From assembly GCA_903857865.1 (NCBI GenBank), contig CAIOGO010000021.1, forward strand, positions 1 to 64,000: 64,000 nt of DNA, given 5' to 3'. The DNA is from an uncultured bacterium (lineage in GTDB: Bacteria > Bipolaricaulota > Bipolaricaulia > UBA7950 > UBA9294). Shown piece by piece: positions 1 through 64,000 of this stretch (positions are counted from its first letter, which is position 1; each line of letters starts with the position of its first letter). The position numbers and the translations under genes are program-made. Under the pieces are notes generated by a model. That model saw nothing but the letters and a program-made list of their open reading frames with translations. It was not told the origin of the DNA and did no database searches.

Positions 1-1815
1 AACGAAGCTCGAGCGTTTTCGGACTTCGCCATCCTCGTGCGCTCGAATGCTCAGGCCACCGGATTCCTGCGGGCCCTCAACATGCTCAGGATCCCTTGGC
101 GGTTCTCGGGCAGCCGCGGTCTCTACGATCAGGAGGAGATCCGCGCCGTGATCGCTTTCCTGCGCGTGATGGCGGATCCCTACGACGATCTGTCGCTCCA
201 CTACCTCGCGAGTTCCTTCCTCTACAACCTCGATTCCGAGGTCCTCGTCAGGGCGGCTGCGCTCGCCGGCCGTCAGCACCAAGGGCTGCTCGACCTCTTT
301 CGCTCGACGCGCGGCGTGCCCTCGCCGTTCGACGCGAACGAGTCGGACGACGCGGTCATCGCGCGCCTCACCGGCGACCTCACAGCCATGATCGCCCTGT
401 CGACTCGAGAGCGGACTGGAGAGGTGCTGTACGAGTTCCTCTCGACGCAAACGGGAACCATCGAGCGCCTCTCCAATTCCCCCGACCCCGGGGACGCTCT
501 GCGCGTCCAGAACCTGGCGCGACTGTTCGCGATCGTTGAGCGCTTCGGCGCCGTGGCACGCTATGACCGCGTCGCCTGGTTCGTCGACTACCTCGACGCG
601 CTGATCGAGGCCGGCGACAACCCTCCCGTCGGGGACGCCGTGCTGGAATCGGACGCCGTCGCCGTCATGACGATCCATCAGGCGAAGGGCCTCGAGTTCC
701 CCATCGTGTTCCTCGTCGGTTTGGTGTCCGGCCGCTTCCCCTCGCCCGATCGCCACGACCCTCTTCCCCTTCCCGACACGCTCGTGAAGGATCTCACCTC
801 GGGCGGCGATTTCCACCGCCAAGAGGAGCGCCGCCTGTTCTATGTGGGCATGACGAGAGCCCGCGAGGACGTCTACTTCACGAGTTCCCAGGACGTGGGC
901 GGCAAGCGGGCGCGCAAGCCGAGCCTCTTCGTCTCGGAGGCTCTGGATCTCGATGCCAGCGAACTTCGCCTCGCGCACAGCGAGCCCCTGGCGCCGGTCC
1001 TGCGCCATCGCCGCGCCGGAGAGACGGAGGCGGAGAAGGTCGAGCCGTCCGAACTCGCGCTCATGGGTCCCGCCGCCGTGCTCTCGCTGAGCTTCCGCCA
1101 GGTCGACGACTATCTCACGTGTCCGCTCAAGTACCGCTACGCCCATCTGCTCCACATCCCCGTCCGCCCGCACCACGCGCTCGTCTACGGGAATGCGGTG
1201 CACCAAGCCATCCGGCTGTACAACCTCAATCGGAGCTCGGGACGCGACACTCCGCTCGCCAGCCTGCAAGAGGTCTTCCGCAACCACTGGCTCTCGGAGG
1301 GCTTCCTCACGCGCCAGCACGAGGAGCTTCGTCTGCAGGAGGGGTTGGAGGCCTTGCGCGCCTTCCACGCGTATGAGGAGGCGGAGAACGTTACCCCAGC
1401 GTATGTCGAGCGGCGCTTCTCGCTCGTCGACGACGGCGTCCGCCTGGTCGGCGCCTTTGACCGCATCGACCTCCTGGAGACTGGCGGGCGCCTCATCGAC
1501 TACAAAACCGCCTCGCCGCTCTCGTCGGAAGACGCCGACGCGCGCACCAAGGACAGCCGGCAGCTGGCGATCTATGCTCTCGCCTACAGTCGCCTATTCG
1601 GCTGCTTGCCCGCCTCGACCGAGCTGCGGTTCCTGACGCCGTTCGTCGTGGTCGGCCGAGCCGCGGCAAGCCAACGCTCGATCGAGAAGGCACGGGCGGA
1701 GATCGACGAGGTGTCGGCAGGAATCCGAGCGAACGCGTTCCCCGGGGAACCTGTGTATCAGGCGTGTCGATACTGCTCGTACGCCGGCATCTGCCCGAGC
1801 CGCCGCCCCGATTAG
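1..1815 (+). CDS. UvrD/RecB-like helicase C-terminal half fused to PD-(D/E)XK nuclease (5' partial)
   Basis: The reading frame is open from base 1, so the gene starts upstream. The first residues (DFAILVRSNAQ) match UvrD helicase motif IV. A motif V region follows (AVMTIHQAKGLEFPIVFLVG), then motif VI (EERRLFYVGMTRARED), so this is the C-terminal half of a superfamily 1 helicase. The last ~250 residues form a RecB/AddB-type nuclease: GAFDRID, then LIDYKT supplies the D...DxK core. A Cys in YLTCPLKY and three Cys near the C-terminus (CRYCSYAGIC) match the 4Fe-4S staple of AddB-like nucleases. The likely role is ATP-dependent DNA end processing in repair or recombination. It ends convergently with rsfS, with overlapping stop codons. 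Whether it is AddA-like, AddB-like or a stand-alone helicase-nuclease cannot be told without the N-terminus. Confidence 0.9.
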   Translation, partial: NEARAFSDFAILVRSNAQATGFLRALNMLRIPWRFSGSRGLYDQEEIRAVIAFLRVMADPYDDLSLHYLASSFLYNLDSEVLVRAAALAGRQHQGLLDLFRSTRGVPSPFDANESDDAVIARLTGDLTAMIALSTRERTGEVLYEFLSTQTGTIERLSNSPDPGDALRVQNLARLFAIVERFGAVARYDRVAWFVDYLDALIEAGDNPPVGDAVLESDAVAVMTIHQAKGLEFPIVFLVGLVSGRFPSPDRHDPLPLPDTLVKDLTSGGDFHRQEERRLFYVGMTRAREDVYFTSSQDVGGKRARKPSLFVSEALDLDASELRLAHSEPLAPVLRHRRAGETEAEKVEPSELALMGPAAVLSLSFRQVDDYLTCPLKYRYAHLLHIPVRPHHALVYGNAVHQAIRLYNLNRSSGRDTPLASLQEVFRNHWLSEGFLTRQHEELRLQEGLEALRAFHAYEEAENVTPAYVERRFSLVDDGVRLVGAFDRIDLLETGGRLIDYKTASPLSSEDADARTKDSRQLAIYALAYSRLFGCLPASTELRFLTPFVVVGRAAASQRSIEKARAEIDEVSAGIRANAFPGEPVYQACRYCSYAGICPSRRPD

Positions 1816-2168
1816 GCGCCGCCGCCAAGGTCGGCAAAGCCGTCGGCCGCCACGAGATGGTCGGACCACAGGGATTCGATGTCGTAGAACCCTCGCGCCT
1901 CGCGGTCGAAGATGTGGATGACGACGTCACCGTAGTCAAGAACGATCCACCGTCGCTCGGACAACCCCTCGGTGTGGAACGGCCGTTCGGGAAGCGCCTC
2001 CCGAAGCGACGAGACGAGCGCCTTCGCGTGCACGGGGTTGTCGGCCTCGGCAATGAGGAAGTAGCTCGTCGGAATTGAAACGTCGGTCAGGTCGATGGCC
2101 ACGATGCCTTCGCCCTTCTTCTCCTCGATGATCTTGGCCGCGCGCCGCAGCAGGGACTGCTCATTCAT
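1812..2168 (-). CDS. rsfS: Ribosomal silencing factor RsfS
   Basis: The 118-residue protein is full length for the RsfS/Iojap family. Family hallmarks are visible: an N-terminal helix with AAKIIEEKKGEGIVAIDLTDVS, the central TSYFLIAEADNPVHAKAL, and the C-terminal WIVLDYGDVVIHIFDREARGFYDIESLW. RsfS binds ribosomal protein L14 and blocks subunit joining when nutrients are scarce. The ATG at 2168 overlaps the stop of the upstream LCP-like gene by 4 bases (ATGA), so the two are translationally coupled. The usual nadD neighbour is absent here. Confidence 0.93.
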   Translation of the reverse strand: MNEQSLLRRAAKIIEEKKGEGIVAIDLTDVSIPTSYFLIAEADNPVHAKALVSSLREALPERPFHTEGLSERRWIVLDYGDVVIHIFDREARGFYDIESLWSDHLVAADGFADLGGGA

Positions 2169-3334
2169 TCGCCAAACTCCATTCCAGCGCCGACGACGAG
2201 CACAAGATCCGTACCAACGGGAACCATCGGACGCAGCGCCTCGTAGTGCGTCACGAATTCCCCGGGGGCTACGATCTTCGCCGCGCCGGGCAACGTATCG
2301 CGAAGGATCCACGCCTTCGGCTCCTCCGTCAAGCGAACCACGTAGCTCGTGGCGTAGGTGAACACGTCCGCATTGCCGATGCGGGCCACGCGGAATCCCC
2401 GTGTCTGCAAGTATTCCGCCGCCCGCGTCGCCGCCAGGCGCACCCCACTGCCGTTGAATATCGTCACGGAGATCTGGTCCGGAGTCAAAAGCGCACGCGC
2501 TCGCACCGCGGACGCCACGAGCTTCTCCGTTTCCACGACCATGGCCACGCGCCGCCCAACTCCGTCGCGGACTATGACGCTCGTCGGAACCTCGCTGATC
2601 TTGAGGGCCATGCCCTTGCGTGAAAGACCCCGCCACACGCTCCACACCTGATCCGCACCAAGGTTCGACCGCGCCCTGGACAGCGCCCGCCGAGCGGTTT
2701 CGTTCGCGTCCGTTTCGCCTGCCGAGGCCTCCGCGGCGGCGAGGATGGCGCGCAGCGCGCGCGCGCGGCGCTCCGACACGACTTCCTCCCGGGAAGCCCC
2801 CTCCACGTAGGCAAGGATCTCCGTTCCCGAGAGCTCGTACTCGCCGCGTCCGCTGTCGATGGAGGCGCCACGGCCCGGAGTCTCCCGATCACTCACCGGG
2901 GCGGGTAGCTCGATCGGGATGGGTCCCAACGCGTCGAGGAAGGCGGCCACATCGTGCGCCGTCAACACAACGTACCCGGCGACGGGGATTCCAAGCAGCG
3001 CTTCGGCGGCATGGCAGCAGGCATTCCAGCCGTAGTCCGCGCCAAGGTCGCCGAGCTCGATGAGACGACCGTCCCTGCCCTTCACCGAGACGTCCTCCGG
3101 GACGAAGACGACCGAGGTCCCCGCGGGGCTAAGACTCAGGGTTCCCATCGCGTCGGCTCCGAGCCCGTCGCCCGTCGCCCCTTCGATCACCCAAAGAAGC
3201 GTCCCGCTGCCGTCCGACGGCCACCCGGCCCGATCTTGGGTTGCAGCGAGAACCCAGACGAGAAGTCCCACAGCGCCAAGCATAGCTCCGGCCGCCCCGC
3301 AGAGAATGGTCTTGCGAACCGGGTTCCCCTTCAT
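2165..3334 (-). CDS. LytR-CpsA-Psr (LCP)-like protein with LytR_C domain
   Basis: The protein has 389 residues: a short cytoplasmic start, one membrane segment (about residues 9-31), a degenerate LCP domain (about 45-270) and a C-terminal LytR_C domain (ISVTIFNGSGVRLAATRAAE onward). LCP enzymes transfer glycan polymers from polyprenyl pyrophosphate to the cell wall. Here the usual (I/V)PRD segment reads VPED (around residue 80), so the conserved catalytic Arg is Glu, and the domain is poorly conserved overall. It may be a non-catalytic envelope protein. LCP upstream of rsfS is a common gene order. The ATG at 3334 follows a G-rich ribosome-binding site (GGGGGGC). Confidence 0.75.
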   Translation of the reverse strand: MKGNPVRKTILCGAAGAMLGAVGLLVWVLAATQDRAGWPSDGSGTLLWVIEGATGDGLGADAMGTLSLSPAGTSVVFVPEDVSVKGRDGRLIELGDLGADYGWNACCHAAEALLGIPVAGYVVLTAHDVAAFLDALGPIPIELPAPVSDRETPGRGASIDSGRGEYELSGTEILAYVEGASREEVVSERRARALRAILAAAEASAGETDANETARRALSRARSNLGADQVWSVWRGLSRKGMALKISEVPTSVIVRDGVGRRVAMVVETEKLVASAVRARALLTPDQISVTIFNGSGVRLAATRAAEYLQTRGFRVARIGNADVFTYATSYVVRLTEEPKAWILRDTLPGAAKIVAPGEFVTHYEALRPMVPVGTDLVLVVGAGMEFGE

Positions 3335-3349
3335 GCCCCCCCAATATCG

Positions 3350-3378
3350 ACGCTATCATGGGAATGCGCAGTTGTCAA
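3350..3378 (-). promoter_or_regulatory. Candidate promoter for the LCP-rsfS operon
   Basis: On the minus strand TTGACA (3378-3373) is followed after 17 bases by TAGCGT (3355-3350). The -35 is perfect and the -10 weak. The -35 lies inside the palindrome AGTTGTCAACT. It faces away from the mtaB promoter 40 bases further along. Confidence 0.4.
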
Positions 3379-3414
3379 CTGGAGCCGATTCTCCATCATG
3401 CTTGCGTACGACCG

Positions 3415-3442
3415 TTGACAGTTCGGCCCCGTCCGCTATCCT
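3415..3442 (+). promoter_or_regulatory. Promoter for mtaB-phoH
   Basis: A perfect TTGACA at 3415-3420 is followed after 16 bases by TATCCT at 3437-3442. It points at mtaB and leaves a leader of about 80 bases. Confidence 0.6.
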
Positions 3443-3528
3443 TGGAACCATGCACAGGAACGGACGTCTGCCAACGTTCGGCCGACGAAGAGACGCTCCG
3501 CCACGCGTCGCAGGGCGGGTTAGCTAGG

Positions 3529-4827
3529 ATGACGAAGCCGCGGGTCTCGTTTCTCACCTTTGGCTGTCGGGTGAACCAGTACGAGACGGACATGATGCGT
3601 GCTCTCCTTGCCGCCGACTGTGTGCTCGTCGACGGTCGAGCCGACATCTATGTCCTGAATGGATGCAGCGTCACGGGCCTGGCAGAGAAGAAGGCACGGC
3701 AGGCTGTCCACCGCATCCGCGTCGCATCGCCGCGCGCAGTCGTCCTCCTGACCGGCTGTCTGGCGGATGCGGTCGCCCGGGGAATGGTGCCGTTCGAGCC
3801 CGTCGATGCGGTCGCTGGAAACGCCTGGAAGACGAGGCTCCCCGAAGTTGTGGCTCGCGTTCTGGCGGGAGAGCGCGGGCTCTTCCCTCCTGCGCTGCCC
3901 CGGCCGCTGGATGAGGAGGCGTCCTCTGGACCGAGTGGCCGCGTGCGCGCCTATCTCAAGGTCGAGGACGGGTGCTCCGGAGTCTGCACCTACTGCCACG
4001 CAGTCCAGCTCCGCGGACAACCTCGCAGCAAGAGCCTCCGGGCCGCGGTCACTGAGGCCGAGCGACTCGTCGGGGCGGGGTTCCCCGAGATTGTCCTCAC
4101 GGGAGTCAACCTCGCGGAGTACTCGACGCCCGAAGGCAAGCTTCCCACCCTCGTGCGTAGCCTCCTGCGGATCCGGGATCTCGTCCGCCTGCGCCTCGCG
4201 TCCCTCAACGTCGCCGGTGTCACGGACAGCCTCCTCGACGTCTTCGCCGAGGACGCGCGGCTGTGCCCTCACTTCCACATTCCCCTGCAGACTGGCAGCG
4301 ACCACGTCCTCCGTGCGATGCGGCGTCCGTACACGGTGGCGGCCTATCGCGCCGCCGTCGCCCAGATCCGCAACCGCTTGCCGGACGCCACGTTTGGCAC
4401 GGACCTCATCGTGGGTTTCCCCGGCGAGGACGAGGCCGCGTTTGCCGCCACGTGCCGGATCGTCGAGGAGGTCGGCTTCGCCAACCTTCACGCCTTCCGC
4501 TTCTCGCTGCGCCCCGGCACGGAAGCTGCAGGGCTTCGACTGGCAGCGGTCCCCGAGTCCGTTAAGCGGGATCGCGCGGACCGGCTTGCCGCCGTCTGGC
4601 ACCCCGTGCGGCGGCGGCTTCTTGACGCTCGCTTGGGGAAGGTCGAAGATGTCTTGACGGAAGCAGAGCGCGAGGGCAGATTTCAGGGCCACTCGGCGGG
4701 GTATCTTAAGGTGACGTTCGCATCCGATGCACAGGTTCCCAACGCGACCCTGTGTCGCGTGCGCGTTACGGGCGCCTCGGATGACGGACTCGAAGGGGTC
4801 CATGACGATCAACACCGTGCAGGCTGA
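3529..4827 (+). CDS. mtaB: tRNA (N6-threonylcarbamoyladenosine(37)-C2)-methylthiotransferase MtaB
   Basis: The 432-residue protein has the order of a radical-SAM methylthiotransferase. The N-terminal UPF0004 domain carries the three cluster Cys residues (FGCRVNQ, NGCSVT, TGCLAD). The radical-SAM motif CSGVCTYC comes next, then a C-terminal TRAM-like stretch. The start FLTFGCRVNQYETD and length favour MtaB, which makes ms2t6A at tRNA position 37, over MiaB or RimO. The ATG at 3529 begins just before the conserved domain; its ribosome-binding site is weak (AGG three bases upstream). The 3' end overlaps phoH by 26 bases. Confidence 0.9.
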   Translation: MTKPRVSFLTFGCRVNQYETDMMRALLAADCVLVDGRADIYVLNGCSVTGLAEKKARQAVHRIRVASPRAVVLLTGCLADAVARGMVPFEPVDAVAGNAWKTRLPEVVARVLAGERGLFPPALPRPLDEEASSGPSGRVRAYLKVEDGCSGVCTYCHAVQLRGQPRSKSLRAAVTEAERLVGAGFPEIVLTGVNLAEYSTPEGKLPTLVRSLLRIRDLVRLRLASLNVAGVTDSLLDVFAEDARLCPHFHIPLQTGSDHVLRAMRRPYTVAAYRAAVAQIRNRLPDATFGTDLIVGFPGEDEAAFAATCRIVEEVGFANLHAFRFSLRPGTEAAGLRLAAVPESVKRDRADRLAAVWHPVRRRLLDARLGKVEDVLTEAEREGRFQGHSAGYLKVTFASDAQVPNATLCRVRVTGASDDGLEGVHDDQHRAG

Positions 4828-5776
4828 GATTGTGTTTCGCGACGACGCGCAGGCCGCCGCTCTGTTCGGGCAGTACAACCGCAATCTGAAGGAAATCGAG
4901 AAGGCCTTCTCGGCGAAGATCCTTGCCCGCGGCGAGATCGTGCGCATTCAGGGCGAGCCCGACGAGGTGGAGCGCGTCCGCGCGCTGTTCGAGAAGCTCC
5001 TCACGTTGATTGACAAGAATCACTGCCCATCGGCCGCTGACGTTCGCTACCTCATCGACCAGGTCAAGGCCGGAGTCGGCGTCCAGGACGTGCTCTCCGA
5101 TGTCGTCCGCATCACCCACTGGGGCGAGGAGATCCGCGCAAAGACCGTGGGGCAGCATCGCTATGTCCAGGCCGTGCGCGACAGCGATGTGGTGTTCGCC
5201 ATCGGTCCGGCCGGCACGGGGAAGACGTACCTCGCGGTGGCTCAGGCCATCGACTACCTCAAGCGCGAAAAGGTGAAGCGAATCATCCTCACGCGGCCGG
5301 CGGTGGAAGCAGGAGAGGAGTTGGGGTTCCTGCCCGGCGACATCCTGGCCAAGGTGAGTCCGTACCTGCGACCGCTCTACGACGCCATGTTCGACATGAT
5401 TCCGTCAAGCGAATTCGAGAAGCTGACGGAGTACGGCCGCATCGAGATGGCACCGCTCGCCTTCATGCGGGGCCGGACGCTCAACAACAGTTTCGTGATC
5501 CTCGACGAAGCACAGAACACAACGTCAACGCAGATGAAGATGTTCCTCACGCGCCTGGGGTTCAACTCCAAGGTGATCATCACGGGTGACATCACGCAGG
5601 TGGACCTCGAGGACCGCGTGTCCGGACTGATCTCCGTGCAGGACGTGCTGTGCAACATTGACGGCATCTCCTTTGTCTACCTCGACAAGTCGGACGTCGT
5701 TCGCCATCCGCTCGTCGCACGGATCATCGAGGCCTATGAGCAACACGAGAAACCAAGATCGGACGCGCGCAGGTAG
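4802..5776 (+). CDS. phoH: PhoH-family ATPase (PhoL-like)
   Basis: This 324-residue protein has the PhoH layout: an N-terminal KH-like segment (about 1-75), then a P-loop ATPase with Walker A GPAGTGKTYLA, TRPAVEAGEELGFLPGD, the Walker B stretch VILDEAQNTT and sensor ITGDITQVDL. PhoH/YbeZ proteins are RNA-associated ATPases that work with YbeY in ribosome and rRNA quality control; no ybeY follows here. I chose ATG 4802 because AGGGG lies 3 bases upstream; ATG 4781 in the same frame is possible. The start lies inside the end of mtaB, so the two are probably co-translated. Confidence 0.92.
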   Translation: MTINTVQAEIVFRDDAQAAALFGQYNRNLKEIEKAFSAKILARGEIVRIQGEPDEVERVRALFEKLLTLIDKNHCPSAADVRYLIDQVKAGVGVQDVLSDVVRITHWGEEIRAKTVGQHRYVQAVRDSDVVFAIGPAGTGKTYLAVAQAIDYLKREKVKRIILTRPAVEAGEELGFLPGDILAKVSPYLRPLYDAMFDMIPSSEFEKLTEYGRIEMAPLAFMRGRTLNNSFVILDEAQNTTSTQMKMFLTRLGFNSKVIITGDITQVDLEDRVSGLISVQDVLCNIDGISFVYLDKSDVVRHPLVARIIEAYEQHEKPRSDARR

Positions 5777-5858
5777 CCGCCGCGGCGATCCCACAGGCAG
5801 CCTGGCGTTGGCCCGGCGAGATCCGGCTCGGCTCTTTGTGAGCGGACGGAGGGAGTGA

Positions 5859-5875
5859 CGAGCGGGGAGCGCTCG
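5859..5875 (+). other. Small inverted repeat before the GNAT gene
   Basis: CGAGCG-GGGAG-CGCTCG forms a 6-base stem with a 5-base loop between phoH and the GNAT gene. No T-run follows. It lies about 10 bases upstream of the next ribosome-binding site, so it could modulate translation, but there is no further support. Confidence 0.25.
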
Positions 5876-5897
5876 CCGCGGAGGTGAAAGGACGGCC

Positions 5898-6941
5898 ATG
5901 TTCTCTATTCGTGAGGCCACTCCGAGCGACAATGCGGCCCTGCTTCGGCTCGAGGCCGACAGTCCGCAGGGAACAGGCATCTCGATCCTCATCGACCGTG
6001 CGGACTACTTCTACCGGTCGCGCATGCACAACCAGGCAAGGGTTCTGCTCGCCGTCGAGGATGGTCGCATCGTCGGAGTCATGGCGTTTGCCGTGAAGGA
6101 CGTCCTCCTCAACGGCGTCCCCGATCGGGCGGCCTACTTCTACGACCTGCGCGGCGAGGCAACGTACCGCCGCAGCATGAAGCGCGGACTCTTTCGGTTG
6201 TGGAAGACTGTGCTCGAGGAGGTGCAGGCCGCCGATGCCGCGTTCCTCTACGGACACGTCAAGTGCGACAACATTGATTCGCTCAACGTCGCGACTCGCC
6301 TGGGTGCGCAGGAAATGGCATCGTTCGATATCTTGACCCTGCCCGCTCTGCGCGGCCGCACAAGCCCCCTCGACGCACATCTCGACTCACTCGACGAAGA
6401 AGTGGCGCGCATCGAGCATGCCGTCGGCCCTCGCCCGCTGAAGCCCCTCCGCTTCGCGGCCGCCTACGAGCGGGGAGCCGAACTCGGCTACTTGAAGGGC
6501 ATCTTCCGCCTCGAGCGCGGTGATTCGTTCGCGCAGGTGAGCGCGTGGGATCTGTCCGCCATCTATCGCGGCCGTGTGCTCCACATGCCGCTCACTCTGC
6601 GAGCTCTCGGGGCCGTCCTGAATCCGGCCGCGCGCTTCCTGCCCGTCCCTCGCGTGCCCGTCGTCGGCCGGCCCATCGCGTACCTGCAGCTCTTCGATCC
6701 GGTGTGCGGCGGCCGTCACGGCTTCGCCCTCCTGAAGTCCCTCATCGGCCGGCTTCAGCGCAACGCGCACGCTGATGGAGTCGACATTCTCACGCTGTTC
6801 GCGTATCGGCACGATCCCCTCGTGCGCTTGCCCCGTTTCCTCCTACAGACGGTGCTCCACTACCGCACGATGGGCCTCCCGGTGCGACAAGGCGCGCTGC
6901 CATCGGAGAGGCCGCTCTACCTCGACATCCGCGACATCTAG
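5898..6941 (+). CDS. GNAT-family N-acetyltransferase-like protein
   Basis: The 347-residue protein starts like a GNAT acetyltransferase (FSIREATPSDNAALLRLE) and has a cofactor-side segment ending in NIDSLNVATRLGAQEMASFDILTL (written here in two parts: NIDSLNVATRLGAQ, then EMASFDILTL) near residue 140. The second half resembles a further GNAT-like fold but without clear motifs (GGRHGFALLKSLIGRLQRNA may be a CoA loop). The substrate is unknown. The start has a good ribosome-binding site (GGAGGTGAAAGG). The gene ends convergently with the response regulator, sharing 4 bases. Confidence 0.72.
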   Translation: MFSIREATPSDNAALLRLEADSPQGTGISILIDRADYFYRSRMHNQARVLLAVEDGRIVGVMAFAVKDVLLNGVPDRAAYFYDLRGEATYRRSMKRGLFRLWKTVLEEVQAADAAFLYGHVKCDNIDSLNVATRLGAQEMASFDILTLPALRGRTSPLDAHLDSLDEEVARIEHAVGPRPLKPLRFAAAYERGAELGYLKGIFRLERGDSFAQVSAWDLSAIYRGRVLHMPLTLRALGAVLNPAARFLPVPRVPVVGRPIAYLQLFDPVCGGRHGFALLKSLIGRLQRNAHADGVDILTLFAYRHDPLVRLPRFLLQTVLHYRTMGLPVRQGALPSERPLYLDIRDI

Positions 6942-7627
6942 AGCGCGAGCCGATAGCCGAACCCGCGAACCGTGAGAACGACCTTCGGCTTCGTAGCGTC
7001 CGTCTCGATCTTCCGCCGGAGAAGGTAGACGTACTTCTGCGCGTCTTGGTCAGTTGCGTACGAAGGATGCCCCGCGGCGCGCGACGGGTCCGTCCACAGG
7101 GACCCGACAATCTCCTGGCTGGAGAAGACGCGGCCGGGAGCCGAGGCCAAGAGAGAGAGGAGGGCGTACTCTTTCGGGGACAGGGTCACGCACCGCTCGC
7201 CAATCCGCACTTCCTTCCGCTCGTCGTCGATCACGAGGCGCGTGCGACCCAGTTCGGGATGCATTCGCCGAAGCACGGAGCGAACCCGCGCGCGCACCTC
7301 GTCTTGTTCAAACGGCTCTTGGATGACGTCATCGGCGCCGAGATCGAGCGCGTGGACTCTGTCGCCAAGCCGCGCGAGGGATGTGAGAGCAATGACGCCC
7401 GGGGTACCGGCATGCTCGCCAAGCCACTCCAAGAGGCCCCAGCCGCCGCGATGGGGGCCGCGGATCGCCAACTCTAAGAGGACGAGATCCGGCCGCAATG
7501 CGGAGATGCGATCGCGGGCCGCGTCGTCGCATGACAGGGCGACGACGCGGTGCCCGTCGTCACTCAGACCCTTGACGAGAGAATCCTGTGGCTGCGAATG
7601 ACACAGGACAATCTGTGCGCGCTCCAT
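6938..7627 (-). CDS. Atypical OmpR-type response regulator with degenerate receiver
   Basis: The 229-residue protein has a receiver-like domain (1-120) and a C-terminal winged-helix DNA-binding domain (about 130-229) with LSPKEYALLSLLASAPGRVF and VLTVRGFGYRL, as in OmpR/PhoB. The receiver lacks the N-terminal acidic pair, has Glu at the phospho-acceptor position (PDLVLLEL, E52), and has Glu in place of the conserved Lys (VIQEPF, E104). It therefore looks phosphorylation-independent, possibly locked on. The ATG at 7627 has AGGGGAGAAGG upstream. It lies 20 bases downstream of ftsZ on the same strand, with no histidine kinase nearby, so it is probably co-expressed with ftsZ. Confidence 0.85.
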   Translation of the reverse strand: MERAQIVLCHSQPQDSLVKGLSDDGHRVVALSCDDAARDRISALRPDLVLLELAIRGPHRGGWGLLEWLGEHAGTPGVIALTSLARLGDRVHALDLGADDVIQEPFEQDEVRARVRSVLRRMHPELGRTRLVIDDERKEVRIGERCVTLSPKEYALLSLLASAPGRVFSSQEIVGSLWTDPSRAAGHPSYATDQDAQKYVYLLRRKIETDATKPKVVLTVRGFGYRLAL

Positions 7628-7647
7628 GACCTTCTCCCCTCGTAGAT

Positions 7648-8997
7648 CTACTCCGCGTCGTCGGGCGCGCGTTCTCGCCGCATGAACGTCGGCACATCGA
7701 GGTCCGCGTCGCGCGAAACGCGCTCGCGTCGCACGTGGCGTTTCTCTTCCCGCACGACGGAATCCTCCGCCTGGAAACTGGCTGCGATGATCGTAATCTC
7801 CACCTCGCGGTCCCTGTCGGGCCGAACCACCGCACCGAAGATAAGATCGCATTCCGTGGCCGCAGCCCGGCGCACGTGATCGGCCGCCTGCGTGACCTCG
7901 CCCAACGTGAGGTCCTCTCCGCCGGTGACGTTCATGATCAGCCTTCTCGCGCCCCGGATCGAGTCCCCTTCGAGGAGCGGGTTCGTGCTCGCTCCCTTGG
8001 CCGCCACCAGCGCCCTTCCCGGTCCGGCAGCTCGTCCCATCCCCATCATCGCTTCGCCGGCACCTGCCAGCAAACTGCGAATGTCGGCAAAGTCGAGGTT
8101 GATGAGTCCACGCACGGTGATGAGATCGGAGATCCCCCGCACGCCTTGGTGCAGGATGCCGTCGGCGAGCTCGAATGCCTTGGTCATAGGCATCCCCTTG
8201 GCGGCAGTCTGGAGCAGACGATCATTGGACACGACGATCAAGACGTCGGCCGCCGCACGCAATTCCCGAAGCCCCTTCTCGGCGTTGGCCGTCCTCGTCG
8301 CTCCCTCGAACGTGAACGGACGAGTCACGACGCCGATCGTCAAGGCGCCCTGCTCCCGCGCCACCTCGGCGATCACCGGAGCGGCTCCCGTTCCCGTACC
8401 GCCGCCGAGGCCTGCAGTCACAAACACGAGATCCGTCTCCCGCAGCAGGGTGGCGATCTCCCAACGCGATTCCATCGCCGCCCGTCTGGCCTTTTCGAGA
8501 TTTCCCCCCGTACCGCGCCCGCCGGTGATGTCAACGCCAAGCTGAAGCTGCTCACGTACGGCCGTCGCCTGGAGAACCTGCCGGTCGGTGTCCACAGCGA
8601 CGAGGCGCACCCCCACCAGGCGCTCCTCGCGCATTCTTGCGACCGCGTTCACGCCACCGTCGCCCACGCCAAGAACCACGATGCGGGCATTCGCGCCTCG
8701 ATCCACGCCCCCGCTCTCCTTGGCTTGTTCGATCAGTGGAGGTTCCCCAATCACCACGTCGCGCCGACCGAGCACCTGTCCCACGGCTTCCTGCAGCTTG
8801 TCCGGTTTCCGCAGGCAGTACTCTTTCTTGAAGTCGCTGTCGACGGAGATGTAGAACCGCTCACCGTCGTCTGCAACGGAAGACGCATCAATGGGAAGAC
8901 AGGCTCGCAGGACGCGATCCTCAATCCCATCGCGGATCGTTCGCCACTGCTCTCGCAGAGATCCCTCGCTCGCCCCATCCAATCGCGTGCCGGCCAT
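7648..8997 (-). CDS. ftsZ: Cell division protein FtsZ with an N-terminal DnaA domain I-like extension
   Basis: FtsZ is the tubulin-like GTPase of the division ring. The 449-residue protein has the tubulin signature GGGTGTG (198-204), the T7 loop NLDFAD (300-305) that completes the neighbour's GTPase site, and a C-terminal FtsA/ZipA-type binding peptide DLDVPTFMRR (432-441). The FtsZ core begins only near residue 103 (ARIVVLGVGDGGVNAV), where most FtsZ proteins begin within 10-15 residues. Residues ~14-85 (EQWRTIRDGIEDRVL ... FYISVDSDFKKEYCL ... LQEAVGQVLGRRDVVI) follow the pattern of DnaA domain I. The ATG at 8997 has AGGAAGAG upstream and a promoter just before it, so the extension is likely translated. 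Confidence 0.93.
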   Translation of the reverse strand: MAGTRLDGASEGSLREQWRTIRDGIEDRVLRACLPIDASSVADDGERFYISVDSDFKKEYCLRKPDKLQEAVGQVLGRRDVVIGEPPLIEQAKESGGVDRGANARIVVLGVGDGGVNAVARMREERLVGVRLVAVDTDRQVLQATAVREQLQLGVDITGGRGTGGNLEKARRAAMESRWEIATLLRETDLVFVTAGLGGGTGTGAAPVIAEVAREQGALTIGVVTRPFTFEGATRTANAEKGLRELRAAADVLIVVSNDRLLQTAAKGMPMTKAFELADGILHQGVRGISDLITVRGLINLDFADIRSLLAGAGEAMMGMGRAAGPGRALVAAKGASTNPLLEGDSIRGARRLIMNVTGGEDLTLGEVTQAADHVRRAAATECDLIFGAVVRPDRDREVEITIIAASFQAEDSVVREEKRHVRRERVSRDADLDVPTFMRRERAPDDAE

Positions 8998-9017
8998 GGC
9001 TCTCTTCCTGTGCAGCC

Positions 9018-9046
9018 ATTCTGTACGCGGATCGAGGGCAAGTCAA
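9018..9046 (-). promoter_or_regulatory. Promoter for ftsZ and the response regulator
   Basis: On the minus strand TTGACT (9046-9041) is followed by a 17-base spacer and CAGAAT (9023-9018). The expected transcript start lies about 15 bases before the ftsZ ATG. This supports initiation at 8997 and thus translation of the N-terminal extension. Confidence 0.5.
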
Positions 9047-9111
9047 CGCGGGGCGACTCCGCCACGTCGCAGTCTCCGAGCGGAGGGTCGTCGATCAAGC
9101 AGCGCGAAGGC

Positions 9112-9140
9112 GAAAAGACAAGCGGGAGCGACGCCCCCGC
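9112..9140 (-). terminator. Intrinsic terminator after rpmF
   Basis: On the minus strand AGCGGG pairs with CCCGCT across a 9-base loop and is followed by TGTCTTTTCG. It lies 20 bases after the rpmF stop and separates that operon from the ftsZ promoter. Confidence 0.55.
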
Positions 9141-9159
9141 TGCACAAGTCTACAGCCGA

Positions 9160-9354
9160 CTACTCGGTGGCCGTATGCTTCTGAGACACGATCTCCATCC
9201 CGTTGTAGAAGCCACAGTGCGGACACACTCGGTGAGGAAGCTTCGGCTCGTGGCAATGGGCGCAGTCCGTGGATGGCACAGGATCCATCTTCCGCCAGTG
9301 GTTCCTGCGCATACGCACCTTGGATCTTGAAGTTCGGTATTTCGGTACAGCCAT
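9160..9354 (-). CDS. rpmF: 50S ribosomal protein L32
   Basis: The 64-residue protein begins MAVPKYRTSRSKVRMRRNHW, typical of L32, and carries a four-Cys zinc ribbon (CAHC ... CPHC, residues 31-47). It is a structural protein of the large subunit near the peptidyl transferase region. I chose the ATG at 9354 from the family start and the strong ribosome-binding site CAGGAGGAG. It follows dtd on the same strand by 50 bases. Confidence 0.96.
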   Translation of the reverse strand: MAVPKYRTSRSKVRMRRNHWRKMDPVPSTDCAHCHEPKLPHRVCPHCGFYNGMEIVSQKHTATE

Positions 9355-9404
9355 TTCTCCTCCTGAATGGAGACACCGCTTCACTCCGGCAATAGGATCG
9401 CAGT

Positions 9405-9863
9405 TTACCCTTCGGGATCGGATGGCGCAAGCTCAAGCACAAGGGTGACCGGCCCGTCGTTGACCGACTCGACCGACATGTGCGCACCGAAACGCCCCAT
9501 GGCAACGCGGACGCCTTCGGCCTGAAGGGCCTCAACAAATGCGTTGAACACGGGCTCGGCGACCTCCGGCCGAGCCGCGTGAGTGTAGCTCGGACGACGC
9601 CCCTTGCGCGTGTCTCCGTAGAGCGTGAACTGCGACACGGCCAGCACCTCGCCCTGAAGCTCGCGAAGCGAGAGGTTCATCTTGCCCTCTGCGTCCTGAA
9701 ACACGCGCAGATCGAGGATCTTGCGCGCCGCCCCCGCAAGGTCGAGGCGATCGTCCCCGTGGCCGACGCCGACCAAGAGAAGAAGCCCTGCGCCAATCGA
9801 CCCCACCGCTTCCACGCCGACACGGACCGCCGCCCGCTCGACCCTCTGCAGAACAATGCGCAC
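9405..9863 (-). CDS. dtd: D-aminoacyl-tRNA deacylase
   Basis: The 152-residue protein is full length for DTD, which hydrolyses D-aminoacyl-tRNA (and Gly-tRNA-Ala). Hallmarks are the SQFTLYGD motif (around residue 77) and the cross-subunit GRFGAHMSVESVNDGPVT motif near the C-terminus, with the Gly-cisPro-type recognition site in the variant NDGPVT. It starts with GTG at 9863, 4 bases after the RNase H-like gene. Confidence 0.95.
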   Translation of the reverse strand: MRIVLQRVERAAVRVGVEAVGSIGAGLLLLVGVGHGDDRLDLAGAARKILDLRVFQDAEGKMNLSLRELQGEVLAVSQFTLYGDTRKGRRPSYTHAARPEVAEPVFNAFVEALQAEGVRVAMGRFGAHMSVESVNDGPVTLVLELAPSDPEG

Positions 9864-9867
9864 GCCG

Positions 9868-10389
9868 CTACTCCGTATCCTGGAGCCGTTCGGCGAAGTC
9901 GAGCAGCTTCTGCATCCCCTCGTCGCTCAGCGTCGCGGCCCGCGAGAGGAGAACTTGCTCTATCTTCTCTCTCGTCATTTGTGCGCGGATGTTACGATGA
10001 AACGCTTGTTCCACGAGACGCGGCGCACGATGGTGCGCGCGCTCGTCGACGTAGTTCACCCGCCACTGCGGCAGTTGATTCAGAAGGCCTATCGCACTCT
10101 CCACCAGGTGCTTGATGTGCGGCTCTCGCGTCTCGAACACCCCATTGATGTGGTTCGCAAGGCGCTGGTTGTCGGTGAAGAAGACGACCGACTGAGGCTT
10201 GTAGGCGATCGCACGCCGGCAGCCCTCGATCAGAGCTCGGTACTCGGCGACCTCCGTCGTCGAACGGCCGATGAGCTCCGAGATCTCGTCCACGACGTTT
10301 CCGTGCGCGTCCGTCATCGCGATGCCGATGCCCGCTTCCCCGGGCTCCGCTCGCGCTCCTCCATCGACATACACGAAGAGCTTGTCCAT
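9868..10389 (-). CDS. RNase H-like (ribonuclease HI family) protein
   Basis: The 173-residue protein has an RNase HI fold (about 1-130) with Asp9 in YVDGGARAEPGEAG, Glu49 in TEVAEYRALIEG and Asp73 in FFTDNQRLANH. The usual fourth carboxylate (NxxAD.LA) is replaced: the segment reads AHHRAPRLVEQA, with Pro123 at the Asp position. RNA-DNA hybrid cleavage may be impaired. A C-terminal helical tail of ~45 residues follows. The ATG at 10389 lies only 4 bases beyond the 3' end of the tRNA, so its ribosome-binding region falls in the tRNA gene. It heads a unit with dtd and rpmF. Confidence 0.82.
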   Translation of the reverse strand: MDKLFVYVDGGARAEPGEAGIGIAMTDAHGNVVDEISELIGRSTTEVAEYRALIEGCRRAIAYKPQSVVFFTDNQRLANHINGVFETREPHIKHLVESAIGLLNQLPQWRVNYVDERAHHRAPRLVEQAFHRNIRAQMTREKIEQVLLSRAATLSDEGMQKLLDFAERLQDTE

Positions 10390-10393
10390 CCTG

Positions 10394-10465
10394 TGGGTCC
10401 ACCAGGCTTCGAACCTGGGACCTACCGGTTATGAGCCGGCTGCTCTGCCTCTGAGCTATGGACCC
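10394..10465 (-). tRNA. tRNA-Met (anticodon CAT), elongator or Ile2 type
   Basis: The 72-base cloverleaf on the minus strand has acceptor GGGTCCA pairing with TGGACCC, D-arm GCTC/GAGC, anticodon stem GCCGG/CCGGT around CTCATAA, and T-arm CCAGG-TTCGAAG-CCTGG. The discriminator base is A and CCA is not encoded. Position 1-72 is a G-C pair, so it is not the initiator. CAT tRNAs can also be Ile2 after lysidine modification; sequence alone does not decide. Confidence 0.93.
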
Positions 10466-10504
10466 GCCTACCCGACGGAATATACGTACGCATCTCGACT
10501 TCTG

Positions 10505-11299
10505 TCAAGCGGCTTCGCTGCCCTGTTTCTCCGCGTTGTCCGGAACCTCGTTCAGGTCGAAGCCACAGGCTAGCAGAGGACCGAGAAGGTCCTCGGGGTT
10601 GCGGAGCCACTGGCCCCACTTCCTCCCCATGTGCTCCGTCCACGAGTACGAGCGACGGCTGAATGCATCGGGGCGCCCATCTTCGAGGGGGATTGCACCC
10701 TCGCGATAGTAGTCCTGCGCGAGGTATCCCTCGTCCATGACGGCCATCGCGGCGTCGACCTCCCCCCCGGAAAACACGGGGTATCGGTCCTCGAACAGGC
10801 TGAAGGAGAGCGGGTACCGCGGCCGCGGCCGTGGCGCCGCCGCCGGATAGCCCATCGCGAGTTGGACGACCGGGAACACGCGCTTCGGAAGTTCGTACTC
10901 CTCTGCAATGCGGTCGGCAATGAAGGGGGCCGCTCCTAGGTAGCAGCTCCCGAGCCCCAGAGCCTCCCCGGCGATAACGAGGTTCTCCGCCATGTACGCC
11001 GCGTCCTGGATGGCGAACAGGAGGATGGCTGCATCGCTCGTCACCCGTTTCCATCCCCGCCGCGCGAGGACGAGCTCGAGCCGATGCACGTCCGCGCAGA
11101 CGGTGAAGAGGAGAGGGGCATGAAACGGGTTCTTCTCTCGATCCCGGCGCAAGAGGAGGCTCCCCAGCTGCGCGGCGAACGGCGCCTGCTGACCAGCCCG
11201 GACGATCATCTCGACGGTCTCGTCCGACGGCACTTTGTTCGTGTACTCCCGCACCGACGCGCGGCGCATCAATACATCGATTATCGGGTTCGCATCCAT
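10505..11299 (-). CDS. Nitroreductase-family flavoprotein
   Basis: The 264-residue protein has the nitroreductase fold: an N-terminal FMN-binding start IIDVLMRRASVREY, a middle AAYMAENLVIAGEALGLGSC, and a late LPKRVFPVVQLAMGYPAA. Such enzymes reduce nitro groups, quinones or flavins with NAD(P)H. A tail of ~75 residues extends beyond the core. I chose the ATG at 11299 from AGGTGA six bases upstream and because the fold starts directly after it. It lies upstream of the tRNA on the same strand. Confidence 0.85.
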   Translation of the reverse strand: MDANPIIDVLMRRASVREYTNKVPSDETVEMIVRAGQQAPFAAQLGSLLLRRDREKNPFHAPLLFTVCADVHRLELVLARRGWKRVTSDAAILLFAIQDAAYMAENLVIAGEALGLGSCYLGAAPFIADRIAEEYELPKRVFPVVQLAMGYPAAAPRPRPRYPLSFSLFEDRYPVFSGGEVDAAMAVMDEGYLAQDYYREGAIPLEDGRPDAFSRRSYSWTEHMGRKWGQWLRNPEDLLGPLLACGFDLNEVPDNAEKQGSEAA

Positions 11300-11429
11300 C
11301 GATTCACCTCGCGCCGGGGCCGTCCGGAGAGAGACTCTCGGCTCGCGGCAGCATAGCTCCTTTCGCATGAGATCGCGACCGGCTATGCTCCCGCCGCGCG
11401 GGGGGAGACGCGGGACACTGGAGGGGCCG

Positions 11430-12824
11430 ATGGAGAACTTGCTGGAGAGCACTGTGCGCCAATCGTCGAGCTGGATCGAGGCCCGCTTCCAGGAGCGGCG
11501 CAGCCTCATTCTCTCGGTCCGCAACGGTCACTTCGATCAGTGCTCAAGCGTTCGCGCTTCCGGCGCGGGCATTCGCGCGCTCGTCGGCGGAGCCTTCGGA
11601 TTCGCCAGCACGACCGATCTGTCCGAGCGAGGCCTCCGCAATGCGGTGTCCGCGGCAAACGCGTTGGCCGACGCCACATCCCGCGGCAAGACGGGCCAGC
11701 TCGTGCGGCTCGCGCCGGCTGCACCTACACGCGGGACGTTCGCGGTCGCCACGAACGACCCGCTCGACGCGCACACGCTCGAGGAGAAGATCGACCTGGT
11801 TCTCCGCATCGACGAGCAGATCCGCCGCGCGTCGCCCAAGATCACGTCCTCGTCGGTGACGTACGAGGAGACACTCGAAGAGAGGATCGTGGCCACAACG
11901 GAGGGCACCCTGGCACGCGTCCTCGACATGAAGCCGAGCCTGCGCGTCCTCGCGGTCGCCGCGGCGGACGGCAAGCAGTCGATGGGCCTCGAGACCGTCG
12001 GCGTGACCGGCGGGTGGGCGGAGCTTCTCGCGCGGCGCTCCCCGGACGAGCTCGTCGCGGAGGCAGTTCGGATCGCCGTCGACCAACTCTCCGCTCCGCA
12101 CGCGCCCGGGGGCCCAGCCACCGTCGTGCTGGATCCCGAACTGGTTGGGATTCTGTGCCACGAAGCCATCGGGCACACCGTCGAGGCGGACATCGTCCTC
12201 GGCGGCGCGATCACCGCGGGAAAGCTGGGAACGCGCGTCGCATCCGAGCTCGTCACCATGTGCGACTCCGGGTGTCCGCCGTACGCGCCTCACCCCGTCG
12301 GCCTCATGGCGGTCGACGATGAGGGCGTGCGCGCCGGCCGCACGGTCCTCGTCGAACGCGGAATCCTCCGTTCCTTCCTGCACAATCGCGAGACGGCAGC
12401 CTTCTTCGGCGTTCCGCCAACGGGCAACGCACGGGCATTCCTCTACAGCGACGAGCCGATCATCCGAATGACGAATACGTACATCGAACCCGGCGACACC
12501 CCGGTCGAGGCTCTCCTCGCGGGAGTCGAGGATGGGTATTACCTCCGCGGCTTCGCGATGAGCGGCCAGGCGGACTCGAACGCCGAGTTCATGTTCGGAG
12601 TCCGCGAGGCCCGCCGCATCGAACGCGGAAAGGTGGGCGCCATGCTCCGCGGAGTCACCATCTCGGGGAACGCGTTCCACGTGCTCGAGTCGATCGACGG
12701 CCTGGGCAACGACTTCGCGTGGGAGAACGGCGCCGGCGTCTGCGGCAAAGGGCAGCCGGCGAAGGTCGACGCCGGAGGACCTCACGTCCGGTGTCGAATC
12801 ACCCTGGGGGGACGGCAAGCATGA
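11430..12824 (+). CDS. tldD: Metalloprotease TldD
   Basis: The 464-residue protein carries the TldD zinc motif HEAIGHTVEAD (HExxxH) and the C-terminal CGKGQP stretch. With TldE it forms a heterodimeric metalloprotease that degrades unfolded peptides and, in other bacteria, processes microcin B17 and the CcdA antitoxin. The ATG at 11430 has GGAGGGG four bases upstream. It overlaps tldE by 4 bases (ATGA), indicating translational coupling for the obligate pair. Confidence 0.94.
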   Translation: MENLLESTVRQSSSWIEARFQERRSLILSVRNGHFDQCSSVRASGAGIRALVGGAFGFASTTDLSERGLRNAVSAANALADATSRGKTGQLVRLAPAAPTRGTFAVATNDPLDAHTLEEKIDLVLRIDEQIRRASPKITSSSVTYEETLEERIVATTEGTLARVLDMKPSLRVLAVAAADGKQSMGLETVGVTGGWAELLARRSPDELVAEAVRIAVDQLSAPHAPGGPATVVLDPELVGILCHEAIGHTVEADIVLGGAITAGKLGTRVASELVTMCDSGCPPYAPHPVGLMAVDDEGVRAGRTVLVERGILRSFLHNRETAAFFGVPPTGNARAFLYSDEPIIRMTNTYIEPGDTPVEALLAGVEDGYYLRGFAMSGQADSNAEFMFGVREARRIERGKVGAMLRGVTISGNAFHVLESIDGLGNDFAWENGAGVCGKGQPAKVDAGGPHVRCRITLGGRQA

Positions 12825-14155
12825 TGGATGAGCTGCTCGAGAGGTGCCGCGAGGGTTGCGAGGCGGCCAAAAAGCACGGGGCAACAGACGCTGAGGTCGT
12901 CGCTCAGCGCGCTGAGGAGATCTCGGTCAGCATCGAGAAGCACGACCTGCAGATCGCTCGCTCGAGTCACGAGTCGACGTTTGGAATCCGCGTCCTAATC
13001 GGAGACCGGCTCGGCTTCGCCAGCACGAACGCGACGCGCGATCTGTCCGACGCCTGTCGTGATGCCATCACCTTGGCCAGAGCTACGCCGGGAGACTCGC
13101 ACAACCGCTTCCCTGACTCTCAGCCCCTCCCCACGGTCGAGAATCTTCTCGACGAGTGCGCGTCGGAGTTCTCCGCGGCGGATGCGGTCGATTGTGCGTC
13201 CAAGATGCTGCGCGTCGCGGAAGCCGCCGATCGCCGGGTGATCGTCGGAGACGGAGCGTTCTCTTCCCTGCGGACGACGCGCGCGGTCGCGAACACGCTC
13301 GGCGTAGCGGCGTCCGAGGCAGCAAGCCTCTTCACGCACCACGTTCTCGTCACGGCCAAGGAAGACGAGAGGGTGTCAAGCATGGACTTCCAATTCGGCG
13401 CCTGTCGTCACGCGAAGGACATCGACGTCGCGCCTGCGGTGGTTCTCGCATGCCGCAACGCCATCGACTCGCTGGGGTCCGCGCCCGGGGAGACGTTTCA
13501 GGGGGTCGTCATCCTGTCGCCCAACGCCGTGCTCGACATCCTCGTCGCGCCACTTCTCTTCCAGACCAACGCGCGCAACGTGCTGCGAGGGCTCTCGCGG
13601 TGGCGAGACCGCCTCGGACACCCCGTCGCGTCGCCTGCGCTCTCGGTCGTGGACGACGGAACGCGTCCGGGAGGAGTGGCGAGCTCTTCGTTCGATCGGG
13701 AGGGCGTGCCTCACGCGGCGCTGCCCCTCATCGAGCGCGGCCGTCTCGTCTCCTTTCTTCACAACACCTACTCCAGCTCCGCACTCGGCGTGCCCAACAC
13801 CGGTCACGCCGCAGGATCTGCGAACACCCTTCCCATGATCGGCCCGACGAATCTCGCGCTCGCCCCGGGCGCGGCGTCCCTCGAGGAACTGGTTACAGAC
13901 ACAGACCAGGGCTTGCTGGTGGGACGATTCTCGGGAAACGTCGATCCGATCTCCGGCGATTTCTCGGGCGTGGCGAAGGCAGCGCATCTCCTTCGCCATG
14001 GAAGGCGCGTCTGCCCGGTAGCTGGAACGCTCGTCGCGGGAAACGTGTTCGACGCGCTCTGCGCCATCATGGACATCTCGAGGAACACCCAGCAGGTCTT
14101 CGGATTCACTCTTCCGTACCTACGGATTGGCGGAGTCTCGGTTACCGCTGGGTAA
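12821..14155 (+). CDS. pmbA: TldE/PmbA-family metalloprotease partner
   Basis: The 444-residue protein has the TldE/PmbA pattern: GIRVLIGDRLGFASTN near the N-terminus, PNAVLDILVAPLLFQTNARN and the late FSGNVDPISGDFSGVAKAAH. It lacks the zinc motif, as expected of the non-catalytic partner. ATG 12821 or 12824 are both possible. The protein would assemble with TldD. It ends 3 bases before a convergent gene. Confidence 0.93.
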   Translation: MMDELLERCREGCEAAKKHGATDAEVVAQRAEEISVSIEKHDLQIARSSHESTFGIRVLIGDRLGFASTNATRDLSDACRDAITLARATPGDSHNRFPDSQPLPTVENLLDECASEFSAADAVDCASKMLRVAEAADRRVIVGDGAFSSLRTTRAVANTLGVAASEAASLFTHHVLVTAKEDERVSSMDFQFGACRHAKDIDVAPAVVLACRNAIDSLGSAPGETFQGVVILSPNAVLDILVAPLLFQTNARNVLRGLSRWRDRLGHPVASPALSVVDDGTRPGGVASSSFDREGVPHAALPLIERGRLVSFLHNTYSSSALGVPNTGHAAGSANTLPMIGPTNLALAPGAASLEELVTDTDQGLLVGRFSGNVDPISGDFSGVAKAAHLLRHGRRVCPVAGTLVAGNVFDALCAIMDISRNTQQVFGFTLPYLRIGGVSVTAG

Positions 14156-14158
14156 CCG

Positions 14159-14731
14159 CTACGCAGCGCCCTCTGCGATCGGAGCCGGTAGGGACTGCTC
14201 GGCTTCGACGATGCGGAATCCCGCCTCTATGCGTGCCAGGTCTGACTCCACGCGTGCCGGCAGCGCGAGTCCGGGAGCGAAGCGAACGAGTAGGACCCGC
14301 GCCCGCTCGCCCTGCAGTAGGATGACGGCGCGCCCCGTGCGCCCCTCTGCGTCGGGTGCGAACGAGACGACGGCCCCCTCCCATCCCGAAGGTAGCGGCC
14401 CGGCCTGGAGTACGCCCGGCCGCTCGCAGGAAGAGCACGGATCTACATCTTCCCAGGCCGCGGCGACCGCGCTTTCGACCGTGGCGGCGGAGACGGCCAG
14501 GACCCACGCCTCGATGCCCGCGATCGGCGATACCAAGCCGGCCACGCCGTCGACTGCCATGACGCTCCAGCCGACCGGCAAAGGAAGAGCAAACCCGATC
14601 TGCTCGTCGACGGTCTCGGCGTCGCCCGGCAGGGTCACCCCGGTCAAGCCGTCACTGTGCAAGTAAACCACCGAGTAGGCGAAAAGGATGATGCCAACCC
14701 AGATCCCAACCAACAGCGCCGCGTTCTTCAT
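14159..14731 (-). CDS. Uncharacterised membrane-anchored protein
   Basis: I do not recognise this 190-residue protein. A hydrophobic segment at residues 4-23 (NAALLVGIWVGIILFAYSVV) acts as a signal anchor; the rest is soluble and probably outside the membrane. It contains GFALPLPVGWSVMAVDG and one CSSC pair in DPCSSCERPG. The ribosome-binding site is GGAGGTG, 5 bases before the ATG at 14731. It stands alone between convergent tldE and the divergent phosphatidyltransferase. Confidence 0.7.
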   Translation of the reverse strand: MKNAALLVGIWVGIILFAYSVVYLHSDGLTGVTLPGDAETVDEQIGFALPLPVGWSVMAVDGVAGLVSPIAGIEAWVLAVSAATVESAVAAAWEDVDPCSSCERPGVLQAGPLPSGWEGAVVSFAPDAEGRTGRAVILLQGERARVLLVRFAPGLALPARVESDLARIEAGFRIVEAEQSLPAPIAEGAA

Positions 14732-14901
14732 ACCCGCACCTCCCAAGCCGCCCTCGTCCCCCGGATTTCGATCTGCTCTTCTCAAGCATTCTAGGGGCAG
14801 CGCATGCGGCGGCCAAGTGCCTTGGCGAAGGTCGGGCGGGCGAGCGTCGAGAGTTTGCCGCGGTCGAACCGTCTGCCTACAATCGGTGGCGGGTGAGCGA
14901 G

Positions 14902-15411
14902 ATGAAGAGGGTCCCTGATCTGTTGACGTTGTCTCGGGGCGTCATTGCGGTGGCCGTCCTGTCGTTGGGATTCCTCGGGAGAGCTGCTCTGGAAGCCGTC
15001 ATCGTCCTGACGATGATCGGGTGGACAACCGACATCTTCGACGGTCGCCTCGCTCGGAAGCTCAACAAGCCGCCTACGTGGGTTGGAGAGCAGGAGTTCA
15101 CCTTCGACATGATGATGGTCTTCTCCGCCCTGTGTTACCTGACGATGTCCGACTTCGTGCCGCTTCTGCCCGCCCTTGCCTACATCATGGTGGCCGCAGC
15201 GTGCATCGCGTACTTCCGATCGAAGTCCGTGACCATGTCGTTCGCTTTTCCCGTCGTCGCCCTGCCGCTCGTGGTCGCCTACTACGAGGCGCCGCGCGCC
15301 GCCCTTCTCTACGGGATCTGGATCGTCGCGGCGCTCCTGCTCGACTGGTCGCGGTTCAAGGGCGTCGTGCTGGAGTTCATCGGCAACGCCCGCAGGCTTG
15401 GACGGCGCTAG
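14902..15411 (+). CDS. CDP-alcohol phosphatidyltransferase family protein (variant motif)
   Basis: The 169-residue membrane protein has several hydrophobic helices and the CDP-alcohol phosphotransferase start [14 protein letters not shown], like phosphatidylglycerophosphate synthases. The catalytic motif is partly altered: D44xxD47G48xxA51R52 is kept, but with normal spacing the Gly is Val61 and the third Asp is Glu65, while the last Asp69 remains. It would join a CDP-activated lipid to an alcohol; the substrate is unclear. ATG 14902 has GGTGAG upstream; GTG 14893 is an alternative. It ends convergently with ruvB. Confidence 0.75.
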
Positions 15412-16412
15412 AGGAGACGGCCGGGCTGGGCCTTGCCCAGATGCGCGTAGGCGCGGGCCGTCGCAACGCGGCCCTGCGGCGTCCGCTGAATGAACCCCTC
15501 CTGGAGAAGGAACGGCTCGACGACATCGGTGATCGTGTCCTTCTCCTCGGAAAGCGAGGCCGCGAGGGTATCGAGTCCCACCGGCCCTCCGCCGAACTTC
15601 TCTACCAGAGCGCACAGCACGAGCCGGTCGAGATCGTCGAGGCCTACGTCATCGATTCTCAGCATGTCGAGAGCCCGCCGCGCGGTATCCACGTCGATGC
15701 GTCCCTCGCCCCGGACTTCCGCGTAGTCGCGCGTCCTCCGCAGCAGCCGATTGGCAATGCGCGGCGTTCCTCTGGCTCGTTTCGCCAACTCGTCGGCCCC
15801 CTCGGAAGTGATAGCAATTCCAAGAAGCCGGCCCGACCTCACAACGATGTCGGTCAATTCGCGACGTGTGTAGAAGCCGAGGCGGAACGACACCTCGAAC
15901 CGGTCACGCATCGGCGCGGAGATGAGGCCGGCGCGCGTCGTCGCGCCGATGAGCGTAAAGGCGGGAAGGTCGATGCGCAGAGACTGCGCGTTGGGTCCCT
16001 CGCCGAGGACAATGTCGATCTTCCCATCCTCCATCGCCGGGTACAGGATCTCCTCGACGTTGCGGCGGAGTCGATGGACCTCGTCGATGAAGAAGACGTC
16101 GCGCGGGTGGAGATTCGTCAGGATGGCGGCGAGATCGCCCGCCTTCTCGATCGCAGGGCCGGAGCTGACGCGGAAGCCGACGCCCATCTCCGCGGCGATG
16201 ATCTGCGCCAGTGTCGTCTTCCCGAGGCCCGGAGGACCGGAGAGCAGCACGTGGTCGAGCCGCTCGTCGCGTCGCCGCGCGGCCTCGATGTAGATGCGGA
16301 GCTTCTCCTTGACGTCTTCCTGTCCGACGAACTCCTCAAGCGCGCGAGGCCGCAGTGTCGTGAACGCCGAATCCTCTTCGAGTCTCGCCCCAGCCAGGTG
16401 CTCCGTCCTCAT
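15408..16412 (-). CDS. ruvB: Holliday junction branch migration helicase RuvB
   Basis: The 334-residue protein matches RuvB: N-terminal [18 protein letters not shown], Walker [13 protein letters not shown], Walker [25 protein letters not shown] and the C-terminal winged helix ([17 protein letters not shown]). It drives branch migration with RuvA; neither ruvA nor ruvC is in the window. The ATG at 16412 lies very close to a -10 box and has little Shine-Dalgarno sequence, so the transcript may be leaderless. Confidence 0.96.
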
Positions 16413-16421
16413 CTCGGCCGC

Positions 16422-16451
16422 ATTCTACGAGGGAGACGTTCGGCTCTCCAA
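16422..16451 (-). promoter_or_regulatory. Promoter for ruvB, probably giving a leaderless mRNA
   Basis: TTGGAG (16451-16446), 18 bases, then TAGAAT (16427-16422) on the minus strand. The expected start near 16415 is 3 bases before the ruvB ATG. Confidence 0.5.
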
Positions 16452-16509
16452 CTCGCGGGTGCGATTTCGAGGAGGGCGCAGTACGATCGCAGCGGAGCGT
16501 GAGAGGTCC

Positions 16510-17427
16510 ATGACGCGTGACGTGGTCACCATCGGGACGTTCGACGGAGTGCATTGCGGACACCAGCGCGTGCTCACCGCAGCCCGCGCAACAACCGTTG
16601 CGCACGGCGGGAAGTGCATCGCGTACACGTTCGACGTCCCGCCGCGCGCCATCACCGGGGAAGAGGAGCCGCGCCTGCTCCTCCCTCCATCGACGAAGCG
16701 CCTCCTGCTCAAGAGGTGGGTCGACCGAGTCCTCGAAGCCCCGTTCCACAAGCTGCGCGAACTCGGACCGAGAGCCTTCGTCAGCGAGGTGCTGGTCGGC
16801 GAGTTGGCGGCGGGAGCCATCGTCGTCGGGGAGTCGTTCCGGTTCGGCCGAGGCCGAACGGGCGACGTCTCCGTTCTCGCCAAGCTCGCCGACGACGCGG
16901 GCCTGGGACTCACCGTGGTCCCCGCCCTCACGATCGGCGAGGAACCAGTCAGCAGCACGCGGATCCGTCGCCTCCTGCAGGCAGGCGACATTCCCCAGGC
17001 AGCGTCCCTTCTCGGCCGGCCTCCCCTTCTCCTCGGCACGGTCGTGTCGGGCGACGGAATCGGCCGCACGCTCGGCTTTCCCACCGCGAACCTGGGTCTC
17101 GATCCACGCGTCTTGCTCCCACGGCACGGAATCTACCTTTCCCGCGCATTCGGCGCCGGCATCCGCTCGGAGGCCCTAACCTACGTCGGCTCCCGCCCGA
17201 CAGTGTCCGAGTCTCCCGTGCGTTGCGAGGTCCACTTGTTCGAGGACCCTCGCCGTGACGTTCGGGGTGAGACGATCGAGGTGCACCTCCACGCCTTTCT
17301 CCGGGCCGACCGTGCGTTCGCCACGCTGGGTGATCTCCGCCGACAGATGACCCACGACCTCGAAGCGGCGAGACTCGCGGCAGACGCCTTTCCTGACCGC
17401 AGCGACCCGGAACCGTTCGGCGGTTGA
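16510..17427 (+). CDS. ribF: Bifunctional riboflavin kinase/FAD synthetase
   Basis: The 305-residue protein has an FAD synthetase domain (about 1-150: TIGTFDGVHCGHQRVL, EPVSSTRIRRLLQAGD) followed by a riboflavin kinase domain (about 165-290: GIGRTLGFPTANL, and the Glu-containing DVRGETIEVHLHAFLR). It converts riboflavin to FMN and then FAD. The ATG at 16510 has GAGAGG upstream. It is divergent from ruvB and followed by tsaB. Confidence 0.94.
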   Translation: MTRDVVTIGTFDGVHCGHQRVLTAARATTVAHGGKCIAYTFDVPPRAITGEEEPRLLLPPSTKRLLLKRWVDRVLEAPFHKLRELGPRAFVSEVLVGELAAGAIVVGESFRFGRGRTGDVSVLAKLADDAGLGLTVVPALTIGEEPVSSTRIRRLLQAGDIPQAASLLGRPPLLLGTVVSGDGIGRTLGFPTANLGLDPRVLLPRHGIYLSRAFGAGIRSEALTYVGSRPTVSESPVRCEVHLFEDPRRDVRGETIEVHLHAFLRADRAFATLGDLRRQMTHDLEAARLAADAFPDRSDPEPFGG

Positions 17428-17452
17428 AACGTCGCCGCGGCTCACCTACCAT
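17424..17452 (+). promoter_or_regulatory. Promoter for tsaB, probably giving a leaderless mRNA
   Basis: TTGAAA (17424-17429), 17 bases, TACCAT (17447-17452). The expected start near 17459 lies 3 bases before the tsaB ATG, and there is no Shine-Dalgarno sequence between them. The -35 overlaps the ribF stop codon. Confidence 0.5.
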
Positions 17453-17461
17453 AGCAGCGGC

Positions 17462-18103
17462 ATGCTGGTTCTCGGCTTGGATACGTCGGAGTCACCGGGC
17501 AGTGTCGCTCTTCTCGAAGAGGCGAATCTCGCGGTCGAGCGCGTGCTGCCTGAGCCTTTGCGGCATGCGGAGTGTCTTCTCCCGACGGTAGAAGCGCTCC
17601 TCGCGGAGTGCGGCCGCACGCGGGATGACGTCGGACGAATCTGCGTGAACCTCGGGCCCGGATCCTTCACGGGCCTTCGGATCGGCCTGGCGACGGCAAA
17701 GGGCATGAGCCAGGCGCGGAGAATCGCCCTGGTCGGCGTTGACGGTACGGTGGCGTATCGCCAGCGTGCCGCCGGGGAGCGACGCATCTGCGTCGCGATC
17801 GCCAGCCGACGGGATCTTGTGTACGCGCGCTGGTTCTCCGGCGAGCAGCCGCGGAGTGAGACGGTCATGCTGCACGAGGCGGACCTTGTGGAACGGCTTC
17901 GCGCAGAGAAGCGCCCGCTGTGCGTGATCGGGAGCGCGGCTCGTCGGCTCGTCGACCACATGGCCGACTCGTCGTGCGTGGTTCTCGGACCTGCGGAGGC
18001 CTTGGAACCTTCGGCGCTCGCTGTGGCGAGGATTGGCGCCCTGCTCCGCGAGGGCCGGCTGCACGAGCTGGAGCCGACGTACGTGGAGCCGATCTTGGCG
18101 TAG
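17462..18103 (+). CDS. tsaB: tRNA threonylcarbamoyladenosine biosynthesis protein TsaB
   Basis: The 213-residue protein is a TsaB-type ASKHA scaffold: VLGLDTSESPGSVALL at the N-terminus, HAECLLPTVEALL and NLGPGSFTGLRIGLATAKG. It works with TsaD and TsaE to make t6A37 in tRNA, the substrate that MtaB (encoded 13 kb upstream) then methylthiolates. The ATG at 17462 has no ribosome-binding site and sits just after a promoter. Confidence 0.94.
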   Translation: MLVLGLDTSESPGSVALLEEANLAVERVLPEPLRHAECLLPTVEALLAECGRTRDDVGRICVNLGPGSFTGLRIGLATAKGMSQARRIALVGVDGTVAYRQRAAGERRICVAIASRRDLVYARWFSGEQPRSETVMLHEADLVERLRAEKRPLCVIGSAARRLVDHMADSSCVVLGPAEALEPSALAVARIGALLREGRLHELEPTYVEPILA

Positions 18104-18128
18104 ATGTGAGAACGAGAGGTGAGTGGAG

Positions 18129-18320
18129 ATGTCGAGAGTCTGCAGTGTTTGTGGCAAGCGCCCCCTCGCGGGGAACATGGTGAGCCACTCGATGAGGCAC
18201 ACGCGGCGCGTCCGTGCCCCCAACCTCCAGCGAGTTCACGCGATCGTCGAGGGACGGCGGGCGTGGATTCGCGTGTGCACGCGGTGCATCAAGTCCGGAC
18301 ACGTAACGAAGGCTGCGTAG
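18129..18320 (+). CDS. rpmB: 50S ribosomal protein L28
   Basis: The 63-residue protein has the L28 pattern: SRVCSVCGKRPLAGNMVSHS at the N-terminus, RRVRAPNLQRV, and a second Cys pair (RVCTRCIKSG). The four Cys residues make this the zinc-binding form. ATG 18129 is preferred because GAGGTGA lies 6 bases upstream; the in-frame GTG at 18123 overlaps that site. Confidence 0.95.
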   Translation: MSRVCSVCGKRPLAGNMVSHSMRHTRRVRAPNLQRVHAIVEGRRAWIRVCTRCIKSGHVTKAA

Positions 18321-18346
18321 CGCGGCAAGCCGAAGAAGGGAGCCCG

Positions 18347-18769
18347 TTGAACGAGAAGGTCACGCTGTTCGGCGAGGTGGTCTCGACCGGCGGTGAGGAC
18401 ATCGAGGTCCGTCTCGATACCGATGAGCTTGCCATCCTCCACGATGGCAGCGAGCAGTCCCCACACGTCGGATACCGCGGCGAGTTCACCGTGGAAGGTC
18501 GTTCGCCCGACGGGCGAACGGTCGTCTCCCCAGCTCGGCCGACGGCCAGCGCAGAGGATTCGACGGCGTTTGACCTTGAGTTCGACCGCTTACATAGCGC
18601 GCTTGCCGGGCGTCGGGCCGGCCAGCGATCGCGAGATCCAAGTCCTACCACACCTTCCCTGCAGGAGGAGCAAATCCGCGGCTGGGTGGACCGAGCGGGA
18701 ACCGCACTTGGCCAACTGCGGAAGCATCGCGCGAAGCGATTGAGCGAGCAAGTCAACGACGAATCCTAG
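18347..18769 (+). CDS. Uncharacterised small protein between rpmB and the kor operon
   Basis: I do not recognise this 140-residue protein. The likely start is TTG at 18347, with GGGAG five bases upstream; there is no suitable ATG. The N-terminal 60 residues look like a small beta-barrel (KVTLFGEVVSTGGEDIEV ... GYRGEFTVEG), and the C-terminal part is charged and helical (QEEQIRGWVDRAGTALGQL). It ends 8 bases before the ferredoxin gene, so it may belong to either operon. The calling of this frame is supported by spacing, not homology. Confidence 0.55.
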   Translation: MNEKVTLFGEVVSTGGEDIEVRLDTDELAILHDGSEQSPHVGYRGEFTVEGRSPDGRTVVSPARPTASAEDSTAFDLEFDRLHSALAGRRAGQRSRDPSPTTPSLQEEQIRGWVDRAGTALGQLRKHRAKRLSEQVNDES

Positions 18770-18777
18770 GAGGTTTC

Positions 18778-19002
18778 ATGCCCCGCGGAGTTGTGGTCGT
18801 CGACGGCGAGCGCTGCAAGGGGTGCGGGCTGTGCATCGCCGCCTGCCCGCAGAAGGTCCTGGCCTCTTCCGGCACTCTCAACAACAGCGGCTACGACGTC
18901 GTTCACATGAAGAATCCAGACGCCTGCGTCGGGTGCGCCTTCTGCGCCCTCACGTGCCCGGACATCGCGCTTTCGGTCTATCGAGAGAAGACGTCGGCCT
19001 AA
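18778..19002 (+). CDS. korD: 4Fe-4S ferredoxin, delta subunit of 2-oxoacid:ferredoxin oxidoreductase
   Basis: The 74-residue protein has two 4Fe-4S motifs: CKGCGLCIAACP and CVGCAFCALTCP. It is the electron-carrying delta subunit of a KorDABC-type enzyme, in which this subunit gene comes first. AGGAGG lies 4 bases before the ATG. The alpha subunit gene starts 9 bases later. Confidence 0.92.
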   Translation: MPRGVVVVDGERCKGCGLCIAACPQKVLASSGTLNNSGYDVVHMKNPDACVGCAFCALTCPDIALSVYREKTSA

Positions 19003-19011
19003 GGAGTTGAC

Positions 19012-20067
19012 ATGCGAGAACGCTACCTCTTGCGCGGAAACGAGGCCATCGCGGAGTCGGCCATCCGCGCCGGTTGCCAGTGCTACTTCGCCTATCCCAT
19101 CACTCCCCAGGGCGAACTCGTCGAGCACATGGCGCACAACATGCCCCGCCTCGGACGAACGTTCATCCAGGCGGAGAGCGAAGTGGCAGCCATCAACATG
19201 GTGTACGGAGCGGCGGCGGCCGGAGTGCGCACGATGACGTCGTCCTCCTCGCCGGGGATCTCGCTCAAGCAGGAGGGGATCTCGTATCTCGCCGGAGCGA
19301 ACCTGCCCGCCGTCATCGTCAACGTCGTTCGCGGCGGACCCGGCCTCGGCAACATCGCGCCGTCGCAGTGCGACTACTTCCAGGCCGTCAAGGGGGGTGG
19401 GCACGGCGACTACCACATGATCGTCCTCGGTCCGTCGACCGTACCGGAGGCGGGAGAACTGACGATGCTCGCCTTCGATCTGGCCGACCGCTATCGAACC
19501 CCAGTCATGATCCTAGCCGACGGACTGCTCGGACAGATGATGGAGCCGGTAGAGCTGCCCGCGCCGATCGACATGGCGAGCCTCCCGGCCAAAGAGTGGG
19601 CCGCGACCGGCGCGCGAGGACGGGAACCCAACATCATCCTGAGCTTCGACCTCTCCCCCGACAACTTGAAGAAGATGAACCTCGCGCTTCAGGCCAAGTA
19701 CGCGGAGATCCGCAAGAACGAGGTTCGCTACGAGGAGGCGGAGACGGAGGACGCGGACATTGTCATCGTCGCCTATGGGAGCACCGCGCGAATCGCGAAG
19801 ACCGTCGTCCGCATGGCGCGAGCGGAAGGGATACGCCTCGGTCTGTTCCGTCCGATCACCCTGTGGCCCTACCCGTACGAGCCGTTGCGCGCGCTCGCCG
19901 ACCGGGTCGATACCGTGCTGACCGTCGAGATGAGCGCGGGGCAGATGTGGGAAGACGTCCGCCTCGCCGTGGCCGAGCGCGCGAACACCCCATTCTACGG
20001 CGAGATGGGCGGCATCGTCCCCACGCCCAAGGAGATCCTGACCGAGGTGAGAAAGCATGCCCGTTGA
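19012..20067 (+). CDS. korA: 2-oxoacid:ferredoxin oxidoreductase subunit alpha (KorA/VorB-type)
   Basis: The 351-residue protein starts LLRGNEAIAESAIRAGCQCY, then YPITPQGELVEHMA, typical of the alpha subunit (pyrimidine and domain II) that pairs with the beta subunit's TPP site. These enzymes oxidatively decarboxylate 2-oxoglutarate or branched-chain 2-oxoacids to acyl-CoA with ferredoxin, or run in reverse to fix CO2. Substrate choice cannot be read from the sequence. The ribosome-binding site is AAGGAG. It overlaps korB by 11 bases. Confidence 0.92.
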   Translation: MRERYLLRGNEAIAESAIRAGCQCYFAYPITPQGELVEHMAHNMPRLGRTFIQAESEVAAINMVYGAAAAGVRTMTSSSSPGISLKQEGISYLAGANLPAVIVNVVRGGPGLGNIAPSQCDYFQAVKGGGHGDYHMIVLGPSTVPEAGELTMLAFDLADRYRTPVMILADGLLGQMMEPVELPAPIDMASLPAKEWAATGARGREPNIILSFDLSPDNLKKMNLALQAKYAEIRKNEVRYEEAETEDADIVIVAYGSTARIAKTVVRMARAEGIRLGLFRPITLWPYPYEPLRALADRVDTVLTVEMSAGQMWEDVRLAVAERANTPFYGEMGGIVPTPKEILTEVRKHAR

Positions 20068-20818
20068 CATCGCCCGCATGACGAAGGTCTTCGGTCGGCC
20101 GGAGAGCCTGACCCAGGCTCGCTCCACGTATTGCCCCGGATGCCACCACGGAATCATCACGCGGATCATCGGCCAGACGATCGATGAGCTCGGCATCGCG
20201 GAGCGCACGATCGGCATCGCGCCCGTCGGCTGTTCGGTTTTCGCGTACCTGTGGTACCGCTGCGACGCTCTCCAGGCGGCTCACGGTCGCGCAAGCGCCG
20301 TCGCCACGGGCCTGAAGAGGGCGCGACCCGATCTCGTCGTGTTCTCCTATCAGGGAGACGGCGACTTTGCGAGCATCGGGACGGCCGAATCGATCCACGC
20401 CGCGAACCGCGGCGAGAACATCACGGTCATCTTCGTCAACAACCAGATCTACGGCATGACCGGCGGCGAGATGGCCCCGACAACGCTCGTCGGCCAGCAC
20501 ACGGCGACGACGCCTGACGGCAGAGACCCCGCCACGACCGGGTATCCAATCCGCTTCTCGGAACTCATCGCGCAACTCGATGCCCCCGTCTACGTGACGC
20601 GCCAGGCCTTGTACGACACACGCCGGATCATGGACTGCACCAAGGCTGTGAAGAAGGCCTTCCAGAACCAGGTGGAAGGGAGGGGGTACTCGCTGGTCGA
20701 GATCCTGGCGACGTGCCCGACGAACTGGCATATGTCGCCCATCCAATCCAACCAGCACGTGGCCGACACGGTGACGAAAGTGTTCCCGCTCGGCGATCTC
20801 GTGAACAGGGGGGCATGA
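20057..20818 (+). CDS. korB: 2-oxoacid:ferredoxin oxidoreductase subunit beta (TPP-binding)
   Basis: The 253-residue protein has the TPP-binding motif GDGDFASIGTAESIHAANRG ending in the NN of VIFVNNQIYG. YCPGCHHGII near the N-terminus is typical of the beta subunit. It binds thiamine diphosphate and carries out the decarboxylation step. The start overlaps korA and the end overlaps korC, so the whole complex is translated as a unit. Confidence 0.94.
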   Translation: MPVDIARMTKVFGRPESLTQARSTYCPGCHHGIITRIIGQTIDELGIAERTIGIAPVGCSVFAYLWYRCDALQAAHGRASAVATGLKRARPDLVVFSYQGDGDFASIGTAESIHAANRGENITVIFVNNQIYGMTGGEMAPTTLVGQHTATTPDGRDPATTGYPIRFSELIAQLDAPVYVTRQALYDTRRIMDCTKAVKKAFQNQVEGRGYSLVEILATCPTNWHMSPIQSNQHVADTVTKVFPLGDLVNRGA

Positions 20819-21357
20819 TGGAGCGTTCGGTGGTCATCGCCGGATTCGGCGGACAGGGCGTGATCCTCGCGGGGAAGATCCTCGCTCAGGCGGGAATGAC
20901 CCACGGCCTCGAAGTCACGTGGCTCCCCTCGTACGGCCCGGAGATGCGCGGCGGGACCGCGAACTGCACCGTCGTCCTCTCCGACGAGCCGGTCGGCTCG
21001 CCGATCGTCGACGAGCCCAGCGCGGTGATCGCGCTCAACTTGCCTTCGCTCGACAAGTTCGAGCCGACGGTTGCGGCGGCGGGAGTCCTCATCGTCAATC
21101 AGTCGCTCATCGGGCGCGCCGCGAAACGGAGCGACATCCATGTCTACGCCGTGCCGATCAACGAGATCGCAACCCGCGTGGGGAATCCGCGAACGGTCAA
21201 CATGGTTGCGCTCGGCGCCTACCTCAAAGCCACGCGCGTCGTGCCCCTGGACGTCGTGAAACGCGTCATGGCCGAAGCGATGCGCGACGGGGGAAAAGAG
21301 AAGCTCATCGCTGTCAACGAGAAGGCGCTCGACGAAGGGTACGCGGCCATCCCGTAG
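20818..21357 (+). CDS. korC: 2-oxoacid:ferredoxin oxidoreductase subunit gamma
   Basis: The 179-residue protein opens with [19 protein letters not shown], the gamma-subunit signature, followed by [20 protein letters not shown]. It binds CoA and completes the four-gene complex with KorD, A and B. ATG 20818 has the G-run four bases upstream; ATG 20815 directly before it is also possible. It ends convergently with the GH13 gene, 34 bases apart. Confidence 0.93.
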
Positions 21358-21391
21358 GGCGAAGGTGCCGGCAGAGGGACGGTCGTTCCAC

Positions 21392-23374
21392 CTAGGCGCG
21401 GTCGGTACTCCCACCGCTTCTCGTGAGCACGAGGCACTCCCACGGTGCAAGCTCAACCTGCAGGATTCCGTCCCGGATCTCGCACGGCCGGCCGTTCATT
21501 CGGTCGATCGCCGGTCCATCGGGAAACGGGAGATGCTCCACGCGAGCCATTACGCGTTGGCCGGATGAGTTGCCGACGACGGCAACCGCGTCACCCGCAT
21601 CCGCGCGCACGTAGCCAATCACGTCGCCAGGGCTGGCGTGGGCAAGGGAAAACGACGCCGGATCCTGCGCGGTGACGAGATCAAGGAACTCGCCGCGCAC
21701 GTCGACGCTCCGCCGAACCGCATCGAGAGCGCGGGACTCGCGGCTCCAATCGTAGGCCCACGGCGCGTACAGCGGAAGCTCGTCGGCCGGGTACAGGGCA
21801 AGCTCCCCGGCCGAGAAATCGAGACCCGTATTCACAGGTTGCGTCTCGCCGAGCTCGAACCCACCGTGCACGAAGGGGACCGCGGGAAGGAAGCACCCGA
21901 AGACCCAGGCGAACTGGGATCGCGCCATCCCGCCGGGCCTCGCGGCGCAACGCGGCGTGTTGTGAGTCTCTGGAGTTGCAAGGAATGGCAGCGGGATTCG
22001 GGTTCGCGCGAGCTCCGGCAGGACATCGGATCGGAGCCGATCGGGCCGGTGTACCGCCCACCAGTAGCTCCCGATCGCCGCGTTGTACCCTTCTTTGCGT
22101 GAGTCGTCTCGCAAAGAGAAGTCCTCGTCCCAGAACGCGAAGTCCGCGCGCGCCTGTCGTGTCTCCTCGATGATCCGGTGTTTGAGTTCGCGAGGCAGAG
22201 CATGTCCCATGTCGATCATGGCGCCATCGATTCCGTACTCCCACACGTAGTGGGGAAGGATTCCCGCGATGCGGTCCCAAAGCGCGGGGACCGCGAGCTC
22301 CGGCGTTGCGAGCCGGACGTCGTACATCCGCACCGTGTTGTACGCGATGTAGTCGAACTCCGAATGTCCGTAGAGCCTAAGGTACGTGACGTCCGACCAC
22401 GGAGGTTGCGTATCGTCGGGCGGCCAGTCGGCGAACGCCCCCGGTACTCGCGCCTCCCGACGGTCTCCCGTCATGCCGAGGAAACGGACACCGTCTGTCC
22501 GGACCCCCTCTCCTACCGGGGCGGGCACGAACAGGCCGCGGTACTCCGCGTGAGGCGGAGGTAGGTCGCAGAAGCTGCCGTTTGCGACCTGCTCCTTGAT
22601 GCGTGCCAGCTCCCCGGCGGAGAACACCGGGCTCCCGTACAGCGATTCGTCCGCGCTCCCCGGGGGCCGATCCCCGACCTCGGACCGGATCCAGTAGAAC
22701 CAGTCGGGGTGCTGCGGGACCCAGGCGGAGTCCTTCGCCGCGGTGCGGAATACGAACTCGACGACGACCCGGATTCCCAGTCGGTGTGCCGCTTCGACGA
22801 ACGCCCGAAACTCTAGATCGACTCCCAAACCGAGGAGGGGTTCGGACAGCGTCTCGTCGAGGCTGTACGGATCGCGGATCGCGTACGGCGACCCCAGGGA
22901 TCCCTTGCGGCCATCGAGGCCGATGGAGGCAATGGGAAGGAGGTGCACGACGTTGCAGCCGAGGCTGCGCAGGTACGGGAGCAGTGCGATGGCTTTGAGG
23001 AACGTGCCCGTCTCCCGCGGCCGGCCGGGAGTCTGAGCAAGAGCGCCATCTCCATCGTGATCGAACGCAGCGGCGGAGCGAACGAAGGCGTTGTAGACGA
23101 TCGAACGCCGCGTCCACTCGCCTGCCTCCCCTTCGGGACAGTCCTCACGCGGCGAGCGCAGCACTCGGGCGACGGCCTCCCGCCAGAAGTCGACCGCATC
23201 GGTCTCCACGACGCCCGTCCCCCGCCCGTACGGGTCGACCCACAACTGGGGCACCCGATAGGGAGTCGAGGTCCGCGTCCTCTTCATCCTCCCCAGCCGT
23301 TCCGCGACGCGCCGCAACGCGGCCGCCTCGCTCCCCTGCTCCCCCCACGATGCCTCCGGCCCCTTCCCCCGCAT
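21392..23374 (-). CDS. GH13 alpha-amylase-family glycosyl hydrolase
   Basis: The 660-residue protein has a GH13 TIM barrel: LPYLRSLGCNVVHLLPIASI (strand 2), LGIRVVVEFVFRTAAKDSAW (strand 3), YGIDGAMIDMGHALP (strand 4, with the nucleophile Asp), AFWDEDFSLRDDSR (acid/base Glu), TPETHNTPR (strand 7) and a C-terminal beta domain. It probably acts on alpha-glucans such as glycogen or maltodextrins. The normally near-invariant Arg two residues before the nucleophile is Met. ATG 23374 has GGGAGGGG four bases upstream; a GTG at 23419 is possible. It lies downstream of glgA on the same strand. Confidence 0.85.
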   Translation of the reverse strand: MRGKGPEASWGEQGSEAAALRRVAERLGRMKRTRTSTPYRVPQLWVDPYGRGTGVVETDAVDFWREAVARVLRSPREDCPEGEAGEWTRRSIVYNAFVRSAAAFDHDGDGALAQTPGRPRETGTFLKAIALLPYLRSLGCNVVHLLPIASIGLDGRKGSLGSPYAIRDPYSLDETLSEPLLGLGVDLEFRAFVEAAHRLGIRVVVEFVFRTAAKDSAWVPQHPDWFYWIRSEVGDRPPGSADESLYGSPVFSAGELARIKEQVANGSFCDLPPPHAEYRGLFVPAPVGEGVRTDGVRFLGMTGDRREARVPGAFADWPPDDTQPPWSDVTYLRLYGHSEFDYIAYNTVRMYDVRLATPELAVPALWDRIAGILPHYVWEYGIDGAMIDMGHALPRELKHRIIEETRQARADFAFWDEDFSLRDDSRKEGYNAAIGSYWWAVHRPDRLRSDVLPELARTRIPLPFLATPETHNTPRCAARPGGMARSQFAWVFGCFLPAVPFVHGGFELGETQPVNTGLDFSAGELALYPADELPLYAPWAYDWSRESRALDAVRRSVDVRGEFLDLVTAQDPASFSLAHASPGDVIGYVRADAGDAVAVVGNSSGQRVMARVEHLPFPDGPAIDRMNGRPCEIRDGILQVELAPWECLVLTRSGGSTDRA

Positions 23375-23527
23375 GCGTCCCCTCCCAGGCTGTCCGATGT
23401 GCGGGGCTCTCTCCGCCACTCAGGAAGCGGTCCCCGCCCCTAGCGCCCCCCAGGACCCCTGAAGTTCTTGCAGCGCGGGAAGCCTGGTTCCTGGCTGGGG
23501 ACCCGAGATGCAACGCGATGGACGGCG

Positions 23528-24952
23528 CTAGCGAACGAGCTTGCGGTACAGACCGCGGTACGTCTTCGCCGATCCCTCCCAAGACAAGTCCTGCCCCATG
23601 CCACGCTGCTGGATGTCCCGCCACGCGCGAGGATCGTCGCGATAGAGGCTCACCGCCCGCGTCACCGCGTCCAACATCCCCTCGGCCGTGTAGGTCTCAA
23701 AGGCGAACCCGTTCGCGCGCCGCTTGTCATGGGCGACATCGACCACCGTGTCGCGCAGGCCGCCGGTGGCGCGAACGACGGGAACCGTTCCGTAGCGCAG
23801 GGAGTACAACTGGTTCAACCCGCAGGGTTCAAAGCGCGAAGGCATGAGGAAGATGTCCGCCGCCGCCTCGATTCGATGCGCCCACTCCTCCGAGAAGGTG
23901 ATGAGGGCTCCGACCCGGCCGCGGTGTCGCTCGGCGGCGTCGCGGAAGAAGCGCTCGTACTCCGGCGCGCCGGTGCCGAGGACGACAAACTGCACCCCCA
24001 GGTCGAGAAGCCGGTCGAAGGCTGGCAGGATGAGGTCGAACCCCTTCTGCTCCGCAAGCCGGGAAATCGCGCCGACCAGTGGGGCGCGCGGATCCTCGGC
24101 CATGCCGAGCTCCTTCTGCAGACCCTCCTTGTTCTTCGCCTTGCCCGCGAGGTTGCGCCGCGTGTACGTCGTCCACAAGAGGGGGTCGTGCGCCGGATCC
24201 CACACCGCCGTGTCGATGCCGTTCAGGACGCCGTAGAGATCGTCTTTGCGCGTCCGAAGCTCCCCTTCCAACCCGTCCCCTGCATCGAGGATCTCCTTGG
24301 CATAGGTTGGCGACACCGTGTTCACGAGGTCGGCCGACAGGATTCCCCCGCGCAGCAGGTTCACCTGGTCGCCCCGCACGTACGGTTCGAGCGCCTTGCC
24401 GGAGAGACCGATCGCTCCCGCCAGGCTTTGCGGGAACGCCCCTTGGTAGGCCAGATTGTGAATCGTGAGGATCGTCTTCGCCTCTTTCGAGCGAGACATC
24501 CCGAGCGACCGGACAAGCGCGGGGATGAGCGCCGTGTGCCAGTCGTTCGCGTGGATGATGTCCGGCGTCCACCCGAGAGCCTCGCACAGTTCGAGCGCCC
24601 CGCGAGAGAGGAACGTAAACCGTTCGAGCGCGTCCGGGTACTCGCTTCCTTCCCCGTAGATCGCGGGACGATCGAAGTACGGATCGTTTCCCAGGAAGTA
24701 GATCGGCACGCTGCACTCGGGCAGCACCCCTCGATAGGCCACGCAATCCTTCAACTGACCCGCGACCGGAACCGCAAAGCGCGCTGCTTCATGAAGATCC
24801 GTCTTCCCCGCGACGGAACGGTGTTTCGGCATGACCACGAGGACCTCGACTCCAAGGGAAGCGAGGGCCCTCGGTAGAGCAAGAGCTACATCCGCCAGCC
24901 CGCCCGTTTTGGCAAACGGGGCGACCTCGGCGGCAACGAACAAGATGCGCAT
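23528..24952 (-). CDS. glgA: Glycogen synthase (GT5)
   Basis: The 474-residue protein starts MRILFVAAEVAPFAKTGGLA, the GT5 ADP-glucose binding KxGGL motif. ILTIHNLAYQG, LLRGGILSADLVNTVSPTYA and the C-terminal LMPSRFEPCGLNQLYSLRYG complete the family. It extends alpha-1,4-glucans from an NDP-glucose donor. The ATG at 24952 has AGAGGTGAGGG upstream. The GH13 gene follows on the same strand and galT is divergent, so the three form a glucan/galactose cluster. Confidence 0.95.
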   Translation of the reverse strand: MRILFVAAEVAPFAKTGGLADVALALPRALASLGVEVLVVMPKHRSVAGKTDLHEAARFAVPVAGQLKDCVAYRGVLPECSVPIYFLGNDPYFDRPAIYGEGSEYPDALERFTFLSRGALELCEALGWTPDIIHANDWHTALIPALVRSLGMSRSKEAKTILTIHNLAYQGAFPQSLAGAIGLSGKALEPYVRGDQVNLLRGGILSADLVNTVSPTYAKEILDAGDGLEGELRTRKDDLYGVLNGIDTAVWDPAHDPLLWTTYTRRNLAGKAKNKEGLQKELGMAEDPRAPLVGAISRLAEQKGFDLILPAFDRLLDLGVQFVVLGTGAPEYERFFRDAAERHRGRVGALITFSEEWAHRIEAAADIFLMPSRFEPCGLNQLYSLRYGTVPVVRATGGLRDTVVDVAHDKRRANGFAFETYTAEGMLDAVTRAVSLYRDDPRAWRDIQQRGMGQDLSWEGSAKTYRGLYRKLVR

Positions 24953-24971
24953 TCCCTCACCTCTAGGAGGG

Positions 24972-25000
24972 AGTATGGGCACCGGGTGGGGGAGCGTCAA
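24972..25000 (-). promoter_or_regulatory. Promoter for glgA
   Basis: TTGACG (25000-24995), 17 bases, CATACT (24977-24972) on the minus strand; short leader containing the glgA ribosome-binding site. Confidence 0.5.
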
Positions 25001-25020
25001 CCAAGCTCGGTGCTCCCGAC

Positions 25021-25049
25021 GTGAGGCACGCCCCGCACCGCGATACAAT
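25021..25049 (+). promoter_or_regulatory. Candidate promoter for galT
   Basis: TACAAT at 25044-25049 is a good -10; the -35 17 bases upstream (GTGAGG) is weak. Divergent from the glgA promoter 21 bases away. Confidence 0.35.
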
Positions 25050-25085
25050 CACCTCAAACACTCGAACGGAAACGAAGGGATGGCC

Positions 25086-26123
25086 ATGCCAGAGCTACGC
25101 CGTGGGCCCACAAGCAACCGCTGGGTCATTGTCGCGCCGGAGCGCGCCAAGCGACCTTCCGACTTCGAGCGCAAGCCGGACCCCAAGGCCGTCGAGGGGA
25201 GGCCCGGCGCATGCCCGTTCTGCGCCGGGAATGAGCAGCTCACACCGCCGGAGATCTACCGCATTCCAGAGGGCGCGGGGTGGCGGGTTCGCGTTATCCC
25301 GAACAAGTTCCCCGCACTGCAGGACTACCACGAGCTGGGTCGCGAGTCCGTGGACGGGGTATTCGACCGCATGCACGGTGTGGGCGCGCACGAGATCGTC
25401 GTCGAGGCGCCTGACCACGCTCCGGGAATCGCCGACATGAGCGAGGAGCAGGTCAAGCTCATCATCGACACCTACATCGCCCGCCTTCAGGACCTCATGA
25501 AGAACCAATGGTTCCGCTACATTCTCTTGTTCAAGAACCACGGGAAGGAAGCCGGCGCGTCGCTCGCTCATCCCCACTCTCAGATCATCGCCACGCCCAT
25601 CGTGCCTCAAGAAGTGCGTAATTCGCTCGCCACCGCGCGCGCGTACTACGAGAAGAAGGAGCGTTGCCTCTACTGCGACGTCATGCTGAGCGAGATCCGA
25701 AGCGGCGAGCGCATCGTCGAGGAAGTCGACGGACACGTCGTCTGGGCGCCCTACGACTCTCGATTCCCGTTCGAGTTGGTGGTCTACCCGAAGACGCACT
25801 CTCACGACTTCACGACGCTCACAGCAGAACAGCGATTCGGTCTCGCGCGCACCTTGGTTCGCACGTTGGGCCGTCTCAAGTCGCTGCTCGGGGACGTGCC
25901 GTACAACTTCGTCCTCAAGACGACGCCCAATCCGGTGCACCGGCCGGGGCGACCGGGATATTGGTCGACCCTACCCTACGACTACCACTGGCGGATCGCC
26001 ATCCTGCCGCGCTTGACCCAAGTGGCCGGCTTCGAGTGGGGCACTGGCTTCTACATCAACCCCATGCCGCCGGAAGATGCAGCTCGATACCTTCGCGAGG
26101 TGGAACTCCCCCAGGCCAGCTAG
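25086..26123 (+). CDS. galT: Galactose-1-phosphate uridylyltransferase
   Basis: The 345-residue protein matches GalT: N-terminal PELRRGPTSNRWVIVAPERA, zinc ligands CPFC, the active-site HPHSQI with the uridylylated His, and a CLYC motif before the second domain. It exchanges UMP between UDP-glucose and galactose-1-phosphate in the Leloir pathway. ATG 25086 is preferred, with AAGGGA five bases upstream; ATG 25080 adds two residues. Its stop codon lies in a hairpin shared with the convergent aldolase gene. Confidence 0.93.
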   Translation: MPELRRGPTSNRWVIVAPERAKRPSDFERKPDPKAVEGRPGACPFCAGNEQLTPPEIYRIPEGAGWRVRVIPNKFPALQDYHELGRESVDGVFDRMHGVGAHEIVVEAPDHAPGIADMSEEQVKLIIDTYIARLQDLMKNQWFRYILLFKNHGKEAGASLAHPHSQIIATPIVPQEVRNSLATARAYYEKKERCLYCDVMLSEIRSGERIVEEVDGHVVWAPYDSRFPFELVVYPKTHSHDFTTLTAEQRFGLARTLVRTLGRLKSLLGDVPYNFVLKTTPNPVHRPGRPGYWSTLPYDYHWRIAILPRLTQVAGFEWGTGFYINPMPPEDAARYLREVELPQAS

Positions 26124-26148
26124 CTCCTGCGGCGGAGCTGGAGCTAGC
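26119..26148. terminator. Hairpin containing both stop codons of galT and the aldolase gene
   Basis: GCTAGCTCC (26119-26127) and GGAGCTAGC (26140-26148) form a perfect 9-base stem with a 12-base loop. The left arm holds the galT TAG and the right arm the aldolase TAG read from the other strand. It would terminate either direction structurally, but has no T-run on either side. Confidence 0.4.
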
Positions 26149-27157
26149 CCGCGTCCGCCGTGCCCTCGATCGCCTGCGCGTGCCCCGCGCTGCCCGCCTG
26201 CGCAAGAAGCTCGCCGGCGATCCACTTGATCCGTTCCTGGACGGCGCGTCCGGCAACACGCGGGTCGAACAGCTTCTTGTTTGGACTCCAATCGCTCTTC
26301 GAGAACAGGTCCACGACGTCGTCCTCCACTCCCGCCGGCGGGACGATGGCGGCTGCATTCTTGACGTAGAACTCGCACGCCGTGCGGCTGTAGACGTATT
26401 GGTAGTGGGTGTCTTTGTTCAGCTTGCAGATTCCGTAGCGGATCGCGTCCTTCACCTGGTGGAGCAACAGGCCCGACGAACCGTGCAGGACGAGCGGCGT
26501 GTCCAAGCCGGCTGCGCGAAGCTTCGTTTGGATCGCCTGTGCCAGATCGACGCGCAGCTGGATGGTGCGCCCTTTCGAGACGCCGTGCTCGGTCCCGATC
26601 GAGATCGCCAGGAGATCGGCGCCCGAGGCGTTTACGAACTCCACCGCCTCGTCGGGGTGCGTGTAGAAAGCGTCGTCCGACGCGATCTCGTCCTCGACGC
26701 CGCGGATCTTGCCAAGCTCCGCCTCGACAAGAGTGCCGCTCCCTTTGGCCATCCGGACAACCTCGCGGCTGATCCGGACATTCTCGTCGAAGCTCTCGTC
26801 CGACGCGTCGATCATGATCGACGAGACCAGGCGCTCGCGGATCGCGGTCTCGATGAGGTCCATCTCCTTGGTCGTGAAGTGGTCCAGGTTGACGAACACG
26901 CCCATCGGCCGCTTCGCCGCGAGCTCACGAACGAGCCCGCACATCGCGCGCATCCCGGCCAGCTTGTCGCCCCCGCCGGCGAACTTCGCAGCCCCCGGGC
27001 TGATCTGGACGAGAAGATCCGACATCGCCTCGCTGTATGCGTCCAGGAGACCGATGAACGTGTTCGGCTCGGCGATGTTGTTCGCCATGTAGGCGTATCC
27101 GCCGCGCTGAGCTCGACGGTACGCTTCTTTCAGCGCGCTTCCTCCAAGAAACGGCAT
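26144..27157 (-). CDS. fba: Class II fructose-bisphosphate aldolase-like protein
   Basis: The 337-residue protein has class II aldolase features: VFVNLDHF (Asp-His), VEAELGKIRGVEDE, SIGTEHGVSKG and VLHGSSGLLLHQV supplying zinc His, then a KLNKDTHYQY phosphate-loop region. The usual first zinc His (LHLDH) is replaced (VNLDH), and residues 10-30 (YRRAQRGGYAYMANNIAEPN) are a divergent start, so the substrate may be a related sugar phosphate. ATG 27157 has GGGAGGTGG about six bases upstream. Transketolase is divergent across 157 bases. Confidence 0.82.
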   Translation of the reverse strand: MPFLGGSALKEAYRRAQRGGYAYMANNIAEPNTFIGLLDAYSEAMSDLLVQISPGAAKFAGGGDKLAGMRAMCGLVRELAAKRPMGVFVNLDHFTTKEMDLIETAIRERLVSSIMIDASDESFDENVRISREVVRMAKGSGTLVEAELGKIRGVEDEIASDDAFYTHPDEAVEFVNASGADLLAISIGTEHGVSKGRTIQLRVDLAQAIQTKLRAAGLDTPLVLHGSSGLLLHQVKDAIRYGICKLNKDTHYQYVYSRTACEFYVKNAAAIVPPAGVEDDVVDLFSKSDWSPNKKLFDPRVAGRAVQERIKWIAGELLAQAGSAGHAQAIEGTADAG

Positions 27158-27314
27158 GCTGCGCCACCTCCCCAAGCGTCGCTCGTGGAGCGACGGGCCA
27201 GTTTACTTCGAACGCAGGATAGGGCAAAGCCAGCCCCTCCTTGACAAGCGCAATCGCGCTGAGGGAAAGTGTCGCACGCAAGCGAAGCTACATCTATGAT
27301 CTAGGGGGCACCTC

Positions 27315-29369
27315 ATGGCGAGACAGGAAGCGCTCGATGGGCGATGCGTCAACGCGTTGCGATTCCTCGCGGTGGACGCAGTGGAACAGGCGAACTCCGG
27401 ACACCCGGGCCTTCCACTAGGGGCCGCGCCGGCCGCCCACGTCCTCTGGTCGCGCGTTCTCCGGCACGACCCTCACGACCCGCAGTGGCCCGACCGCGAC
27501 CGCTTCGTCCTCTCCGCCGGGCACGGCTCGGCACTCCTCTACGCCCTCCTTCACGTCTTCGGCTACGACGTGCCGCTGTCGGACGTGAAGGCGTTCCGCC
27601 AGTGGGGCAGTCGCGCGCCCGGGCATCCCGAGCGCACGGTCACGCCGGGAGTTGAGGTGACCACCGGCCCGCTAGGCCAGGGCCTGGCCAACGCGGTCGG
27701 CCTGGCGATCGCCGAGCGCCATCTCGCCGCGACGTTCAACCGCCCGGGACACGAGATCGTCGACCACCGCACGTTCGTCCTCGCCGGCGACGGCGACTTC
27801 ATGGAGGGCATCTCCTACGAGGCGTGCGCCCTGGCCGGCCACCTGCGCCTCGGTCGTCTGATTGTCCTCTACGACTCCAACGACATCTGCCTCGCCGGCT
27901 CAACCAACCTGTCCACGTCGGAGGACACGGCCGCTCGCTTCGCGGCCGCCGGCTGGAACGTGCAGGCTGTGCCCGACGGCAACGATCTCGCGGCCATCGA
28001 ACGGGCTCTGTGCTCCGCAACAGAGGCCGACGATCGCCCGTCGCTCATCATCGTCAAGACGGTCATCGGGTACGGAGCACCGACGAAGCAGAATACGTTC
28101 GGCGCACACGGCGCACCGCTCGGGCCGGAGGAGGTCGCCGCCGCGAAGCGCGCCCTCGGTTGGCCCGAGTCGCCGGCCTTCCTCGTGCCCGATGACGTAC
28201 ACCAACGTTTCGTCGACCTCGCCAGGCGGGGATCCGCCGCGCACGACGACTGGAACCATCGGTTCGACGGCTATCGCCGCGCGTTCCCGGGCTTGGCCGC
28301 GGAATTCGAGCGCAGACTCTCAGGCCGGCTTCCCGAAGGCTGGGACGCCGAACTCCCGACGTTCCCCGCCGATCCCGAGGGACTCGCGACGCGCAAAGCC
28401 TCGGAGACCATTCTCCAAGCGGTAGCCGCCGCCGTGCCGGAGTTGCTCGGCGGCTCGGCCGATCTGAATCCCTCTACGCTGACGGCGCTCAAGGGGCGTA
28501 GCGACTTCGAAGCTCCCGGCGGCCGCCCCGCCGATGCCCAAGGGGCCGTCGGGCCCGAATGGGGCTACGGCGGACGCAATCTTCACTTCGGCGTGCGCGA
28601 ACACGCGATGGGAGCCATCTCGAACGGCCTCGCCGCGCACGGCGGCGTTCTTCCCTACGCGTCCACGTTCCTCGTCTTCTCCGACTACTTGCGACCCGCA
28701 CTGCGGGTCGCCGCACTCGCCGACTACCGGACGATCTTCGCGTTCACGCACGACAGCATCGCCGTCGGCGAGGACGGTCCGACGCACCAGCCGGTCGAGC
28801 ACATCATGAGCCTGCGCCTGATCCCGAACCTCGTCGTCCTGCGGCCGGCTGACGCCAACGAGACCGTCGAGGCCTGGCGGCTGGCCGTCGAGCGCGTCGG
28901 CGGCCCCACCGTGCTCGTCTTGTCGCGGCAGGCGTTGCCGACGCTCGACCGCACGCAGCTCGCGCCGGCAAGCGGCGTTCGCCGCGGCGCGTACGTGCTG
29001 TGGGACACAGCCCCATCGCCCGAGCTCATCCTGATCGCGTCGGGCTCGGAGGTCGCACTCACCCTTGATGCCGCGCGCCGACTCGCCTCCGAAGGCATCC
29101 GTACTCGCGTCGTGTCGATGCCAAGCTGGGAGCTGTTCGAGCAGCAGCCCGAGGCGTATCGCACCAGCGTGCTCCCGCCGGCCGTATCCGCGAGGGTCGC
29201 CATCGAAGCGGGCCGGACGCTAGGTTGGGATCGCTACGTCGGCGCGCGCGGCCAGGTTGTCGGCGTCGATCGATTCGGAGCCAGCGCGCCAGGTCCCGAG
29301 GTCGCGGCGCGCCTCGGCCTCACTCCAGAAACGATCGTGCGACGCGCGCAGGACATCCTCGAACGCTAG
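27315..29369 (+). CDS. tkt: Transketolase
   Basis: The 684-residue protein is full-length transketolase: [37 protein letters not shown], the TPP motif [18 protein letters not shown] ending at YDSNDI, and [18 protein letters not shown] in the pyrimidine domain. It moves two-carbon units between sugar phosphates using TPP and Mg2+. The ATG at 27315 has AGGGGG upstream. Together with the aldolase it covers the non-oxidative pentose phosphate/glycolytic interface. Confidence 0.95.
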
Positions 29370-29387
29370 CCCACCCGGGAGGTGGAC

Positions 29388-30629
29388 ATGATCCGCGCCT
29401 ACGCGTCCGCGATCCGTGAGTTCTCGTCGAACGCCCGCCTGTACCTCGCGACTTCGCTTCTCGTGGGGTTCGGCACCGGGCTGCTGTACCTATTCTTCAA
29501 CCTCTACGTCCTATCGCTCGGCTACGACCAGGCGTTCGTCGGCCTCCTCGCGAGCTTGCCCGCTCTCGTGACCGCGGCCGCCGCGGTGCCCGCGGGGCTT
29601 CTCCTGCCGCGCCTGGGCTTCCGGCGGGCGCTGACGATCGGACTCGCCATCTCCGCCATAGCGCAAGTCGCCTGGGTCCTCTACCCGACACGGCCCGTCC
29701 TGGTCGCGGCGGCGATCGTCTCGGGGTTGGGAACTGTCCTCCTGTCGATCGTCTCGTCGCCGCTCCTCGTGACGGTGAGCAACGAGAAGACGAGGACGCA
29801 CCTATTCGGCGTTCAGTTCGCGCTCAACACGTTCGCCACCGTCGTGGCGAGCTTCCTTGGCGGGCACCTCACCAAGTACCTCGGCGCCGGGACCGCAGGC
29901 ACGAGCGCGGGGTATCGCGGGGTGTTGCTCGTCGCGATGGCCGTGACCCTGGCGGCCTTCCTGCCCATCGCCCGCCTGCGGGGAATGGCTCCCGCGGCCG
30001 CCGCGGAGCGGCCTGCACGTGGACACTGGCGGCCCTACCGGCCCCTGCTCGCGAAGCTCCTCGCCGTACAACTCGTCGCGTCTCTCGGCGCGGGGATGAC
30101 GATGCCGTTCCTCAACGTGTTCTTCCACCTCCGCTTCCATGTCTCCGACGCCCTCCTCGGCTCGATGTTCGCGCTGTCCTCGCTCCTAATGGGGTTCGCC
30201 GGCATCGTCGCGCCGTGGGCCGCGGGCAAGCTTGGCAAGGTGCGCGCCATCGTCTTGAGTCAGGCCCTGTCGATTCCACTCCTTCTAGCAATGGGTCTCG
30301 CTCCCGTCTTCGGCGCGTCAGCAGGCAGCTTCCTCGTTCGGACAGCGCTGATGAACATGAGCGCGCCCTTGTTCGCCGCCTACTCGATGGGCATCGTCCC
30401 GACCCACGTCCGGCCACTCGCGGCCAGTCTCCTCATGCTCGCCTGGAACGGCGGGTGGGCGATCTCCGCCTGGATCAGCGGCCGCGTTCAAGTGGCCGCG
30501 GGGTTCACGCCGCTCTTTCTGATCACAGCGACGCTCTACTCCGCCTCGATCGTGATGACGTACGTCATCTTCCACAACGTCGAAGAGTCGACCGAGGCGG
30601 AACACGCGGCGGCGCAGCTGCGCGAGTAG
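29388..30629 (+). CDS. MFS transporter
   Basis: The 413-residue membrane protein has about 12 hydrophobic segments arranged as two six-helix halves around a charged central loop (RLRGMAPAAAAERPARGHW). The half starting YLATSLLVGFGTGLLYLFFN is typical of an MFS permease. The substrate is unknown. The ATG at 29388 has GGGAGG five bases upstream and lies 18 bases after tkt, so it may import or export a sugar or phosphorylated intermediate. Confidence 0.8.
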   Translation: MIRAYASAIREFSSNARLYLATSLLVGFGTGLLYLFFNLYVLSLGYDQAFVGLLASLPALVTAAAAVPAGLLLPRLGFRRALTIGLAISAIAQVAWVLYPTRPVLVAAAIVSGLGTVLLSIVSSPLLVTVSNEKTRTHLFGVQFALNTFATVVASFLGGHLTKYLGAGTAGTSAGYRGVLLVAMAVTLAAFLPIARLRGMAPAAAAERPARGHWRPYRPLLAKLLAVQLVASLGAGMTMPFLNVFFHLRFHVSDALLGSMFALSSLLMGFAGIVAPWAAGKLGKVRAIVLSQALSIPLLLAMGLAPVFGASAGSFLVRTALMNMSAPLFAAYSMGIVPTHVRPLAASLLMLAWNGGWAISAWISGRVQVAAGFTPLFLITATLYSASIVMTYVIFHNVEESTEAEHAAAQLRE

Positions 30630-30661
30630 TCGAGGATAAGCTCCTGAACAGCCGCTCCTGG

Positions 30662-31657
30662 TTAGTTGCGTGCGGCGTCGACTGCTGGAGGCAGCGCGTC
30701 GGGCGTCGGGATGGGTGCCAAAACGAAGCGCCCGATCCCACGATAGCGCGCGTAGCGCCGAGCCAGGAGCTCGTTCGCCGGCAACGCCGAGAGTTCACTC
30801 AAACGCCGCACGATCTCTGTCTTGAGCGCGTCGGCGGTCTTGCCGAAATCCTTGTGGGCGCCTCCCAGCGGCTCGGGGACGATGCCATCGATGAGACCAA
30901 GAGCCAACAGCCGCTCGGCCGTCAGCTGCAGGGCGGCAGCCGCATCCTTCGCCTTGTCCTTGTCCTTCCATAAGATGGACGCCGCGCCCTCGGGCGTGAT
31001 CACCGAGAAGATGGCGTTCTCAAGCATCACGATGCAGTCCGCAAGACCGATGGCCAGCGCCCCGCCTGAGCCGCCCTCGCCGATGACGACGGCGATCGTC
31101 GGGACGCGCACTCCGGCCATCGCCTGGAGGCTCTCGGCGATCGTCGCTCCGACGTTCTGCTCCTCCGCCTCGAGGCCCGGATACGCGCCCGGCGTGTCGA
31201 TCATCGAGATGAGGGGGAAACGGAAGCGGTCGGCCAACTCGATCGCGCGCCGCGCCTTGCGGAACCCCTGCGGACGCGGCATCCCGAAGAACCGCTCCTT
31301 GTTCTCCTCGGTCGTCCGCCCCTTCTGCTGGGCCAACACAACGACCGGCCGGCCGTCGAGACGCGCCAGCCCGGCAAGGAGCGCGCGATCGTCGCCCGTG
31401 ACTCGGTCTCCCCGTAGCTCGTAGAACCCCTCGAAGACCGTCTCGAGGTAATCGAGGGAGTAGGGTCTCTTCGGGTGCCGCGCGAGCTTCACGCGCTCCC
31501 AGTCGTTCAGGTTCTCGTAGAGCTTGCGGCGAAGGTGTTGCAGCTTTTCTTCCAGCCGCGCGATCTCCTTCGACAAGTCGATGCCCTCGACGGCGTTCAG
31601 TTGGCGCAGCTCCTCGATCTTCGCCTCGAGCAGATCCAGCGTGCGTTCGTCGCTCAT
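30662..31657 (-). CDS. accA: Acetyl-CoA carboxylase carboxyltransferase subunit alpha
   Basis: The 331-residue protein matches AccA: NDWERVKLARHPKRPYSLDY, QGFRKARRAIELADRF, MIDTPGAYPGLEAEEQNVG and VIGEGGSGGALAIGLADCI. With AccD it transfers carboxyl from biotin to acetyl-CoA to make malonyl-CoA for fatty acid synthesis. It overlaps accD by 4 bases (ATGA). No accB or accC lies in the window. Confidence 0.96.
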   Translation of the reverse strand: MSDERTLDLLEAKIEELRQLNAVEGIDLSKEIARLEEKLQHLRRKLYENLNDWERVKLARHPKRPYSLDYLETVFEGFYELRGDRVTGDDRALLAGLARLDGRPVVVLAQQKGRTTEENKERFFGMPRPQGFRKARRAIELADRFRFPLISMIDTPGAYPGLEAEEQNVGATIAESLQAMAGVRVPTIAVVIGEGGSGGALAIGLADCIVMLENAIFSVITPEGAASILWKDKDKAKDAAAALQLTAERLLALGLIDGIVPEPLGGAHKDFGKTADALKTEIVRRLSELSALPANELLARRYARYRGIGRFVLAPIPTPDALPPAVDAARN

Positions 31658-32496
31658 CGGACCCCCGCGAAGAAGCCGAGGGCAAGGGCAAGCTCGGCGC
31701 GCAGATCCTCGCGCCGCACGACGCGATCGATCTGCCCACGTTCGAGAGCGAACGTCTCCGTCTGGAAGTGAGCCGGAAGCTCCTGCGCGATCGTTTGCTG
31801 GATGACCCGACGCCCGGCGAATCCGATCAGCGCGCCCTTCTCGGCGATGAGGATGTCACCGAGCGAGGCAATCGACGCTTGGACGCCACCCGATGTCGGG
31901 TACGTCATGACCGAGACAAACGGCAGCCCGGCCTCGGCGAGGCGCCGCCGTACGGTGACCGTCTTTGCCATCTGCAGGAGTGAGAACATGCCTTCCTGAA
32001 TGCGCGCACCGCCGGACGACGACACGAGGACGAACGCACGCCGTTCGGCCATCGCCGCCTCCATGGCGCGGCAGATGTGCTCCCCCATCACAGACCCCAT
32101 GCTGCCACCGATGAAGCGGAAATCCATGACTCCGAGGATGAGGGGGACCCCCTCGATCGTTCCGCGACCGATCACGATCGCATCCGAGAGCGACGTCTTC
32201 TCCTGCGCCTCGCGCAAGCGCTCGCGGTAGGGCTGGCTATCGACAAACGCGAGCGGATCGTCCGTGACGATTCGCTCCGTCAGATCCTCGAACGAACCGG
32301 GATCGACGAGCGAGTCGATCCGCTCCGCCGCCGTGAGGAAGAAGTACTCCCCGCAGCTCGGGCAGACGTTGTTGTTCTCGCGAACCCGCCGTTTGAACAC
32401 GAGCTCGCCGCACGCCTTGCACTTCATCCACAGGCTGTCGTCCGCCTCGCGGTCGACGCGAATCCTCAAGTATTGGCGCTCTTTGAACAAGGACAA
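31654..32496 (-). CDS. accD: Acetyl-CoA carboxylase carboxyltransferase subunit beta
   Basis: The 280-residue protein has the AccD zinc ribbon (CKACG ... CPSCG, residues ~26-50), then the carboxyltransferase half with FIGGSMGSVMGEHICRA, SSGGARIQEGMFSLLQMAK and TYPTSGGVQASIASLGD. It pairs with AccA, with which it shares an ATGA overlap. Translation starts with TTG at 32496, preceded by GGGGGGT six bases upstream. DUF502 lies 3 bases upstream on the same strand. Confidence 0.95.
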   Translation of the reverse strand: MSLFKERQYLRIRVDREADDSLWMKCKACGELVFKRRVRENNNVCPSCGEYFFLTAAERIDSLVDPGSFEDLTERIVTDDPLAFVDSQPYRERLREAQEKTSLSDAIVIGRGTIEGVPLILGVMDFRFIGGSMGSVMGEHICRAMEAAMAERRAFVLVSSSGGARIQEGMFSLLQMAKTVTVRRRLAEAGLPFVSVMTYPTSGGVQASIASLGDILIAEKGALIGFAGRRVIQQTIAQELPAHFQTETFALERGQIDRVVRREDLRAELALALGFFAGVR

Positions 32497-32499
32497 CGC

Positions 32500-33213
32500 T
32501 TACCCCCCCTCCCGCCCTCGCCGCGCGCGGGCGCTGCGCCACCGGGCCAGAACGCCGGGCCGCCCTTTCCGGGACGCCCGCTTCTCGCCGGCCGCGAAGC
32601 CTCCCGTAAGCACCGACCCGCTCGAGACAAACATCGAGATCGCGTCCTCGACGGGCATGTCCAGATGCCTTACCAGCCGCCTCGGCACGACGAACAGCCG
32701 GCCGCTCAACGGGTTGGGGACGTTCGGCAGGTAGACGACGACGCACTCTTCGCCGACGGCGTCCTGCAGCTTGCGAGGATTCTCGTGGGTCACAACGCCG
32801 ATAGCATACGTCCCCGGCTGCGGAAACTCTAACAGGACGACTTGCTTGAACGCGCTCGTTCGGTCCTTACCGAGCAGCGCGCCCACGAACTGCTTGAACG
32901 TCCCGAACATCTTCCGCACGCCGGGCACGGCGAAGAACAGGCGCTCGAAGTAGTACTGCAGCGTCCGCCCGAGGAAGTTCCGCGTGATGATTCCGACGAG
33001 CAGGACGAGCACGATGAGGAGGATGATCCCGAGCCCGGGAATCTGGCGACCGACCGCTCGCTCGATCGCATCGCCGGCCGGACGACCTCGTCCGAACAGG
33101 CCGTCGAGCGCCGCGTACAAGACCCACAGAATGTAGACGGTAGCACCGATCGGCAGGATGGCCAGGAGCCCACTCACGAAGGTCGCGCGCAGCCAGACGA
33201 GGAATCTCTTCAT
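32500..33213 (-). CDS. DUF502-family membrane protein
   Basis: The 237-residue protein matches DUF502: N-terminal helix LRATFVSGLLAILPIGATVY, then IILLIVLVLLVGIITRNFLG, and the conserved PGVRKMFGTFKQFVGALL and FPQPGTYAIGVVTHEN, with VVYLPNVPNPLSGRLFVVPR later. Function is not established. The ATG at 33213 is preceded by GGGGTGGG. It is co-directional with accD-accA, with 3 bases between them, so the three probably form one transcript. Confidence 0.85.
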   Translation of the reverse strand: MKRFLVWLRATFVSGLLAILPIGATVYILWVLYAALDGLFGRGRPAGDAIERAVGRQIPGLGIILLIVLVLLVGIITRNFLGRTLQYYFERLFFAVPGVRKMFGTFKQFVGALLGKDRTSAFKQVVLLEFPQPGTYAIGVVTHENPRKLQDAVGEECVVVYLPNVPNPLSGRLFVVPRRLVRHLDMPVEDAISMFVSSGSVLTGGFAAGEKRASRKGRPGVLARWRSARARRGREGG

Positions 33214-33253
33214 CCCACCCCACTCTGAAGTCGCCGGCGGCGCGCCCGGCATT

Positions 33254-33354
33254 CGACGCGCCGCGCACCGGATTATGCGGTCGCCCAGCGCTCGACGCGC
33301 CGCGCACCGGACTATGCGGTCGCCCAGCGCTCGACGCGCCGCGCACCGGATTAT
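33254..33354. repeat. 39-base tandem repeat, 2.6 copies, in a divergent intergenic region
   Basis: The unit begins CGACGCGCCGCGCACCGGA and ends in GGTCGCCCAGCGCT; copies start at 33254, 33293 and 33332 (the third is cut at 23 bases). Copies 1 and 2 differ at one base (ATTATG versus ACTATG). On the minus strand each copy carries a -10-like box: CATAAT, CATAGT and, at the third copy, a perfect TATAAT (33355-33350), though no clear -35 precedes them. It sits between DUF502 and the lytic transglycosylase. A frame through it codes repeating residues but has no plausible start. Confidence 0.9.
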
Positions 33355-33365
33355 AGGGATTCCCG

Positions 33366-33371
33366 TATGAT
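33366..33371 (+). promoter_or_regulatory. Candidate -10 box for the lytic transglycosylase
   Basis: TATGAT lies 7 bases before the ATG at 33378, so the expected transcript start is at or next to the ATG. No good -35 is seen. Confidence 0.3.
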
Positions 33372-33377
33372 GGGAAC

Positions 33378-33932
33378 ATGAACCGGCGGCGAGCGCGCAT
33401 CCTACGGACTGGCGTATTCGCCCTGGCCGCCGTCGCCTGTATCTACGCTGCCGCCCTAGGCCTGCGTATCCTGTACCCCGTCGACGACCTCGACCGGGTC
33501 CGCTCCCACGCCGAGGCCGCCGGCCTCGACCCGGCCCTGGTGTGCGCCGTCGCGCGCGCCGAGAGCCGTTTCCACGCGGACGCCGTGTCGCCGCGCGGCG
33601 CCGTCGGCCTGATGCAGATCATGCCGGACACCGCGACCTGGATCGCCGACCGCCTTGACGTGAGCGCGTTCGACCTCCACGACGCGGAGACGAACCTCCG
33701 CTTCGGCACGTGGTACCTCCGCTACCTGATCGACCGCTTCGGCAACCTCAACCTGGCCCTCGCCGCGTACAACGCCGGGCCGACGCGCGTCGACCGCTGG
33801 CTGGCCGAAGGGGCGACCGCCTTTCCCGAGACGGCGACCTACGTGACGCGCGTCCTCCGCGCGGTGCCCGTGTATCGCTTTGTTTTCAGCATCCCGATCC
33901 TTCTCCAGGTCACACCCTCGCTACCGATCTAG
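33378..33932 (+). CDS. Lytic transglycosylase (SLT domain)
   Basis: The 184-residue protein has an N-terminal signal anchor (about residues 10-30), then an SLT domain: VCAVARAESRFHADAVSPRG with the catalytic Glu, GLMQIMPDTATWIA, and LALAAYNAGPTRVDRWL. It cleaves peptidoglycan in the periplasm or outside the membrane, giving anhydromuropeptides. It is divergent from DUF502 and followed by acs. Confidence 0.9.
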   Translation: MNRRRARILRTGVFALAAVACIYAAALGLRILYPVDDLDRVRSHAEAAGLDPALVCAVARAESRFHADAVSPRGAVGLMQIMPDTATWIADRLDVSAFDLHDAETNLRFGTWYLRYLIDRFGNLNLALAAYNAGPTRVDRWLAEGATAFPETATYVTRVLRAVPVYRFVFSIPILLQVTPSLPI

Positions 33933-33934
33933 CG

Positions 33935-33963
33935 TTGCAGCGTCCAGGTCGTTCGGCTAGCAT
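33935..33963 (+). promoter_or_regulatory. Promoter for acs
   Basis: TTGCAG (33935-33940), 17 bases, TAGCAT (33958-33963), leading to acs 40 bases further on. Confidence 0.45.
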
Positions 33964-34002
33964 CAAACTCACTTTTCACACCGTGCAACAGGAGGTCCAA
34001 AC

Positions 34003-35961
34003 GTGTCGGAGGCGAAAAAGTGGGTCAAGAAGGACCCAACGCGTGAGAACGTCTTCTGGCCCACAGACGAACTGAAGAAGAGAGCGTGGGTTTCGGACGA
34101 GGCGATCTACAAGCAGGCGGCGGCGGACCCGGTCGGATTCTGGGCAAAGCAAGCCGAGGAGCTTCACTGGTTCAAGAAGTGGGACAAGGCGTACGATCCC
34201 ACTCCGTACGCCTACAAGTGGTTCGTCGGTGGGAAAACGAACCTCTCGTACAACTCCCTCGACCGGCACATCGAGGCCGGCCACGGCGACCGAGTTGCCA
34301 TCATCTGGGAACCGGAGCCGGTGGAGGAGAAGGCCCTGCACATCACGTTCAAAGAGCTGCATGAGCGCGTGTGCAAGTTCGCCAACGGCCTCAAGTCGCT
34401 CGGCGTGAAGAAGGGCGACCGCGTCGGAATCTACCTTCCGATGATCCCCGAGGCCGTCGTCGCGATGCAGGCCTGCGCGCGCATCGGCGCGCCGCACAGC
34501 GTCGTGTTCTCGGCGTTCAGCCCCGAGTCGCTGCGTGACCGCATGGACGACGCCGGCGCGAAGGTGCTCATCACCGCCGACGGTTACTACCGCCGCGGCA
34601 AGCCGATCGACCTCAAGAAGGCGGCCGAGCAAGGCGCCGAGGGGACAAAGGTCGAGAAGATCGTCGTCGTGAAGCGCCTCGACGGCTCGGCGCCGATGAA
34701 GGCCGGGCGCGACGTGTGGTACCACGACTTGGTCGCCAAGGCGTCGGCCGATTGCCCGGCCGAGCCCCTCGACTCAGAGCACTTGTCGTACCTGCTCTAC
34801 ACCTCGGGCACCACGGGCAAGCCGAAAGGAATCATGCACACCACCGGCGGCTACGCCGTCCAGTCGTACGTGACCGCCAAGTGGAACTTCGACCTCCACC
34901 CCGGCGACATCTTCTGGTGCACGGCCGACGTCGGCTGGGTCACCGGCCACACCTACATCAACTACGGCCCGCTCATGAACGGCGTCACCTCGTTCATGTA
35001 CGAGGGCTCGCCCGACGTGCCCGACTACGGCCGCATGTGGGACATGATCCAGAGGCACAAGATCACGCAGCTCTACACGGCGCCGACGCTGATTCGCATG
35101 CTCCTTAAGTGGGGCGACGAGTGGCCGGCGAAGTACGACCTCACGAGCCTGCGGCTCCTCGGCACGGTCGGCGAGCCGATCAACGTCGACGCTTGGATGT
35201 GGTACTTCGAGAAGATCGGCGGCGGCCGCTGCCCAATCATCGACACTTGGTGGCAGACCGAGACCGGCGCAAACATGGTCAACAACCTGCCCGGCATCGG
35301 GCCGTTCATTCCAACCGTCGCTGGTCGCGGCTTTCCCGGGATCATCGGCGACATCCTCGACTCGGGCGGCCAGTCGATGAAGGTCGGCGAGGGCGGCTAC
35401 CTCGCGATCTTCAGCCCGTTCCCGCCGGCCCTGACGCGCGGCATCTACGGCGACATGGACCGCTTCAAGACCCAGTACTTCTCCGACTACGGTCCGGAGC
35501 GCTACTTCACGAGCGACGGCGCCCGCAAGGACGAGATGGGCAACTTCCGCATCACCGGGCGCGTCGACGACGTCATGAATGTCGCCGGCCACCGGTTGGC
35601 GACTGCCGAAGTCGAGAGCGCGCTGGCGCAGAACGACAAGGTCAGCGAAGTGGCCGTCGTATCCAAGCCGCACGATCTCAAGGGCGAGGTCCCCGTGGCC
35701 TTCGTCCTCCTGCGCAAGGGCATCGAGCCGTCCGACGAAATCCGCAAGGACCTATTGGCGACCGTCAATCGCGTCATCGGACCCACCGGGCGGCCGGAGG
35801 AGATCATCTTCGCGCACGACGTGCCCAAGACGCGAAGCGGCAAGATCATGCGCCGTATCTTGAAGGCGCTCGTCCGCAACGAACCCGTCGGCGACCTGAC
35901 GACGCTCCTGAACCCGGAGACCGTCGACGAGTTGAAGAAGGCCGTCGGCTACAAGGGCTAG
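34003..35961 (+). CDS. acs: Acetyl-CoA synthetase (AMP-forming)
   Basis: The 652-residue protein is full-length Acs: LLYTSGTTGKPKGIMHTTGG (P-loop), WCTADVGWVTGHTYINYGPL, DTWWQTETGANMV, FRITGRVDDVMNVAGHRL, and the C-terminal PKTRSGKIMRRILKAL with the regulatory/catalytic Lys. It makes acetyl-CoA from acetate with ATP. GTG at 34003 has AGGAGG seven bases upstream. Followed by a terminator-like hairpin and an OFA transporter. The product could feed accAD or the kor enzyme. Confidence 0.94.
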   Translation: MSEAKKWVKKDPTRENVFWPTDELKKRAWVSDEAIYKQAAADPVGFWAKQAEELHWFKKWDKAYDPTPYAYKWFVGGKTNLSYNSLDRHIEAGHGDRVAIIWEPEPVEEKALHITFKELHERVCKFANGLKSLGVKKGDRVGIYLPMIPEAVVAMQACARIGAPHSVVFSAFSPESLRDRMDDAGAKVLITADGYYRRGKPIDLKKAAEQGAEGTKVEKIVVVKRLDGSAPMKAGRDVWYHDLVAKASADCPAEPLDSEHLSYLLYTSGTTGKPKGIMHTTGGYAVQSYVTAKWNFDLHPGDIFWCTADVGWVTGHTYINYGPLMNGVTSFMYEGSPDVPDYGRMWDMIQRHKITQLYTAPTLIRMLLKWGDEWPAKYDLTSLRLLGTVGEPINVDAWMWYFEKIGGGRCPIIDTWWQTETGANMVNNLPGIGPFIPTVAGRGFPGIIGDILDSGGQSMKVGEGGYLAIFSPFPPALTRGIYGDMDRFKTQYFSDYGPERYFTSDGARKDEMGNFRITGRVDDVMNVAGHRLATAEVESALAQNDKVSEVAVVSKPHDLKGEVPVAFVLLRKGIEPSDEIRKDLLATVNRVIGPTGRPEEIIFAHDVPKTRSGKIMRRILKALVRNEPVGDLTTLLNPETVDELKKAVGYKG

Positions 35962-36001
35962 GAAGGACCGTGCCAGCAAGCGGCATAAGACAAAGCAACG
36001 A

Positions 36002-36030
36002 AGGGGCGGCGCGGCCGCCCCTCTCTCTTC
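36002..36030 (+). terminator. Strong hairpin between acs and the OFA transporter
   Basis: AGGGGCGGC-GCG-GCCGCCCCT is a perfect 9-base stem, followed by a pyrimidine tract (CTCTCTTC). It may terminate or attenuate acs transcription ahead of the transporter. Confidence 0.5.
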
Positions 36031-36043
36031 GGGGGAGGGGATG

Positions 36044-37324
36044 ATGAGCACAGCGGAAAAGCGGGCGAGCCAAGACAAGCTCGAGACCACGCGTTGGCTG
36101 TACGTCGGAGTCGGGTTCCTGATCAACATCTGTCTTGGCGCGGTGTACGCGTTCAGCGTGTTCCGGCCGCCGCTCCAGAAGCTGTGGGGCATTACGGCCA
36201 CCCAGGCAGGACTGCCGTTCATGGTGTTCCTCGGCATGTTCGCACTGGCCATGGCGCTCGCCGGCCCGCTGGTCGAGAAGTGGGGGCCGCGCAAGACGAG
36301 CCTGCTCGGCGGATTGCTCGTCGGCGGTGGATGGATCCTGTCGGGGTTCTCCCCGAACATCTGGGTCCTCACTCTGCTCTACGGCGTAGTCGGCGGTGGC
36401 GGCGTGGGCATCCTGTACGGCTGCCCCATTGCCGTCTCCGGCAAGTGGTTCCCGGACAAGAAGGGCCTCGCCGTCGGGCTGACCGTCATGGGCTTCGGCC
36501 TCTCGGCGCTCCTTCTCGCCCCGATCGCCGACTCGCTGATCACGGGCATGGGCGTCGTTCGCACGTTCACCGTGCTCGGGGGTGCGTTCCTCGTTCTTCT
36601 GCTCCTCCTGTCGTTGCCGCTCAAGTTCCCGCCGCAGGGCTGGTCGCCGAAGCGCTGCGAGCCCGCCAGCGGCAAGCCCGGGAAAGCCAAGGCGCCAGCC
36701 TGCGTCTTCGGAGACCTCGACCGCGGTCAGATGGTCAAGCGCGGGACGTTCCACGCATTGTGGGGCTGCTACACCATCGGCTGCCTTGCCGGCCTGATGT
36801 CGATCGGCATCGCGAAGCCGTTCGGACTCGAGGTCGCTGGAGTCAACAGCTCTCTGGCCACCCTCGCCGTCTCGATCTTCGCCATCCCCAACGCCATCGG
36901 CCGGCCGCTCTTCGGGTGGCTCACTGACCGAGTAACCCCGCGCTACGCGGCCGCCTGGTCTTTCACGTCGATCCTTCTTGCGGCGGCGTTCGTCTACTTC
37001 TTCGGGAAGGGCAGCACCGTGGTCTACTTTGTCTCATTCGTCCTCCTCTACCTGAATCTCGGCGGCTGGCTCGCCATCGCGCCCACAGCTACGGCAACAT
37101 TCTTTGGGACGAAACACTACGCGAGGAACTACGGCATTGTGTTTACCGCCTACGGCGTCGGAGCGATCCTCGGCAGCGTCCTCTCGGGCATGATTCGCGA
37201 CGCCACGCAGAGCTACCTCCCGGTGTTCCTGCCAGTCATGGCTCTGGCGGCGCTCGGGTTCATCGTTGCCCTTTTCGGCCTCAAGCCGCCCGGAGCACCC
37301 GTAGCGCAGAAGGCGAAGAACTAG
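36044..37324 (+). CDS. OFA-family MFS transporter (oxalate/formate or monocarboxylate)
   Basis: The ~426-residue membrane protein has 12 helices and the OFA-type start TRWLYVGVGFLINICLGAVY then AFSVFRPPLQKLWG, plus YGCPIAVSGKWFPDKKGLA. The OFA family carries small carboxylates such as oxalate, formate or pyruvate. Its position after acs suggests acetate or another monocarboxylate. ATG 36044 is preferred, as GGAGG is five bases upstream; ATG 36041 is also possible. Confidence 0.85.
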   Translation: MSTAEKRASQDKLETTRWLYVGVGFLINICLGAVYAFSVFRPPLQKLWGITATQAGLPFMVFLGMFALAMALAGPLVEKWGPRKTSLLGGLLVGGGWILSGFSPNIWVLTLLYGVVGGGGVGILYGCPIAVSGKWFPDKKGLAVGLTVMGFGLSALLLAPIADSLITGMGVVRTFTVLGGAFLVLLLLLSLPLKFPPQGWSPKRCEPASGKPGKAKAPACVFGDLDRGQMVKRGTFHALWGCYTIGCLAGLMSIGIAKPFGLEVAGVNSSLATLAVSIFAIPNAIGRPLFGWLTDRVTPRYAAAWSFTSILLAAAFVYFFGKGSTVVYFVSFVLLYLNLGGWLAIAPTATATFFGTKHYARNYGIVFTAYGVGAILGSVLSGMIRDATQSYLPVFLPVMALAALGFIVALFGLKPPGAPVAQKAKN

Positions 37325-37347
37325 AGACGACGATTCGATCTGACGAG

Positions 37348-37387
37348 GCGGGGCTGCTCGCACGTTGAGCGGCCCCGCTTTCTGTTC
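37348..37387 (+). terminator. Intrinsic terminator after the OFA transporter
   Basis: A 12-base stem (GCGGGGCTGCTC with GAGCGGCCCCGC, one T-G wobble) around the loop GCACGTT is followed by TTTCTGTT. It lies 23 bases after the stop codon. Confidence 0.75.
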
Positions 37388-37456
37388 ACACCCGGAAGCA
37401 ACCGGTCGCCCCGCAGCGACGGCGGCGGTAAGCTCTCTGCAAGCAAAGGAGGCGGC

Positions 37457-38020
37457 GTGACGCGCAGCGCGGACAACCTCATCTGGATCGACCTCGAAAC
37501 GACCGGCCTTGACCCGGAGACGCGCGTCGTTCTCGAAATCGCCTGTCTGATCACCGACAAGGATCTGAACGAGCTCGGCGACGGCATCGACCTCGTCGTG
37601 CATCAGGAGGGCCACGCGATCGGCCAACTCGACCCCTGGTGCGTCAAGCAGCATGCGGCGAGCGGATTGCTTGACGCATCGCGCGCCTCAACGACGTCGC
37701 TCGCCGAGGCGGAGGCGCAGACCCTGGCCTACGTCAAGCGCCATTGCCTGTCGGGGAAGACGCCTCTCTGCGGCAACTCGGTGTGCTTCGACCGCCGCTT
37801 CCTCATCCGCCACATGCCAAAGCTCGAAGCGACCTTCCACTACCGCAACGTCGACGTGAGCTCGATCAAGGAGTTGGCTCGCCGTTGGCGGCCGGAGGTT
37901 GTCGAGAAGCAGACGAAGCTGTCGCGGCACCGCTCGCTCGACGACGTGCGCGAGTCGATCGCCGAGCTGCGCCTGTACCGCGAAGCCTTCTTCCAGGAGC
38001 CGCCGTGCGCGACGCCGTAG
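37457..38020 (+). CDS. orn: Oligoribonuclease
   Basis: The 187-residue protein has the DEDDh exonuclease motifs: LIWIDLETTGLDPETRVVLE (motif I), GNSVCFDRRFL (motif II) and RHRSLDDVRESIAEL (motif III with His and Asp). It degrades 2-5 base RNA fragments, ending mRNA decay and pGpG turnover. It starts with GTG at 37457 with AAAGGAGG upstream. It overlaps the next gene by 16 bases. Confidence 0.93.
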   Translation: MTRSADNLIWIDLETTGLDPETRVVLEIACLITDKDLNELGDGIDLVVHQEGHAIGQLDPWCVKQHAASGLLDASRASTTSLAEAEAQTLAYVKRHCLSGKTPLCGNSVCFDRRFLIRHMPKLEATFHYRNVDVSSIKELARRWRPEVVEKQTKLSRHRSLDDVRESIAELRLYREAFFQEPPCATP

Positions 38021-38973
38021 CGTGGAGCGACATCGAGGCGGCGCAGCGGCGCATCGTCCCGTTCGCTCACCGCACGCCGATCCACACGTCGCGCTTGCTC
38101 GATGCAGCCTGCGGTGCCAGCGTCTTCCTCAAGTGCGAGAACTTCCAACGGACCGGTTCGTTCAAGTTCCGCGGAGCTACGAACGCCGTCGCAGCGCTCG
38201 ACGCCGGCACGCGCAGCCGGGGTGTGATCGCCGACTCCAGCGGCAATCATGCCCAAGCGCTCGCACTGGCCGCGTGCCTGCACCAAACCCACGCCACGCT
38301 CGTCATCCCCGAGAACGCGAACCCCGCGAAGGTCGAGGCGACGCGCGGCTACGGCGCCCACGTCGTCTTCTGCCTGCCGACGCACCAAGGCCGGCGCGAC
38401 GCCGTCGAGTGCCTCGTGCGGGAGACGGGCGCCGTCTACGTCTCGCCGCACGACGACCCGCTCGTCATCGCCGGCCAGGGCACCGCGGCGTGCGAGCTTC
38501 TTGACGACGTGCCGGACCTGGACATGATCCTCGCCCCCGTCGGCGGCGGGGGGCTCTTGTCCGGCACGCTGCTCGCCACGCGGCACATGGCCCCGAAAGT
38601 GAGGGTCGTCGGCTGCGAGCCGGCCGGAGCCGATGACGCTGCGCGTTCGCTCAGAACGGGCGAGCGGATCACCAACTTCGTCCCGCGCACGATGGCCGAC
38701 GGCCTGCGCACGCCGCTCGGCGAACTCGCGTTCGACATCCTGCGAAAGGCTCACCTGGATGACATCGTCCTCGTGAATGAGGACGAGATCCTGACCGCCA
38801 TGCGCTTCATCTGGGAGCGCGCCAAGCTCGTTATCGAACCCTCGGCCGCCGTCGCCCTAGCGCCGCTTCTCTTCGGGAAGCTCAACATCGCCGGCCAGCG
38901 CGTCGGCGTCATCGTCTCCGGCGGCAACGTCGACCTCGAGCCGCTCTTCACAACGCTGAAAGGAGCACCATGA
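38005..38973 (+). CDS. Threonine/serine dehydratase-like PLP enzyme
   Basis: The 322-residue protein is fold-type II: ENFQRTGSFKFRGATNAV contains the PLP Lys, SSGNHAQALALAA and the phosphate loop PVGGGGLLSG. It lacks the C-terminal ACT-like regulatory domain of IlvA, so a catabolic dehydratase (TdcB-like) or serine racemase activity is equally possible. GTG 38005 has AGGAG six bases upstream and the frame overlaps the end of orn. It ends in an ATGA overlap with the DUF3795 gene. Confidence 0.86.
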   Translation: MRDAVAWSDIEAAQRRIVPFAHRTPIHTSRLLDAACGASVFLKCENFQRTGSFKFRGATNAVAALDAGTRSRGVIADSSGNHAQALALAACLHQTHATLVIPENANPAKVEATRGYGAHVVFCLPTHQGRRDAVECLVRETGAVYVSPHDDPLVIAGQGTAACELLDDVPDLDMILAPVGGGGLLSGTLLATRHMAPKVRVVGCEPAGADDAARSLRTGERITNFVPRTMADGLRTPLGELAFDILRKAHLDDIVLVNEDEILTAMRFIWERAKLVIEPSAAVALAPLLFGKLNIAGQRVGVIVSGGNVDLEPLFTTLKGAP

Positions 38974-39428
38974 CTCAAGCAAGACTCGACGCGTATTGCG
39001 GCCTCTACTGTGGAGCCTGTCTGATCTACCGCTGCACCCAAGACGGCAACCTTGCCACCGCGGCCGCAACGCTCGGCCGGCCGGAGGAAGGCCTCGCCTG
39101 CGATGGGTGCCGCTCAAGCAGAGTGACGCTCGCCTGCCGCGACTGCTGGTATCGCGACTGTCCAGCCAAGAAAGGCTACACGTCCTGCGCCGAGTGCCCC
39201 GAGATGCCGTGCGATTCGCTCAAGAGCCTTCAGACACGTCGGCCCCACCTCGTCGAGATCGTCGACAACTTGGAGCGGATCCGCGCCGACGGCCACGCCC
39301 GTTGGTGCGCCGACCAGGCCAAGCGCTGGACGTGCCCGTCGTGCGGCAAGGCCACATGGTGGTACGAGTCGAAGTGCAGCGCGTGCGGTGCGGCGGTCCC
39401 GACGGGGTACAGGATGCAGGCGCAGTAG
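38970..39428 (+). CDS. DUF3795-family cysteine-rich protein
   Basis: The 152-residue protein matches DUF3795: YCGLYCGACLIYRCTQDG, then CDGC, CRDCWYRDCPAKKGYTSC, CPEMPCDSLK. The C-terminus adds a two-Cys-pair zinc ribbon (CPSC ... CSAC). Function is not established; the Cys clusters suggest metal binding. The ATGA overlap shows translational coupling with the dehydratase. Confidence 0.88.
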   Translation: MTQARLDAYCGLYCGACLIYRCTQDGNLATAAATLGRPEEGLACDGCRSSRVTLACRDCWYRDCPAKKGYTSCAECPEMPCDSLKSLQTRRPHLVEIVDNLERIRADGHARWCADQAKRWTCPSCGKATWWYESKCSACGAAVPTGYRMQAQ

Positions 39429-39520
39429 CACGAGTCTGAAAGAGGACTTCGGCAGAGTCACAGGGAGCCGCATAGATCCGGCAAGCGTCAACGCCGGGTG
39501 CGTTATCCAAACCCGCCGGC

Positions 39521-39738
39521 CTACTTGAGGTCGTCCGACAGCCGGCCTGTGCGCTTAGCGATGCGCGCCAACATCCGTGGGCCGATCTCGTCTGGGTCTC
39601 GAAACGCGAACGTGTAGTCGGCCAGCCTGGGGGGGAGAGAACGCGATGAGAGCCCCTAACCTCGCGCTTGATGGACCGACCTCTTCGGAGGAGTGCCGCG
39701 AGAACTTGGCGAGCCTTCGTTGACGGCCACTGGCTCAT
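39521..39738 (-). pseudogene. hicA: HicA toxin, frameshifted
   Basis: The ATG at 39738 opens a HicA-like frame: MSQWPSTKARQVLAALLRRG, then IKREVRGSHRVLSPPGW. After GGC-TGG-CC one base is missing (near 39620-39625), so the normal DYTFAFRDPDEIGPRMLARI and RTGRLSDDLK end appears in another frame, stopping at 39521-39523. Restored, it would be about 73 residues, full HicA length, including the SHR His. HicA toxins are mRNA interferases. It overlaps hicB by ATGA. The run of seven G on the plus strand just beside the lesion leaves a sequencing error possible. Confidence 0.75.
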
Positions 39739-39935
39739 GCGTGGACAGCAAAGAGGTCGTCCAACTCAGGCACAGATTCGCCGTGATCGAGACGGTCGGC
39801 GATAACGCGGAGAGCTAGAGCCTCTGCCTTCGAAATGGCTTGTGGGCGACTCTCCCCGTAGACCATCACGCCCGGCAGATCCGGCACCTCGGCAATCCAC
39901 CGGCCGTCCTCTTCCTGCTCAATCTCGATCCGCAT
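39735..39935 (-). CDS. hicB: HicB-family antitoxin
   Basis: The 66-residue protein has the HicB degenerate RNase H-like start: IEIEQEEDGRWIAEVPDLPG, then VMVYGESRPQAISKAEALAL. HicB neutralises HicA. No separate DNA-binding domain is seen; such short HicB forms are common. Gene order is hicB-hicA with a 4-base overlap. The ATG at 39935 has GGAGG 8 bases upstream. Confidence 0.88.
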   Translation of the reverse strand: MRIEIEQEEDGRWIAEVPDLPGVMVYGESRPQAISKAEALALRVIADRLDHGESVPELDDLFAVHA

Positions 39936-39955
39936 CTTGCCAACCTCCAACCCGC

Positions 39956-39985
39956 ACGGTAGCAGAACGAGAGCAGGCCGAGCAA
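39956..39985 (-). promoter_or_regulatory. Promoter for hicBA
   Basis: TTGCTC (39985-39980), 18 bases, TACCGT (39961-39956) with an extended TGC before the -10, on the minus strand. The leader of ~14 bases includes the hicB ribosome-binding site. Confidence 0.45.
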
Positions 39986-40196
39986 GACTGCGCCGCGAAT
40001 GGGACAGGCGCAGTGCCCGCACGATCCCGCCGTGAGAGTGGCAGCCTGTCAGGCGGATCGTTCTTCTAGGTGCCGGTCCGCCGGAGTGAACGGAGAACGG
40101 CAAGAGCCAACCCCGGCGCCGGGAGTGGTTTCGGCCAGGTCTGCACTGCCAAGCTCTCCCCGGGGTGCTCCACTGCAAGATCAGACCCCACGGCCC

Positions 40197-40817
40197 CTAG
40201 CTGCTTACTTGGCCTAGTGGCTTAGGGCACGACAGCTGACCGGCGATACTTGACAACTCCTTGAGTACGTCAGCCATGTCATCGTAGGTCAGCAAAGCAG
40301 AATCGGCCTGGAGACCGTCGTTAGTGAGCCAGACGGGCATTGTTGCGTCCGGGGGTAGTTGACCTGCAGCAATCGCCTTGTCAGCGTGTTTCGAGCGGCC
40401 GTAGATTAGGTTCAGGCGATCAAGTACTGAACCGTCGCGATTCTCGAAGAGATCTTCGCCGGTCCATTTTCGGATGACTTCAAGTGCCTGATACGATTGC
40501 GCGACGAACGATTCGAAGTGGAAGACGGCCCGGAGGTAGAGCGTGATCGCGCCTCGGCCACCGGATACGTACTGCTGGAGGGCGATACGCGCGTTCTCAT
40601 GCTCGACGAATGCCATCTCAGCCCGACGGAGGAGTACGAAAGTGTATGCGCGATACGGCGCTTGAACGTCAACGCGGAGCATTGAGTTCAGCACGAAGTT
40701 GGCAACCCAATCCTCACACTGATCGTCGAAGCCAGTCATGTCAATTGCGTTGCACTCTGTGAGTTTCGAGAGATCTGGGGCTACGTACTTGTCCAGTGCC
40801 CAGTTCGTCAGAGGCAT
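40197..40817 (-). CDS. Uncharacterised island protein (206 aa)
   Basis: I do not recognise this protein. ATG 40817 has GGGAG six bases upstream; the frame extends a further 26 codons upstream without a better start. It is all soluble and looks helical in the middle (FHFESFVAQSYQALEVIRKW), with DRLNLIYGRSKHADKAI, an arrangement seen in some HEPN-like proteins but without a clean RX4-6H motif. Codon use appears less GC-rich at third positions than in the flanking core genes. It is downstream of the 343-residue gene on the same strand. Confidence 0.6.
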   Translation of the reverse strand: MPLTNWALDKYVAPDLSKLTECNAIDMTGFDDQCEDWVANFVLNSMLRVDVQAPYRAYTFVLLRRAEMAFVEHENARIALQQYVSGGRGAITLYLRAVFHFESFVAQSYQALEVIRKWTGEDLFENRDGSVLDRLNLIYGRSKHADKAIAAGQLPPDATMPVWLTNDGLQADSALLTYDDMADVLKELSSIAGQLSCPKPLGQVSS

Positions 40818-40936
40818 AGTCTCTCCCAGCACCTTCCGCGGTTCAGTGTTCCTTACGAGACTGCGCGAACGGAATCCGCGCCATTTCCCCGGCATTTCTC
40901 TTCATCTACAACAGGAGCTACTACCCGCCGACAGCA

Positions 40937-41968
40937 TCATGGCTGGCTTTTCGAGTGTTCTCCAAGTTGCTTGTCGAGTTCGACAGCAACTTCGGAAGGA
41001 TCCAGGTCTGCGGGTATGGCGATCACACAGGGTGCGAGGTCAAGCTGCGATCTCGTGAACACTCCCTGGATCTGACTCAGCTCATCCCATGAAATCAAGT
41101 ATGCGCTCGCCCGTGCTTCACTACGAGACACGACAGTGACCTGCACGTCAAAAACCGTGTCCTGCTTGGGGAACTTCGCGGCTATGTCGACCCGTATTCT
41201 GGGAAGGTCGAGTTTGATCGGGTCTGCGTCTAGGACACAAAGCTGGACTTCGAGGCGCTGTGGTGGGAGCTGACCGAGCGTTTCCAGGCCATGAAGGTGA
41301 GTCAGCTCGTCGAGAGCTCGTCGGAGACACTTCTCTTCGAAAGCATCCATTGTCCAGATTCCTTGCAGATAGCGGAGTATGGAGACGAATATGACCGTGA
41401 GGTTGCGGCGGTCCGCTTCCGTGATCAGAACGGTAGGGCCGATTACTCCACGCTTCGTGCTCGATACCTCGAGCGTGCCGCTTGCTGATGTGAAACGCCG
41501 ATCGTGAATGATGGTGCCGCGCAGCGGTTCGAGCTGCTCATACAGGCCACATAGCCTTTCGCGAAGCCACGGCCGCGCCTCTATCAGACGCGGAAACTGG
41601 AGAGGCCCCTTGAGTGCGTCGATCTTCTCCGCAAACGTGTACGCCTTACGCGTTGGAGCGACACCGTTTTCGACCAACACCCACTCGATCAGCATGTCGA
41701 GGATCTTGAACGCTGTGACGAACACGAGTGGTGCACCGACCTTGAGGAACCCGCCGCGCCAGTCGCCGACTGTAATGCTCGATGAGGCGTACTTCAGTGT
41801 CTTTGGCGACGCGCCGCTCGGGGGATAGATGAACTCATCTGGGTCGCTGGCGGCAATTCGGCGCTCGGCAATCTCGTACACAGCTTCAAGAAGCCACGTC
41901 TCGTACTCAGTGTGCTCCTCCAACGCTGCGAGTGAGCCGGCCCCGTACAGGCTGGAGAGTCGTGTCAT
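40937..41968 (-). CDS. Uncharacterised protein with an RX4H (HEPN-like) motif, coupled to the MmeI gene
   Basis: The 343-residue protein is not recognised as a whole. Helical segments such as LVFVTAFKILDMLIEWVLVE precede QLEPLRGTIIHDRRF, giving R150-x4-H155, the spacing of HEPN ribonucleases. The C-terminal 100 residues (PRIRVDIAAKFPKQDTVFDV) may be a separate beta-rich domain. The ATG at 41968 overlaps the stop of the MmeI-type gene (ATGA), so the two are co-translated. It may be an effector or an accessory protein of the restriction system; this is inference. Confidence 0.6.
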   Translation of the reverse strand: MTRLSSLYGAGSLAALEEHTEYETWLLEAVYEIAERRIAASDPDEFIYPPSGASPKTLKYASSSITVGDWRGGFLKVGAPLVFVTAFKILDMLIEWVLVENGVAPTRKAYTFAEKIDALKGPLQFPRLIEARPWLRERLCGLYEQLEPLRGTIIHDRRFTSASGTLEVSSTKRGVIGPTVLITEADRRNLTVIFVSILRYLQGIWTMDAFEEKCLRRALDELTHLHGLETLGQLPPQRLEVQLCVLDADPIKLDLPRIRVDIAAKFPKQDTVFDVQVTVVSRSEARASAYLISWDELSQIQGVFTRSQLDLAPCVIAIPADLDPSEVAVELDKQLGEHSKSQP

Positions 41969-44919
41969 CGTGTCACCGCGCTCTGATCTGATTTGAATCG
42001 CGTACCGGCTCGCTCGAGGTTCAAGGCCAGCAGCCATTCGAGGATCTGGTCGTCGGCGAGGTCGTGAGGCCAGGCGTAGGCGTCGAGGACGGCTTCGTCG
42101 AGCGTCCTGTGGGCGAGGTCGAGCCAGGTGGGGCGCTGGTTGTAGAGGTTGGTGAGCGTGCGCTTGGCGAGCTTCTTGGCACACTCGTCGTCCTGCGCTG
42201 CGACCCGCGTGTAACGCACTACTCCAATCTGAAGGCCTCCGCGCGCCTCCACGGTCTCAGGGGCGATGAACTGGCCCCAGGGACCGTCAGGCCTACCGCC
42301 GAACTCCAGGACCTCGGTTCTTGTCCACTCTGGAGGATTCAGCCAGCCCTCCCGCAGATCGTTGAGTTCCCGTGCCGCTTGTGCGATCGGATCCCTGTGA
42401 GCGGTGGTTAGTTCGGGAAAGGGAAAAGTCTCGAAGCAGGTTGTAGGCGTGTAGCGAAAGCCGCTCTCCTTCTCGCGAAGCTGCGTTCCCTGCGCAAGCG
42501 CCCACGCTTCGTGAACCCGAGAGTGCAGAACCCCGAAGATGTAGTCGTCGCCGGTCCCGAAGGCGACGAGCTGATGGTCCGGCAGCGTTGGATGCGATGC
42601 CCAGGCGAAGACGCGGTGCTTCGCCACGGTGGGAGTAACAAGGAACCGAGGCGCCACAGCGATGCTCTTGCGCATCTCCGCACAGGGTTCGGCGTGCAGC
42701 CACCAAGTCTCGCGATACTTCTTGCGTTTGACCGTTGCTCGGTCTGGGTAGACGCGTTCCTCGACGAGACGATACGGAGCTTCGTACAACGCCGCTTCTT
42801 CGCGGCTTGTGCGAACGCCGAAGTCAATGATCCAGATGTTGCGCGGCCTTCGGAGGACGTCGAGGGAGTTGATCCATGGGACGATCACGTCGCTGTTCGG
42901 GGCACCATGGGGATTTGGCATTGCCAAGAGTTCGAGCACTTCCTGTTCCTCAACGTCGAAGCGTCCGGCCTTGACGTCCGCGATGAACCCGCGGTCCACG
43001 TTCTCACGGAGTCTGGCAGCCTTTGTGATGTCGGCCAGAGCGCTCAGGTTTGGGTTGACCGTGACAACGGCCCGACCATCGAGTTCACGGGACGTCTCCG
43101 TGCCGCCGTCGAAACCCACCATGCTCACGTGCACGTTCGCACCATCGAGAATCCAGCCCCGATCGGACTGAGCCCAGAAGATGTCGCCGGAGGCCTTGAT
43201 CCGCTTCAGCACTTCGCGGTTCAGGCCGCCTCGGATGCCTTGGGTGGCAAGCAGGCCTGCGCGGTGGAGCTTGCCGCCCTCAATCATCGCCCGCGCTTTC
43301 TCGAACCAGTAGCAGCAGAGGTCGCTGAAGTTGGGGATTCGTGAGCCGTAGAGTGCGAAGAGATTCTCCACGTACGGGTCGCCCAACTCGGAGCGCAACT
43401 TCTTGGTGCCCAGAAACGGCGGATTCCCGATGACGACGGTCGCCGCGGGCCACTCGGGCTCGACGGCGTTTCCGTCTGCGTCGAAGGCGAGGATCGCATC
43501 CTTGTGCTCGATGTTGTCGAGCTTCTTCAGCAGCGGCTCGGCCGGCCAGCCAAAGCCGTTTTCGTGCAGCCACTGGATATAGCCGATCCACACGGTCGCC
43601 TGGGCCAGCTCGTGGGCATACTCGTTGATCTCGATCCCGTAGAGCTGCCGCGGATCCGCGGTGGGTATCGAGAGAGGGAAGCCGAGGCTCGTCGAGAGCG
43701 TGATGACTTCCTTCTCGAGATTCAAGAGCTCGCGCATCGCAACATAGAGGAAATTGCCGCTGCCGCAGGCGGGATCGAGGACCTTCGTGTCGGCGATCTC
43801 GTCGGCGAAGCCGTGCAACAGCTTCTGCAGACGGGTGCGCAACCTTGCCTTGGCGCCACCGGCCGACGGCGTGGCGCGCCACTCGGCGGCGACTTTCTCG
43901 ACTTCCTTCCTGACTTCCTCCCAGCGGCGGCGCAGCGGGCGCATGAGGACCGGCTCGACGATGAGGAGGATGTCCTCGCGGCTCGTGTAGTGGGCGCCGA
44001 TCTGCGACCGCTTGCTCGGGTCAAGGCCGCGCTCGAACAGCGTGCCGAGGATCGACGGCTCGATGCTCGACCAATCGAGTTGCGACACGCGATGGAGGAT
44101 CCGCAGATCGTCGTGCGAGAGGTCAAGCACGGTGTCGTCGTCGAACAGGCCGCCGTTGAAGTGCGGGATGCGGTCGAGGCCGAAGTAGCCGCCTTTCGCC
44201 ATGTGGCCAAACAGTGCCTTGAGCTGGCGGCCGAACGTGGCCGGGTCGTCCCTCGTCTCGGCGACGAGGCGCGACACGAGCTTCTCGGGCAGAAGCTTGA
44301 TGTCTTCGGCGAAGAGAGAGAAGAGGATGCGGATGAGAAAGTGGGCTGCCTCTTCCGAATCGTGGCCGCGGTCGCGGAGCGATTGGGCGAGATGGACGAA
44401 CTCTGCCGCTGCCTTCTTCGTGACGCCCTCGCGTGTCTCGTCGGCCCGCAGCCTCTCCGGCTCGTTGAAGACCGCTCGCAGCACGGCTTGGCCCGCTTCG
44501 GTCGTGAGATCGTCGAAGCCGATGCGAATCTCGCGCTTCACGGCATTGTTGAAGTTCGTGTGGACGACGATCGTCTCCATGTCGGAGACGACGAGAAGCG
44601 GCGGGTTCAGCAGGGCATCGCAGTACCTCAAGAGCTGCGCGTAGGCAGCGTCGAGGTCCTTGTGCTTGCCCTTGTACTCCCAGGCGAAGAAACCCTTCTT
44701 CCAGACGTCGGCCCACCCTTGGCCGCCCGTCGACTTGTCGGCGCCCTTCTCGAACGTGAACCACGTGCCTTCGCTGTCCGCCTGGGCCGGAGTCTCGTGC
44801 CCCAGCATGCGGCAGAGGTCGATGAAGTGCTCTTGGGAGGCCGAGCGCTCCTTGAGCGTGGAGGCGCGCCACTTGGCGACGAACTCCTGCGGCGTCATCG
44901 TTGGCCTTTTCGTCGACAT
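41965..44919 (-). CDS. Type IIL (MmeI-like) restriction-modification protein
   Basis: The 984-residue protein joins endonuclease and methyltransferase in one chain. Near residues 69-83 the nuclease reads WADVWKKGFFAWEYKGK, giving D71 and E81-x-K83. The SAM motif I is LDPACGSGNF (381-390) and motif IV is NPPF (499-502), for N6-adenine methylation. A long target-recognition/helical C-terminus follows. Such enzymes methylate one strand and cut at a distance. ATG 44919 has GAGGGG upstream. It heads an operon with the RX4H protein. Confidence 0.88.
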   Translation of the reverse strand: MSTKRPTMTPQEFVAKWRASTLKERSASQEHFIDLCRMLGHETPAQADSEGTWFTFEKGADKSTGGQGWADVWKKGFFAWEYKGKHKDLDAAYAQLLRYCDALLNPPLLVVSDMETIVVHTNFNNAVKREIRIGFDDLTTEAGQAVLRAVFNEPERLRADETREGVTKKAAAEFVHLAQSLRDRGHDSEEAAHFLIRILFSLFAEDIKLLPEKLVSRLVAETRDDPATFGRQLKALFGHMAKGGYFGLDRIPHFNGGLFDDDTVLDLSHDDLRILHRVSQLDWSSIEPSILGTLFERGLDPSKRSQIGAHYTSREDILLIVEPVLMRPLRRRWEEVRKEVEKVAAEWRATPSAGGAKARLRTRLQKLLHGFADEIADTKVLDPACGSGNFLYVAMRELLNLEKEVITLSTSLGFPLSIPTADPRQLYGIEINEYAHELAQATVWIGYIQWLHENGFGWPAEPLLKKLDNIEHKDAILAFDADGNAVEPEWPAATVVIGNPPFLGTKKLRSELGDPYVENLFALYGSRIPNFSDLCCYWFEKARAMIEGGKLHRAGLLATQGIRGGLNREVLKRIKASGDIFWAQSDRGWILDGANVHVSMVGFDGGTETSRELDGRAVVTVNPNLSALADITKAARLRENVDRGFIADVKAGRFDVEEQEVLELLAMPNPHGAPNSDVIVPWINSLDVLRRPRNIWIIDFGVRTSREEAALYEAPYRLVEERVYPDRATVKRKKYRETWWLHAEPCAEMRKSIAVAPRFLVTPTVAKHRVFAWASHPTLPDHQLVAFGTGDDYIFGVLHSRVHEAWALAQGTQLREKESGFRYTPTTCFETFPFPELTTAHRDPIAQAARELNDLREGWLNPPEWTRTEVLEFGGRPDGPWGQFIAPETVEARGGLQIGVVRYTRVAAQDDECAKKLAKRTLTNLYNQRPTWLDLAHRTLDEAVLDAYAWPHDLADDQILEWLLALNLERAGTRFKSDQSAVTR

Positions 44920-44962
44920 GTCCCCCTCAGCGCCTCTCGTGGGATTGAGGCAGTTGAGTCTC

Positions 44963-44991
44963 ATTCTAGGGAGCAGCATCGTACGCAGCAA
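44963..44991 (-). promoter_or_regulatory. Promoter for the MmeI-like operon
   Basis: TTGCTG (44991-44986), 17 bases, TAGAAT (44968-44963) on the minus strand; leader about 37 bases. Confidence 0.5.
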
Positions 44992-45129
44992 ACTCGTGCC
45001 ATCCACCTCAGGCCTCTCGCCACAACGGCAAGGCACATGCCCTACGGCTGCGCCTCTCCCCGGCCGCCCGTGGTACACTTCGCCAAGGTCCGAGCCAGTC
45101 GGCGAGGGCAGTGCGTCACGAAAGGCGGA

Positions 45130-46404
45130 ATGACAGACAAGACGAATAGTGAAAGCACCCACGCGGGCGTGCCCGCGTTGCTGAGCGAGTTCACGTCGCT
45201 GTGGTGGGAAGGCGATTCGTCGTTCCCCGATCTAGGCCCGCTCGTCTCGCATGCCGAGCGGCGGGAGAACGAACGCAGGCTGGCGTGCGTCGTCGATCAG
45301 GCGCTGGCGGAGATCAAGCATCCGCCGACGGATCCTGAGGCGCGCAAGCTCTCCGAGCAGCGGCTGGCTCTGGCCGGACGCGAGTTCGTCAAGGCAACGC
45401 TCGGGCTCGACGACGTTCACCTCGACACGCTCCAGCACGGCGGATTCATCGAGTGCGGGCGCGAGTTCGCGCGCCTGGTCCACGAATTCGATCCGACGGT
45501 GTCGCGCGAAGACACGTTCCAGGCGAGCCGCAACGTGTGGACGATGAACGGGGTCCAGCGGATGCTGGGCCTGCCGGTACGGATGACGCCATCGGTGTTC
45601 GCCTACAGCCTCCTCTACCCGTACACCGACAATGCGCTCGATCAACCCGATGTATTCGAGGAAGCGAAGCTGCGCGCGAACGAGCGGTTCGGTCGGCGCC
45701 TGGAGGGCGAGAAGCTGCTGCCTGAGGCAAGCGACGAGGAGAAGCTCTTCCGACTGCTCGAGAAGATCGAGACGGAGTATTCGCGCGACGTGGCCCCGCA
45801 GGTGTACGAGAGCCTGTACGCAATTCACGCCGCCCAAGCCCGAAGCGTTCGGCTCATGCGTCGCGACGAGCCGCCGTACGGCGTCGACGTGCTCGGGATC
45901 GCCCTCGAGAAGGGCGGCGCGTCGGTGTTGGCGGACGGGTACTTGGTCGCGGGATCGCTCACTCTCTCTCAGGCGCGGCTCTTGTTCGGGCTCGGTGCCC
46001 TGTTGCAGCTCGGCGACGACCTACAGGACGTCGAGGACGATCGCGCGAAGGGCCTGGCAACGATCTTCTCGCAGACGGCGAAGCGCTGGCCGCTCGATCG
46101 GCTGACGAATCGCCTCTTCCACTTCCGCGAGCGCGTCCTCGAGCATCTCGCGTGCCTCGACGCGCCGGAGGCGGCACCGCTGGCCGACCTGATGCGCAAA
46201 GCGACATTCCACCTCATCCTTGACGCGGCCGGGAGCACTCCGCGTCTCTATTCTGGCGCGTACATCAAGGCGCTCGAAGTGCACTCGCCGTTCCGCTTCC
46301 GCGAGCTGGCTCGTCAACGGCGGCGGCTCGAACGCGAGCGCACGTCGGCGTTCGCGCTGCTCGCGACGGCGATGTCCGCCGGGACTCCCACGTCTTCAAC
46401 CTAG
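45130..46404 (+). CDS. Class 1 isoprenoid-synthase-like protein
   Basis: The 424-residue protein looks like an all-helical class 1 terpenoid synthase: a first Asp-rich site in YPYTDNALDQPD and a second in LQLGDDLQDVEDDRAKG, with SLTLSQARLLFGLGALLQLG between. Substrate and product are unknown, and active-site geometry is not certain since DDxxD is not canonical. The ATG at 45130 follows AAAGGCGG. It faces away from the MmeI operon. It is followed by a membrane protein on the same strand. Confidence 0.65.
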   Translation: MTDKTNSESTHAGVPALLSEFTSLWWEGDSSFPDLGPLVSHAERRENERRLACVVDQALAEIKHPPTDPEARKLSEQRLALAGREFVKATLGLDDVHLDTLQHGGFIECGREFARLVHEFDPTVSREDTFQASRNVWTMNGVQRMLGLPVRMTPSVFAYSLLYPYTDNALDQPDVFEEAKLRANERFGRRLEGEKLLPEASDEEKLFRLLEKIETEYSRDVAPQVYESLYAIHAAQARSVRLMRRDEPPYGVDVLGIALEKGGASVLADGYLVAGSLTLSQARLLFGLGALLQLGDDLQDVEDDRAKGLATIFSQTAKRWPLDRLTNRLFHFRERVLEHLACLDAPEAAPLADLMRKATFHLILDAAGSTPRLYSGAYIKALEVHSPFRFRELARQRRRLERERTSAFALLATAMSAGTPTSST

Positions 46405-46487
46405 CGCGCCGGAGTCTCAGTTGTCACGCCGCCCTCCCACAAGTACGCTGGCCACTAGCTGCCACTAGGCAGCCACGGGGGTGGAAC

Positions 46488-47276
46488 GTGTTCAGACGCA
46501 TCGGGAGGAAGCATGCGCGCATCATCGGGAACGCGCTTGTCGTCGTCGCCGTCGTCATTGCGCTCAAGGCCGCTGCCCACGCGCTCGGCTGGGAGGCGCT
46601 GTCGCTCAACCCGCTTCTGTCCGGCATCGTGGCTGCCGACGTCTTCCTGATGGGCTTCCTTCTAAGCGGCGTGTTGGCCGACTTCAAGGAAAGCGAGAAG
46701 CTGCCGGGCGAGGTGGCGGCGTCGCTCGAGATCCTGTTCGACGAAGCCACGAGCATGGCCCGACGGGCGAGTGATGCCACGTCGACATCCGCCGCGGGCG
46801 CCGTCACCGCCGGCGTGCGCGACCTCGCGATGTCCCTCCACGACTGGTTCTACAAGAAACAGCGCACGTCGGAGTTGATGAACGCGCTCGGCGACCTCAG
46901 CCCGCGCCTCCTCGCGCTCGAGTCGCCAGCACAGGCGGCGTCGATCGCTCGCATCAAGCAGGAGCAGCACGCGCTTCGCCGCGCGCTCGTCCGCATCCAC
47001 ACGATCCGCGAGACGTCGTTCATCTCGTCCGGCTACTTGATCGCCGAGCTCACGACCGGACTCCTGTCGCTGGCGCTCATCCTGTCGAAGATCGAGCCAT
47101 TCTACGAATCGCTGTTCATCGTCGGCGTGATCGTCTTCCTGCTCGCCTTCCTCCTCCTGCTGATCGGTGACCTCGACAACCCATTCGGGTACTACGAGAA
47201 GCATTCGTCCGAAGAGGTCTCGCTCAAGCCGCTCGAGGACGCGATCGCGCGGATGGGCGCGAGTCCGGAGAAGTAG
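46488..47276 (+). CDS. Multi-pass membrane protein, DUF4239/bestrophin-like
   Basis: The 262-residue protein has two N-terminal membrane segments (about 13-30 and 42-64), a long soluble middle with a helical stretch, then two C-terminal segments (GLLSLALILSKI and FIVGVIVFLLAFLLLLIGDL) ending DNPFGYY, as in DUF4239 proteins. Function is unknown; the fold is thought to be channel-like. It starts with GTG at 46488 and lies 83 bases after the isoprenoid gene. Confidence 0.6.
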   Translation: MFRRIGRKHARIIGNALVVVAVVIALKAAAHALGWEALSLNPLLSGIVAADVFLMGFLLSGVLADFKESEKLPGEVAASLEILFDEATSMARRASDATSTSAAGAVTAGVRDLAMSLHDWFYKKQRTSELMNALGDLSPRLLALESPAQAASIARIKQEQHALRRALVRIHTIRETSFISSGYLIAELTTGLLSLALILSKIEPFYESLFIVGVIVFLLAFLLLLIGDLDNPFGYYEKHSSEEVSLKPLEDAIARMGASPEK

Positions 47277-47763
47277 GACGCGTCGCGTCACTGGCCTTGC
47301 GTGGAGTGGCTGGCCTCGACCGGCCACATGGACGAGCACGAGCAGGCTCTGGTCCCACAGGCTCACGTTCAGGGCTGAGAACGTCAAGAGGCGAGACGCG
47401 ACCCCGTCGCCGCAACGGCAGAGTAGCCAGTAGGGCGACCTGGGCACGCCCACCGCATGTGCAGACGTGCAAGCCAGAGTCGGCGAGAACGTCAAGCAGG
47501 ACCGATGTGACACCGGCACCCCCGGCTGACTACCGGTTGCCTGACCCGTGAAGTGAAGACCTGCCCCCGCCGCCTGAAGTGCGTCGCCCAATCCCCTCAC
47601 GTCAGGCTTCTCCATGTCCTCCACCTGGTGGTCTTGTAGTGTGGCTACTGCTATACTCCGTTTTCAGAAGCACTTGGGTATTGTGCCACGCCCAGAGTGT
47701 TCGGGACGACGAGGGTTGCAGGTGCTCGGGCTTCTTAGTTCTGCGTGCTCCTGCGAGGTGCGC
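47277..47763. other. Intergenic region of 487 bases without a recognised gene
   Basis: No open frame here has both a plausible start and coding pattern. The stretch holds a likely promoter for the next gene near its right end and otherwise no hairpin, repeat or RNA gene that I can support. It separates the membrane-protein gene from the nuclease-STAND gene. Confidence 0.5.
47652..47657 (+). promoter_or_regulatory. Extended -10 promoter for the nuclease-STAND gene
   Basis: TATACT is preceded by TGC, forming an extended -10 box (TGCTATACT). The -35 region is weak (TGGTCT). The leader would be about 100 bases. Confidence 0.4.
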
Positions 47764-50148
47764 ATGACTGGTAATGACGGAGGAACTTCGCAGCGCGACG
47801 AATCGAAGCTCGCGCTGTATGCAGACATACTCGCTCTGCGAGATGTTGCCGACGCCACGCGACGCGGATTCGCGTTTGAGGTCGCCGTTAGGGACGTTCT
47901 CCCGTGGGATCACCGACCACCCTTCTCCGTGAGGACCAAGTCCGCGCAGTTTGACGCTTTTTTCGAGTGGCTTGGCCGCATCTTCTGGGTTGAGGCAAAG
48001 GCGAAGAAGACGCCAATTAGGAGGGCGTCGCATGATTGGGAAGACTTCGCTCTGAAAGTCCGTGAGGGGAGACAGACCTGCGTGGGTCTGTTCTGCAGCT
48101 TGTACCCCGTCAACAGCGACATCGGCTCCGCGGCAGCCCAGATGAACACTGAGGGTTTCACAGTTCTGGTAGTGGCTGGTGAGGCCTGGGATGCTCTCGC
48201 AGCAGACTCACTTCCGTTCGGAGATGTGCTTCGCTACATGATCATGCAAGCAAGGATCTCTGGGGCCGCCATGGCGCCCGCACCTACGATAGTCCGCAAG
48301 TGGACCTACAATCGCCAGGCCGCGACGACAAAGGTCGAAAGGGCTTGCCGCGAGCTTTCAGCGGCTTTCTTGAGAAGGCACAAACACCCGAAGCACAAAG
48401 AGATCTACGTCCAAAGGGCGCTGGACGTGGCTGTCACGAGCATGGCAATGGATTTGCGACCATCGAGGCTCGAGGCTGTGCAGAGGCGCTTTCGCAAGAA
48501 GAGTGCCCACCCAGAGTGGACGGGCCGTCGAGAATCGCCGACACAGATCTGCACACTGCGCGACGATTCCGGCTCGGGGAAGACGACGCTGTCCGTGCAG
48601 CTAGGCTTGACCACCTCTCCCTTTTTCGGCGTCGCTCTGGAAGCTCTCCATCCGGACCTGGATCGTGCGCTTGAGGCTGCAGTCCGTTCACTTGGGCAAG
48701 ACTGCGGGATTGAGGAGCTTCGAGCATCGAATCGCCCCCTCTTGGTCGCAATTGACTCGCTCGATGAAGCGCGGCATGTTCCGGAGAAGCGAAGACAGGT
48801 CCTTGCAGCGGTCAGGCTGCTCGACGAACTGAATAGTCTGGCTGAAAGCCGCGGCCTTCTCGCATACCCGCTTGGCCTCATCTTCACCGTCCGGGAAGAC
48901 TACTGGGAGCCGTGGGCAAGCCTCTTTGAGAAGAGGAAGGTTCTGACGCTGAGAAGGCGCTGTTCGCGCTTCAATGGCACGGAGATGCCAATTGCGCTTG
49001 AGAAGTATGCCTGCGCGTATGACTACACGCCAGCCGGTCCGCCAACCGAGGCAGCTTTGGCGGTTCTGTCGATCCCATTCAATCTTGATGTCTTCTCCGC
49101 CGCGAATGACAGCATGGGGACCGTTTCTCTTGCAGACGTATTGGAGACAAACGTCCTCTCGCTCTACTTCGCTCGCAAGGAGGAGGACATTCTCCGAAGA
49201 CAGCTCCGTGACTTGACGGGCGAGAGACTTATGTGGCTGGCATCGCAATTCGCCGTTGCTTGCGTCGATCGAGGTGAGAACGCACTGCCGAGGAATCTTC
49301 TCCTCGAGATCGTTGAGGCGCTTCCCTGCTTCAAGGGCTCTGGCGAGCAAGTCCTCGTCGCAATGACGTCTGAGCAGTTGCTCAGCAGAGATGGCGGCGG
49401 CTTGCACTTCCGTTTCCGCCACACTCAGTTCCTGGAGTATCTCCTTGCATACCACATTGTCACCTCCATTGGCGAGGGCGGCGGCCTCACGGAACTGGAG
49501 GCGATCGTTGCTTCTCTCGCTTCCTCGGGGGTTGCGTCCGCCTTCCGGGTCCATGATGTCGTCCGCCATCTGTGCGACCGACGTTACCCCGAGGTCAAGG
49601 AGCTAATCGAGAATTACTACGCGCAGTGCGAGCAATACGTTGTCGCCAACCTACAACGGCTCCGCTCGCATCTGGCGAACAATGACCAGACTCCGCAGCG
49701 TGACCTAACAATGGTACTCCAGGCGCTCGGGCCCGCCTCGGCGGATTCGGCGCTCGATGCTTTCTTCGTGATCGCTGCACAGAACAACAGACAGCCGCCT
49801 GCCCGAATACTCGAGAGCTTCTGCATCGCATGGGAGAAGAGCCAAGGCCACCCTGACCGCTGGCGGCTTGTCGGAAAGCTGGCTGATCGCAACCTTCTCG
49901 CGTCAGACGATGTCCTGGTGCGCCTCTTCGAGACGGGGACACAAAAAGAGTGGGAGGTCTACCTGGGCGCCGCGCTCGAGACCGATCAGACGGGCGAGAT
50001 CCGGGAGCTGTGGGAGCAAGCCAGCGGAGATACGCTTGTGGCAGGACTCCGCGCCAGAATGCGGAGCCCGGGATGGGAGCAGGTTCAGTACCTGCTGACC
50101 ACGTTCCGCTCAGGGGATCCATTCGTCATTGGAAGCACCTCCCTCTAG
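47764..50148 (+). CDS. PD-(D/E)XK-like nuclease fused to a STAND-type NTPase (candidate defence protein)
   Basis: The 794-residue protein has three parts. Residues ~30-110 look like a restriction-endonuclease fold: FAFEVAVRDV (E39), QFDAFFEWL (D64), FWVEAKAKK (E77-x-K79). Residues ~260-450 are a P-loop NTPase with Walker A DDSGSGKTTL (267-276) and Walker B LLVAIDSLDEA (326-336), then FTVREDYW as a possible sensor. The C-terminal ~350 residues are helical and repeat-like. This is the layout of Avs/STAND-type sensors: recognition by repeats, NTP-driven assembly, effector activation. ATG 47764 has GAGGTG upstream. Whether it is an Avs homologue is inference. Confidence 0.7.
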   Translation: MTGNDGGTSQRDESKLALYADILALRDVADATRRGFAFEVAVRDVLPWDHRPPFSVRTKSAQFDAFFEWLGRIFWVEAKAKKTPIRRASHDWEDFALKVREGRQTCVGLFCSLYPVNSDIGSAAAQMNTEGFTVLVVAGEAWDALAADSLPFGDVLRYMIMQARISGAAMAPAPTIVRKWTYNRQAATTKVERACRELSAAFLRRHKHPKHKEIYVQRALDVAVTSMAMDLRPSRLEAVQRRFRKKSAHPEWTGRRESPTQICTLRDDSGSGKTTLSVQLGLTTSPFFGVALEALHPDLDRALEAAVRSLGQDCGIEELRASNRPLLVAIDSLDEARHVPEKRRQVLAAVRLLDELNSLAESRGLLAYPLGLIFTVREDYWEPWASLFEKRKVLTLRRRCSRFNGTEMPIALEKYACAYDYTPAGPPTEAALAVLSIPFNLDVFSAANDSMGTVSLADVLETNVLSLYFARKEEDILRRQLRDLTGERLMWLASQFAVACVDRGENALPRNLLLEIVEALPCFKGSGEQVLVAMTSEQLLSRDGGGLHFRFRHTQFLEYLLAYHIVTSIGEGGGLTELEAIVASLASSGVASAFRVHDVVRHLCDRRYPEVKELIENYYAQCEQYVVANLQRLRSHLANNDQTPQRDLTMVLQALGPASADSALDAFFVIAAQNNRQPPARILESFCIAWEKSQGHPDRWRLVGKLADRNLLASDDVLVRLFETGTQKEWEVYLGAALETDQTGEIRELWEQASGDTLVAGLRARMRSPGWEQVQYLLTTFRSGDPFVIGSTSL

Positions 50149-50323
50149 GTTGTCCAGCGGGGCGTGGTGTCGACGCTTCAGGCCTCTTGAGGGATGCGTG
50201 ATGAATCGAGCATGACAAGATCTCAGCGGGGGCACATCCTTTGGCACCATGTTCCCTAATGCGGCCGCTCAAGACTGAAGGAAACGGAGACGCCAAGAGA
50301 ACAACACGCGACCGCGGCGCTCG
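50149..50323. other. Convergent intergenic gap between the STAND and OLD genes
   Basis: The 175 bases between the stops of the two convergent genes contain no further gene and no strong hairpin that I can see. Confidence 0.4.
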
Positions 50324-52069
50324 CTACTCGCCTTCACCGTCCGATAATTCCCACCGTTCACTCGGCGACGGTTTGCTGGAGTCGACCCACTCCCTCACCT
50401 TTTGCCGCAGCTCGGCGATGGTTACATAGGACCCCTCGTGGGTCCCGCTGAGAATGGAATCTGCTGAGCCCCTCAGCCATTTCAGCTCCTCGCACGTTTC
50501 GAAGTCGCTCCGATGGAGTTCACGCACTGCGTAGTAGGGCTTGTCCGCGGCTAGTTCGCAGCCGAAGTAGTGCAACTCGAAACTGGGAACCTGGGCAACC
50601 AGGGATCGCTTTGCAGCGCCTGTGCTGGGTTGCTGGATCACCTTGGCGATCTCCTCGTTCGCCGTCCACATCCCATTGCGACGCCACTTCCCATCGCGCT
50701 GGCTCTTGGGCGCGTCAGTATCATGCACAATCGTGTACGAGCTTCCGAACTGGTTGAGGATTCGGGCGAAGAGCACAAGGTTGCTCTTGCCCATACAATT
50801 CACAATGTGCACACCCCGCGACGCATCCGCCGCGCTGCGCTGGAGTAGTTCTGAATAGACGGCCTGTTCGGTCTCGCCCTCGACGAGCCAGACTTGGTCC
50901 GCGAAGAAGAACTCCGTCACGGTGGGATGGCATGAGCGTACCATGTGAAGATTCTCCCGTTCCTCGTCTGAGAAGGCGGCTCGGTCGGTCGAGAACATCC
51001 TAGTCTGCGAAGGCCCACTGCGCGCAACCCTCACGATTGTCGTGTGCGCCTTCGATACATCGATGAAGACGGGAGAGTGCGTGGTCGCGAGCACTTGCCA
51101 CTCTGAGACCTCAGAGAGGCCATACAGGGCCTCGCGAGCCGCTCGCACAATGGGCGGGTGCAGAAACGACTCCGGCTCCTCAATCAGGAGAATCCGCTGC
51201 CGTTCAGGAGCGATGGAGGCTTTCCCGTGTTTGAGTCGTCCGAGATCTGCGAGGGTTCCGATCGCCGACCACAAGAATGTGCGCCTCACGCCAGCACCTT
51301 GCTGGGCCAGGGGCAGCAGCGGATCACCTTCGCCCTGGATCTTGATGCAGCTGCCCGCTCCGACTACCTTCTCTGGCTCGAACTTGCCCACGTCCGGGGC
51401 GAACTCGACCCTGTAGCCAGGGAAGACCGTCGCCAGCCGGGAAGCGATTCGCGTCGTCGCATCCTTGAGTTGCACATCGATCTCTTCTGCGAGCTCATCT
51501 GTCAGTTTCTTGAGTTCCGCCCTGACTGCTGCGGCCCGTCCTTCGTCGCCCTTGAGTGTGCCTTTCACGGCAGCGGTCAGGATCTCGACGATTTGAGCCT
51601 CCGTGGTCGCGGGGTCGTCCGTCGGCCTGACCCTTAGTGGGGCAGGGATGCGGCTAACGATGAGGGTATCCCAGCCCCCAACTCCCCCTTTTCCCCACCC
51701 CTTGACCTCTGGATCCCAGGAGTACTTGGTGCCCTTCTCCTCCGGAGTAGTCCACTCCCACTTCACGCGAATGCAGTTCCCGTGGCGCGGGTCTTCGTGC
51801 TCCCACTTGGAGCCGATTGTCTGCCGATCCTCGTCTGTCAAGTCCGTGAATACGCCCTCGATGGTAATCGGGGTCGCAGTATCCTCGTTTCGGAAACGAG
51901 ATCTTGGCAGGGGTGACCCGACGCTCGCAAGGGCTTCATACGCGTCGAGTATCGTGGACTTCCCGACATTGTTCGGCCCTATCAGCACGACTATTCGGTC
52001 GATCTCGATCTCGCAGCCCTCCGCGCCAATGCATCCGAAGTTGGCCACCCGAATTGCCCCGAGTCTCAT
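50324..52069 (-). CDS. OLD-family ATP-dependent endonuclease (AAA/ABC ATPase plus TOPRIM)
   Basis: The 581-residue protein has an ABC-like ATPase: Walker A GPNNVGKST (31-39), Walker B ILLIEEPESFLHP (293-305) and the H-loop ATTHSPVF. The C-terminal TOPRIM nuclease has VWLVEGETEQAVYSELL (E398) and HDTDAP (D450, D452). OLD proteins cut DNA and many serve in phage defence. No UvrD-like helicase (gajB) lies beside it, so it is not a complete Gabija system. ATG 52069 has GGTGAG upstream. Confidence 0.88.
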   Translation of the reverse strand: MRLGAIRVANFGCIGAEGCEIEIDRIVVLIGPNNVGKSTILDAYEALASVGSPLPRSRFRNEDTATPITIEGVFTDLTDEDRQTIGSKWEHEDPRHGNCIRVKWEWTTPEEKGTKYSWDPEVKGWGKGGVGGWDTLIVSRIPAPLRVRPTDDPATTEAQIVEILTAAVKGTLKGDEGRAAAVRAELKKLTDELAEEIDVQLKDATTRIASRLATVFPGYRVEFAPDVGKFEPEKVVGAGSCIKIQGEGDPLLPLAQQGAGVRRTFLWSAIGTLADLGRLKHGKASIAPERQRILLIEEPESFLHPPIVRAAREALYGLSEVSEWQVLATTHSPVFIDVSKAHTTIVRVARSGPSQTRMFSTDRAAFSDEERENLHMVRSCHPTVTEFFFADQVWLVEGETEQAVYSELLQRSAADASRGVHIVNCMGKSNLVLFARILNQFGSSYTIVHDTDAPKSQRDGKWRRNGMWTANEEIAKVIQQPSTGAAKRSLVAQVPSFELHYFGCELAADKPYYAVRELHRSDFETCEELKWLRGSADSILSGTHEGSYVTIAELRQKVREWVDSSKPSPSERWELSDGEGE

Positions 52070-52216
52070 CGTCTCACCGCCCCCCGTCTGCACTCAGATG
52101 CAGAGCCTGGCCAAGCGAGCTGCGCCGCTCCCCAGCTTGCTTCGATTCGCGAGGCACTTCATGTCTCTACGACCGTCTTCCATGATGTTGTTCTTTCGTA
52201 CATGGCATCGGGTGCT

Positions 52217-52245
52217 ATCCTATATTCTGGCGACACTCTCTTCAA
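52217..52245 (-). promoter_or_regulatory. Candidate promoter for the OLD gene
   Basis: TTGAAG (52245-52240), 17 bases, TAGGAT (52222-52217) on the minus strand; implies a leader of ~140 bases. Divergent from the TetR promoter. Confidence 0.4.
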
Positions 52246-52272
52246 CTGCGCGACTCGGCAACCTCCGCGCAC

Positions 52273-52300
52273 TTGACAGTAGCGAACTCCTTCGTAGAAT
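52273..52300 (+). promoter_or_regulatory. Promoter for the tetR-type gene
   Basis: A perfect TTGACA (52273-52278) is followed after 16 bases by TAGAAT (52295-52300). The palindromic operator begins at the next base. Confidence 0.7.
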
Positions 52301-52320
52301 ATGAATGAACGTTCATTCAT
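52301..52320. promoter_or_regulatory. Perfect 20-base palindromic operator
   Basis: ATGAATGAAC reads identically from both strands (with GTTCATTCAT). It starts directly after the -10 box, covering the expected transcript start, 12 bases before the tetR ATG. TetR proteins bind such palindromes, so autoregulation is very likely. Confidence 0.8.
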
Positions 52321-52332
52321 ACGGAGGCGACG

Positions 52333-52932
52333 ATGGCGAACGACCCGGCGAAGCAGGACCTGATTCGCAACGCAGCGATCCGCGTGTTCGCCCGGAAGGG
52401 CTTTCACGCGACGCGAGCGGAGGAGATTGCCGAAGAGGCCGGGATCGCTGTCGGCACGATCTACAACTACTTCGAGAGCAAGGCTCAAGTCCTGCTCTCC
52501 ATTTTCGAGCGTGAGTTCGAGGAGGAAGTCGGGCTCTACGAATCGATGGCGAAGAGCGGTGTGTCGGTGCGCGAGCGCTTCAGCAAGATCCTCAGTGCGC
52601 ACTTCGCACGGCTTGCGGAGTCGCGCGACCTAGCAGTGGTCCTCGTGCGCGAGCGCTACAACGGGTCGGGCGAGATCGGCGAGGCCATGGCGAAGATGCA
52701 GCGCAAGATGCTCGACAGGATCGAGAAGCTCATCCAGGACGGCGTGGACGCAGGATGGCTGCGCACCTGCAACGTGCGCATGGTTGCGCCGGCGCTGTTC
52801 GCCATCGTTCAGTCCATCGGCGAGGCGGCAATGATCTACCCGGAGTCCCAGCAGAAGGCATTCCTCGCCCGGGCGCCCGAGGAGCTCGCAGGCCTCATAT
52901 GGAACGGGCTCGGACGCGAGGAGGCGGCATGA
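52333..52932 (+). CDS. TetR/AcrR-family transcriptional regulator
   Basis: The 199-residue protein has an N-terminal TetR HTH (about 10-55): AAIRVFARKGFHATRAEEIA and AVGTIYNYFESKAQVL. The C-terminal helical ligand-binding half (FSKILSAHFARLAESRDLAV) matches regulators of RND-type or fatty-acid-related loci. The ATG at 52333 has GGAGG upstream. It ends with an ATGA overlap with the next small gene, so it was once part of an exporter operon. Confidence 0.94.
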   Translation: MANDPAKQDLIRNAAIRVFARKGFHATRAEEIAEEAGIAVGTIYNYFESKAQVLLSIFEREFEEEVGLYESMAKSGVSVRERFSKILSAHFARLAESRDLAVVLVRERYNGSGEIGEAMAKMQRKMLDRIEKLIQDGVDAGWLRTCNVRMVAPALFAIVQSIGEAAMIYPESQQKAFLARAPEELAGLIWNGLGREEAA

Positions 52933-53099
52933 CACGTCGGCTCGCAGCAGTCCTCACGGTTCTCGTCATTCTCGCTGCCGCAGCACGCACCCTGGATGCT
53001 ACGCCCACGGCGCGCAGGGAGGAGACCCCTCCCGCGCAGAACCCGGGGCGGGAGGGGTCACCGCCTCCTCCGCAGCTCCCGGAGGGAGAGGAGGCGTAA
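52929..53099 (+). CDS. Small secreted or membrane-anchored protein (56 aa)
   Basis: The 56-residue frame has an N-terminal hydrophobic signal (RLAAVLTVLVILAAAARTL) and a low-complexity Pro/Glu-rich tail. It overlaps tetR by 4 bases, and the last base of its TAA is the first base of the next ATG. It may be the remnant of a larger periplasmic protein (for example the N-terminus of the LolA-like protein that follows) rather than a functional gene. Confidence 0.45.
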   Translation: MTRRLAAVLTVLVILAAAARTLDATPTARREETPPAQNPGREGSPPPPQLPEGEEA

Positions 53100-53347
53100 T
53101 GCGCCACTGGATGGATCGTCGATCACGCCTGGCTGACGCTCGCCGTCGTCGTCGCGATCACCGTCTTCTTCCTCGTCTTCATCCCGAAACTCCAGCTGCA
53201 GACCAACTTCGGCAAGTACTTGCCGGACAGTGACCGTTCGGTGCAGATGATGCGGAACGCGGAGAGGATCTTCGGCTCGCAGGAATCCTTCATGGTCCTC
53301 GTCGAGACGCCGGACACGGTCTTCACCGTCGAGACAATCGCCGACCC
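53099..53347 (+). pseudogene. RND/MMPL-type exporter, N-terminal remnant
   Basis: A strong ribosome-binding site (GGAGG) precedes ATG 53099, but the frame that follows (MRHWMDRRSRL) does not encode the exporter. One or two bases later the frame changes to IVDHAWLTLAVVVAITVFFL and VFIPKLQLQTNFGKYLPDSD, the N-terminus of an RND-superfamily exporter (one membrane helix and the start of the outer loop), continuing RIFGSQESFMVLVETPDTVF. It breaks off near residue 80. The remaining ~700+ residues are missing, and LolA-like sequence follows directly. Confidence 0.75.
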
Positions 53348-53890
53348 GATCTCGGTCAGACCCAGCAGCTCGTGTCGAGCAGCGAACGTACAGGCAGCTT
53401 CTCCGGGTCGAACATCCAATTCGACCAGATGGGCCGCAGCAAGCTCTCCTCCAAGTTCGACGCGGAGCTCCTCGGCGAGACGACGCTCACCGTGAGTGTG
53501 GATGGCGTGCCGCAGGACCGCAGGGTCTACGTCCTCCGCCTGGTGGCGAACGCCCAGACGAACCCAAGCGAGAGCTTCCCCGAGCGCACGATGTGGGTGG
53601 ACGCGGAGCAGTACCTCGTCCTCGCCTCGGAGAGCAAGAACACGGTCGGGAAGCTCGAGAGCGCGCTGCGCGCCGACGCCCTCGTCACGTTCAGGGACCG
53701 TCTCGAGTACGCCGTGATGACGGTGTCGAACGTGCTCGACAACAGCTGGACGACGGTGAGGGTCACCGACCGGGAGGACGTGGGCGAACTCGCGGACAAC
53801 CTGTTCGACCCAGCGCTCTTGCCGCAGTTCGACCCGCGGCAGTTCAACGATCGGCTGCAAGTCCAGGTGCCCGACCCGATCTGCCCGTAG
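53348..53890 (+). pseudogene. LolA-like outer-membrane lipoprotein-sorting domain, N-truncated
   Basis: The frame from about 53345 reads DLGQTQQLVSSSERTGSFSG, then GRSKLSSKFDAELLGETTLT and MWVDAEQYLVLASESKN, matching the C-terminal two thirds of the LolA-like protein usually encoded beside RND exporters of this kind. Its true start and signal peptide are gone and the frame joins the exporter remnant at a deletion junction. A GTG at 53372 could start a 172-residue fragment, but no ribosome-binding site precedes it. Confidence 0.65.
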
Positions 53891-53920
53891 GCATCTCACG
53901 AAGAGGGAGAACACCGGTGT

Positions 53921-53951
53921 GGGCAGCCGCTGCGCTGCTGCCCTCTTCATT
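53921..53951 (+). terminator. Terminator after the RND/LolA remnant
   Basis: GGGCAGC pairs with GCTGCCC across a 9-base loop, followed by TCTTCATT. Confidence 0.5.
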
Positions 53952-53999
53952 GGACACAACCCGTCGCGAGGGTCGCTCTCCCTGTGAGATCGTCGCTCG

Positions 54000-55964
54000 T
54001 CAGCTTCGCGACGGGCCGTGGGGCCTGCGGACGTAGCGGCGCCAGGCGTCGCGGCCCTCGGTCTTAGCCACGTACATGGCCGCATCGGCGTTCTGAAGAA
54101 GATGCGTGCTGTTGTCCGCGTCGTCGGGGTAAACCGCAATGCCAATGCTGGCGGACAGCCCAAGGCTTCCGTCGTTCTCGATGTCAAAGGAGTCGCGCAG
54201 GGCGCGCAAGACCTTCTCCGCGGCGATCTCCGCGTCCTTCGGATTGTCGATGCCGGGGAGGAGGACGACGAACTCGTCGCCGCCAAGGCGAGCGATCGTA
54301 TCGCTCGCGCGCAGTACGTCTCGCAGGCGGATGCTCACTTCCTGCAGCACGCGGTCGCCGGCGGCGTGCCCGTGCGTGTCGTTGACCTCCTTGAATCGAT
54401 CGAGGTCAAGGTAGAACACGGCCAGCCGCTCGAGGTTGCGCATGGCGCGCGCGATCTCAAGTCTGAGGACATCATCGAGCGCCCCGCGCGTCAGGAGACC
54501 CGTCAGCGGATCGTGCGTCGCGAGGAACGACAGCTTCTCCTGATTGCGCAGCAGTTCGGTCACATCGCGGATGATACCCTGGTACACGCGCTCCGTTCCG
54601 CCCGACGGCGCCTCGAGGATGCTCGTCAGGAGACAGCGCACGTGCGCACCGTCCTTCCGCTTCAGCGTGACGGGGTAGCTCGCAACGAACCCTTTCTCTT
54701 GGATGGCAACCCGGAACGCCTCTCGATCCTCCGGGCGGACGTAGAGCGCGCTTGCCGAGATCGCCAGGATTTCCTCTTTCGTGTAGCCGAAGAGGTCGAC
54801 GAGCGCTTGATTCGCGTCGATGAAGCGCCCGTCTTCCGACGTGATGTAGATCGGGTCGCGCGACGATTCGAACAAGTTGTGGTACTGCCGCTCGCTCTGT
54901 GCAAGCGCCGCGCGGGACTCTTCAATCGATGCGAGCATGCCGTTGATGCTCGTCCCGAGGCGCGCGAGCTCGTCTTTCCCTCCCGACGGCACGCGCCGCG
55001 ATGTGTCTTGCTCGCGGGCGATTCTCGCGACGTTCCGCGTCAGGCGAGCGGTGCGCGCCAGGACACGCGAGTCGAGGAAGACCAAGAAGCCCCCGCCGAG
55101 GAACGCCAGCATGGACAGAAGCACAATCATCAGGTTCCGCAAGGCCAAGACACCCACCCGGTAGGCGTCACGCGGAATCTCCACGCCAAGGACGGCGAGC
55201 GGCGCGCCCAACAGGTCCCGCCACACGGTGTATCCAGCCACGGTCTCGGCGTTGAGCGGCACGACAACGGACGGCGGCTCGTTCGGATCCCCTCCCGACA
55301 GCTGCGTCAACAAGCCGGGATCGTTCCGCGGATCGTCCATGCTCCGGAACTGGAGAGCGAGGCTGACTTGGGCGGCCAGGCGGCCCATCTCGGTCGCGGT
55401 GAGCGTGCGCACGATCACGAGAATCCCCCGCACCGGCGGCTCATGAAGGCTGTTGAGAATCGGGTGCACAGCGACAAGGGCCAGCTCGTCACCGAAAGCA
55501 ACGAGGCCAGCGAGACTGGACGTGTCATCCGCCGACCGGCCGAGCGCCACAATGGAATTCAGCGCCACCATCTGAGCTTCAGACATAGGCGCCGCCTCGT
55601 TCAACTCCAAGTTGAAGCCTCGGGCGTCGACGAGACCCCCGGCGGAGTCGAAGAACGCCATCCCGTTGAGGCGCAGGTTGGTGAACGTCTCAGCGAAGAG
55701 GTTCTGCTCCGCGAACCCCGGATCCGCACCCGTCACGAAGCCGACGGTGTCGTCCCACGAGGCCCAATCGTGAGCGGTCGCTTCCAGCGCCGTCAGTTCG
55801 GTCGCCATCGCGCTGCGCGCCCGGCCGATGTCCTTCCGCACTTCCGTGCGCTCGATGCCCAGGAACGTGCGCTTCAAGTGCGGCAAGGCAACGCCCAACA
55901 GGAGGCCAACCACAACAGCGACCATGACGCCGATGCTCAGGATCACCTGCGCTCGAAGTCGCAT
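54000..55964 (-). CDS. Membrane sensor diguanylate cyclase (CHASE4-HAMP-PAS-GGDEF)
   Basis: The 654-residue protein has an N-terminal helix (about 7-27), a periplasmic CHASE4-like domain (to ~270), a second helix (MIVLLSMLAFLGGGFLVFL), HAMP, PAS (SRDPIYITSEDGRFIDANQA) and a GGDEF domain. GGDEF is intact, and RASD five residues before it is an I-site (RxxD) for product inhibition. It makes c-di-GMP in response to a periplasmic or cytoplasmic signal. The ATG is at 55964. No EAL domain is present. Confidence 0.93.
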   Translation of the reverse strand: MRLRAQVILSIGVMVAVVVGLLLGVALPHLKRTFLGIERTEVRKDIGRARSAMATELTALEATAHDWASWDDTVGFVTGADPGFAEQNLFAETFTNLRLNGMAFFDSAGGLVDARGFNLELNEAAPMSEAQMVALNSIVALGRSADDTSSLAGLVAFGDELALVAVHPILNSLHEPPVRGILVIVRTLTATEMGRLAAQVSLALQFRSMDDPRNDPGLLTQLSGGDPNEPPSVVVPLNAETVAGYTVWRDLLGAPLAVLGVEIPRDAYRVGVLALRNLMIVLLSMLAFLGGGFLVFLDSRVLARTARLTRNVARIAREQDTSRRVPSGGKDELARLGTSINGMLASIEESRAALAQSERQYHNLFESSRDPIYITSEDGRFIDANQALVDLFGYTKEEILAISASALYVRPEDREAFRVAIQEKGFVASYPVTLKRKDGAHVRCLLTSILEAPSGGTERVYQGIIRDVTELLRNQEKLSFLATHDPLTGLLTRGALDDVLRLEIARAMRNLERLAVFYLDLDRFKEVNDTHGHAAGDRVLQEVSIRLRDVLRASDTIARLGGDEFVVLLPGIDNPKDAEIAAEKVLRALRDSFDIENDGSLGLSASIGIAVYPDDADNSTHLLQNADAAMYVAKTEGRDAWRRYVRRPHGPSRS

Positions 55965-56089
55965 CTAGGCTGCGCTCCTCGATGGCTCGTTGTCGCTGCG
56001 GCGCATCTCGTTCACGTCTCGATCGTACCTCACCACAAGCGCACTCTAGACTCCGGGAGCGGTCACGGCAAATGCAGCTGCCTCGCCGG

Positions 56090-56106
56090 GGGACGACGAT
56101 CGTCCC
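56090..56106 (-). terminator. Weak hairpin after guaA
   Basis: GGGACGA pairs with TCGTCCC with a 3-base loop about 20 bases after the guaA stop. No T-run follows on the minus strand. Confidence 0.3.
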
Positions 56107-56127
56107 ATGGAAGCGATGAGATCGAGC

Positions 56128-57642
<1,515 letters not shown>

Positions 57643-57659
57643 AGCTCCCGCTCCTCCCG

Positions 57660-58667
57660 CTACTTGTACTTCTCTGCGCTGCCCTTGTAGGCCACGCCCT
57701 TCTGCTCCTCGGTGCGGTCGGTGGCCGGCGGCGGGGTCGGGACCAAGGACGCGACCCGGGCGTAGAGCTCATCGGTCATCGTGAAGTCCGCCGCGGCGAG
57801 CGAGGGCTCCAGTTGTTCGACGCTGCGCGCGCCGAGAATCGGCGCCGTCATCGCCGGGTGGGACTTGACCCACGCCACAGCGAGGGTTGCTGGGTGGACG
57901 CCCACCTCACGCGCCAACACGGCGAGTGTCTCCGCTGCGTCGTAGTACGCCCTTTCGCCGTACCGAACGGCGTACATCTGATTTTCGACCAGACGGCCGC
58001 GCTCGGGTCTTCTTTCCACGCCGTATTTCCCGGAAAGGAGACCACCGCCAAGAGGGCTGTAGCTGACAACGCCGAGACCCTCCGCGCGCGCCAGAGGCAG
58101 GATCTCCACCTCGGCCTGCCTCTTCACGAGACTGTACATGGGTTGGATGCAGGAGAATCCGACCAGAGCCTCGCGGCGGGAGATCCCAAGGGCCGTCGCG
58201 ATCTGCCATGCGGCCCAATTGCTCACTCCAATGTAGAGCGCCTTACCTTGCCGCACGACGAGGTCGAGAGCGCGCAGGGTCTCGTCGATCGGCGTCGACG
58301 GGTCGAAGGCGTGGACGAACAGGATCTCGACGCGATCGGTGCGCAGGCGCCGCAGGCTGGCTTCGAGGGAAGCGACGATGTGTCGTCGCGATAGCCCTCG
58401 GTCGTTGGGATCCGAACCCATCGGGAATCCGACCTTCGTCGTGAGCACCACTCGATCGCGCTCTGGCTCAACGAGACTTCCGAGGATCTCTTCCGCGCGG
58501 CCGGCGGAGTAGACGTTGGCACAGTCGAAGAAGTCCACGCCCGCCTCGCGTGCGCGCCGGTACAGCGAGGCCGACGTCCTCTCATCGGCAACGTCTCCGA
58601 ACGACATCGTCCCGAAGCAGAGCTCCGAAACCCGAATCCCCGTCAAGCCGAGCAGCCGGTGTTCCAT
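57660..58667 (-). CDS. Aldo/keto reductase
   Basis: The 335-residue protein has the AKR barrel: [36 protein letters not shown] (Asp and Tyr of the tetrad), [11 protein letters not shown] (Lys), [13 protein letters not shown] (His) and [10 protein letters not shown]. It reduces an unknown carbonyl with NAD(P)H. ATG 58667 is chosen as the family start; a G-run is upstream. It probably shares a transcript with guaA. Confidence 0.92.
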
Positions 58668-58750
58668 CTCGATCGCCCCCCCCCTCGTCCGCGTTGGCTC
58701 TCGATCATAGCTTTCTCGCGCGAAGCCCGCTAGGATCCGGTCCGCCACGA

Positions 58751-58779
58751 TTGACCGTCGCGGCCAGAGTCGGTAGTGT
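58751..58779 (+). promoter_or_regulatory. Promoter for the glycosyltransferase-like gene
   Basis: TTGACC (58751-58756), 17 bases, TAGTGT (58774-58779); leader about 28 bases with GGGGAG before the start. Confidence 0.5.
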
Positions 58780-58814
58780 CTCCCTGCGGCGCCTGGAGCG
58801 CCGTGGGGAGCAGC

Positions 58815-59858
58815 GTGCGCATCGTCTACGGAGTCCAGAGCACGGGAAAGGGTCACCTGTCAAGATTCCTCGGCCTGTTGCCGCTATTCCGTCGCGACGG
58901 CCATGAACTCCTGGTCCTTGTGACCGGCCGGTGGGATCCTCCCGGCTACTTCCTCGACGCGCTCGCGGGAACGCGTTTCCGCCGGTTCCCAGGCTTGCCG
59001 ATGGTCGCCGACGGCGTCGGAGGCATCTCCAAGCGGGGTACGGTGAAAGCGTTCGCCACCCGTCTCCCCGGGCTGTTCAACAGCTTCCGCAAGGCGCACC
59101 GATGGATCAGCGCATTCGATCCGGACTTGATCGTCAGCGACTTCGACCCGGTCACCGGATCCCCGTTCGTCGCTCCCGGCACCTTCAAGGTGGGCATCGG
59201 CAACTACTTCACGCCCGCGCGCCGGGACGTCGAACACCCGGCAGGCCTTCGCCGGGAACGGTTCAACGTCCGCGTCGCCGACAAGATGATCACGAGCGGA
59301 CTCGATGTGAGAATCGGCTGCCACTTCTATCCGCTCGACGACGAGTGTCTCCCCCCGATTCTTCGGCCCGAAACGCTCACCATGGCGCCCGAGAACCGCG
59401 GCCACCTTGTCGTCTACCACGCCTTCCCGGGATTGCTCCCCCCGGTCCTGGCGTACGCAACCTCCCACCCCGCGACGCCCGTCATCCTGTATGGATACGA
59501 GACGAGGCCGCGCGGCCTTCCGGACAACGTCCGCCTGGAGGCGAACGCCGACCGCTTCCTCCGCGACCTCGCGACCTGCGAGGCGTTTGTCGGGACGGCT
59601 GGGTTTCAGTCGGTTGCCGAGGCGTTCTACTTCGGAAAGAAGATCGTCGTCCAGCCGATTGAGGGCCACTACGAACAGAAGTGGAACGCGTCACAACTCG
59701 AGCTTCACGGTATGGGGAAGTGCTGTCGCGGGGACCTCGAGGCCGATCTTGCGCAGCCGTTCGACCACGCCCTGCACGAGCGCCTCGTCCCGTGGTATCG
59801 GAGCGGGGCGGAACGCCACTACCAGCGCATTTTGAGCTACCTCCCCGACGCGCAGTGA
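58815..59858 (+). CDS. Glycosyltransferase-like protein (MJ1255 type, GT-B)
   Basis: The 347-residue protein opens RIVYGVQSTGKGHLSRFLGL, the start of MJ1255-type GT-B proteins, and has a late AFVGTAGFQSVAEAFYFGKK and QPIEGHYEQKWNA, resembling the nucleotide-sugar-binding half. The substrate is unknown; such proteins are often linked to lipid or cell-surface glycosylation. GTG 58815 has GGGGAG four bases upstream. It is convergent with the amidohydrolase. Confidence 0.75.
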   Translation: MRIVYGVQSTGKGHLSRFLGLLPLFRRDGHELLVLVTGRWDPPGYFLDALAGTRFRRFPGLPMVADGVGGISKRGTVKAFATRLPGLFNSFRKAHRWISAFDPDLIVSDFDPVTGSPFVAPGTFKVGIGNYFTPARRDVEHPAGLRRERFNVRVADKMITSGLDVRIGCHFYPLDDECLPPILRPETLTMAPENRGHLVVYHAFPGLLPPVLAYATSHPATPVILYGYETRPRGLPDNVRLEANADRFLRDLATCEAFVGTAGFQSVAEAFYFGKKIVVQPIEGHYEQKWNASQLELHGMGKCCRGDLEADLAQPFDHALHERLVPWYRSGAERHYQRILSYLPDAQ

Positions 59859-59868
59859 CGAGGGCGTT

Positions 59869-61068
59869 CTACTCTGTCTCGCCCGCGTACACCGTGCGGC
59901 CGTCGATCAGCACGCGCTCGACGCGGGAGTGCGCGATGTCAAAGGGATGCGCGGTCAGCACCGCGAGATCGGCGTCTTTACCCGGCTCGAGCGATCCGAC
60001 GCGATCGTCGATCCTCAGGATCTCGGCCGGAGTCAGCGTGATCGCCCGCAACGCCTCCGCCTCGTCCATGCCCTCGTTCACGGCCAGCGCGGCGTTGAGG
60101 GTGAGGTAGCGCGTCGCCGATCCTTCGTCGGTTTGAATCGCGACCTTCACGCCCGCGCGGGAGAGAAGCCCGGCATTGCGGGGCGTGAGCCCGCGCAGTT
60201 CGAGCTTCATCCGCGAGAAGAGCACCGGGCCGGGAATGCACGGGATCCGTTTCTCGGCCAGGATGTCGGCGATCTTGTACCCCTCGGTGGCATGGATGAG
60301 CACGAGGTCGAGGTGGAACTCCTCGGCGATCCGGATCGCGGTCATGATGTCGTCGGCACGGTGAGCGTGAATGTGGGTTGGGATCTCGCGCGAGAGCGCG
60401 CTCGCAAGCACCTCGAGCCGCAGGTCACGCTCGAACGGCTCCGGCCGCTGCGCGCCTTTCGCACGTTTGGAGAACGCCGCGACCTTCTCCTCGTGCCGCG
60501 CTTTGCGCTCGATGTAGTTCTGGGCCTTGGCCAGCGCTTCGCGCAACACGCCCGCGCTGCCCATGCGTGTGGATGGTGCCTTCTTCTGTTCACCGTAGAC
60601 GCGCTTCGGGTTCTCGCCAAGCGCCATCTTCAGCGCCGCCGGGGCACGCACCAGCATCTCCTCGACCGTGCGGCCCGCGGTCTTCACAATGGCGGTCTGG
60701 CCGCCGACGATGTTGGCACTGCCGGGGCTCGTGTTGATGGTCGTGATACCCGCGCGGCGCAAGTCAGCAAAGGCGAGGTCCTCGGGGTGGATGGCATCGA
60801 TCGCGCGGAGGTGCGGAGTGACCGGGTCGGTCATCTCGTTCCCGTCGTAGTATCGGGCGTCGATTCCGTCAGCGAACAGCGCGACGTGACAGTGGGCCTC
60901 GACGAGCCCCGGCACGACAAACCGTCCCCTAGCATCGACGATCTCAGCGGCCTTCGGGATACGGCGCACGCTTCCGACAGCCGTGATCCTCCCGCGCTCG
61001 ACCGCCACGTCGGCCCTTTCGAATCGCATCTCCGGCGTGAGAACCAATCCACCTTGGATGAGAAGCAC
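59869..61068 (-). CDS. Amidohydrolase-superfamily protein
   Basis: The 399-residue protein has the amidohydrolase metal pattern: FVVPGLVEAHCHVALFADGI, IHAHRADDIMTAIRI, LIHATEGYKIAD and IQTDEGSATRYLTLN, with a C-terminal GSLEPGKDADLAVL (imidazolonepropionase-like return to the beta-sandwich). It hydrolyses an unknown ring or amide. A possible start at the ATG 61068 fits the family (LLIQGGLVLTPEMRFE). Confidence 0.88.
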   Translation of the reverse strand: MLLIQGGLVLTPEMRFERADVAVERGRITAVGSVRRIPKAAEIVDARGRFVVPGLVEAHCHVALFADGIDARYYDGNEMTDPVTPHLRAIDAIHPEDLAFADLRRAGITTINTSPGSANIVGGQTAIVKTAGRTVEEMLVRAPAALKMALGENPKRVYGEQKKAPSTRMGSAGVLREALAKAQNYIERKARHEEKVAAFSKRAKGAQRPEPFERDLRLEVLASALSREIPTHIHAHRADDIMTAIRIAEEFHLDLVLIHATEGYKIADILAEKRIPCIPGPVLFSRMKLELRGLTPRNAGLLSRAGVKVAIQTDEGSATRYLTLNAALAVNEGMDEAEALRAITLTPAEILRIDDRVGSLEPGKDADLAVLTAHPFDIAHSRVERVLIDGRTVYAGETE

Positions 61069-61400
61069 CTCTGCCTCCTTCCCTACTCCGCGGGTCGCCG
61101 CGGTGGATCGGAGAAGTATACAGAACGTCCGAGAGAGGAATCAACCTCCACAGACGCGGGACGCCTGCTCGACGACTTACCCCATCGGGCACGCGCTTTG
61201 GCGTCGCCTACGTCGTCGACAAGGTCTTCTTCGAGCCTTTCCCGCAGGATCTGGTCGACGCCCTCGACTCCGGAAAGCGGCGCGACGTTCGGTAGGTAGG
61301 TGCTCTTCCCAGGCTCTCGGCACCTTGGGAGGAGACAGGCGGGATTGCCTTCGCCCCGGCTCGTCGTGATAGACTGGCGTTCTGCACCAAAAGGGGGGCT
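61069..61400. other. Intergenic region with possible ORF remnant
   Basis: The 332 bases hold the amidohydrolase promoter and, on the minus strand around 61300-61150, a stretch that reads like protein (VEGVDQILRERLEEDLVDDV and GDAKARARWGKSSS) but has no plausible start or ribosome-binding site. I cannot assign it; it may be a decayed small gene. A possible promoter for the next gene lies near 61365-61395 (TTGCCT, 19 bases, TAGACT). Confidence 0.4.
61115..61144 (-). promoter_or_regulatory. Promoter for the amidohydrolase
   Basis: TTGATT (61144-61139), 18 bases, TATACT (61120-61115) on the minus strand; leader about 40 bases. Confidence 0.5.
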
Positions 61401-61778
61401 ATGGAGAATGGGAAGCGTATTGCCATGTTCGGCCTCGCCGGCCTGCTCCTCGCAGCGGCGCTCATCGGTGTCGGCCAACAGGTGGCCGCGCCGCAGAGCA
61501 CACTGCATGCAGGTCCAAGCGCCGTCGATCAGGTGCTGACCTTCGTCGAGAGTGCGTCCAACTACCTGGGCCAGGGCTTGCTGTACGTCCTGAACCTCAT
61601 CACGAAGGACCGGCTGTCAAGCGATCTGGAGAAACCGCTCGGATACCTGGCGTTCATCACGCTGATCCTCGTCTTCTTCGGGCTGATCGAGTTCGCCCGC
61701 AAGGTGATCTGGATCGGCATTATCATCGGCTGGGTTCTCCTGATCGTGCGCATCGTCCTCGACGCTCTCAAGGTCTAG
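61401..61778 (+). CDS. Small two- or three-span membrane protein of unknown function
   Basis: The 125-residue protein has an N-terminal signal-like helix (IAMFGLAGLLLAAALIGVGQ) and two further spans (GYLAFITLILVFFGLIEFA; IWIGIIIGWVLLIVRIVLDA). No family is recognised. The ATG at 61401 follows AAAAGGGGGG, and a strong intrinsic terminator follows the stop, so it is a self-contained unit. Confidence 0.7.
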   Translation: MENGKRIAMFGLAGLLLAAALIGVGQQVAAPQSTLHAGPSAVDQVLTFVESASNYLGQGLLYVLNLITKDRLSSDLEKPLGYLAFITLILVFFGLIEFARKVIWIGIIIGWVLLIVRIVLDALKV

Positions 61779-61800
61779 GGCGCGCGTCTCGTCGCGCATC

Positions 61801-61833
61801 GAACGGCCCTCGTGCGGGCCGTTCTGTTTTCTT
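61801..61833 (+). terminator. Intrinsic terminator after the small membrane protein
   Basis: GAACGGCCC pairs with GGGCCGTTC across a 6-base loop, followed by TGTTTTCTT, 22 bases after the stop. The EamA gene ends right beside it on the other strand. Confidence 0.8.
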
Positions 61834-62787
61834 CTACTCCGCGCCGCCGTGCGCGACGGTGCGGTCTCGCGCCAGCTTGTCTCCAAGAACGCCCCACACG
61901 CCGAGCAGCACGAGTACCATCCCGCCGATCGCGACCGGAGGGATCCGTTCTTTGAGGAGAATCGCACCGAGCACGACGGCAATTACCGGGTTCACGTAGG
62001 CGTACGTCATGACAACCCTTGTCGGGAGCAGGCGCAGAACCCGCACGAACGACGTGAAGGCGCCAACCGAACCGGCAAGCACAAGGTAGCCGAGCGCACC
62101 CCACGCCGCCGCGGACGGGCGAGGGAGCCCCTCGCCAAGCGCAAGAGAGGCCACGAGGAATCCGCAAGCTCCAAACAGATGGAGGTACGCGGCCGACACG
62201 ACCGGGCTCGCGCTCACCGGACGACGTGTTTGCAGGACCGATCCGAAAGCCCACGCGATCGGCGCAATCAAGAGAGCAAGGACGGCGGCCGCGTCGGCCG
62301 CCTCCGCATGTGCCAGTCCCGGCACGGTCAGCAGGACGAGGCCGCCGAACCCGACCCCGAGAGAGAGAGCGAACCGCAGGGTGGGTCTCCGACGGTCAAG
62401 GGCCGACTCGATTGCCGCCGTCCAGATGGGCAAGGCGCCAACGAGGAGTGCCGCGTAGCTCGAGTCTGCGCGCCGCTCGGCCCAGTTGACGAGACCATTC
62501 GCAAGAGGCCACATGAGGACGCCCGCGACGGCCAGCGTCACGACCTCGCGGCGCGTCAGGCCCACCCGCTGCCCGCGCAACGCCGCCCAGCCAAGAAGGA
62601 TCGCGCCGGCGAGGAGCAGGCGCAGAGAGCCCAGCGCGAACGGCGGGAACCCTCCCTCCGGGCGCACGGCGAGCCGGATCGCAAGGTAGGTGCTCCCCCA
62701 GACGACGTAGACGACCGAGAGGTGGACGAGGCCGGCGCGCCTCGCGGAGTCTCTCGTGGGGTCGTCTGTCGAGCTCGCGCTGGCCAT
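61834..62787 (-). CDS. EamA/DMT-family transporter
   Basis: The 317-residue protein has about ten membrane helices in two EamA repeats: LSVVYVVWGSTYLAIRLAVR to VLMWPLANGLVNWAERRADS in the first half, and AYLHLFGACGFLVASLALGE to AYVNPVIAVVLGAILLKERI in the second. Members export amino acids or metabolites; the substrate here is unknown. ATG 62787 has GGAGGACGAG upstream. Confidence 0.85.
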   Translation of the reverse strand: MASASSTDDPTRDSARRAGLVHLSVVYVVWGSTYLAIRLAVRPEGGFPPFALGSLRLLLAGAILLGWAALRGQRVGLTRREVVTLAVAGVLMWPLANGLVNWAERRADSSYAALLVGALPIWTAAIESALDRRRPTLRFALSLGVGFGGLVLLTVPGLAHAEAADAAAVLALLIAPIAWAFGSVLQTRRPVSASPVVSAAYLHLFGACGFLVASLALGEGLPRPSAAAWGALGYLVLAGSVGAFTSFVRVLRLLPTRVVMTYAYVNPVIAVVLGAILLKERIPPVAIGGMVLVLLGVWGVLGDKLARDRTVAHGGAE

Positions 62788-62956
62788 CTCGTCCTCCCCC
62801 GGCGTCGCCGCAGACCTGCGGGAAACGCCACCGGAAGCGTAGCAGGTCCGCCGGTCAGATCCAGGCATCGTGCGGTGGCCGGACGATGTCGCACCGTGTT
62901 ACACTGAGCCGCGAGCGGTCGGCTCGCAGACACCCAAGGAAAAGAGCGAGGGAACC

Positions 62957-64000
<1,044 letters not shown>

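Follow-up and report, generated by a model that had tools for sequence, protein, structure and literature searches.

The window examined here, 64,000 nucleotides of a contig from an uncultured member of the Bipolaricaulota, carries a gene for an FtsZ protein of 449 residues in which a predicted domain precedes the GTPase core (Table 1). The TIGR00065 (FtsZ) model covers residues 98-425 (E 1e-102) and scores 344 bits against an equivalog cut-off of 295, and the Pfam GTPase domain begins at residue 105; this agrees with a preliminary description of the DNA, which had placed the core near residue 103 of 449 and whose quoted sequence segments are present in the extension. Taken as a single sequence, residues 1-102 gave no Pfam or NCBIfam match with hmmscan; their kinship came to light only when the family members were scanned together. 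The window protein shares with canonical FtsZ (TIGR00065) the full GTPase and C-terminal core; the G-box GGGTGTG and the T7 loop NLDFAD are intact in this protein and in the consensus of its extended relatives, and the C-terminal motif, D(V/I)P(T/A)FLRR in canonical FtsZ, is likewise kept in the window protein and conserved in its relatives. In other FtsZ proteins this motif is the binding site for membrane tethers. Judged from these motifs, the core has kept the residues on which GTP binding, polymerisation and anchoring depend.

The source genome (2.24 Mb, 22 contigs) encodes two FtsZ proteins. The canonical one lies outside the window at C21:73953-74432, in a 390-aa frame some 65 kb from the extended gene, and is adjoined by ftsA; the window protein is therefore a paralogue and not, as the preliminary description had implied, the sole FtsZ of the cell. 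It differs from canonical FtsZ in its extra folded N-terminal domain, in the T2 loop (N to D) and the T3 loop (L to R, A to T), and in being encoded by a second copy away from ftsA-ftsZ.

Table 1. Features of the extended ftsZ locus, numbered along the window.
Feature	Position	Strand	Basis or remark
ftsZ paralogue with N-terminal domain, 449 aa	7648..8997, stop codon included	-	ORF; TIGR00065; second FtsZ of the genome
Disordered N-terminal tail, residues 1-9	8971..8997	-	pLDDT <50
KH-like domain (DnaX_C / DnaA domain I / DciA superfamily), residues 10-86	8740..8970	-	profiles and AlphaFold
W18 codon	8944-8946	-	aligns with E. coli DnaA W6
F56 codon	8830-8832	-	aligns with E. coli DnaA F46
Linker, residues 87-103	8689..8739	-	model mostly disordered, pLDDT <50 at 88-101
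FtsZ GTPase and C-terminal core, residues 104-408	7774..8688	-	GGGTGTG, T7 loop NLDFAD
C-terminal conserved motif LDVPTFMRR, residues 433-441	7675..7701	-	alignment; short model helix 437-442
Sigma-70-like promoter TTGACT-N17-CAGAAT	9018..9046	-	ends 20 nt upstream of ATG
Candidate ribosome-binding site AGGA	9006..9009	-	seen in 15 of 26 relatives only
OmpR-type response regulator, immediately downstream of extended ftsZ	6938..7650	-	atypical receiver

Evidence that the extension is translated

A survey of FtsZ N-termini across the phylum found the extension in 68 of 100 Bipolaricaulota genomes, representing different families and orders; matches in other orders reach E 1e-12. In most cases the extension opens a reading frame of 430-510 aa. 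The extension is under purifying selection, with dN/dS of 0.10-0.39 in ten close pairs, against 0.03-0.19 for the core. In 52 of 53 homologues, drawn from families with differing flanking genes, a promoter of the form TTGAC-N18-NANAAT immediately precedes the ATG, where shuffled sequences lead one to expect 0.02. Of the upstream signals in the preliminary description, the promoter is borne out by these homologues; the ribosome-binding site is a candidate only.

A mis-called start, with the true protein beginning at about residue 100 and the upstream reading frame incidental, would fit the GTG codons that occur near the start of the core. The possibility is nevertheless negligible: conservation of the extension across orders, its low dN/dS and the promoter abutting the ATG rule out a start at residue 100 or so, and the extension has a confident predicted fold. 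The start signals conserved in relatives support the earlier proposal that translation begins at the upstream ATG, and close relatives do not place the start codon near residue 100, which would have refuted it. In genes of family f3 the -10 box mostly ends 11-12 nt before the ATG, which would imply nearly leaderless mRNAs.

Phage records contain no match to the extension of the window protein, and a phage origin was rejected on this ground. Among 289 genomes sampled from other phyla we found no extended FtsZ, a sample that leaves room for its occurrence elsewhere.

Identity of the N-terminal domain

When 57 extensions were aligned, W18, D27, L30, C33, L34, P35, Y60, K64 and P87 proved invariant. 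A Pfam scan of the same sequences matched DnaX_C in 27 (best E 2e-4), DnaA_N in 17 (best E 6e-3; 0.0061), DciA in 12 (best E 3e-3) and the STICHEL DnaA_N-like domain in 11 (best E 4e-4); any other family was matched by at most two. Aligned by hhalign with full-length proteins of the phylum, the extension profile falls within DnaX on its C-terminal domain (score 41-42) and within DnaA on domain I (score 33); for neither protein did any of 150 column-shuffled decoy profiles equal the real score, and reversed profiles scored about 15. Searched over 389 genomes, the extension profile retrieved the 68 extended FtsZs; beyond these it matched just two proteins, each at DnaA domain I and each from outside the phylum (E 7e-6 and 0.002). 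A chance likeness to the DnaA and DnaX domains was rejected on the strength of the decoys and this reverse search.

The extension nevertheless falls below the thresholds of the existing families: extended ftsZ genes score at most 21.4 bits with DnaX_C (PF20964), against a curated cut-off of 26.2, and a genome search with DnaA_N (PF11638; cut-off 24.6 bits) returned none of them. PDB sequences searched with the extension profile yielded nothing meaningful. The likeness to DciA is the weakest of the three in sequence, with an hhalign probability of 5% for a 10-sequence profile. By sequence, DnaX_C is at least as close to the extension as DnaA_N, and its conserved W, FxK and G positions align with those of the extension. 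The preliminary description's comparison with DnaA domain I is upheld by profiles and by the structure model, but DnaA is not the nearest family by sequence.

AlphaFold predicts a domain of about 75 residues in the order a1-a2-b1-b2-a3(broken)-b3, with helices at 9-24 and 28-33, strands at 41-43 and 47-50, a broken helix at 55-76 and a strand at 80-83, all at pLDDT of about 80-89. Compared with solved structures by VIA matching (Z), the model is closest to domain I of B. subtilis DnaA (4tps_B; Z 8.2, rmsd 2.0 over 72 residues), followed by two DciA structures (8a3v_D, Z 7.0; 7ykm, Z 6.8) and then by other KH-like folds; Foldseek by itself yielded nothing below E 0.001. The prediction of a folded domain with DnaA domain I as its best solved match is what the earlier comparison had anticipated. 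Modelled at full length, the protein has high confidence in both the N-terminal domain and the FtsZ core but not in the intervening residues 88-101; the aligned linker is 14-36 aa long in relatives.

Profile searches in both directions, profile-profile comparison against decoys and the AlphaFold match agree in placing the extension in the DnaX_C / DnaA domain I / DciA superfamily. With DnaX_C ahead by sequence, DnaA domain I ahead by structure and every direct match below the Pfam cut-offs, a new branch of that superfamily is the most fitting description. It resembles DnaA domain I (PF11638; PDB 4tps, 2wp0) in the order of helices and strands and in the W6 and F46 positions, but is followed by neither an AAA+ nor a DNA-binding domain, and its a2 region is a few residues shorter and ends in an extension-specific LRACLP motif. 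DnaX_C (DNA polymerase III tau C-terminus) ends a clamp-loader protein, whereas the related extension begins an FtsZ. The N-terminal domain of DciA (PF05258; PDB 8a3v, 7ykm) has the same KH-like fold, there in a DnaB loader.

Conserved residues and candidate partners

According to PMC9912922, DciA has its KH fold in common with domain I of DnaA and domain V of DnaX, both of which interact with DnaB. Since the family members with this fold act in replication, and two are reported to bind DnaB, contact of the FtsZ extension with helicase or replication partners, as suggested in the preliminary description, is plausible by analogy. The extension shares conserved W18, F56 and G77 with the DnaX and DnaA of the phylum; in E. 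coli DnaA, W6 serves domain I dimerisation and F46 the binding of DnaB and DiaA (PMC5448010). W18 and F56 could keep the fold rather than form an interface. Where E. coli DnaA has E21, a second DnaB contact, the extension has C33 and the DnaA of the phylum has serine. A conserved surface made up of D27, K57, Y60, R63 and K64 is specific to the extension; its basic residues K57, R63 and K64 are present at 97-100% in the sampled alignment, and the extension has a net charge of about 0, where the related domains of DnaX and DnaA in this phylum have -2 to -3.

KH-like folds also bind single-stranded DNA or RNA, or self-associate, which weighs against docking on a replication partner. The domain might be a self-association module that cross-links or bundles FtsZ filaments and has no replication partner: W18 is invariant and matches the dimerisation residue W6 (PMC5448010), and a domain repeated along a filament on a flexible linker would bundle efficiently. 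We consider this unlikely, because the tryptophan is equally invariant in the DnaX_C and DnaA of the phylum, so that it may belong to the fold, and because self-association leaves the extension-specific surface unexplained.

Nucleic acid binding, which would make it a division protein that senses the nucleoid or is occluded by it, is somewhat more improbable. The KH-like fold, the near-invariant basic residues and the less negative charge are in keeping with it, as are the DNA binding reported for DciA and the weak binding of single-stranded DNA reported for the E. coli DnaA N-terminus. Yet we identified by eye no GxxG loop of the kind that true KH domains have, the overall charge is only neutral, and the single-stranded DNA binding of DnaA domain I is itself weak.

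Distribution and evolution of the second FtsZ

Most genomes of families f1-f3 have two FtsZ proteins, and those of f4-f9 nearly always have one. When 58 FtsZ cores are placed in a tree, the 26 extended proteins among them group in a single clade (support 100/98). The tree is compatible both with a duplication that preceded the radiation of the class and was followed by loss, and with a gain of the second gene in the ancestor of f1-f3. We conclude that an ancient FtsZ paralogue gained an N-terminal KH-like adaptor domain and has been kept, with its own promoter, under purifying selection. Searches of the open-access literature for an FtsZ with DnaA domain I, for FtsZ of Bipolaricaulota or Acetothermia and for such a fusion found no report; what is new is an FtsZ subfamily that combines two known parts, FtsZ and a replication-type N-terminal domain. 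Two FtsZ paralogues per cell are also found in Odinarchaeota (FtsZ1 and FtsZ2; PMC12583498), but these are not known to carry a folded replication-type N-terminal domain.

Family f8 includes a second FtsZ lacking the N-terminal domain (L213, G060:C102), whose long branch attaches next to the extended clade; it could be a remnant relative or contamination. In f4 the canonical FtsZ frame (L209, L199) runs for about 60 residues before it reaches the core, and the final part of this leader is acidic and apparently disordered.

Several positions are fixed or nearly fixed in the extended clade relative to canonical FtsZ, among them NTD to DTD in T2 and GLGAGG to GRGTGG in T3. In S. aureus FtsZ, N44 and D46 of T2, together with loop T3, contact magnesium waters and the gamma-phosphate position (PMC8936486). 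The changes lie at nucleotide contact sites, so the extended FtsZ probably turns over GTP differently, and its polymerisation may have altered kinetics.

Such altered dynamics, together with the position of the extended gene away from ftsA-ftsZ, would also suit a different membrane-shaping task for the second FtsZ, for instance in the bipolar prosthecae of Bipolaricaulis, with a partner of the N-terminal domain outside replication. The phylum does include prosthecate cells, whose bipolar stalks contain nucleic acid (PMC6092417). We regard this explanation as very unlikely, since the known members with the fold of the N-terminal domain are replication proteins and the morphology is known for one genus only.

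Genome context

Of 30 loci in this clade (f1/f2), 21 have a relative of the downstream response regulator near the extended ftsZ, which suggests possible co-transcription of the two genes. Read by eye, the receiver of the window's regulator apparently lacks the acidic pair and has Glu in place of both the phospho-acceptor Asp and the conserved Lys; the regulator may therefore be independent of phosphorylation. In f1 the neighbours are rpmF, dtd, an RNase H-like gene and the response regulator, and those in f3 differ. The neighbourhood gave no clue to a partner, as the neighbours are not replication genes and vary between families.

Neither MinC nor SepF was detected in the 100 Bipolaricaulota genomes. 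The phylum includes an FtsZ subfamily with a folded N-terminal domain alongside canonical FtsZ, a background in which MinC and SepF are undetected, and a prosthecate type genus.

A possible link between division and replication

How cell division is tied to DNA replication is a long-standing question, and in the links known so far separate regulators do the coupling. In the extended FtsZ both machineries appear to be joined in one polypeptide conserved across a class, and a second FtsZ with a replication-type domain hints at a direct protein link between them. To the reading that this is a specialised, replication-linked second FtsZ of the Bipolaricaulota, whose N-terminal domain docks on a replication partner, we give an even chance, by analogy with the proteins that share the fold. 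The extended FtsZ would co-assemble with canonical FtsZ or beside it, and would be anchored through the same C-terminal motif, FtsA being present and SepF not detected. Its N-terminal domain would sit outside the filament on the flexible linker and could there engage the DnaB helicase as first candidate, or another component of the replisome or of initiation. The protein might then be held back, recruited or switched according to the state of replication; the direction of control that we infer is that its assembly or position follows replication. Given that none of the 100 genomes has MinC, the extended FtsZ could provide an alternative to Min control. In its most specific form, with a dedicated second FtsZ that binds the helicase or clamp loader directly, and whose filaments form or release by replication state in place of Min-type control, the proposal is tentative and on balance doubtful.

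We also considered a general role of the extension as a substitute for DciA, and rejected it because most genomes with an extended FtsZ have DciA as well. Most of the phylum has DciA, often near dnaA. Pfam detected no DciA in the genus of the window (g1; G000:C17, L193) or in g5 and g12, and in two genomes inspected DciA was not found near dnaA. A recognisable DnaA domain I (PF11638) is present in most genomes of f1-f4 and in none of f5-f9. One genome has two DnaA_N matches of equal score 1.7 kb apart (G073:C21:4232-4417 and 5973-6158), which are either two copies of dnaA or an assembly duplicate.
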